Shown here piece after piece: positions 1-39,308 of a stretch of DNA of 39,308 nt; within the stretch, counting starts at the first letter, position 1, and the number at the start of each line of letters is the position of its first letter. The position numbers and the translations under genes were made by a program. The DNA is from Pelagibacteraceae bacterium (GTDB lineage: Bacteria; Pseudomonadota; Alphaproteobacteria; Pelagibacterales; Pelagibacteraceae), in NCBI GenBank assembly GCA_008638165.1, contig VTPL01000003.1, forward strand, positions 1 to 39,308, written 5' to 3'. Under the pieces are notes generated by a model. It did not search any database. It was not told where the DNA came from and was given only the letters and a program-made list of their open reading frames with translations.

Positions 1-564
1 CAAAATTGCAATTATAGGTATTCCTAATTTTACAGACTCTTGGATTGCAAGAGACTCGTAATTAGTATCAATTATAAATACTAAGTCAGGAACTTTTTTC
101 ATTTCAGCAATACCACCTAAAGATCTTTGTAATTTATCTTTTTTAACACTCATTTTTAAAAGTTCTTTTTTTGTAAAACCTCTATTTTCTGCAACAAGAT
201 CTATTTCTAATTTTTTCAATTTTTTGATAGAATTCGAAATTGTTCCCCAGTTTGTTAACATTCCACCTAACCATCTATAATTTACAAAATATTGGTCAGT
301 TTCTTTTGCAACTTCAGCTATAGCTTCTGAGGCTTGTTTTTTAGTTGATACAAAAAGAATTTTTCCATTATTTGAAATAGTTTCATATACTTTTTGAAGA
401 GCAACTTTAGTTAATTCTAATGTTTGAGTTAAATCAATTATATGAATTGAATCTCTTTTACCAAAAATGTATTTTTTCATTTTCGGATTCCATCTCAAAG
501 TTTTGTGTCCTAAGTGAACACCTGCTTCTAGTAATTGTTGAATTGTAACGTTAGGTATTTTCAT
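1..564 (-). CDS. rpsB: 30S ribosomal protein S2 (3'-truncated by window edge)
   Basis: Reverse-strand translation from ATG at 564 reads [50 protein letters not shown]...[13 protein letters not shown]..., typical S2; continues beyond position 1, so absent from the ORF track. Confidence 0.96.
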
Positions 565-572
565 ATTTATTC

Positions 573-633
573 CCGGTTAAGCCACCATAGTAATTTCCAT
601 TTAAGGACCGGAGGTATAAAACCAAATACTATG
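573..633 (-). promoter_or_regulatory. Candidate structured 5' leader of rpsB (possible H-type pseudoknot)
   Basis: In sense orientation CATAGTA (633-627) pairs with TACTATG (592-586), and CCGGT (611-607) pairs with ACCGG (577-573), in interleaved a-b-a'-b' order, ending 8 nt before the rpsB ATG. Confidence 0.45.
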
Positions 634-693
634 TGCGTATTAGTTAATTTAGTGGGTTATTTACAAATAATTTTGACTTAAAACAAGAGAAAA

Positions 694-3600
694 TTAGTGA
701 ATATTAAGGCTTATATCCTTATTTCTTAAGATATTAATTGTTTTTCTATCAAAATTTCTTGATGTTTTAAGCTTAAAAACACTAGTGGTTGAATTTTCAA
801 AAATAGAAATATTTACAACTGTATCACCCTTTTCATCTAAAAAATTTTGTATTTCTTTAAGCTGTGATTTAGATGATAAATTTAAAGTAATTTCACTAAT
901 TGAACTATTAAATAGATCTTTTAATGAGGCAATTTTTCTAACGTTAATTCTTTTTGTTTTATCTTCATCAGATGAAATGGTTTTTGTTAAAGTTAAAATT
1001 AATGAAGATCCTTCTTTTAAACTATCCCTGTTTAATTCCAAAACATCGGAAAAAATAAAGAGTTCAAAAACACTAGTTAAATCTGTTAGTTTTAATACAG
1101 CGTAGGAATTTCCTTTAGCAGTTTTTCGTTCAGTAACTTTTAATAGAGTTGCTGCTATATTATTTTCTTTAATATCATCGTCATCAAAGAAATTTTGATA
1201 ATTTATAATCTTATAGTCATCGAAAATCTCTTTAAATTGATTTAGTGGATGATCGGAAATAAAAAAACCTACTGCCTCAAATTCTTTAGACAATCTTTCT
1301 TCAAATTCCCAATCTTTAGTATTTTCAATTATATCGTTTTCAGCTTCATTATTATCACCAAATAAATCAATTTGATTAGCTACTTTATTATCAAAATCAT
1401 TTTTAGATTTTGTAATTATGTTTGGAATAGAATTAAATATTGATTGTCTATTATTATTTAAATTATCAAAAGCACCGGCCTTAACTAAACCTTCAAGCTG
1501 AAGTTTATTAATATCTTTAGGGTCTACTCTTTTGATGAAATCATTAATAGATTTAAAATTTCCATTTTTTATTCTTTCTTTTACGATGTTGGATATTGCT
1601 TCAGAACCAACTGCTTTTATGCCTCCTAGCGCATAATAGAATTTATCATTTTCAGTTCTAAAATCAGCAAAACATTCGTTAATATCGGGCCTAATTACTT
1701 CGACATTTAATCTTTTTAGCTCTTCATAAAATTCACTTAGTTTATTTTGATTAGAAATATCCATTGTCATTGATGCAGCTATAAACTCTTTAGGGTAATA
1801 GGTTTTCAAATATGCAGTTTGATATGAAATTATTGCATAAGCTGCTGCATGACTTTTATTAAAACCATATTCTGCGAACGGTTCTATTTTTAAAAAAATT
1901 CCTGCTGCAACGTCTTTACTTATTCCGTTATTAACTGCACCTGCAATAAAATTCTGTTTTTGTTTCTCTAACTCTGCCCTTTTCTTTTTTCCCATAGCTC
2001 TTCTTAGAATATCTGCTTGACCAGCAGTAAAACCAGATAATTTTTGAGCAATTTGCATGACTTGCTCTTGATAGATTATTACTCCATAAGTTGGCTTTAA
2101 AATATCTTCTAATAATGGATGCAAATAATCAGGTGTTTTTCTGCCATGCTTACAATCATTATATATTGGAATATTGCTCATTGGTCCTGGTCGATATAAA
2201 GCAACTAAAGCAATAATATCTTCAATGTGATTAGGCTTCATATGAATTAAAGCATCTCTCATACCAGCACTTTCAATTTGAAATAAACCAACTGTTTTTC
2301 CAGAGGACATTAATTCAAAAACTTTTTGATCCTCAAAGCTAATATCTTCAATATTAAAATCTTTGTGTTTTTTTTGAATTAATTTTTGAGTGTTATTAAT
2401 AACTGTTAATGTTTTTAATCCTAAAAAATCAAATTTAACTAAACCAGCATTTTCAGCTGAATACATATCGAATTGTGTTGATGGTAATAATAAATCTGCT
2501 GTTGAGTCTTTGTATAGAGGGACAATTTCAGTTAATTTTTTATCTGCAATAACAACACCTGCAGCGTGTGTAGCTACATTTCTATTTAGGCCCTCTAATT
2601 TTAGAGAAAGATCGGTTAATTTTTTTACTCTTTGATCCTCATTAATTAATTTTTGAAGTCTTGGTTCACCTGCGATACATTCTGATAATGTTTGGGGTCT
2701 TGATGGATCAAATGGTATCATTTTAGAAATACTATCAACAAAACCATAGGCAAGCCCTAATACTCTTCCAACATCTCTAATAACCATTCTAGCTTTCAAT
2801 TTACCAAATGTAATTATGTGAGCTACACTGTCTTTATATTTTTTAGTTAAGTACTCAAAAACTAAATCTCTTTTTTCCTCACAAAAATCGATATCAAAGT
2901 CAGGCATTGAAATTCTATCAGGATTAAGAAATCTTTCAAAAATAAGATTGTATTTAATTGGATCAACATCGGTGATTGACAAACACCAAGCAACAAGTGA
3001 TCCTGCACCAGATCCTCTTCCAGGTCCAACTGGAATATCATTATTTTTTGCCCATTTAATATAATCAGAGACAATTAGAAAATAACTGGAATAATCCATC
3101 TTAATAATGATCTCTAATTCATGATCCAATCTATCTTTATAAATTAAAAATTTATCATTATTTTCTAAATCTTTTTCTTTAAGGTCAAAAAATTTATTAA
3201 ATTTTTCTTTGAGACCATCTAAAGAATTTTTTTTAATTATATCGCTTGCATTACCTTCATCTGATGAACTGATATTTGGTAAAATTGGTTTTGAAAAAAG
3301 TGGCCTAAAACTTGATCTATAAGGAAAATTATAATTGTTCTCTAGTGCTTCAGGTAGATCAGAAAATAAATCTGACATTTCACTATCATTTTTTAAATAA
3401 TGATTTGGGCTATATTTAATTCTATTCTTTTCATTAACATAAGTTTTGTTACCAATGCAAATAAGCGCATCATGAGCTTCGTGCATATCTTTTGTTAAAT
3501 AAAACACCTCATTTGTTGCAATAATTGGAATTTCTAATTTTTTTGATTGATCAAGATTAAATTTCTCAAATTCAATTTCATTAGGATCTTCATGTCTTTG

Positions 3601-4113
3601 AATTTCTAAATAAAACCTATCACCAAGTACTGCATTTAATTTCTTATAAAGGTTAATTATTTCATCAAATTTAGCTTTATCAAATAATTTGCCAAATAAC
3701 CCAAATATAGTTCCTGAAAAGACTGAAATTCCATTAGTATCTAATTTTAATAAATCGTTAATATCTAAATGTGGATCTGAAAGATCATCATTTTCCAAGT
3801 AAGAACGAGATGATAACTCTATAATCTTTTTATATCCCTCAAAATCTAGAGCAAATAATGGAAGTAAACCTACTGTATCATTAAATTTAAAATTTATTTG
3901 TGTTCCAATAATTGGTTGAGTTCCAACTTTTGATAATTTGTCAGAAAATTCGACTGCTCCACAAAGATTGGATGTATCACACATCCCCAATGCACTTATT
4001 TTGAGTTCTTTGGCATTATCTTTTAATTCATCAATTTTAATAGCTCCTTCACAAATTGAATACTGAGTATGAATTTTTAGATGATTAAATTTTTTATGAT
4101 TAGATTCTGGCAT
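694..4113 (-). CDS. dnaE: DNA polymerase III subunit alpha
   Basis: 1139 aa; N-terminal PHP-type region (FNHLKIHTQYSICEGAIKIDEL), GPGRGSGAGSLVAWCL and PDFDIDFC motifs of C-family polymerases. Confidence 0.97.
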   Translation of the reverse strand: MPESNHKKFNHLKIHTQYSICEGAIKIDELKDNAKELKISALGMCDTSNLCGAVEFSDKLSKVGTQPIIGTQINFKFNDTVGLLPLFALDFEGYKKIIELSSRSYLENDDLSDPHLDINDLLKLDTNGISVFSGTIFGLFGKLFDKAKFDEIINLYKKLNAVLGDRFYLEIQRHEDPNEIEFEKFNLDQSKKLEIPIIATNEVFYLTKDMHEAHDALICIGNKTYVNEKNRIKYSPNHYLKNDSEMSDLFSDLPEALENNYNFPYRSSFRPLFSKPILPNISSSDEGNASDIIKKNSLDGLKEKFNKFFDLKEKDLENNDKFLIYKDRLDHELEIIIKMDYSSYFLIVSDYIKWAKNNDIPVGPGRGSGAGSLVAWCLSITDVDPIKYNLIFERFLNPDRISMPDFDIDFCEEKRDLVFEYLTKKYKDSVAHIITFGKLKARMVIRDVGRVLGLAYGFVDSISKMIPFDPSRPQTLSECIAGEPRLQKLINEDQRVKKLTDLSLKLEGLNRNVATHAAGVVIADKKLTEIVPLYKDSTADLLLPSTQFDMYSAENAGLVKFDFLGLKTLTVINNTQKLIQKKHKDFNIEDISFEDQKVFELMSSGKTVGLFQIESAGMRDALIHMKPNHIEDIIALVALYRPGPMSNIPIYNDCKHGRKTPDYLHPLLEDILKPTYGVIIYQEQVMQIAQKLSGFTAGQADILRRAMGKKKRAELEKQKQNFIAGAVNNGISKDVAAGIFLKIEPFAEYGFNKSHAAAYAIISYQTAYLKTYYPKEFIAASMTMDISNQNKLSEFYEELKRLNVEVIRPDINECFADFRTENDKFYYALGGIKAVGSEAISNIVKERIKNGNFKSINDFIKRVDPKDINKLQLEGLVKAGAFDNLNNNRQSIFNSIPNIITKSKNDFDNKVANQIDLFGDNNEAENDIIENTKDWEFEERLSKEFEAVGFFISDHPLNQFKEIFDDYKIINYQNFFDDDDIKENNIAATLLKVTERKTAKGNSYAVLKLTDLTSVFELFIFSDVLELNRDSLKEGSSLILTLTKTISSDEDKTKRINVRKIASLKDLFNSSISEITLNLSSKSQLKEIQNFLDEKGDTVVNISIFENSTTSVFKLKTSRNFDRKTINILRNKDISLNIH

Positions 4114-4783
4114 TAATTGACTTTAACCTACCATCAACCATTTCCAACAAGCAATCTGACTTATTTGCAAGAAATCTATTATGAGTTGCAAATAATATTA
4201 ATCTATTAGGAGTAATTTGTTTTTTTAATAAGTCAAAAATTTCATCTGCATTTTTTTTATCTAAACTACCAGTTGGTTCATCAGCTAGTATAATATTTGG
4301 TTCATTTACTAAAGCTCTTGAAATTGAAACTCTCTGTTTTTCACCACCTGACAACTCATTTGGATAATGATCAATTCTATTAGCAAGACCCACCTGCTTT
4401 AAAATATTTCTTGCCTTATGATTTGAAAGATTTTTATCTAGTCCTGAGGCTAAACAAGCAAGGTAAACATTTTCTAAAGCAGTAAAGTCAGTTAATAAAT
4501 TATCCTGTTGATAAATTATCCCAATATTATTTGCTCTAAAAATATCATTATTTTCATTGTTATTAAAATCTATCGTTTTGTTTAGGAATTTAATTGATCC
4601 ACTTGTTGGTTTGTCAATTAATGAAATTAAATTGAGTAATGTTGATTTTCCAGATCCAGATGGACCCATTATAGAATAAATTTTACCTAATTGAAATTTG
4701 AAGTTTACTTTTTTTAAAACATTAATATTTTTTTTATCAAAAAATGTTTTGGATAAATTTTTTAATTCAATAGCGTTATTCAT
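4100..4783 (-). CDS. lolD: ABC transporter ATP-binding protein, lipoprotein-releasing LolD type
   Basis: Walker A GPSGSGKST, signature LSGGEKQRVSISRAL, Walker B ILADEPTGSLD; adjacent to a LolC/E permease. Confidence 0.9.
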   Translation of the reverse strand: MNNAIELKNLSKTFFDKKNINVLKKVNFKFQLGKIYSIMGPSGSGKSTLLNLISLIDKPTSGSIKFLNKTIDFNNNENNDIFRANNIGIIYQQDNLLTDFTALENVYLACLASGLDKNLSNHKARNILKQVGLANRIDHYPNELSGGEKQRVSISRALVNEPNIILADEPTGSLDKKNADEIFDLLKKQITPNRLILFATHNRFLANKSDCLLEMVDGRLKSINARI

Positions 4784-6005
4784 ACTTTAAAGATTTAACT
4801 GGATCAAGTTTTGCTGCTTTAACTGCGGGAAAAATTGAAACTAAAATTGTTATAAAAATTGAGCATATTGAAATTAAAAAAATTGAGTTAAAATTAATTT
4901 CTGATGGCATTGTACTTAAAAAGTAAATTTCTTCTGGAAATAAGGTTAAATCAAAAGTTTCACTCAAAAATACTCTTAAATTTTCAACGTAATATGAAAA
5001 AGTTATCCCTATAACAATTCCAAAAAAGGTAGCTGTTGATCCAATAATTACCCCAACTAAAAAGAAAATTTTAATAATAGATTTATTTAAAACTCCTATT
5101 GATTTTAATATAGCAATATCTCTTGTTTTATTTTTAACTAAAATTGTAAGTCCAGAAATAATATTGAATGCAGCAACAATTATAATTAGTGATAGTATGA
5201 TAAACATTACATTTCTCTCAACTTTTAAAGCAGAAAATAAAGATCTATTCATATCTGCCCAAGTAAAAACTAAATCATTAGGGTAATTTTTTTGAATAAG
5301 ATTTTTTTGTTGTTCTATATTTTTTGGATCTTTTAGATAAATTTCTAAGTTACGTTCGTCTGTAGAAAGATTGGAAAATTCTTCAAGAGTATTAAGATTT
5401 AAGAAAATAACGTTATTGTCAAATTCGGCTAAACCACTCTCAAATATTGACGTAATGATAAATGTTTTTTGTTTGGGCAAATTTCCAATTATGGTTTCAA
5501 CACCAGATGATGACATTAAAGTGATATTATCACCTATATTTAAATCAAGATTAAAACTTAATTCTCTTCCAATTGAAATTGAGTTTTTTTCAATTTTTTT
5601 ATTTTGTCCTAAAAAATTTTTATTATTGATTAATTCTAATTTAGAAAAATCTTCTTCAAGATAACCTCTTAAAAGAACTCCTTTTGAATTTTGATCTCTA
5701 ATTATAATTGCTTCACTTGAATTACTTAAAACTAAATTCTCAGATATTGTTTTTAAAACTTTATCATAATTTTTATATTCAATTGGATTATTGTACGGTT
5801 TAACAGTAACGTGAGGATTAAATCCCACAATCTTATTTATTAATTCAGTTCTAAAACCATTCATCACAGACATTACAATAATAAGAACTGCAACACCTAA
5901 ACTAATTCCAATAAATGAGAAAATTGAGATAACATTTAAAAAACCATCTTTTTTTCTGGCTTTTAAAAATCTAAAAGTAACTTCTTTTTCAAGAGTAGAA
6001 ATCAA
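4776..6005 (-). CDS. lolC: Lipoprotein-releasing ABC transporter permease LolC/LolE family
   Basis: 409 aa, N-terminal FRFLKARKKDGFLNVISIFSFIGISLGVAVLIIVMSVMNGF typical of LolC/E; C-terminal PAVKAAKLDPVKSLKYE. Confidence 0.92.
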   Translation of the reverse strand: MISTLEKEVTFRFLKARKKDGFLNVISIFSFIGISLGVAVLIIVMSVMNGFRTELINKIVGFNPHVTVKPYNNPIEYKNYDKVLKTISENLVLSNSSEAIIIRDQNSKGVLLRGYLEEDFSKLELINNKNFLGQNKKIEKNSISIGRELSFNLDLNIGDNITLMSSSGVETIIGNLPKQKTFIITSIFESGLAEFDNNVIFLNLNTLEEFSNLSTDERNLEIYLKDPKNIEQQKNLIQKNYPNDLVFTWADMNRSLFSALKVERNVMFIILSLIIIVAAFNIISGLTILVKNKTRDIAILKSIGVLNKSIIKIFFLVGVIIGSTATFFGIVIGITFSYYVENLRVFLSETFDLTLFPEEIYFLSTMPSEINFNSIFLISICSIFITILVSIFPAVKAAKLDPVKSLKYE

Positions 6006-7336
6006 TTTTTTTCTTTTTGTTCTTTGATAATTTTAATAGCTTGCTCTAGTTTAATTTTTTTAGACTCTTGATCTATTTCTTTAAATTCTACTAAATTATC
6101 ATCAGTTTGTTTTCCAATGATTATTTGAAAAGGTGAGCCTATTAAATTCATTTTTTTTATTTTTGATGAAAAATTTTCATCTGTATCATCAATAATTGAG
6201 TCAATATTATTGCTCATAAGTTCATTCTGAATTTTTTTTGCTTTTTCTAGAGCACTTTGATCATTTTTATTAATCATAGGAATTATAGAGACTTCATAAG
6301 GAGCAACAGAAATTGGCCATTTCATGATTTCATTTTTTTCATCATATTTTGCTTCTATAATTGCACCAACTAACCTTGATACACCAATTCCATAAGAGCC
6401 CATTTTTACAAAATCTTTTTTTCCACCAGGTAAGTCAACCGATGCACCCATTGGTTTTGAATATTTATCTCCAAAATAAAATATGTGTCCCACCTCAATA
6501 CCTTTGGTTATTAATCTATTTTCATGTGAAACTTTTTCTTCAAATTCTTTTTCATTAAACTTTTCATCTGTAACTGCATAAAATTTTTCATATTTTTTTC
6601 TTAAATTATCCAATGACTCTTTTTCAACATTGGTTCCATCACTAGTTAATTCAAAAATTCTTTTGTCGGTAAAAATTTTACTTTCGCCAGTATCTGCTAA
6701 GATAATAAATTCGTGAGAAAGATTTCCACCAATTGGACCTGTATCCGCAGCCATTGGAATTGCTGTTAAATCTAATCTCTTAAATGTTCTTAAATATGAA
6801 AGAAAAAATTTATTATAAGAAAACAAGGCATCTTCATCAGAGATATCGAATGAATAAGCATCTTTCATGTAAAATTCTCGACATCTCATAATCCCAAATC
6901 TTGGTCTAACTTCATCTCTAAATTTCCATTGAATATGATAAAGTAATTGGGGTAAAGACTTATAAGATTTAACCGAAGCTCTAAAAATATCCGTTATTAA
7001 CTCTTCATTTGTAGGCCCATAAAGCATCTCTCTATTTTGACGATCTTTAATACGAAGCATTTCTTCTCCGTAATCTTCATAACGGCCACTCTCTTTCCAA
7101 ATTTCACTAGATTGAATAGTTGGCATTAACATTTCTTGAACTCCAATACGATTCTGCTCTTCCCTCACAATCTGTTCAATTTTTTTCATAACTTTATATC
7201 CAAGTGGTAGCCATGAATATATACCTGCAGAAGATTGTTTAATCATTCCAACTCTGAGCATAAGTTGGTGCGATTTTATTTTTGCCTCTGAAGGATTATT
7301 TTTTAATATTGGAATGAATGATTTTGATAAAAACAT
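6002..7336 (-). CDS. proS: Prolyl-tRNA synthetase (short, alphaproteobacterial type)
   Basis: 444 aa; GIYSWLPLGYKVMKKIEQIVREE, GPTNEELITDIFR, and KMGSYGIGVSRLVGAIIE class II motifs; length fits forms lacking a full INS editing domain. Confidence 0.94.
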   Translation of the reverse strand: MFLSKSFIPILKNNPSEAKIKSHQLMLRVGMIKQSSAGIYSWLPLGYKVMKKIEQIVREEQNRIGVQEMLMPTIQSSEIWKESGRYEDYGEEMLRIKDRQNREMLYGPTNEELITDIFRASVKSYKSLPQLLYHIQWKFRDEVRPRFGIMRCREFYMKDAYSFDISDEDALFSYNKFFLSYLRTFKRLDLTAIPMAADTGPIGGNLSHEFIILADTGESKIFTDKRIFELTSDGTNVEKESLDNLRKKYEKFYAVTDEKFNEKEFEEKVSHENRLITKGIEVGHIFYFGDKYSKPMGASVDLPGGKKDFVKMGSYGIGVSRLVGAIIEAKYDEKNEIMKWPISVAPYEVSIIPMINKNDQSALEKAKKIQNELMSNNIDSIIDDTDENFSSKIKKMNLIGSPFQIIIGKQTDDNLVEFKEIDQESKKIKLEQAIKIIKEQKEKN

Positions 7337-7582
7337 TTAGATAATTATATTTCTTAAATTTAAGTATTCAAATTTCATTAATAAATAAATAATAATAAAA
7401 ATAATAGTAGTTATTCCTGTGCAATAAATAAATTTTTTTAACATTTTGGGATTTTCTGGAGAGCCTGGGTCCTCGCCTTCAATTTTAACAGGTTTTTGTC
7501 GATTTACATCAATTGGAAGAATAGCAAAAAAAACAACCCACCAAATAATTATATAGATTATTGCTAATCCAGTATAACTCAT
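7337..7582 (-). CDS. DUF1467 family small membrane protein
   Basis: 81 aa, two hydrophobic segments, WWVVFFAILPIDVNRQ...EGEDPGSPENPKMLKKF pattern of DUF1467; located between rnj and proS. Confidence 0.75.
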   Translation of the reverse strand: MSYTGLAIIYIIIWWVVFFAILPIDVNRQKPVKIEGEDPGSPENPKMLKKFIYCTGITTIIFIIIYLLMKFEYLNLRNIII

Positions 7583-7583
7583 T

Positions 7584-9242
7584 TTAAATTCTAATTAAAT
7601 TAATGTTAGTAAAAGGTTTTTTTCCAGTTTTATCTTTAGAAAACTTACGACAGCAAACCTTTAAGGCATCTATTAAATTATATTCTTGTTGTTTGCTTCC
7701 TATTTTAAATGTTCTAACAGTTTTTTCGATTTCATCTTCGATACCATAAATAAATTCATCTTTATCATCAACTGGTAGGCCCCTAAAACTTAAAATAGGA
7801 TTATTGTGAATATTTCCTTTTGGAGTTACAAGAATTGTAACTTCCAAATAACCGTTTGCACTTAAATTTTTTCTATCCTTGATTGATTGAGCATCTTCAT
7901 CAACACTTACATTGCCATCTAGATATAATCTGCCACTTGGTGCTTTATCGTAAACTTCTGGTTTTTCACCTGGATACAATCTAACAATATCACCATTTTC
8001 TACTTGTACTGGATTAGGAACTTGCATCTCTTTTGCAAAATTGATGTGTTCGATCATGTGTCTATGTTCACCATGTACAGGTATTACACATTTAGGTCTT
8101 ACCCATTGATACATATCTTTTAAATCTTCTCTATTTGGGTGGCCTGATACATGGATAAATTCAGTTTCCTCTGAAATCACTTCTATGCCATCTCTTACTA
8201 ATTGATTATGTAATTTGTATAATTTTTTTTCATTTCCTGGAATAATTTTTGAGGAAAAAATTACAGCATCACCTTTTTCTATGAAAACATCTGGATGTGT
8301 ATAACTAGATATTCTCATCATTGCACCCATAGGCTCACCTTGACTTCCAGTACATAGGTATACAATTTTTTCTCTTGAAAATTTCTTGGCTTCTCTTGGG
8401 TCAATTGGCTCGATAGTATCTTTTAAATAACCACACTGTCTAGCAGCTTTATAAATTCTATGCATTGATCTTCCAACAAGTGAAATTTGTCTTCCTGTTT
8501 TTTCTGCACAATAAAAAACTGTCGCCATTCTAGCTACATTTGATGCAAAAGATGTTACAATTATTCTTTTGTTAAGTCTGCTCATTACATTTAAAAGATT
8601 TTTTCTTACATCAGACTCTGAGCCAGATCTTCCTGCACTAAAAACATTAGTTGAATCACAAATCATAGCGAGAACACCTTCGTCGCCTATTTCTTTGAGT
8701 CTTTTAGAGTTAATGTCTTCACCAATTAATGGATTAGCGTCAACCTTCCAATCTCCTGTATGCAAAATAACTCCTGCAGGGGTTTGAATTCTAAGGCCGT
8801 TGGGCTCCAAGATAGAATGAGTTAAAGTAATATATTCAACATCAAAAGGATCAAGTTTCACTTTTCCATTCAATTGAACAATTTTAAGATCATTTGTAAT
8901 ATCTATATGTTTTTCCTTAAATTTTTCTCTAATTAAAACTGCTGTGAAAGGAGTAGCAAAAATTTTACATTTTAGTTTTGGCCATAAATGAGCAATGGCT
9001 CCTATATGATCTTCATGAGCATGTGTTAAAATTATACCTAGTAGGTTATCTTTTCTCTCAACTATAAAACCAGGGTCAGGATATATTAAATCTACACCAG
9101 GTATACTATCATCAGCAAAAGTTACGCCAATATCAACCATAATCCATTTATGATCTCCTGGTTGACCATAACCAAATAAATTCATATTCATCCCAATTTC
9201 ACCAGACCCACCTAATGGGCAAAAAAGTAATTCGTCTTTCAT
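7584..9242 (-). CDS. rnj: Ribonuclease J (metallo-beta-lactamase fold)
   Basis: 552 aa; ILTHAHEDHIGA, HTGDWKVD, CDSTN, SGHPNREDLKDMYQWVRPKCVIPVHGEHRHM motifs. Confidence 0.93.
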   Translation of the reverse strand: MKDELLFCPLGGSGEIGMNMNLFGYGQPGDHKWIMVDIGVTFADDSIPGVDLIYPDPGFIVERKDNLLGIILTHAHEDHIGAIAHLWPKLKCKIFATPFTAVLIREKFKEKHIDITNDLKIVQLNGKVKLDPFDVEYITLTHSILEPNGLRIQTPAGVILHTGDWKVDANPLIGEDINSKRLKEIGDEGVLAMICDSTNVFSAGRSGSESDVRKNLLNVMSRLNKRIIVTSFASNVARMATVFYCAEKTGRQISLVGRSMHRIYKAARQCGYLKDTIEPIDPREAKKFSREKIVYLCTGSQGEPMGAMMRISSYTHPDVFIEKGDAVIFSSKIIPGNEKKLYKLHNQLVRDGIEVISEETEFIHVSGHPNREDLKDMYQWVRPKCVIPVHGEHRHMIEHINFAKEMQVPNPVQVENGDIVRLYPGEKPEVYDKAPSGRLYLDGNVSVDEDAQSIKDRKNLSANGYLEVTILVTPKGNIHNNPILSFRGLPVDDKDEFIYGIEDEIEKTVRTFKIGSKQQEYNLIDALKVCCRKFSKDKTGKKPFTNINLIRI

Positions 9243-9988
9243 TATGTCAAAATTTCCAATGTTTTAATTAAACCTTTGATGGTTATATTTTTGTCTATTT
9301 TTACTTTTGTCTTAATAGGACTTTTAATTAATTCAGCAAAACCTCCTGTAATTATTACATCAAAAGGTTTTCCAACTTCCTTCTTAATTAAATTAACAAT
9401 ATTGTCAATTAAACCTGCATATCCCCAAAAAAAACCTGATCTGACAGCTGAGACTGTATCAACGCCAATAACTTTTTTAATATTCTTTAAGTTAATTTTT
9501 GGAATTAGACTGGCTCTATCTGATAAAGTGTTTAACGAAAGCTTAATACCAGGTGCAATTATACCACCTTTGTATGATTTATTAATTAAAACATCAAATG
9601 TAGTGGCTGTTCCCAAATCTATAATAATAAAGTTTTTCTTTTTATTAATTAAACTAATTGCATTAGTTAACCTATCAGAACCGACTTGCTTATAATTGAC
9701 TTTAATATCAATTAAAGATGATAATTTTAACTCTTTAATTTCATTACATTTAATTTTGGTTTTGTGATTTAAATATCTTTTAATTAATTTGAAAGTGGTT
9801 GGAACAACACTGCAAAATAATATTTTTTCTATTTTAGGGAAATATCTATTAAATATTATAAAATTTTTAGAAATTTTTGAAGATGAGATTTTGTTATTTG
9901 AAAAATTTATTTTTTTTATAATTTTTTTTTGGTTATTAATTAAACAAACTTTAATTTCCGAATTTCCTATATCGCCAATTAAATACAT
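9242..9988 (-). CDS. coaX: Type III pantothenate kinase
   Basis: 248 aa; GDIGNSEIKVCL N-terminus, IIDLGTATTFDV, GGIIAPGIKLSLNTLSDRASLIP, ITGGFAELI. Confidence 0.9.
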   Translation of the reverse strand: MYLIGDIGNSEIKVCLINNQKKIIKKINFSNNKISSSKISKNFIIFNRYFPKIEKILFCSVVPTTFKLIKRYLNHKTKIKCNEIKELKLSSLIDIKVNYKQVGSDRLTNAISLINKKKNFIIIDLGTATTFDVLINKSYKGGIIAPGIKLSLNTLSDRASLIPKINLKNIKKVIGVDTVSAVRSGFFWGYAGLIDNIVNLIKKEVGKPFDVIITGGFAELIKSPIKTKVKIDKNITIKGLIKTLEILT

Positions 9989-9995
9989 AAATTAT

Positions 9996-10532
9996 CTATT
10001 TCTTAAAAAACTTTCTAAACTTATTTTCAAAATTAAATATTAATAACTTTTCTACATTATTTTTATTATAATTCTTACCAGTAATCTCACAAAGATTTGT
10101 TGTAGGATAATCAAAAATTAAAGGATTTTTAACAACATTAATCCCTATTCCAATAACTAAGAATTTTTTATCTTTTCTATAAACAACCTCTTGTAATATG
10201 CCGCAAATTTTTTTGCCATCTATCGTTAAATCATTAGGTTCTTTAAAAAAAATTTTTTTTTTATAAAAATTTGAAATAGTTTTTTTAACTAGATTACAAT
10301 TTAATTTTGTTATCTTTTTTAATGATAATTTTATTTCATCAAGATTGTAAAAAAAACTAACAAATAAATTTCCCTTAATAGATATCCATTTACGTCCATA
10401 TTGTCCTTTACCTTTTGTTTGTAAATCTGCTGTTATCATTCCATAATTTAATTGAGATTTTTTCAATAAATTGATTGCGGTAAGATTGGTGCTAATGACC
10501 TTTTTAAAAATAAATTTTTTGAATTTCATCAA
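9996..10532 (-). CDS. birA: Biotin--[acetyl-CoA-carboxylase] ligase (short, no HTH domain)
   Basis: 178 aa; TADLQTKGKGQYGRKWIS, GIGINV, LTIDGKKICGILQE motifs. Confidence 0.88.
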   Translation of the reverse strand: MMKFKKFIFKKVISTNLTAINLLKKSQLNYGMITADLQTKGKGQYGRKWISIKGNLFVSFFYNLDEIKLSLKKITKLNCNLVKKTISNFYKKKIFFKEPNDLTIDGKKICGILQEVVYRKDKKFLVIGIGINVVKNPLIFDYPTTNLCEITGKNYNKNNVEKLLIFNFENKFRKFFKK

Positions 10533-11947
10533 ATGAAATTAATTCTTGATACTGCTTCAACAAGTTGACTTGGAGAAATAAAGTAAAAAAGAATTAATAA
10601 AGTTGACAAAATAAGAGAAAATTTTAACCAAGGACTGTGGTCTTGATCATATTTTTCTTTTTCAGGATCAAAATAAATAATCTTAATTATTCTTAAATAA
10701 TAAAAAGCAGCTATCACTGTAGATAATAATCCAACAATAGCTAAAAAGTACATTGATTGCTCTATTACAGCTTTAAAAATATAAAACTTAGCAAAAAAAC
10801 CTGCAAGAGGTGGTATTCCAGCTAATGAAAAAAGAATAACTAGAAGAGAAAAAGATAATATTGGATGGTTTTTTGATAACCCTGAAAGATCATCTATGCT
10901 TTCATAATAATTATCATTTCTTCTAAGCATTAATAAACAGGAAAAAAACCCTAAATTCATCACTATATAAATTGTCAAGTATATTACTGAACTTTGAATA
11001 CCATCATTAGAAGCTGAGGCTACACCTGCTAGTGCATATCCAATGTGTCCAATAGAACTATATGCAATAAGCCTTTTTATATTTTTCTGTCCAATAGCTG
11101 CGATTGCACCAAATAGCATTGAGGCAATAGATAAAAATACCAAAATCATCTGCCATTGATCTATTAACTCTAAAAAAGGAACATATAAAAATCTTATAAA
11201 CACAGTTAAAGCAGCTATTTTTGGAACCATAGTGAAGAATAGTGTGACAGTAGTCGGTGAACCTTCGTATACATCAGGCGCCCACATATGGAATGGTACT
11301 GCTGAAATTTTAAAAGCCAAACCAACTAAAATAAATACTATTCCAAAAGTTAATGCATATTCATTTGAGTCAAGTTGTGAAGCAATAATTTCAAAATTTG
11401 TTGATCCAGAAAAACCATAAATTAAAGAACATCCATACAATAATAGTCCCGAAGAAAGCGCACTTAAAACAAAATATTTTAATCCAGCCTCAGATGATTT
11501 TAAATTGTTTCTATTAAATGTAGCTAACACATATAAAGCTAAAGATTGTAATTCTAGTCCCATATAAAAAACGATTAAATCATTTGAACTGATCATAACC
11601 ATCATTCCTAAAACAGAACTTAGTATCAATATTGGATATTCAATTTTTGAAATTTTAAAATTATCTAAATAATTTTTGGATATCGCTAAAACAATAAATG
11701 CTGCTAACAATGTAATTATTTTCATAAATGATGAAAGATAATCAATTACAACACTACCATTAAATAATAATATTTTTTCAATATCTAATGTTTCATTAAA
11801 AACAATTATACCAGTAATAAGCAAAACTATTATTGATAAATTGTGAATTAACTCAAAACTATTTTTTTTAAATACACCAAGTATTAGCAAAAACATTACC
11901 GATAATGAGATAAATATTTCTGGAATTATAAAACTTAAATTTATCAT
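10529..11947 (-). CDS. nuoN: NADH-quinone oxidoreductase subunit N
   Basis: 472 aa polytopic; FYMGLELQSLALYVLA, KISAVPFHMWAPDVYEGSPTTVT; last gene of the nuo run. Confidence 0.95.
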   Translation of the reverse strand: MINLSFIIPEIFISLSVMFLLILGVFKKNSFELIHNLSIIVLLITGIIVFNETLDIEKILLFNGSVVIDYLSSFMKIITLLAAFIVLAISKNYLDNFKISKIEYPILILSSVLGMMVMISSNDLIVFYMGLELQSLALYVLATFNRNNLKSSEAGLKYFVLSALSSGLLLYGCSLIYGFSGSTNFEIIASQLDSNEYALTFGIVFILVGLAFKISAVPFHMWAPDVYEGSPTTVTLFFTMVPKIAALTVFIRFLYVPFLELIDQWQMILVFLSIASMLFGAIAAIGQKNIKRLIAYSSIGHIGYALAGVASASNDGIQSSVIYLTIYIVMNLGFFSCLLMLRRNDNYYESIDDLSGLSKNHPILSFSLLVILFSLAGIPPLAGFFAKFYIFKAVIEQSMYFLAIVGLLSTVIAAFYYLRIIKIIYFDPEKEKYDQDHSPWLKFSLILSTLLILFYFISPSQLVEAVSRINFI

Positions 11948-11948
11948 T

Positions 11949-13430
11949 TTATTTATTGATTAAATTTGAATTATACATTTCTATTAGATCATTAACCGAT
12001 ACTTCAATAGTATTAAATAAAGGCTCGGGATAAAAACCAAAAAATAATGTCGGTAATGCTAAGCTAATTAAAATAAAATATTCAGATTTATCAAGATCTG
12101 TTAATTTATTAAGATCATTATTAACTAGTTTGCCAAAAACAACTCTTTTATATAACCAAAGCATATAAGCAGCACCCAATATCACTCCTAAACTTGCAAT
12201 AACAGCGACCAAAAAGTTATCTTTAAACGCACCCATTAAAATTAAAAATTCTCCAATAAAACCACTTGTTCCTGGTAGTCCAAGAGCTGCCAATGTGAAC
12301 AACATGAATAGCACTGAATATTTTGGAATAATTGAAACAATTCCACCATAAGTGTTAATTAATCTTGAATGCATTCGGTCATAGACTACACCAACACATA
12401 AAAATAATGCAGCAGATACAAGACCGTGACTAATCATTTGAATGATACTACCTTCAATTCCCTGTTGTTGAATTGTAAAAATTCCGAGTGTAACAAAACC
12501 CATATGTGCAACAGAGGAGTAAGCAATCAATTTTTTCATGTCTTCTTGCATTAATGCAATAAGTGATGTGAAAATTATTGCTATAAGACTTAAAGCATAA
12601 ATTAATGGCGTGAATAAATCTGAAGCAATTGGAAATAGTCCAAGTGAAAATCTAATAAATCCATAGCCTGCCATCTTCAATAAAATTGCAGCAAGCAAAA
12701 CAGATCCAGCTGTTGGTGCTTCAACATGTGCATCTGGTAGCCAAGTATGAACTGGCCACATTGGAGTTTTTACCGCGAAAGAACTAAAAAAAGCTAACCA
12801 TAAGAGATTTTGGTATTTAGAGTCTATTCCCAGCTCATACAGTTTTACAACATCTGTTGTGCCAGTAATCCAATAAATCGAAATTATCGCAACTAGCATT
12901 AATACTGACCCAAGCAAAGTATATAAGAAAAACTTAAACGCAGAATAAACTCTTTTCGGTCCACCCCAAATTCCAATTATTAAAAACATTGGGATCAAAC
13001 CAGCTTCAAAAAATAAATAAAAAATTACAAGATCTAATGAACAAAAAACTCCAATCATAAAAGACTCCATAATTAAAATGGCAATTAGAAAATCTCTTAA
13101 TCTTTTTTTAACACTATTATTGACTGAAATTATACATAGTGGGGTTATAAAAGTAGTTAGTATAACAAATAGTATTGATATTCCATCTACACCAACCTTG
13201 TAATTTACAATACCAATCAACCACTCTCTATCCTCCACAAATTGAAATGCTGAGGTAGTTTCATCAAACAAAAACCATAGATAAATTGATAACAAAAAAT
13301 TAACTATAGAAGTAAATAAAGCTACATATTTAATCGTAGAATTACTTTGATCATTAGATTTTGAAAAAATTAAGAATAAAGATCCTATAGTTGGTAAAAG
13401 AATTAAAGCTGAAATTATTGGAAAATTCAT
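11949..13430 (-). CDS. nuoM: NADH-quinone oxidoreductase subunit M
   Basis: 493 aa; FFEAGLIPMFLIIGIWGG, KTPMWPVHTWLPDAHVEAPTAGSVLLA. Confidence 0.96.
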   Translation of the reverse strand: MNFPIISALILLPTIGSLFLIFSKSNDQSNSTIKYVALFTSIVNFLLSIYLWFLFDETTSAFQFVEDREWLIGIVNYKVGVDGISILFVILTTFITPLCIISVNNSVKKRLRDFLIAILIMESFMIGVFCSLDLVIFYLFFEAGLIPMFLIIGIWGGPKRVYSAFKFFLYTLLGSVLMLVAIISIYWITGTTDVVKLYELGIDSKYQNLLWLAFFSSFAVKTPMWPVHTWLPDAHVEAPTAGSVLLAAILLKMAGYGFIRFSLGLFPIASDLFTPLIYALSLIAIIFTSLIALMQEDMKKLIAYSSVAHMGFVTLGIFTIQQQGIEGSIIQMISHGLVSAALFLCVGVVYDRMHSRLINTYGGIVSIIPKYSVLFMLFTLAALGLPGTSGFIGEFLILMGAFKDNFLVAVIASLGVILGAAYMLWLYKRVVFGKLVNNDLNKLTDLDKSEYFILISLALPTLFFGFYPEPLFNTIEVSVNDLIEMYNSNLINK

Positions 13431-15331
13431 TATTTAATAATTAAAAAAGTTAATAACGCAGATAAGCCAAGTAACATTATAAAAGCATATTGATAAATGT
13501 ATCCACTTTGAAATTTATTAGCTTTTATTGAAAATTTCTTTATTAATGACGAAACTCCATCTGGTCCAAATCCATCAATAATTTTTACATCAAAAAACTT
13601 CCATAGAAATAATCCAATTTTTTTGGAGGGTTTGATAAATAAAATTTCATACAATTCGTCAAAGTACCATTTGTTAACTAAAAAATTATAAAGTGGTTTA
13701 TTAATTTCAACAATTGAATTAGGTAAATCTTTATTTTTGACAAAAAGATAATAAGAAATTGGTATTGACGAACATACTAAAATTGGTGTTAACAATAAAA
13801 ACCACATTGGTGGATGTTCTTCACTTAAAGGTTCTAAGAAAAAAATAGAGTTTCCCCAAAAATTTGTATCAAAAAATAATTCCTTAAAAATAAATCCTGC
13901 AAAAATAGCACCAATTGAAAGAATAATAAGAGGCAATAACATTACCAAAGGAGACTCGTGCGTTTCTTCAATCTTAATTGATTTATTATTGTAACTACCA
14001 TGGAAAGTTTTAAAGATTAATCTCCATGAGTATATTGAAGTTAGAAATGCTGTAAATATTCCTATTCCTGCTGCATAGTAACCAGTTGTATTGTCTCTTA
14101 AATAAGCAAATTCTATAATTGCATCTTTTGAGTAAAATCCTGACAATAATGGAAAGCCTGTAAGAGCCAATGTTCCTATAATCATTAAAACATAAGTGTA
14201 AGGTAATTTTTTCCAAACACCTCCCATTGAGTTTATGTTTTGCTCATCTTTAAAAGCATGAATTACTGAGCCAGATCCTAAAAAAAGTAATGCTTTAAAA
14301 AAAGCATGAGTAAATAAATGAAACATTGCAATATTATATGCCCCTACCCCAGCTGCAAAAAACATATAACCAAGCTGACTACATGTTGAATAAGCAATAA
14401 TTTTTTTTATATCTGTCTGAACTAGAGCAACTGAAGCGGCAAATATTGCTGTTGTCATACCAACAACAGTAATAAGATTTAATGCAAGTTCAGAGTATTC
14501 ATAAATTGGTGAACATCTTACTACTAAGAAAACACCAGCAGTTACCATTGTTGCGGCATGAATTAGTGCTGAGACTGGTGTTGGGCCTTCCATAGCATCT
14601 GGTAACCAGGTATGAAGTAATATCTGAGCTGATTTACCCATCGCCCCAATAAATAACAATAAACAAATTAAATCGATTGACTTAACTTCAAAACCTAAAA
14701 AATTTAATCTTTTGTCTACAACAGAAGGTATTTGTTGAAAAACTTCATTATAATTTACAGTTCCAAATAAGTAAAAAATTAAAAATATTCCTAAAGCAAA
14801 ACCAAAATCACCCACTCTATTTACAACAAATGCCTTTATAGCAGCAGAGTTTGCAGTTTCTTTTTTAAACCAAAAACCAATTAAAAAATAAGAACACAAT
14901 CCTACACCCTCCCATCCAAAAAATAATTGAATGAAATTATCTGACGTTACAAGCATTAACATTGCAAATGTAAATAAAGATAAATAAGCCATAAATCTTG
15001 GCTTATGAGGATCGTGAGACATATACCCAATAGAATAAATATGCACTAACGCAGAGACAGAAGTCACAACAACTAACATTACAGATGATAATGAGTCAAT
15101 TTTCATTGACCAATTCACATCAAGTGTCCCCGAATTAATCCAAGTTGCTATTATTATGTTGTCTTCATATTGATTAAAAACAACATTATAAAATACTATA
15201 ATTGATAAAATAGCTGATATAGAAACTAGTAAACTAGTAACAATTTCAGAATTTCTATCACCAATATACTTGCCAAAAAAACCCGAAATGATTGAAGCAA
15301 TTAAAGGTAAAGTTATAATTGATAATTCCAT
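13430..15331 (-). CDS. nuoL: NADH-quinone oxidoreductase subunit L
   Basis: 633 aa; WEGVGLCSYFLIGFWF, LLHTWLPDAMEGPTPVSALIHAATMVTAG. Confidence 0.97.
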   Translation of the reverse strand: MELSIITLPLIASIISGFFGKYIGDRNSEIVTSLLVSISAILSIIVFYNVVFNQYEDNIIIATWINSGTLDVNWSMKIDSLSSVMLVVVTSVSALVHIYSIGYMSHDPHKPRFMAYLSLFTFAMLMLVTSDNFIQLFFGWEGVGLCSYFLIGFWFKKETANSAAIKAFVVNRVGDFGFALGIFLIFYLFGTVNYNEVFQQIPSVVDKRLNFLGFEVKSIDLICLLLFIGAMGKSAQILLHTWLPDAMEGPTPVSALIHAATMVTAGVFLVVRCSPIYEYSELALNLITVVGMTTAIFAASVALVQTDIKKIIAYSTCSQLGYMFFAAGVGAYNIAMFHLFTHAFFKALLFLGSGSVIHAFKDEQNINSMGGVWKKLPYTYVLMIIGTLALTGFPLLSGFYSKDAIIEFAYLRDNTTGYYAAGIGIFTAFLTSIYSWRLIFKTFHGSYNNKSIKIEETHESPLVMLLPLIILSIGAIFAGFIFKELFFDTNFWGNSIFFLEPLSEEHPPMWFLLLTPILVCSSIPISYYLFVKNKDLPNSIVEINKPLYNFLVNKWYFDELYEILFIKPSKKIGLFLWKFFDVKIIDGFGPDGVSSLIKKFSIKANKFQSGYIYQYAFIMLLGLSALLTFLIIK

Positions 15332-15332
15332 T

Positions 15333-15644
15333 TCAACCTTTTAACTTATCTATTTCCTCAACACGGATAGTTCCAGCATTTCTAAAGTAAACAACAATAA
15401 TTGCCAATCCAATTGCCGCTTCAGCTGCAGCTACGGTTAAAATAAATAATGTAAAAACTTGTCCAGCAAGATCATCTAAATAGATCGAAAATGACACAAG
15501 ATTAATATTTACAGCCAATAAAATTAATTCGATACTCATTAAGACTACTATTATATTTTTTCTGTTTAAAAATATTCCAACCACTCCAATAGTAAAAATA
15601 ATAGCACCTAGAGTTAAATAATGACCAAGACCAATATCAATCAT
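15333..15644 (-). CDS. nuoK: NADH-quinone oxidoreductase subunit K
   Basis: 103 aa; [42 protein letters not shown]. Confidence 0.96.
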
Positions 15645-16266
15645 CTACACTCACTCCTTTATTAGACTGAACATCTAAAACTTGTACCCCTTCAGATCTT
15701 TCTCTAGAAATTTGCTTAATATAATCCTGTCTTTTAACACCTTCTCTTTGGCGAAATGTAAGGACTATAGCACCAATCATTGCAACCAATAAAATCATTC
15801 CACTTATTTGAAACACATGTATGTAATCAGTGTATAAAATTTGGCCTAAAGAATGCGTATTGCTTACTGTTTCTGCTGAGGAAGTTTTTATCTTATCAAA
15901 CAATTCAGGTTTATATTTCCAACCACCAATAACGATTATCAATTCAAAAAATATAATAGTACTTATAATTAGTCCAACTGGTATATGACCAGAACTTTCT
16001 TCTGATAAAAACCATTGATTTTTTTGTTGTGCAACATTTAGCATCATGACTACAAACAAAAATAAAACTGCAACTGCTCCCACATAAACTATCAACATAA
16101 TCATTCCCAAAAATTCTGCTCCGATCATAATAAATAGACAGGAAATGCTGATAAAATCTAATATTAAAAAAAAAACTGAGTGAACAGTGTTTTTTGAAAC
16201 TGTAACCATTATAGCTGAAATAATTGCAATCGAAGAAAAAATATAAAAGAAAATTGCGTGTGCCAT
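15637..16266 (-). CDS. nuoJ: NADH-quinone oxidoreductase subunit J
   Basis: 209 aa; [52 protein letters not shown]. Confidence 0.95.
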
Positions 16267-16269
16267 AAT

Positions 16270-16755
16270 TTATCTATGTGGGTTATCAGCCTTTATATTT
16301 GCAGCTAAGACGTTTTCCCATCTATCTCCATTGTCTAACAATTTTTCTTTTGTGTAATACAGTTCTTCTCTGGTTTCAGTTGAAAATTCAAAATTTGGTC
16401 CTTGAACAATAGCATCTACAGGACAAGCCTCTTCACATAGACCACAATAAATACATTTCATCATATCAATATCGTAACGAGTAGTTTTTCTACTACCATC
16501 ATCACGCTCTGAAGACTCTATAGTAATTGCTTGGGCTGGACAGACAGCCTCACATAACTTGCACGCAATACATCTCTCTTCTCCATTTGGATATCTTCTT
16601 AAAGCATGTTCACCTCTAAACCTTGGGCTAATTTTTCCTTTTTCAAATGGATAATTAATTGTTTTCTTAGCTTTAAAAATCTCTTTAATAGCAATCATTA
16701 GACCACTTAAGAAATCTGTCATGAATATAGTTTTGAAAAATCTTGATAATTTCAT
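16270..16755 (-). CDS. nuoI: NADH-quinone oxidoreductase subunit I
   Basis: 161 aa; two 4Fe-4S motifs [12 protein letters not shown] and [12 protein letters not shown]. Confidence 0.97.
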
Positions 16756-17754
16756 TTAGTTCACTGGTAGTAAGTTAAAATAAAATAAAAAACTTGCTGT
16801 TAAAACAACCCAAGTTAATGACAAAGGTAAGAAGATTTTCCATCCAAGTCTCATCAATTGATCGTATCTATACCGTGGAACAATTGCCTTAACTAATGCG
16901 AATAAAATGAATAAAAATATTATTTTAAAAATTAACCAAAAAGCACCTGGTATTAGATTAAAAGGATATAAATCTATTGGTGATAACCATCCACCTAAAA
17001 ATAAAATTGAACCCATTGCACACATCAACAGAATATTTGCATATTCACCTAACCAAAACATTGCATACATCATGCCTGAATATTCAGTTTGATAACCTGC
17101 AACTAATTCAGCTTCAGCTTCAGGTAAATCAAAAGGAGGTCTATTAGTCTCAGCTAATGCTGATATAAAAAATATTACAAACATTGGAAAAAGAGGAATA
17201 ACAAACCAAATATTTTGTTGTGCTAAAACTATATCGTTAAGATTTAAAGACCCAACACACAAAAGAACGTTTATTATAATTATTCCGATAGAAACCTCAT
17301 AAGAAACCATTTGTGCTGCAGACCTTATTGCGCCTAAAAATGGATATTTAGAATTTGATGCCCAGCCTCCCATTATTATTCCGTAAACACCTAATGAGGA
17401 AACTGCAAATAGATACAAAATACCAACATTTATATTTGCAAGAACTTGAGTTTCACTGAAAGGGATAACAGCCCATGAAATTAATGCCAAAGTCATTGTA
17501 ACAATTGGAGCTAAAATAAAAATGACTTTATTTGAACTTGCCGGAATAATGATCTCTTTAAATATGTATTTTAATGCATCCGCTAATGATTGTAACAAAC
17601 CAAAGGGACCAACAACATTAGGTCCTTGACGTTTTTGAACAAATGCCCAAACTCGTCTGTCCAACCATACAATCATTGCGACAGAAACAAGAACAGGCAC
17701 GAGTAAAAATAAAATCTTATATATTTCCTGAAAAATTGTATTTAAATATTCCAT
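16756..17754 (-). CDS. nuoH: NADH-quinone oxidoreductase subunit H
   Basis: 332 aa; ERP-type segment [30 protein letters not shown] and [27 protein letters not shown]. Confidence 0.97.
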
Positions 17755-17756
17755 TG

Positions 17757-19790
17757 TTATCCGTCAGTTCCAGTTTTTTTAGTTTCTAATTTTGAATTAT
17801 TACAATCGAGCATTGTTTTTGATGATCTTGCTATAACATTTGAAAAATAATACTCTTTATAAGTAACAGTTAGATTTTCACTTTCGGCAAAATTTTTAGA
17901 AGCTGTTCCTTGATCAGATAAAACTCTATTCTCTTGTTGCAAGTTTATATAATTAAACATACTGCTTTCTAATTCATCTTTGTCATTAAATAGTTTTCTA
18001 TTATTCATAAATTCAGCTAATTCATTAATGATTTGCCAATCTTCTTTTGCTTCACCTGGGGGATAAGAAGCTTTAAAGGCTTTTTGGATCTTACCTTCTA
18101 AATTTGTAAAATGCCCATTTTGTTCTGTGTAAGCAGCACCAGGTAAAATAATATCTGCTATTTCCGCACCCTTATCGCCGTGGCTACCTTGATAAATAAT
18201 AAATTCATTTTTTTTATCAAAATTTAAATTATCCTGTCCTAATAAGTATATAATTTCAAAGTTATTAGCTTTTAAATTTTCAAAAATATTTCCCTTTTCA
18301 TTAATAATTTTTAAATCTAAACTTCCAACTGTTGATGCATCAGTGCTAATTTTATTTAGAGAGTTCCATGACTCGCTAATTTTTTTATTATTTGTTAAAA
18401 AGTTTTTAATTAAATTAAATAAGAAATCTGCAGATTGTAATTTAAAAAAAGATTCTCCTAATATAATAAGAGGTTTTTTTGCATTTAAAATATCTTTTGT
18501 AATTTCACTCTTGCCTTCAAAAATATCAACTAGAGTTTTTGTTTTTCCATCTAAGGTTTTATATGGGTATGTTAGATCTCCTACATCAGAAAGAGATAAA
18601 ATTTTTGTCAAATTATTCACATATGATTTTCTAATTCTTGCATTTAAAATAGTTGCTTCAAATCTTGGATTTGTTCCAATTAAGAAAATTAAATCAGACT
18701 CCTCTATTCCGTTAATTTTTGAATTAAATAAATAATTTTCTCTTTCATTTATATTGGTGTAATAATTTGATGTTCTACAGTCATAATTGTTCGTGTCTAA
18801 AGTCCTGTCGAAAAATTCTTTGAAGATATAGCTAGACTCCATATTTGCTAAATCACCAACAAACCCTGCAATTTTATCTTTTGAAGTATTTTTTATTTTT
18901 GATTTTATTATCTTGAAAACCTCATCCCAAGTAGCTTTTTCAAATTTCCCATTATATTTAATATACGGTGTATCCAATCTTTGATTTGAAAGACCATCGC
19001 ATGCATACCTTGTTTTATCTGAAATCCATTCTTCATTAATGTCTTCATTTATTAAAGGTAAAATTCTTTTTACTTCCCAGCCATAAGTATCAACTCTAAT
19101 ATTTGATCCCACAGCATCCATCACATCTATTGACTCTGTTTTTTTAAGTTCCCACGGTCTAGCTTCAAAAACATAAGGTTTAGAAGTTAAAGCGCCAACT
19201 GGGCAAAGATCAATAACATTGCCTGATAATTCTGATTGAATAGATTGTTCCAGATAGGTGGTTATCTGCATATCTTCTCCTCTACCAATAGCGCCAAGCT
19301 CTGGTACACCCGCTATTTCTGTTGCAAATCGAATGCATCTTGTACAATGAATACATCTTGTCATTTGAGTTTTAATTAATGGCCCCATGTTTTTATCTGG
19401 CACAGATCTTTTATTTTCTTTAAATCTAGATTTATCAATTCCATAAAACATAGATTGATCTTGAAGGTCACATTCCCCTCCTTGATCACAAACAGGACAA
19501 TCTAAAGGATGATTGGCTAATAAAAATTCCATTACCCCTTTACGAGACTTTTCAATTTTGGGAGTATTTGTTTTTATGACCATCCCATCAGCAGCTGGCA
19601 TTGCACATGATGCAATAGGCTTAGGAGATTTTTCCATCTCCACTAAACACATTCTGCAATTACCGGCTATTGACAACTTTTCATGATAACAAAATCTAGG
19701 GATTTCAACTCCAGCTTTTTCACAGGCTTGTAAAACCGTAAGACCCTCTTCGACTTCTACTTCAATTTCATTTACTTTTAATTTAAGCAT
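17757..19790 (-). CDS. nuoG: NADH-quinone oxidoreductase subunit G
   Basis: 2Fe-2[51 protein letters not shown]. Start set to [11 protein letters not shown], 8 codons inside the tracked ORF (17757..19814). Confidence 0.94.
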
Positions 19791-21111
19791 TTTTATCCAA
19801 TAAGTGTTGGTCAACTAAGTAAGGAATATCTTTCTGTTTTTTTACAATGGGATCAAATTTGTTTCTTTTTTTGATCTCATCTGAAAAATGTCTTAGTAAA
19901 CCTTGTACAGGCCATGAGGAACCCTCTCCAAAAGCACAAATTGTATGGCCTTCAATTTGTTTTGTTACGTCCATTAACATATCAACTTCATCTTGAGATG
20001 CTTCACCTTTGGCCATTCGTTCTAACATTCTCCACATCCACCCTGAACCTTCTCTGCATGGAGTACACTGACCACAACTCTCGTGTTTATAAAATCTGGC
20101 AATTCTTGCCATACATTTTATAATGTCTTGATCTTTGTTAATAACAACAATACCCGCTGTTCCTAATCCACTTTTCTCAGCTACTAATGAGTCAAAATCC
20201 ATATTAATCGTATCACAAGTTTTTTTTGGTAACAAAGGCATTGAAGATCCACCCGGAATTACTGCTTGCAAATTATCCCATCCACCAATCACACCCCCAG
20301 CGTGATTTTCTATTAAATCTTTTAACGGTATACCCATCTCTTCTTCTACATTGCATGGATTATTTACATTTCCTGAGATACAAAAAATTTTTGTACCAGT
20401 ATTTTTTGGTTTACCTAATTTAGAGAACCATTCTCCACCTCTTCTTAAAATAGTTGGAACAACGGCAATCGTCTCAACATTATTTATTATTGTTGGACAA
20501 CCATACAATCCTATCAAAGCAGGAAATGGTGGTTTTAATCTTGGTTGACCTTTTTTACCTTCTAAACTTTCAAGTAAAGCTGTTTCTTCACCACAAATAT
20601 ATGCTCCTGCTCCATAATGAATAAAAATATCAAAATCCCAACCAGTGCCAGAAGCATTTTTACCAATTACATTATTTTTATACGCCTCATCTATAGCCTT
20701 TTGAAGTTTTTGACCGTCATTATAATATTCACCACGAATATAAACATAGCAGACATGAGCGTTAACTGCGTATGAAGCTATTAAACAGCCTTCTATTAAT
20801 TTATGAGGTTCAAATCTTAAAATGTCTCTATCTTTACAAGTACCTGGCTCAGACTCATCGGCATTAATTACAAGATAATGAGGTCTTGAACCAACTTCTT
20901 TAGGCGCAAAAGACCATTTAAGGCCAGTTGGAAAACCAGCGCCTCCTCTACCTCTAAGTTCTGAGAGTTTGATTTCATTAATTATCCACTCTTTTCCTTT
21001 AGCACAAAGCTCTTTAGTGTTAGACCAGTCTCCCCTTTTTTTTGCTGACACAAAGTCTGCTCCTAAATCGTTATATAAATTTTTAAATATTCTATCTTTA
21101 TCGTTAAGCAT
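19783..21111 (-). CDS. nuoF: NADH-quinone oxidoreductase subunit F
   Basis: 442 aa; [49 protein letters not shown]. Confidence 0.97.
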
Positions 21112-21712
21112 TTTTTACATCCAAAAGAGTTTTTCTATTGTTTTCAGGCTCTGAATTTAATCTACCTCTATAAGATCCAGGTTCAGGTTTTTTTCCTGAA
21201 ATTATTTGATCTAATATTTTTAAGGCTTTTTCTTTATCAAGATCTTCATAGTAGTCATCATTAATTTGCATCATAGGCGCATTAATGCATGCACCTAAAC
21301 ACTCAACTTCCATCCATGAGCAATTTTTTTCTTTAACAAATTCATTTTCATTTTCAGAAATTTTTTCCTTACACGCTTCAACTAATTTATAAGCTCCTCT
21401 AATCATGCAAGGAGTAGTAGTGCAAACTTGAACAAAATTTTTACCAACAGGTGTTAAATTATACATTGTGTAGAAGGTAGCAACTTCATAAACTTTAACA
21501 TAAGGCATATCTAAAATCTTACCTATATGTTTCATTGCTGATAACGGTATCCAGTTATCATTTTGTTTTTGTGCTAAATATAGTAAAGACATCACTGCAC
21601 TTTGTTGTCTGCCTTTTGGATATTTTTTTATAATTCTATTGGCTTCATCTAAATTTTCTTGAGTAAATTCAAATCTTTCAGGCTGCTCTTTTGATATTTT
21701 TCTAAGTGTCAT
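21104..21712 (-). CDS. nuoE: NADH-quinone oxidoreductase subunit E
   Basis: 202 aa; [50 protein letters not shown]. Confidence 0.96.
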
Positions 21713-22884
21713 CTATCAACCTCACCAAAAACTATATCCAAAGAACCCAAGACAGCTGGTACATCAGCTAACATATGTCCTTTAATCAAATGATCCATTG
21801 ATTGAAGATGTGAAAATCCAGGTGCTCTAATTTTACATTTGTAAGGTTTACTTGTCCCATCTGAAATTAAATAAACTCCAAATTCACCTTTTGGAGCTTC
21901 TACAGCAGTATAAATTTCATCTTTAGGAACCCTGTATCCTTCAGTAAATAATTTAAAATGATGGATCAGTGCTTCCATTGATTGTTTTAATTCCTTTTTG
22001 GGAGGAGGACTAATCTTTCCGTCTAAAGATTTGATTGGACCTTTCTCCATTTTTGAAAGACATTGCTTAATAATAGAGACGCTTTCTTTCATTTCTTCAA
22101 TTCTACATAAATATCGATCATAACAATCACCATTTTTTCCAACAGGAATTTTAAATTCTAATTGCTCATAACAATCGTAAGGTTGTGATTTTCTCAAATC
22201 CCATGGGATACCTGACCCTCTAATCATTACTCCTGTAAATGAATAATCTAGCGCATCTTCTTTCGTAACTATTCCAATATCCACATTTCTTTGTTTAAAA
22301 ATCCTATTATCTGTAAGCAGACTTTCTAAATCATTAATTATTTTTGGAAATGTTTCGCAAAACTTTAAAATATCATCCTCTAAACCAGATGGAAGATCTT
22401 GATGAACTCCACCAGCTCTAAAATAGTTTGCATGCAATCTTGAGCCAGAAGCTCTCTCATAAAATGTCATTAATGTTTCACGTTCTTCAAAACCCCACAA
22501 AGAAGGTGTAAGTGCACCAACATCAAGAGCTTGTGTAGTAACATTTAATATATGACTTAATATTCTTCCAATTTCACAAAATATAACCCTTATATATTGA
22601 GCTCTAATAGGAACTTTAATATCTAAAATTTTTTCAATAGCTAATGCAAACGCATGTTCTTGGTTCATTGGAGCCACATAATCCAATCTATCAAAATAAG
22701 GTACAGCCTGCATATAGGTTTTATTTTCTATAAGTTTTTCTGTTCCTCTATGAAGTAAGCCAATATGTGGATCTGCTTTTTCGACTACTTCACCATCTAA
22801 CTCTAATATCAACCTAAGAACACCATGTGCTGCTGGATGTTGTGGACCAAAGTTTAGATTAAGATTTTTAATTTTTTTTGTCAT
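21709..22884 (-). CDS. nuoD: NADH-quinone oxidoreductase subunit D
   Basis: [23 protein letters not shown]; start set to [21 protein letters not shown], shortening the tracked ORF (to 22941) that overlaps nuoC by 74 nt. Confidence 0.94.
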
Positions 22885-23473
22885 TATTGTCAGTTTGTTC
22901 TTTAATGTATTTTGTTCCTTCCCAAGGACTCTCGTAATCAAAATTTCTATAATTTTGCTCTAATTTTACAGGTTCATTAATAACTTTTTTTTGTTCTTCG
23001 CTGTATCTAACTTCATAATTACCTGTTAAAGGGAAATCTTTTCTCAAAGGATGACCTTCAAAACCATAATCAGTTAGAATTCTTCTTAAGTCTGGGTGAT
23101 CTTTAAAATTAATTCCATACATATCAAAGACTTCTCTTTCCATCCAATTTGCAGCAGGAAAAATGCTTGTTAATGAGCTTATCATTTCATTTTCACTTAT
23201 GTGGTAACTTAAAATTATTCTTTGATTAAACTCATGACTTAATAATAAATATACAATTTTAAATCTCTGTGTTTCTTCTGGATAATCAACGGCAGTTATA
23301 TCTATAAGTTGTCTAAATTTAGTATCTTTATTAGTCTTTAAAAAAAGAGTTACATCTATTAAGTCCTCTTTGTTAATCTCAAGATAAAGTTGGTCATGCA
23401 AAATTTTAGAATTATTTATTTTTGTAGTTAATTCAGAGTTAATTTTTTTTTCCAATTCTATTAGAGTATTCAT
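22868..23473 (-). CDS. nuoC: NADH-quinone oxidoreductase subunit C
   Basis: 201 aa; [42 protein letters not shown]. Confidence 0.96.
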
Positions 23474-23478
23474 GATAA

Positions 23479-23994
23479 TTATCTATTGAATGAACCTTTG
23501 TTTCTAATCTTTTTTTGTAATTGTAAAATTCCATAAAGCAAAGCTTCAGCAGATGGAGGACAGCCTGGAACATAAATATCTACAGGAACAATTCGATCAC
23601 ATCCCCTAACAACAGAATAAGAATAGTGATAGTAACCACCACCATTAGCACAACTTCCCATAGATATGACATACCGTGGTTCAGGCATTTGATCGTAAAC
23701 TTTTCTTAATGCAGGAGCCATTTTGTTTGTAAGAGTGCCAGCAACTATCATAACATCTGATTGTCTAGGTGAACCACGAGGAGCAGCGCCAAATCTTTCT
23801 AAATCATATCGCGGCATTGCTGTTTGCATCATCTCAACTGCACAACAAGCTAAGCCAAATGTCATCCAATGAAGTGAGCCCGATCTTGACCAATTGATCA
23901 GATTATCTAGTGAGGTTGTGATAAAACCATTTTTGCTAAAATCCTCAGCTAATTGTTTGAATTCCTCAGGTACTTGATCTAACTTATTATTCAT
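23479..23994 (-). CDS. nuoB: NADH-quinone oxidoreductase subunit B
   Basis: 171 aa; [64 protein letters not shown]. Confidence 0.98.
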
Positions 23995-24003
23995 AAAATT
24001 ATT

Positions 24004-24372
24004 TTATTCCCAGTCTAGAGCACCCTTTTTCCACTCATATATAAAACCAATTGTAAGTATAAATAAAAAAATCATCATAGATGAAAAACCAAGGAGTCCA
24101 ATATTCCCAAGTGAGATAGCCCATGGAAAAAGAAATGCGATTTCTAAATCAAAAATTATAAAAAGAATTGCTACTAAATAAAACCTTACATCAAATTCCA
24201 TTCTAGAGTCTTCAAAGGGTTCAAAACCACACTCATATGCTGAAAGTTTTTCAGGATCAGGATTTTTTGGTGAAAGAATAAAATTTACAGCTACAAATGC
24301 ACAACTTAGACCTAATGCGATAATTAAAAAAAGTATAATCGGTAGATATTCTTGTAAAAATTCTGGAAACAT
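24004..24372 (-). CDS. nuoA: NADH-quinone oxidoreductase subunit A
   Basis: 122 aa; [44 protein letters not shown]. Confidence 0.97.
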
Positions 24373-24381
24373 TAACAGTTA

Positions 24382-24400
24382 TATATCAGTTTTTGATATA
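24382..24400 (-). promoter_or_regulatory. Small stem-loop immediately upstream of nuoA start
   Basis: Sense strand TATATCA-AAAAC-TGATATA: perfect 7-bp stem, 5-nt loop, ending 9 nt before the nuoA ATG. Confidence 0.4.
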
Positions 24401-24480
24401 CGGTGAAGTGTAGTTAAGTCACATAATAACAAATATACACATCTCAAAATCTTAACTTTTGAAGGCTTAATGTTAGAAAG

Positions 24481-24557
24481 TGGCGGGAGTGAAGGGACTC
24501 GAACCCTCGACCTATCGCGTGACAGGCGATCGCTCTAACCAACTGAGCTACACCCCC
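24481..24557 (-). tRNA. tRNA-Asp (anticodon GTC)
   Basis: Reverse strand GGGGGTGTAGCTCAGTTGGTTAGAGCGATCGCCTGTCACGCGATAGGTCGAGGGTTCGAGTCCCTTCACTCCCGCCA folds as a cloverleaf, loop CTGTCAC, encoded CCA. Confidence 0.96.
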
Positions 24558-24570
24558 ACTTTAATCATTT

Positions 24571-24646
24571 TGGTGGGCAGTAAAGGACTCGAACCTTTGA
24601 CCCCCTCGGTGTAAACGAGATGCTCTACCAACTGAGCTAACCGCCC
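24571..24646 (-). tRNA. tRNA-Val (anticodon TAC)
   Basis: Reverse strand GGGCGGTTAGCTCAGTTGGTAGAGCATCTCGTTTACACCGAGGGGGTCAAAGGTTCGAGTCCTTTACTGCCCACCA; acceptor GGGCGGT/ACTGCCC, anticodon loop TTTACAC, encoded CCA. Confidence 0.96.
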
Positions 24647-24695
24647 CAAAACATCGGTACTAATACATCAACGAGACTGCAAAGTAAATTATTTA

Positions 24696-27074
24696 TTATT
24701 GAATACTAGCTTGAGATTTATCGTCGTTTTTACTTAAATCAACCTCAACCCACTCTGTTCTTTTTAACTCTTTTGTTAAAGCTATTTTTAAAACTTGGTC
24801 AGCGAATTCCACTGGTGTGATTTTGATTTCATCAATAATTTTTTTTGGCATGTCTACTAAGTCTTTTTCATTTTCTTTTGGTATTATTACTTCTTTAATT
24901 CCAGCTCTATGAGCGGCCAATAATTTTTCTTTAAGTCCTCCAATTGGAAGAACTTGTCCAGTAATTGTTACCTCTCCAGTCATCGCAATATCTCTTCTTA
25001 CTGGATTATTAGTAAGCGATGAAACAATTGAAGTTACCATACCAATACCTGCTGATGGACCATCTTTTGGTGTAGCTCCTTCTGGAACATGAATATGAAA
25101 ATCTTTTTTTTCAAATAAAGGTGGAATTATTCCGTATTCTAAACATTTAGATCTAACAAAAGATTTTGCAGCTTTTACAGACTCTTGCATTACATCACCA
25201 AGCTTACCTGTTATTTGCATTCTGCCTTTTCCAGGCATTGTTACAGTCTCAATTTTTAAAATTTCTCCACCATATTCTGTCCAAGCTAATCCTGTTACAA
25301 TTCCAACTTTGTCATTAGGTTCTAGCTCTCCAAATTTATATTTAGCAACACCTAGGAAATCTGAAAGATTGTCATTATTAATTTCAACTTTATCTTGTTC
25401 ACCTGCAACAACTTTTTTTACAACTTTTCTTGCTAGCTTAGAGATTTCTCTCTCTAAATTTCTAACACCAGACTCTTTAGTGTAACTTCTAATAACTTCT
25501 TGAATGACGTTGTCTCCAAGTTTCATTTCATTTTCTTTAACACCATTATCCTTTATTTGTTTTGGTAATAGGTATTTATTTGCAATACTAATTTTTTCAT
25601 CTTCAGTGTAACCAGCCAAACGTATAACTTCCATTCTGTCTAATAATGGAGGAAGTATATTTAAAGTATTTGCAGTTGTTACAAACATCACATCTGATAA
25701 ATCATAATCAACTTCTAAATAGTGATCATTAAATGTAGTGTTCTGCTCAGGATCTAAAGCTTCTAATAATGCTGATGAAGGATCCCCACGATAATCATTT
25801 CCAATTTTGTCAATTTCATCCAATAAAATTAAAGGATTTTTTGTTCCTGCTTTTTTCATCATTTGGATAATTTTTCCTGGCAGAGAACCAATGTAAGTTC
25901 TTCTATGTCCACGAATTTCAGCCTCATCACGCATTCCTCCCACTGACATTCTTACAAATTCTCTATTAGTTGCTTTTGCAATAGATTTTCCAAGCGATGT
26001 TTTTCCAACTCCAGGAGGACCAACTAAACACAATATTGGACCTTTAATTTTTTCCATTCTTTTTTGAACAGCCAAAAATTCTATAATTCTTTCTTTAATT
26101 TTTTCTAATCCAAAGTGATCTTTATCAAGCACGTCTAAAGCTTTAGCTAGATCAATATCTACTTCACTTTTTTTATACCAAGGAAGCTCTATCATCCAAT
26201 CAAGGTAGTTTCTAACTACGGTAGCTTCAGCAGACATTGGACTCATGTTTTTTAATTTTTTTAACTCCTGAAGACATTTTTTTTCAACATCTTTAGGCAT
26301 TTTGGCTTTTAAAATTGATTTATTAAGACTTGTATTTTCATCTTTTCCATCTTCAATCTCACCAAGTTCTTTTTGAATAGCTTTTAGTTGTTCGTTTAAA
26401 TAATACTCTCTTTGAGTTTTTTCCATTTGTGTTTTAACTCGTCCTCTAATTCTTTTCTCAACTCCAATGATGCTAGTTTCATTTTCCATAATTTTAATTA
26501 TGGCGTTTAATCTTTTTTTAACATCGACAGTTTCAAATATTTGTTGTTTTTCAGAAATAGTTGCTGTTAGATGAGAGGCTATATTGTCAGCAATCTGAGA
26601 AGGATCTTTAAGTTGTTTAATTGTATTGATAGTTTCATTTGAAACTTTCTTGTTAATCGAAGTAAGTTTTTCTAGTCTTCTAATTGCTGTAGCTGCTAAA
26701 GGATAAAGGTCCTCATCTTTAATAAGAACATCATTGTGAACAGTATATTCACAGGTTATAAATTTTTCATTATCTTTAAAGTCTAAAATTTTTACTCTCT
26801 TTATACCTTCAACCAAAACTTTAACTGTGCCATCGGGTAATTTTAAAAGCTGTAAGATACTTCCTTCACAACCATACATGAACACATCTGTTTTTTTTGG
26901 ATCATCTATCTCAGAGTTTTTTTGTGTAACTAGAATAATTTTCTTATCTTTTTTCATTACTTCATTTAAAGCTGAAATAGATTTATCTCTTCCAACAAAC
27001 AGAGGGATAACCATACTTGGAAAAACAACTATGTCTCTTAATGGTAATAGCGGTAATGAAATTTTAACATCCAT
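24696..27074 (-). CDS. lon: ATP-dependent protease Lon
   Basis: 792 aa; GPPGVGKTSLGKSIA, HIHVPEGATPKDGPSAGIGM (catalytic Ser), EKLLAAHRAGIKEVIIPKENEKDL (catalytic Lys). Confidence 0.98.
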   Translation of the reverse strand: MDVKISLPLLPLRDIVVFPSMVIPLFVGRDKSISALNEVMKKDKKIILVTQKNSEIDDPKKTDVFMYGCEGSILQLLKLPDGTVKVLVEGIKRVKILDFKDNEKFITCEYTVHNDVLIKDEDLYPLAATAIRRLEKLTSINKKVSNETINTIKQLKDPSQIADNIASHLTATISEKQQIFETVDVKKRLNAIIKIMENETSIIGVEKRIRGRVKTQMEKTQREYYLNEQLKAIQKELGEIEDGKDENTSLNKSILKAKMPKDVEKKCLQELKKLKNMSPMSAEATVVRNYLDWMIELPWYKKSEVDIDLAKALDVLDKDHFGLEKIKERIIEFLAVQKRMEKIKGPILCLVGPPGVGKTSLGKSIAKATNREFVRMSVGGMRDEAEIRGHRRTYIGSLPGKIIQMMKKAGTKNPLILLDEIDKIGNDYRGDPSSALLEALDPEQNTTFNDHYLEVDYDLSDVMFVTTANTLNILPPLLDRMEVIRLAGYTEDEKISIANKYLLPKQIKDNGVKENEMKLGDNVIQEVIRSYTKESGVRNLEREISKLARKVVKKVVAGEQDKVEINNDNLSDFLGVAKYKFGELEPNDKVGIVTGLAWTEYGGEILKIETVTMPGKGRMQITGKLGDVMQESVKAAKSFVRSKCLEYGIIPPLFEKKDFHIHVPEGATPKDGPSAGIGMVTSIVSSLTNNPVRRDIAMTGEVTITGQVLPIGGLKEKLLAAHRAGIKEVIIPKENEKDLVDMPKKIIDEIKITPVEFADQVLKIALTKELKRTEWVEVDLSKNDDKSQASIQ

Positions 27075-27106
27075 GCACTAAATATGGATATTAAATTGAA
27101 ATTTGC

Positions 27107-27136
27107 AATAGCTTTTTAAAAGTTATTAAAGCTATT
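27107..27136 (-). other. Inverted repeat at the clpX stop / clpX-lon junction
   Basis: AATAGCTTT (27107-27115) and AAAGCTATT (27128-27136): perfect 9-bp complement with a 12-nt loop; no following U-tract. Confidence 0.4.
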
Positions 27137-28403
27137 AAGCCGCTGATGTTTTGTTATTTTTTGCTTTGCTCTCACCTTTTGAGTGGACTAGGATTGGTTG
27201 AGTAAGACCTTTTACAGCTGATGCATCAACTATAACTTCCTCTATGTTGTCTTGGCTTGGCAAATCAAACATTGTTTTTAATAAAACATTTTCTAAAATC
27301 GACCTTAAACCTCTTGCACCAGTTTTTTTGTTAATCGCTTTTTGAGCAATTTCTTTTAATGCATTATCCTTAAATGTTAATTTAGCACCATCTAATTTAA
27401 ATAATTCTTGATACTGTTTTGTTAATGAGTTTTTAGGTTCTTGTAAAATTTTTATTAAAGATTTTTCATCTAAATCTTCTAATGTTGCGATCATTGGTAG
27501 TCTTCCAATGAATTCAGGTATTAATCCATATTTTAACATGTCTTCAGGTTCAAGACTTTTCATCCATTCACCAGTTTTTTTGTCTTGCGTATTTTTAACG
27601 TCAGCACCAAATCCAATAGATGTTCCTTTATCTCTTTGAGAAATTATTTTATCTAAACCAGCAAAAGCTCCTCCACAAATAAATAAAATATTTGTAGTAT
27701 CGACTTGTAAAAATTCTTGCTGAGGATGTTTTCTTCCACCTTGCGGCGGCACACTAGCTACTGTTCCTTCCATTATTTTTAATAAAGCTTGTTGAACACC
27801 TTCGCCAGATACATCTCTAGTAATTGATGGATTTTCTGATTTTCTACTAATCTTGTCGACCTCATCTATATAAACTATTCCTCGTTGAGCTTTTTCAACA
27901 TTGTAGTCTGCTGCTTGGAGTAATTTAAGTATAATATTTTCAACATCTTCACCAACATATCCTGCTTCTGTTAAAGTTGTTGCATCAGCCATTGTGAATG
28001 GAACATCTAAAATTCTAGCAAGTGTTTGTGCTAATAAAGTTTTTCCACAGCCAGTTGGACCAACCAAAAGAATATTGGATTTAGCGAGTTCTACATTTTT
28101 ACTTGTCTTGCTCTCATAATTTAATCTTTTGTAATGATTGTGAACTGCAACTGATAGAACTTTTTTTGCATGAGCTTGACCAATGACATAGTCATCTAAA
28201 ACTGCACAAATCTCTTTTGGTGAAGGAAGTCCATCTTGATGTTTTACAAAAGTATCTTTATTTTCTTCCTTAATAATATCCATACAAAGCTCAACGCACT
28301 CATCACATATAAATACAGTAGGTCCTGCAATAAGCTTTCTAACTTCATGTTGGCTTTTTCCACAAAAAGAACAGTAGAGGATATTTTTATTGTTTGTGTT
28401 CAT
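27135..28403 (-). CDS. clpX: ATP-dependent Clp protease ATP-binding subunit ClpX
   Basis: 422 aa; zinc-binding [58 protein letters not shown]. Confidence 0.98.
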
Positions 28404-28434
28404 AATTTTTAAATCGAATCAATTCATTTACTTT

Positions 28435-28464
28435 ATTATAGGAGACTCGTTGATATCAAGTTTC
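28435..28464 (-). promoter_or_regulatory. Candidate clpX promoter with palindrome in the spacer
   Basis: Sense TATAAT at 28440-28435, preceded by the palindrome TTGATATCAA (28450-28459); AACTTG lies 16 nt upstream of TATAAT as a possible -35. Confidence 0.3.
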
Positions 28465-28492
28465 AAATTAACTGAGATCAATATGTGGTATG

Positions 28493-29101
28493 TTAAGGTC
28501 TTTTATCTACAACTTCGTCTATTAAACCAAAAGATTTAGCAATTTCTGCTGTCATGAAATTATCTCTTTCAAGAGCATTCTTAATTTCATCTACACTTTT
28601 GTCAGTGTGTTTTGAATAAATTTCATTCAATCTTTTTTTCAAAGAAAGAACTTCGTTAGCATGTATTTCAATATCTGTAGCTTGTCCTTGAAAACCTGCG
28701 GATGGTTGATGAACCATAATTCTTGAGTTTGGTAATGAAAATCTTTTACCTTTAGCTCCAGCTGCTAAAAGAAATGAACCCATGGATGCTGCTTGACCAA
28801 TGCATAAAGTTGAAATCTCAGGTTTAACATATTGCATCGTATCATAAATACCAAGTCCAGCTGTAACTAAACCTCCCGGACTATTAATATATAAATAAAT
28901 TTCTTTTTTTGGGTCTTCAGCTTCTAAAAAAAGAAGTTGCGCAGTTACTAGTGAAGCAACATTGTCATTAATTTGACCAGTTAAAAAAATTATTCTCTCT
29001 TTTAGAAGTCTTGAGTAAATATCATAAGCTCTTTCACCTTTACTAGATTGTTCAACAACCATAGGCACAAGGTTACTCATATGTTCAGAAATTTTATCCA
29101 T
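28493..29101 (-). CDS. clpP: ATP-dependent Clp protease proteolytic subunit
   Basis: 202 aa; [61 protein letters not shown]. Confidence 0.98.
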
Positions 29102-29133
29102 ATTTTGATTCTAGTTGTTTATACAACTTCAGA

Positions 29134-30555
29134 TTACTTTTTACTAACTTTTTTTCCTGAAGCTTTTGATTTTGATGTTTTCTCTGTAGATTTTTTTGAG
29201 GTAGAAGTAGTCTTCTTAGCTTTGACACTTTTTACTTCCGTATCAGAATTTTGATCTTCACTTTGATTTTGTGATTCTTTTAATATTTTTTCTGCTTCAT
29301 CTTTTGAGATTTCTTTTTTATTAGGTTTTGCTTTTTCTTTAATTAGATTAATTATCTTTTCCTCATAAACCGTACCTCTAAGGCTAGCTACGGCCGAAGG
29401 GTTCTTTTGATAAAAATCCATAACCATTTTTTCTTGACCAGGCATCATTCTTAATTGCTTTTGTATTTCTGCTTGCAACTCTTGTTCGTTGACTTTAATT
29501 TGATTTTGTTCACCAAATTCATTTAGGATTAAACCAGTTTTAATTCTCTTTTTGGCAAGTTCTTCAAAATTTTTTCTACTTTTTTTAGCATCGTCTTCAC
29601 TCATTCCTTGAGATAAAATTTTAACCTCTTCTTCAATCAAGTTTTCTGGTATTTCATCAATTTTAAATTTTTCTAGCTCTTTTAAAATTTGATTTTTTGA
29701 TAATCGGTCTAAAGAATTTTTGTATTCATCATTAATTTGATTTGAGATTAATTTTTTTAAATCAACTAAATCTTTTGCACCTAAATTTTTTGCAAATTCA
29801 TCATCTATTTTAACTTCTTCAGGCTTTTTAACTGAAATAATTTTGCACTCAAATTTAGCACTTTTGTTAGCTAATTCTTTTTCTGGGAAGTTTTCAGGTA
29901 AAATAGCCTCAACGATCTTTGTGTCATCTTTTTTTGAACCTAATAACTGTTTATCAAATCCTTTTAAAAACAAATCTTTACCAAGCGTTAATTGAGTATT
30001 TTTTCCCTCACTACCTTTAAAAGACTGGCCGTCAACTGTAGCGTTATAATCAAAGGCTACTAGATCACCGTCGGTAGCTTTTGTTTCTGGAGAAGCTTCT
30101 TTAAAATTAGGTTGGTTTTTAGCTATTTCATTTATTCTCTTATCAGTTTCAGACTCATCAATTTTAACCGTGTATTCATCAAATTTTATATTTGCTATAT
30201 CCTTGATATCAATTTTAGGAAGCTCTGTGACAGACAAAACATATTCAAGTTCTTTGTCTTCACCATAAGTTTTTAGATCAAGCTTAGGTTGTCCGGCAGG
30301 TTTAATTTTATTTTCATCAAGTGCTTTTGTTGATGTTTCTTTTAAAACCTTATCTAAAACCTCACTAAAAATCGCTTTACCGAACTGTCTTTTTAAAATT
30401 TCTTTTGGAACCTTGCCAGGCCTAAAACCTTTAAGGTTAACAGTGCCTTTAATCTCTTCATATTTTTCGTCCATATAATTGGACATAGTTTTCTTATCTA
30501 TAAAAACTTTTATATCTTTATTAAGACCTTTAATATTTTCTACAGTGACTTTCAT
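29134..30555 (-). CDS. tig: Trigger factor
   Basis: 473 aa; MKVTVENIKGLNKDIKVFI, LKGFRPGKVPKEILKRQFG ribosome-binding motif, PPIase region GDLVAFDYNATVDGQSF; Lys/Ser/Thr-rich C-terminal tail. Confidence 0.96.
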   Translation of the reverse strand: MKVTVENIKGLNKDIKVFIDKKTMSNYMDEKYEEIKGTVNLKGFRPGKVPKEILKRQFGKAIFSEVLDKVLKETSTKALDENKIKPAGQPKLDLKTYGEDKELEYVLSVTELPKIDIKDIANIKFDEYTVKIDESETDKRINEIAKNQPNFKEASPETKATDGDLVAFDYNATVDGQSFKGSEGKNTQLTLGKDLFLKGFDKQLLGSKKDDTKIVEAILPENFPEKELANKSAKFECKIISVKKPEEVKIDDEFAKNLGAKDLVDLKKLISNQINDEYKNSLDRLSKNQILKELEKFKIDEIPENLIEEEVKILSQGMSEDDAKKSRKNFEELAKKRIKTGLILNEFGEQNQIKVNEQELQAEIQKQLRMMPGQEKMVMDFYQKNPSAVASLRGTVYEEKIINLIKEKAKPNKKEISKDEAEKILKESQNQSEDQNSDTEVKSVKAKKTTSTSKKSTEKTSKSKASGKKVSKK

Positions 30556-30565
30556 AATAATAATT

Positions 30566-30650
30566 TGGTAGGGCGAAAAGGACTCGAACCTTCACATCCG
30601 AAAATATTGGTTCCTAAGACCAACGCGTCTACCAATTCCGCCATCGCCCC
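30566..30650 (-). tRNA. tRNA-Leu (anticodon TAG)
   Basis: Reverse strand GGGGCGATGGCGGAATTGGTAGACGCGTTGGTCTTAGGAACCAATATTTTCGGATGTGAAGGTTCGAGTCCTTTTCGCCCTACCA; long variable arm, loop CTTAGGA, encoded CCA. Confidence 0.96.
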
Positions 30651-30665
30651 ACAAAATTTAGAGGT

Positions 30666-30694
30666 TTTATATATTATTCAATTTATTTGTCCAA
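30666..30694 (-). promoter_or_regulatory. Candidate sigma70-type promoter for tRNA-Leu-tig
   Basis: Sense TTGGAC-N17-TATAAA; the -10 ends 15 nt before the tRNA 5' end. An overlapping TTGTCA-N18-TAATAT is also possible. Confidence 0.4.
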
Positions 30695-30747
30695 TGACAA
30701 TTATTATGAAATTTATCTAAAATCCTTTATAAATATCAAATTATATT

Positions 30748-31005
30748 ATGATAATTTCACCATGCATAAGTATTTGTAGAACAGACCCTAAAACAGGTTA
30801 TTGCTATGGTTGTGGCAGAAGCAATGATGAAAAAAAAATTTGGAAACTTGAAAACACATCTGATGAGTGGAAAAAAAAGAATATCACTGAAATAAAAAAT
30901 CGATTAAATGGTTGGCAACTAGAAAGTTTTGAAGAGTCTTATGATTATAAGATTAAAAATGGTATATCGTTATTTAAAAAAAATTTAAAAGATGAGAAAA
31001 TCTAA
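30748..31005 (+). CDS. DUF1289 domain protein
   Basis: 85 aa; SPCISICRTDPKTGYCYGCGRSNDEKKIWKL...NRLNGWQ, the Cys-rich DUF1289 pattern. Confidence 0.85.
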   Translation: MIISPCISICRTDPKTGYCYGCGRSNDEKKIWKLENTSDEWKKKNITEIKNRLNGWQLESFEESYDYKIKNGISLFKKNLKDEKI

Positions 31006-31162
31006 TCTTATAATAATCATTTATATAATCGGATTAATTTTTGGGGCAGTTGTACTTGACTTATGGAGCGCTGATACAAGTCCAAAAGCTTTATTGGGAA
31101 TAGGATGGACTACTCTATTGCTAATAGGTTTGTTTATAACTGAAAAAAATGAAAAAAACTAA
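30992..31162 (+). CDS. Small membrane protein (56 aa), hypothetical
   Basis: MRKSNLIIIIYIIGLIFGAVVLDLWSADTSPKALLGIGWTTLLLIGLFITEKNEKN*; two hydrophobic segments; overlaps the ends of both neighbouring + genes; below ORF-track size cut-off. Confidence 0.65.
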   Translation: MRKSNLIIIIYIIGLIFGAVVLDLWSADTSPKALLGIGWTTLLLIGLFITEKNEKN

Positions 31163-31568
31163 TATCTTAAGTTTAGTTTTAATTTTTATATCAATATCTC
31201 ATTCTTCAGCTGAAAAAATAATTTTAAGCTCTTGTGAAAATAATAAAGACGGATTTCTTAAAAATGAATATATTTTAGATCTTGAGCAATCTTTAATGAC
31301 AAGAAATTATGTATTTAATGATAAAACATTTAAACAATACAAAATTACCGATCTTAGTGTTAAGAAAAAGAATAAAATAGAAAGATTAATTTATCAAGAT
31401 GGGGACAAGATATTAACTGAAAAATTAGGATATCCTCAGTTTTATACACAATTGGTTTTTGAGCAAGACAGTCCTGAGATCAAAATTAAAACTGTAATTA
31501 ATAATGAAGAAGGTATTAACCTATTATCCACTTGTAAAAAAATTGAACGTTTTAAAGAAGAAAGTTAA
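31149..31568 (+). CDS. Hypothetical secreted protein
   Basis: 139 aa with signal peptide MKKTNILSLVLIFISISHSSA; no family recognised. Confidence 0.65.
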   Translation: MKKTNILSLVLIFISISHSSAEKIILSSCENNKDGFLKNEYILDLEQSLMTRNYVFNDKTFKQYKITDLSVKKKNKIERLIYQDGDKILTEKLGYPQFYTQLVFEQDSPEIKIKTVINNEEGINLLSTCKKIERFKEES

Positions 31569-31693
31569 CTTTTTTTATTTTTTTTATTAATTGAAATTTT
31601 ATTTTTTAACTTAAATCTTGAATTCACTATATTGCTTCTATGTTTTGCAAATGCTTGTTTTTGGGCTTGCTTCATTGCTTTTTTTGATGACAT
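31565..31693 (-). CDS. Hypothetical 42-aa basic peptide
   Basis: MSSKKAMKQAQKQAFAKHRSNIVNSRFKLKNKISINKKNKKS*; fits the gap after the histidine phosphatase gene; very basic. Confidence 0.4.
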   Translation of the reverse strand: MSSKKAMKQAQKQAFAKHRSNIVNSRFKLKNKISINKKNKKS

Positions 31694-31702
31694 AACTTTA
31701 TA

Positions 31703-32260
31703 TTAATATTTAATTTCAAAACTACTTATCTTATTAAATTTCTTATCTGCAACAACTATTTCTCCTGAACTTGGGGCATAATTTAATGCTTCTGAAATCA
31801 CTACATAATGAGTAACAAATACTAAATTGCCATCATCCTTATAATTATCAACAAAATTATTTAAGTCATTCATTTGTTTTTTTCTATTTTTAGCAAATTT
31901 TTGACTAAAAAAAGAATTTAAAAAATTTTTAGTTTCAAAATCACCAAATGCTATTTTAGCAGTTTCTTTACATCTACACCATTCACTTGAATATACCTTT
32001 TTAAAATTAATTTGATTTTCTATAAAAAAATTTGAAATATTTTTAGCCTGTTGACGGCCACTTTCACTCAGATTTCTTTGGGTATTGCAATCATTAATAT
32101 CAAAATTATCAGGATCACCTCCCCCTGGAGCATATGCATGTCTTATAAATATGAGTTTATTACCCTCTTTTAGAGATGCTAATATGTCTTTGTCTATTTC
32201 AGCTTTAATAGATGATGTTAAGCTTATAAGGATAATTATTATAAATTTAATATATTTCAC
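31703..32260 (-). CDS. Secreted histidine phosphatase family protein
   Basis: 185 aa; GTG start, signal peptide MKYIKFIIIILISLTSSIKA, RHAYAPGGGDP, QRNLSESGRQQAKNI, SSEWCRCKETA, VFVTHYVVI. Confidence 0.85.
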   Translation of the reverse strand: MKYIKFIIIILISLTSSIKAEIDKDILASLKEGNKLIFIRHAYAPGGGDPDNFDINDCNTQRNLSESGRQQAKNISNFFIENQINFKKVYSSEWCRCKETAKIAFGDFETKNFLNSFFSQKFAKNRKKQMNDLNNFVDNYKDDGNLVFVTHYVVISEALNYAPSSGEIVVADKKFNKISSFEIKY

Positions 32261-32262
32261 TG

Positions 32263-32943
32263 ATGAGTATTAAAATTAAAAAATTAAATAATACAATAAT
32301 TAAATGCAATAAGTGTCCAAGATTAATTAATTTTATCAAAAAAATAAAAACTGAAAAAAGAAGACAAAATATAAATGAAAAATATTGGGGCAAACCAGTA
32401 CCTGGTTTTGGTGATAAGGATGCAAAATTACTAATTGTTGGCTTAGCTCCAGCTGCACATGGAGGAACAAGAACTGGCAGAGCATTCACCGGAGACAAAT
32501 CTGGAGATTTTCTTTTTAAAACTCTTTTTCAAACTGAAATATCAAATCAAGATTATTCATCAAGTTTGAATGATGGATTAAAATTAAAGTCTACTTTTAT
32601 AACAAATATACTTAAATGTGTGCCTCCAAATGATAAACCCCTCAAAATAGAAATTAATAAATGCTCAAATTATTTTAATTCTGAACTAGAGATTTTAAAA
32701 AATTTAAAAGTAATAGTTACACTTGGAAAAGTTGCTTTTGATAATTGTGTGAAATATTACAAACAAACTTATAAAATAAAGAAAAAATTCACTTTTAAAC
32801 ATGGAAAAAGATACAATCTACCAGATGGAATTATATTGATACCCTCATATCACCCGAGCCCTAGAAATGTAAATACTAAGTTAATAAATCAAAAAATGTT
32901 TAACAAGTTATTTTCGATTGCAAAAAAACTATCTAAGATTTAA
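32263..32943 (+). CDS. Uracil-DNA glycosylase family 5 (UDGb-like)
   Basis: 226 aa; CNKCPRLI, YWGKPVPGFGDKDAKLLIVGLAPAAHGGTRTGRAFTGDKSGDFLF, PSYHPSPRN. Confidence 0.85.
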   Translation: MSIKIKKLNNTIIKCNKCPRLINFIKKIKTEKRRQNINEKYWGKPVPGFGDKDAKLLIVGLAPAAHGGTRTGRAFTGDKSGDFLFKTLFQTEISNQDYSSSLNDGLKLKSTFITNILKCVPPNDKPLKIEINKCSNYFNSELEILKNLKVIVTLGKVAFDNCVKYYKQTYKIKKKFTFKHGKRYNLPDGIILIPSYHPSPRNVNTKLINQKMFNKLFSIAKKLSKI

Positions 32944-33355
32944 TTGTATCACAGAAATAAGGCTTAAATTTTGAATATATTTCTTCAGGAATTCTAACGG
33001 GTTTACCATCACCGTTAACAAAAACTAAGTGAATTTTAGCCTCAACTATAATGTGATCATCTTTTGTTATAATTTGATTCATAAAAAATGATGTTTTTGT
33101 TATTGACTTAACAAACGAACGAATAGTTAATTCATCTTCTAAAAATGATGATTTTTTATAATCAATATTGCATGATTTCACGATAATAAGTGAATTATAA
33201 ATTTCTTTAATTTTGCTATTGCTAAAACCAATTGAATATAATGCTTCAGTTCTTGCTCTTTCTAAAAACTTTAAATAATTTGCATAATATACAACTCCAC
33301 CTGCATCAGTATCTTCGTAATAAACCTTGATTTTGTGAAAAAAGTTTTCGTGCAT
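32933..33355 (-). CDS. ybgC: YbgC/FadM family acyl-CoA thioesterase (hotdog fold)
   Basis: 140 aa; VYYEDTDAGGVVYYANYLKFLERARTEAL. Confidence 0.88.
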   Translation of the reverse strand: MHENFFHKIKVYYEDTDAGGVVYYANYLKFLERARTEALYSIGFSNSKIKEIYNSLIIVKSCNIDYKKSSFLEDELTIRSFVKSITKTSFFMNQIITKDDHIIVEAKIHLVFVNGDGKPVRIPEEIYSKFKPYFCDTIKS

Positions 33356-33408
33356 AAAAATATTTTACCAAATACTTATTATGTATATCATAAGGAAAAA
33401 TTCAGTTT

Positions 33409-33549
33409 ATGAAAATTTTTATTTTTTGGCTTATATTGGTTGTTTTATGGAATTATGGATACCCACAAGCAACTCCCTTAGAGGACGTGTTGGTATCAAT
33501 TTTATTGTTTGTATTTAATATTCTTTTAAAGAAATATTTAAAAATTTAA
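33409..33549 (+). CDS. Small membrane protein (46 aa), hypothetical
   Basis: MKIFIFWLILVVLWNYGYPQATPLEDVLVSILLFVFNILLKKYLKI*; hydrophobic; stop abuts the DUF3047 stop on the other strand. Confidence 0.55.
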   Translation: MKIFIFWLILVVLWNYGYPQATPLEDVLVSILLFVFNILLKKYLKI

Positions 33550-34191
33550 TTACTCGGCAGAGAAATAAATATTTTGATAATAAGCTACTGCTGTTAATTC
33601 TGAATTATCAGTATCTGTCATAATTGCGACGCCATTAAGTTCTTCAACATCTAAATCATGAAATTCTTTAAAATGTTCCTTAACATTTACTTTAACACTT
33701 ACCCACTCATTATCGTATTCGTTTGTAGTCGACAGGATATAATCTATTGATTGTTTTGTGTATGGACTTCTCCAAGATTGACCAACTTCATTGTTGCTTG
33801 AAAATACATAGTTTAAAGCTTTATTAGATAGAGGTGTCATCCCAGTTTTTTTAATTACAAATACCCTTGCAGCAAAATCATGGCCTTTTTTACTATCTTC
33901 AACAATGCCAGATAAATTCTTCTCAACCTTCCAGGTAATATTTAAGTATGGCGTATTATTAAGGTTAATTTTTACCTCTTTTCCAAGGCCCGAACCTGAG
34001 GCTACAGCCTCTGCTTTTATATAATTGCCATTTTCATTTGATCCAAGTGTCCAAATAGTTTCACCTTTTACTTTCCTTTTTTCTAAATTATCAAATTCAT
34101 TCTGGGTAAAATCAAACACAGCAATATTTTGCCCAAACACTGGACCTATACTTAACAAAATGATCAAAGATATTTTTAAAAAATTTTTCAT
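33550..34191 (-). CDS. DUF3047 family secreted protein
   Basis: 213 aa; signal peptide, LNITWKV..., DFAARVFVIKK, WVSVKVNVKEHFKEFH, LNGVAIMTDTDNSE as in DUF3047. Confidence 0.75.
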   Translation of the reverse strand: MKNFLKISLIILLSIGPVFGQNIAVFDFTQNEFDNLEKRKVKGETIWTLGSNENGNYIKAEAVASGSGLGKEVKINLNNTPYLNITWKVEKNLSGIVEDSKKGHDFAARVFVIKKTGMTPLSNKALNYVFSSNNEVGQSWRSPYTKQSIDYILSTTNEYDNEWVSVKVNVKEHFKEFHDLDVEELNGVAIMTDTDNSELTAVAYYQNIYFSAE

Positions 34192-34212
34192 AATTTAAAT
34201 TAAAATACTTTT

Positions 34213-34233
34213 TTTAGACAATATTTAGACAAT
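34213..34233 (-). repeat. Tandem direct repeat TTTAGACAAT, 11-bp period, upstream of the DUF3047 gene
   Basis: TTTAGACAAT at 34213-34222 and 34224-34233, exact copies separated by 1 nt. Confidence 0.6.
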
Positions 34234-34265
34234 TATTATACAAAAATAATGTGTATGTAATATTC

Positions 34266-34334
34266 ATGAAGACAATTTCAGCATTTTTTTTAATTATTTA
34301 TTGGTCATTTATCCTTTTTGCACCAATAATTTAA
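34266..34334 (+). CDS. Possible 22-aa hydrophobic micro-protein
   Basis: MKTISAFFLIIYWSFILFAPII*; lies in an otherwise unoccupied gap; its stop overlaps the SDR stop by 4 nt. Confidence 0.25.
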   Translation: MKTISAFFLIIYWSFILFAPII

Positions 34335-35083
34335 TAAGTAGACCTACCACCACTAATATCAAAAACTGCAGCTGTTGAAAAAGAATTTTCCTCAGAGGAT
34401 AACCAGCATACCAAGGAAGTAAATTCATGTATTTCCAAGAATCTAGCTCTAGGGACTTTAGAGAGCATCCTTTGGACGTGTTCTTTACTCATTTGATCAA
34501 GAATACGAGTTTTGGCTCCGGCTGGCGTAACAGCATTTACTGCAATATTTTTATCAGCTAATTCTTTTCCAAGAGATTTGGTTAGACCAATAGCACCTGC
34601 TTTACCAGAACTATAGGCGCTAGCATTAGCGTTACCATCTTTACCAGCAACAGAGGCAACATTGACAATCCTTCCATAATTATTTTTAATCATATTTGGA
34701 ACGATAGCTCTGCAACAATTGAATGTGCCTATCAAATTTATATCAACAATTTTTTTCCACAACTCTACGTCATATTCCCAAAGAGGTCCTGTAGGGCCTG
34801 TAATACCAGCATTATTTATAAGTATATCAACATTGTTTTTGGAAATTATATCATTAACAGTATTTTCAACATCTTTATAATTTGAAACATCAACTATAAA
34901 TGAGGTCAAGTTTTCATTATTTAGTAATTCAACTGCTTCGTCTAAAAGTTTTTGATCGATATCCCAGATAATTACTTTAGCACCTCCCTCTAAAAATCTT
35001 TTTGCAACATCTAGGCCAAAACCTTGTCCGCCACCTGTAACAATAGCTGTTCTACCTTTAAAGTCGAAAATATTTTTATTCAT
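34331..35083 (-). CDS. SDR family NAD(P)-dependent oxidoreductase
   Basis: 250 aa; TGGGQGFGLDVAKRF, NNAGITGP, YSSGKAGAIGLTKSLGKEL. Confidence 0.9.
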   Translation of the reverse strand: MNKNIFDFKGRTAIVTGGGQGFGLDVAKRFLEGGAKVIIWDIDQKLLDEAVELLNNENLTSFIVDVSNYKDVENTVNDIISKNNVDILINNAGITGPTGPLWEYDVELWKKIVDINLIGTFNCCRAIVPNMIKNNYGRIVNVASVAGKDGNANASAYSSGKAGAIGLTKSLGKELADKNIAVNAVTPAGAKTRILDQMSKEHVQRMLSKVPRARFLEIHEFTSLVCWLSSEENSFSTAAVFDISGGRSTY

Positions 35084-35087
35084 AAGT

Positions 35088-36545
35088 TTAATCTTTTTTT
35101 AACAGATAGTATGTTAATGCAGAAATTATAGCACCAATAATCCAAGCATAAGATTGTAAAAACATTAAATTAAAATTCCAAATTGTAGAAGATGAAAAGA
35201 TAAAACCAATTAAAACAGAATATAAAGCTTTTAAATTCCAGCCTCTTGAAAAATAAAAAGTACTTTCTGATGACAATGAATGAATATCTTTAATGTTTAT
35301 GTTTGATTGATTAATTATAAAGTAATCAATAATCATAATTCCACAAATAGGACCAAAAAAAGAACCAAATGTATCAATAAAAGATAAAATTCCAATTTGA
35401 CTTAATAAAGTTGGCCAAAGGAGTGCAACCAACAACCCAAAAAAACCAATAGTATAACTTACTGATTTTAAATTTAGTTTGTTAGGTTTAAAATTAATTA
35501 ATGAATACTGGGCAGGTATAAGGTTTGCAATTAAATTTGTAGAGATTGATGCAATCAAGATAAAAAATAAAACTATAGTTGTGATTTGTAAATTGTTAAA
35601 TTTACCAATTATATCTGTAGGATTAGTAAATATTCTATCAATATCTTCAAACTGTTGATTTAAAAATACATCAGATCCTGTAACAATAAAAACTGCAAAA
35701 AAGGAAAATATAATTAAATTAATTAATAAACTTAAATTGCCATATTTTAACTCTTGCTCATCTTTTACATATCTTGAGAAATCACCAAAACTTATTATTA
35801 TAATAGAAAAATATGCAAAAATTGTACCTGCTACTGTTATCAGTGGCAAAATATTTTTAAAATCAATAAAATTATTAAAATTCAGTATTTGAGTGAAAGC
35901 TTGAGCAGTGAGTTTTACATCTGATAACAGAACAACAAGAAAGAAAAATATCATACCGATATAAACTGTAATTGCAGAAAATTTTATAATTTTTCTATTA
36001 AAAACCATTCCTTTAGAAAATATATAAATTTGAAAACTGATACTTATAAAAAGTGATACCCAGTCTATTATATTCAGACCAAGTAAAAATATTAAAAAAA
36101 TATCTTTATCTAAAAGAGTATTATCAATACTAAAAAATAAAATTCTAATTAAATAACTTATAGCCTTTGAGATAAAATATGTTTGAATTCCAAACATAAA
36201 TATACCAACTATACTTCTTAAGAGACCTAAAAATCTTGCACCACTATACCCCAAAGAAGATCTTAAAATAGTTGCAAATGGTAATCCGTATTTTTGCGAG
36301 GGTTTACCAATTAAATTTGAAAAAAAATAAACTAAAATTGAGCCTAATAAAGTTCCAAAAAAGACTACAAAAAAATTTAAGCTATAAATTGTGTATAGAG
36401 AAGCTATTAAAGAAAATCCTATAACACTTTGAACATTAACACCCCAAAAATAAAATAAATCTGTCCAGCTCCAATTTTTGTTATTTGGATTAACTGCAAC
36501 TAATTCCCAATTGATTATATTTTGACTAGAATTTTTTTGACTCAC
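35088..36545 (-). CDS. NCS1 family (nucleobase:cation symporter-1-like) permease
   Basis: 485 aa, about 12 hydrophobic segments; N-terminal NWSWTDLFYFWGVNVQSVIGFSLIASLY, IGKPSQKYGLPFATILRSSLGYSGARFLGLLRSIVGIFMFGIQTYF. Confidence 0.85.
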   Translation of the reverse strand: MSQKNSSQNIINWELVAVNPNNKNWSWTDLFYFWGVNVQSVIGFSLIASLYTIYSLNFFVVFFGTLLGSILVYFFSNLIGKPSQKYGLPFATILRSSLGYSGARFLGLLRSIVGIFMFGIQTYFISKAISYLIRILFFSIDNTLLDKDIFLIFLLGLNIIDWVSLFISISFQIYIFSKGMVFNRKIIKFSAITVYIGMIFFFLVVLLSDVKLTAQAFTQILNFNNFIDFKNILPLITVAGTIFAYFSIIIISFGDFSRYVKDEQELKYGNLSLLINLIIFSFFAVFIVTGSDVFLNQQFEDIDRIFTNPTDIIGKFNNLQITTIVLFFILIASISTNLIANLIPAQYSLINFKPNKLNLKSVSYTIGFFGLLVALLWPTLLSQIGILSFIDTFGSFFGPICGIMIIDYFIINQSNINIKDIHSLSSESTFYFSRGWNLKALYSVLIGFIFSSSTIWNFNLMFLQSYAWIIGAIISALTYYLLKKD

Positions 36546-36570
36546 TAAAAAGATATTAAACTAATATTTT

Positions 36571-37905
36571 TTACTGTCCATATAGATAGGCTGGTAACCA
36601 AAGAGCGATTTGAGGGAACATAATTATCAAAACTAAACCAATAACCTGAATAACCATGAATTGCATCATTCCATAATAAATATCCTTTAGATCCCACTCT
36701 GGCACAACACCTTTTAAGAAATAAGCTGAAAGAGCAACAGGTGGGGAGAGCCAGGCGGTTTGTAAATTAACAGCTACTAAAATAGCGAACCAAGTAAGAT
36801 TAAATCCAAGTGCTTCAATTAAAGGAAGTATAATTGGCACAATAATCATCACGATTGGCACCCACTCTAATGGCCAACCTAATAAAAAAATCATAACCAT
36901 AACCAATGCAAGTATTAAATACTTGTTCATTTCTAAACCTAATAAAAAATCTGTAAGTAGCATTGGAGTGCCCAATCTAGAAAATACTGCTCCAAAAAAA
37001 TTTGAAGCAGCAACTAAAACCATTATTAGTGCTGAGATTTCTAAAGTTTTGACAAGTGAGTCTTGCAATTTTTTAAAAGTAAGTTTTTTATAAGCAAGAG
37101 CTAATAACAAAGAACCTAAAGCTCCACAACCAGCAGCTTCTGTAGGTGTTGCAAATCCAAAAAGTATACTTCCTAATGCCGCAAAAACTAAAGCAGCAGG
37201 TGGGACTAAACCTAGAAAAAATTCTATCCATACAGCTTTTAAACTTGTGGCTCTTAACTCTGGTGGTAAAGCTGGTCCTAAACTAGGATTAATCCAACAT
37301 CTAATTGTTGTATAAGCTGCATATAAAACGGCTAATAGTATTCCTGGAATAATTGCAGCTGCAAATAAATCTGTAACTGGGATTTCCATGATTGGTCCCA
37401 TAACTACCAACATAATACTTGGTGGTATTAAGATACCTAAAGTTCCACCTGCAGTAATCGTACCTGCTGCAAGTCTAACATCATATCCTGATTTATTCAT
37501 GGATTTAGCAGCCATTATTCCAAGGATCGTTACTGAAGCACCAACTATTCCAGTCGCTGCAGCGAAAACAACAGATACAAATAAAACTGCATAATACAAT
37601 GAACCTCTAACTTTAGCTAAAATTAATTGAAAAGCTGAAAATAATCTCTCCATCAAACCAGCTTGTTCCATCATGATACCCATGAAAACAAAGAGTGGCA
37701 CGGCGGCGAGAGTTTGTTCGGTCATGACCATAGAAAATTGTAAGGTCATTAAATAAAAAACTAACTTACCAAATCCAAGATAACCAAAAACAAAACCTAA
37801 AAAAATCAGAGTAAAAGAGATTGGGAAACCAATAAATATTGAAAAGAGCATTACCCCTATTAAGATAAATCCAAGTACTGCTGGATCAATAAACTCTGCT
37901 AACAT
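36571..37905 (-). CDS. dctM: TRAP transporter large permease subunit (DctM family)
   Basis: 444 aa; GFPISFTLIFLGFVFGYLGFG, AAVPLFVFMGIMMEQAGLMERLF, GGTLGILIPPSIMLVVMG. Confidence 0.93.
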   Translation of the reverse strand: MLAEFIDPAVLGFILIGVMLFSIFIGFPISFTLIFLGFVFGYLGFGKLVFYLMTLQFSMVMTEQTLAAVPLFVFMGIMMEQAGLMERLFSAFQLILAKVRGSLYYAVLFVSVVFAAATGIVGASVTILGIMAAKSMNKSGYDVRLAAGTITAGGTLGILIPPSIMLVVMGPIMEIPVTDLFAAAIIPGILLAVLYAAYTTIRCWINPSLGPALPPELRATSLKAVWIEFFLGLVPPAALVFAALGSILFGFATPTEAAGCGALGSLLLALAYKKLTFKKLQDSLVKTLEISALIMVLVAASNFFGAVFSRLGTPMLLTDFLLGLEMNKYLILALVMVMIFLLGWPLEWVPIVMIIVPIILPLIEALGFNLTWFAILVAVNLQTAWLSPPVALSAYFLKGVVPEWDLKDIYYGMMQFMVIQVIGLVLIIMFPQIALWLPAYLYGQ

Positions 37906-38544
37906 TTAATCTTCGTCTCCTGGCCATTGGCCTTTTGTTGCAGCCCAATAACTTTTTAATAATTCAGAAATTCCTTGGATTAATAAGAAAATTATTCCAA
38001 CCCATAAACATGCTTTTATAGGCCACATGTATGGCATCCATGCAGTATCCATACCTTTTTCTCCCCGCATTATAGATTCCTGCACAAAACCCGTGGTCAT
38101 GTAGAAAAAAACAATTAAACCTGGAAAATAAAATAATAAGTACAACCAAAAATCAATTCGACCTTGGTTTTTAGTTTGAAAATTTCTATATAAAAAATCA
38201 GCCCTGATATGCACGCCCTTAGACAAAGCATAACCAGCACCCAACATAAATAATGCACCATACATAAATCTACTCATGTCATAAGCCCACATTGTAGGTG
38301 CATTAAAAAGCTTTCTAGCAAGAACTTCATAAGTCATAGCTAGAATTAATGGGATTGTAATCCAACAAACAGTGTTTCCAACCCACTTGTTAAATAGATC
38401 GATTTTAGTAATTGTAGATGCCATCCATTTTGGCATATCTTGAGGCATTTTCCCTGAACCACCTCTTCTCTCAGCAATCATTTCATCTGAAATATCTAGT
38501 TTAAGATCTTTGATTGGCTTTTTAGGCTTATGGTTTTTAGGCAT
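37906..38544 (-). CDS. dctQ: TRAP transporter small permease subunit (DctQ family)
   Basis: 212 aa; EVLARKLFNAPTMWAYDMSRFMYGALFMLGAGYALSKGVHIRADFLY; about 45-residue hydrophilic N-terminal extension. Confidence 0.9.
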   Translation of the reverse strand: MPKNHKPKKPIKDLKLDISDEMIAERRGGSGKMPQDMPKWMASTITKIDLFNKWVGNTVCWITIPLILAMTYEVLARKLFNAPTMWAYDMSRFMYGALFMLGAGYALSKGVHIRADFLYRNFQTKNQGRIDFWLYLLFYFPGLIVFFYMTTGFVQESIMRGEKGMDTAWMPYMWPIKACLWVGIIFLLIQGISELLKSYWAATKGQWPGDED

Positions 38545-38560
38545 AGTGAAAATTCTAAAC

Positions 38561-38589
38561 TCAAAGCGGGTATATTCTACCCGCTTTGA
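38561..38589 (-). terminator. Perfect 12-bp stem-loop between dctP and dctQ (attenuator/partial terminator or 3'-end stabiliser)
   Basis: TCAAAGCGGGTA-TATTC-TACCCGCTTTGA (plus strand as read): 12/12 bp, GC-containing stem in AT-rich intergenic DNA; only a weak U-rich stretch follows on the minus transcript. Confidence 0.75.
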
Positions 38590-38607
38590 AAATCAATAAT
38601 ATTATGA

Positions 38608-39308
38608 TTATTTTAATGTTTCAGCGTGAGCCATTCCTAGCTTAGCATTTGACATTTGAGATCCAGACCAAAATGGTACTGCAATATCAGCAAATGCTTT
38701 TTGAGAATCCCATACTTTTTTAAAGAAAGCATTCTCTGCAGCATTTTTTTCTAAACTTGCTTTTGCAGCAGCCATATACGCTGGGAAATAATCAGCTGGA
38801 GTATCATGTAAAATAACACCATGCTTAGTTGTTAACTCAGCAAGAGCTTTTCCATTTTCGTATATTCTGTAACTCATTGATTTTGATAAAGATGCATTTG
38901 CAGCAACTTCTAAAGCTTTCTTCTCAATAGCAGACATTTTTTTGTATTTGCTACCATTAATATAGAAGTCAGCATTTACTACTACTTGGTGAAGACCTTG
39001 TAAGTAATAGTGTTTTAGAACTTTTTGAAAACCAAAAGTTAAATCTGGTTTTGGACAACACCATTCAGCAGCATCAATTGTTCCTGCTTCAAGAGCTGGT
39101 AGAATATCTCCACCACCCATTGCTACAGAAGCTACACCGATATCTTTATAAGTTTGACCAGGTATTCCTGGAGGAGTTCTGAATTTATATTTTCTAAAGT
39201 CAGCCATGCTATTAATTGGCTCTTTGAACCAACCTAAAGCTTCAGGTCCAACAGGTTGTAACATAAATCCTTTTATGTCTCTTCCCATTTCAGTCCATAG
39301 TTGGTCAT
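38608..39308 (-). CDS. dctP: TRAP transporter substrate-binding protein (DctP family), 5' end outside window
   Basis: RTPPGIPGQTYKDIGVASVAMGGGDILPALEAGTIDAAEWCCPKPDLTFGFQKVLKHYY; frame stays open to the window edge (..DQLWTEMGRD), so the tracked ATG at 39288 is internal. Confidence 0.92.
   Translation of the reverse strand, partial: DQLWTEMGRDIKGFMLQPVGPEALGWFKEPINSMADFRKYKFRTPPGIPGQTYKDIGVASVAMGGGDILPALEAGTIDAAEWCCPKPDLTFGFQKVLKHYYLQGLHQVVVNADFYINGSKYKKMSAIEKKALEVAANASLSKSMSYRIYENGKALAELTTKHGVILHDTPADYFPAYMAAAKASLEKNAAENAFFKKVWDSQKAFADIAVPFWSGSQMSNAKLGMAHAETLK

Follow-up and report, generated by a model that had tools for sequence, protein, structure and literature searches.

A pseudoknotted leader of the rpsB motif family upstream of the ribosomal protein S2 gene in Pelagibacteraceae, with its pseudoknot close to the start codon

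In Escherichia coli, ribosomal protein uS2 that exceeds the 30S subunits represses its own mRNA through the rpsB leader, with bS1 as a companion (2024 review, PMC10931766). The ribosome-binding site lies outside the operator, and control may be lost when a conserved bulge, located far upstream of that site, is deleted (PMC10931766). Rfam lists this leader as t44 RNA (RF00127); the 3′ arm of its pseudoknot falls outside the RF00127 model. It occupies a position homologous to that of the SAR11 leader considered here, and resembles it in the P1 core (CACACAC...GUGGAGGC) and in a 5-bp pseudoknot placed directly after P1. The two differ in the pseudoknot sequence, which is GGGGU/ACCCC in E. coli, and in spacing, as 24 nt, including a GAGGU Shine-Dalgarno sequence, separate the E. 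coli pseudoknot from the ATG. Control by uS2 was tested in E. coli, and would extend to the SAR11 leader by homology.

In Candidatus Pelagibacter ubique HTCC1062, an rpsB motif was described from the 129-nt dnaE-rpsB gap at 873155-873283 (Meyer et al., 2009; PMC2704228). The motif consists of P1, a 3-bp P2, a 2-bp P3 and a pseudoknot formed by J2/3 (PMC2704228). The SAM-V riboswitch of Pelagibacter is found in the same organisms and also places a pseudoknot within ~10 nt of a start codon. Unlike the rpsB leader, it is a simple pseudoknot that precedes metY, mmum or bhmt and binds S-adenosylmethionine (SAM), and the two share no sequence relation.

The leader analysed here is located in a 39,308-nt stretch of Pelagibacteraceae DNA, referred to as a whole as the window, and all features are on the minus strand. 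The rpsB gene, encoding ribosomal protein S2 (1-564; PF00318, E 1.8e-68), is truncated by the window end and begins with an ATG at 564-562. Its upstream neighbour is the co-directional dnaE gene for the DNA polymerase III alpha subunit (694-4113; PF07733, PF17657, PF02811 and PF14579), and the recomputed dnaE-rpsB gap is 129 nt, the length given in the preliminary description. Gene order downstream was read in a SAR11 relative (L041), as the window stops within rpsB; there tsf directly follows rpsB and is itself followed by frr, which is the arrangement of an rpsB-tsf operon. A transcription attenuator is not supported, because no terminator-like site was called in 540-900. The dnaE-rpsB gap yielded no sigma-70-like promoter. 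The sequence TTGTAAATA at 658-666 recurs in many SAR11 leaders approximately 20-30 nt upstream of P1 and might be a promoter element, with no sigma-70-like pair called.

A default Rfam scan with curated cut-offs returned tRNAs only. A permissive scan of 400-900 in the window placed the rpsB model, RF01815, at 556-637 (cmscan 32.8 bits, E 9.3e-5), with all 132 model positions spanned, and this match is the sole one in its own genome (E 4.1e-5). The window shares with the published motif the gene, the gap, the gap length, a bulged A in P1, a 3-bp P2, a 2-bp P3, a 5-bp J2/3 pseudoknot and the conserved UUAACCGG. The difference is in sequence only, the P1 arms being CATAGTA/TACTATG in the window versus CACAGTT/AACTGTG-type arms in HTCC1062. 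The window leader is the direct orthologue of the HTCC1062 motif. The preliminary description had proposed a pseudoknotted rpsB leader and had mentioned, without confirming the match, a Pelagibacter candidate; that candidate is RF01815, for which Meyer et al. (2009; PMC2704228) reported an identical context and gap length, and the full-model match and the covariation of both helices support the proposal.

The window match lies under the gathering score of RF01815, 40 bits, which is an Rfam convention and not a biological feature. Of 247 genomes in the family Pelagibacteraceae, 154 had an RF01815 match, none above the cut-off; for the class the figures were 181 of 289 genomes with a match and 73 above the cut-off. 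One of the family genomes, G312, carries its match at 873211-873292 (33.3 bits), overlapping the published gap at 873155-873283 and the rpsB start. On the strength of this positional agreement, G312 can very likely be equated with HTCC1062. The 40-bit cut-off is therefore non-discriminating in SAR11, where 0 of 247 genomes pass it, G312 included.

The P1 helix is formed by a 5′ arm at 627-637 (CGC-A-CATAGTA, with A634 bulged) and a 3′ arm at 583-592 (TACTATG-GTG), as placed by the RF01815 match and an alignment of 64 leaders. The 7-bp helix CATAGTA/TACTATG of the preliminary description was recovered at 633-627 with 592-586, and three further pairs beyond the bulge (637-635 with 583-585), absent from that description, bring P1 to 10 bp. 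P1 closes a short three-way junction that holds two small helices likewise absent from it. P2 (613-623) has 3 bp, GGU/ACC, by leader comparison, as for P. ubique (Meyer et al., 2009), and is extended to GGGC..GCCC in deeper SAR11 branches. P3 (597-606) has 2 bp, CC/GG, as in Meyer et al. (2009), with 81% of cells paired. J2/3 then pairs with the segment immediately 3′ of P1 to make the pseudoknot. Its 5′ arm, CCGGU at 607-611, was defined by the alignment, other alphaproteobacteria and gammaproteobacteria, and its 3′ arm, ACCGG at 573-577, by the alignment. The interleaving of the two helices, their lengths and coordinates, and the end of the second helix (611-607 with 577-573, 5 bp, plus a possible U612-G572 wobble) 8 nt before the ATG had all been given correctly. 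The second helix had also been said to cover the GGGA tract; this tract lies at 574-571, and half of it is covered while the other half is not. An 8-nt linker, GAATAAAT (565-572), joins the pseudoknot to the start codon and contains no Shine-Dalgarno sequence. In Pelagibacter, J2/3 reads ACCUCCGGU (610-615) and includes the anti-Shine-Dalgarno-like ACCUCC. This hexamer is not retained in deeper SAR11 branches, other alphaproteobacteria (CUCCGGU) or gammaproteobacteria, and its presence is therefore probably a coincidence.

Complementarity of this kind could arise by chance in an AT-rich gap. A perfect 7-bp helix was present in most shuffles of the leader, and when the 129 nt were shuffled with dinucleotides preserved, 67 of 5000 sequences (1.3%) gave a comparable interleaved pair of a 7-bp and a GC-rich 5-bp helix, so the interleaved geometry alone is only moderately unlikely by chance. 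Likewise, the minimum free energy of the leader folded without a pseudoknot was no better than that of shuffles (z 0.65), and single-sequence folding is uninformative. The comparison of leaders is what decides the matter. SAR11 rpsB upstream regions were chosen by protein similarity and not by the RNA model, and the same core was present in all 79 full-length regions, the window among them. With 64 of these 79 leaders in a plain MAFFT alignment, 95.7% of cells in P1 and the pseudoknot were paired, and the covariation score was 0.149 against 0.070 in shuffles, a value reached by 0 of 500 shuffles. Sliding the partners by 1-3 columns lowered pairing to 28-51%. Cells with both sides changed numbered 45 compared with 12.5 in shuffles, and 44 of the 45 were in P1, which was paired in 94.5% of cells and changed on both sides in 5 of its 10 pairs.

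The pseudoknot, paired in 98% of cells, is nearly invariant within SAR11. Its single double change among the 64 leaders is compensatory (CCUGU/ACAGG, in L058), and its covariation within SAR11 on its own is weak. Other variants of the 3′ arm gave no rpsB leader match in 397 SAR11-family genomes; upstream of the five matches in that search, both the P1 5′ arm of the leader and any CCGGU-type arm were missing. Between classes the pseudoknot clearly covaries, being CCGGU/ACCGG in 30 other alphaproteobacteria and GGGGU/ACCCC, UGGGU/ACCCA or ACCCG, or CGGGU/ACCCG in gammaproteobacteria. Both helices hence show covariation, which for P1 is seen within SAR11 and for the pseudoknot chiefly in comparisons among classes; its absence from both was one of the outcomes that the preliminary description had named as speaking against such a leader. 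Because the helices are conserved, with compensatory changes, both in SAR11 and in Proteobacteria more widely, they are taken as real, and a chance origin, rejected on the covariation, is extremely improbable.

RNAalifold, run without pseudoknots on the SAR11 alignment (A1, columns 48-54 with 79-90), paired CCGGUCC to GG...ACCGG. This predicted pairing is possibly an alternative conformer; it would compete with the base of P1 and counts against the explanation preferred here.

The distance from the pseudoknot to the ATG is exactly 8 nt in 62 of the 79 SAR11 leaders (range 4-10), and in 73 of the 79 no Shine-Dalgarno match longer than 3 nt lies between them; a separate count gave 75 of 79 leaders without a Shine-Dalgarno sequence. 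In the 30 other alphaproteobacteria the distance is 12-20 nt, with a 5-7-nt Shine-Dalgarno sequence (AAAGGA/AGGAG) in 29 of 30. Most of 30 gammaproteobacteria have 13-25 nt there, with Shine-Dalgarno matches of 4-5 nt, an exception (L182) having an 8-nt gap with GGAG. The absence of the Shine-Dalgarno sequence is partly lineage-wide, because SAR11 uses few of them generally: with ORF starts called naively, a 4-mer match preceded 25% of ORFs in 200 kb of G312 (L183-L192) against a 13% background, and 49% against 16% in an alphaproteobacterial control. The anti-Shine-Dalgarno sequence was taken as canonical, since no 16S gene was found in the assembly of the window.

By homology with E. coli, the function of the leader is most likely autogenous control of rpsB-tsf by uS2. 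The preliminary description had stated that such control by S2 is established in E. coli, in agreement with the review (PMC10931766), and had treated its extension to this leader as inference, which is how we treat it as well. When uS2 exceeds the free 30S subunits, it would bind the fold made by the P1 bulge and the pseudoknot, probably together with bS1. Bound uS2 would stabilize the fold and block initiation of rpsB translation, which would lower tsf expression too. The likeliest blocking step is occlusion of the 30S landing site by the pseudoknot 3′ arm, which lies 8 nt ahead of the start codon, in the usual place of a Shine-Dalgarno sequence; the position of this arm in SAR11 favours direct occlusion. 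On these grounds, the SAR11 rpsB motif is quite probably a cis-acting leader of rpsB-tsf, built of P1 and a pseudoknot, through which uS2 would exert control, likeliest by occlusion.

Occlusion may nevertheless not be the mechanism, as the ribosome-binding site of E. coli is outside the operator (PMC10931766). A uS2-bS1 complex on the leader could act as in E. coli, trapping or excluding the 30S subunit while the ribosome-binding site stays single-stranded. The E. coli operator, which lacks that site and requires bS1 as companion (PMC10931766), and the 13-25 nt with a Shine-Dalgarno sequence that E. coli and most gammaproteobacteria keep past the pseudoknot speak for such action, but a SAR11 pseudoknot ending 8 nt from the ATG makes masking hard to avoid, and we regard action of this kind as rather unlikely in SAR11. 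A stronger departure from E. coli, proposed tentatively and with somewhat more doubt than belief, is that SAR11 has condensed the motif: the Shine-Dalgarno region would have given way to the 3′ arm of the pseudoknot, and the fold itself would have become an on/off gate for ribosome entry. A leader that works mainly as a positive element, as an entry platform for bS1 and the 30S subunit or as a determinant of mRNA stability, without uS2 feedback, in a genome with few Shine-Dalgarno sequences, would suit both their absence from SAR11 leaders and their low use in G312. That reading is distinctly improbable, since uS2 represses through the homologous RNA in E. coli (PMC10931766) and the fold and its position are common to alphaproteobacteria through gammaproteobacteria.

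Control by uS2 with likely occlusion is hence the preferred reading of an element that is already known: it is the published rpsB motif, and what is added here is confined to the difference in spacing and the excessive strictness of the Rfam cut-off. No sampled SAR11 genome reaches the RF01815 cut-off, and one of those lost in this way is very likely the genome from which the motif was first described. The SAR11 version, with its pseudoknot at the Shine-Dalgarno position, would suit as a simple system for the mechanism of uS2 autoregulation.
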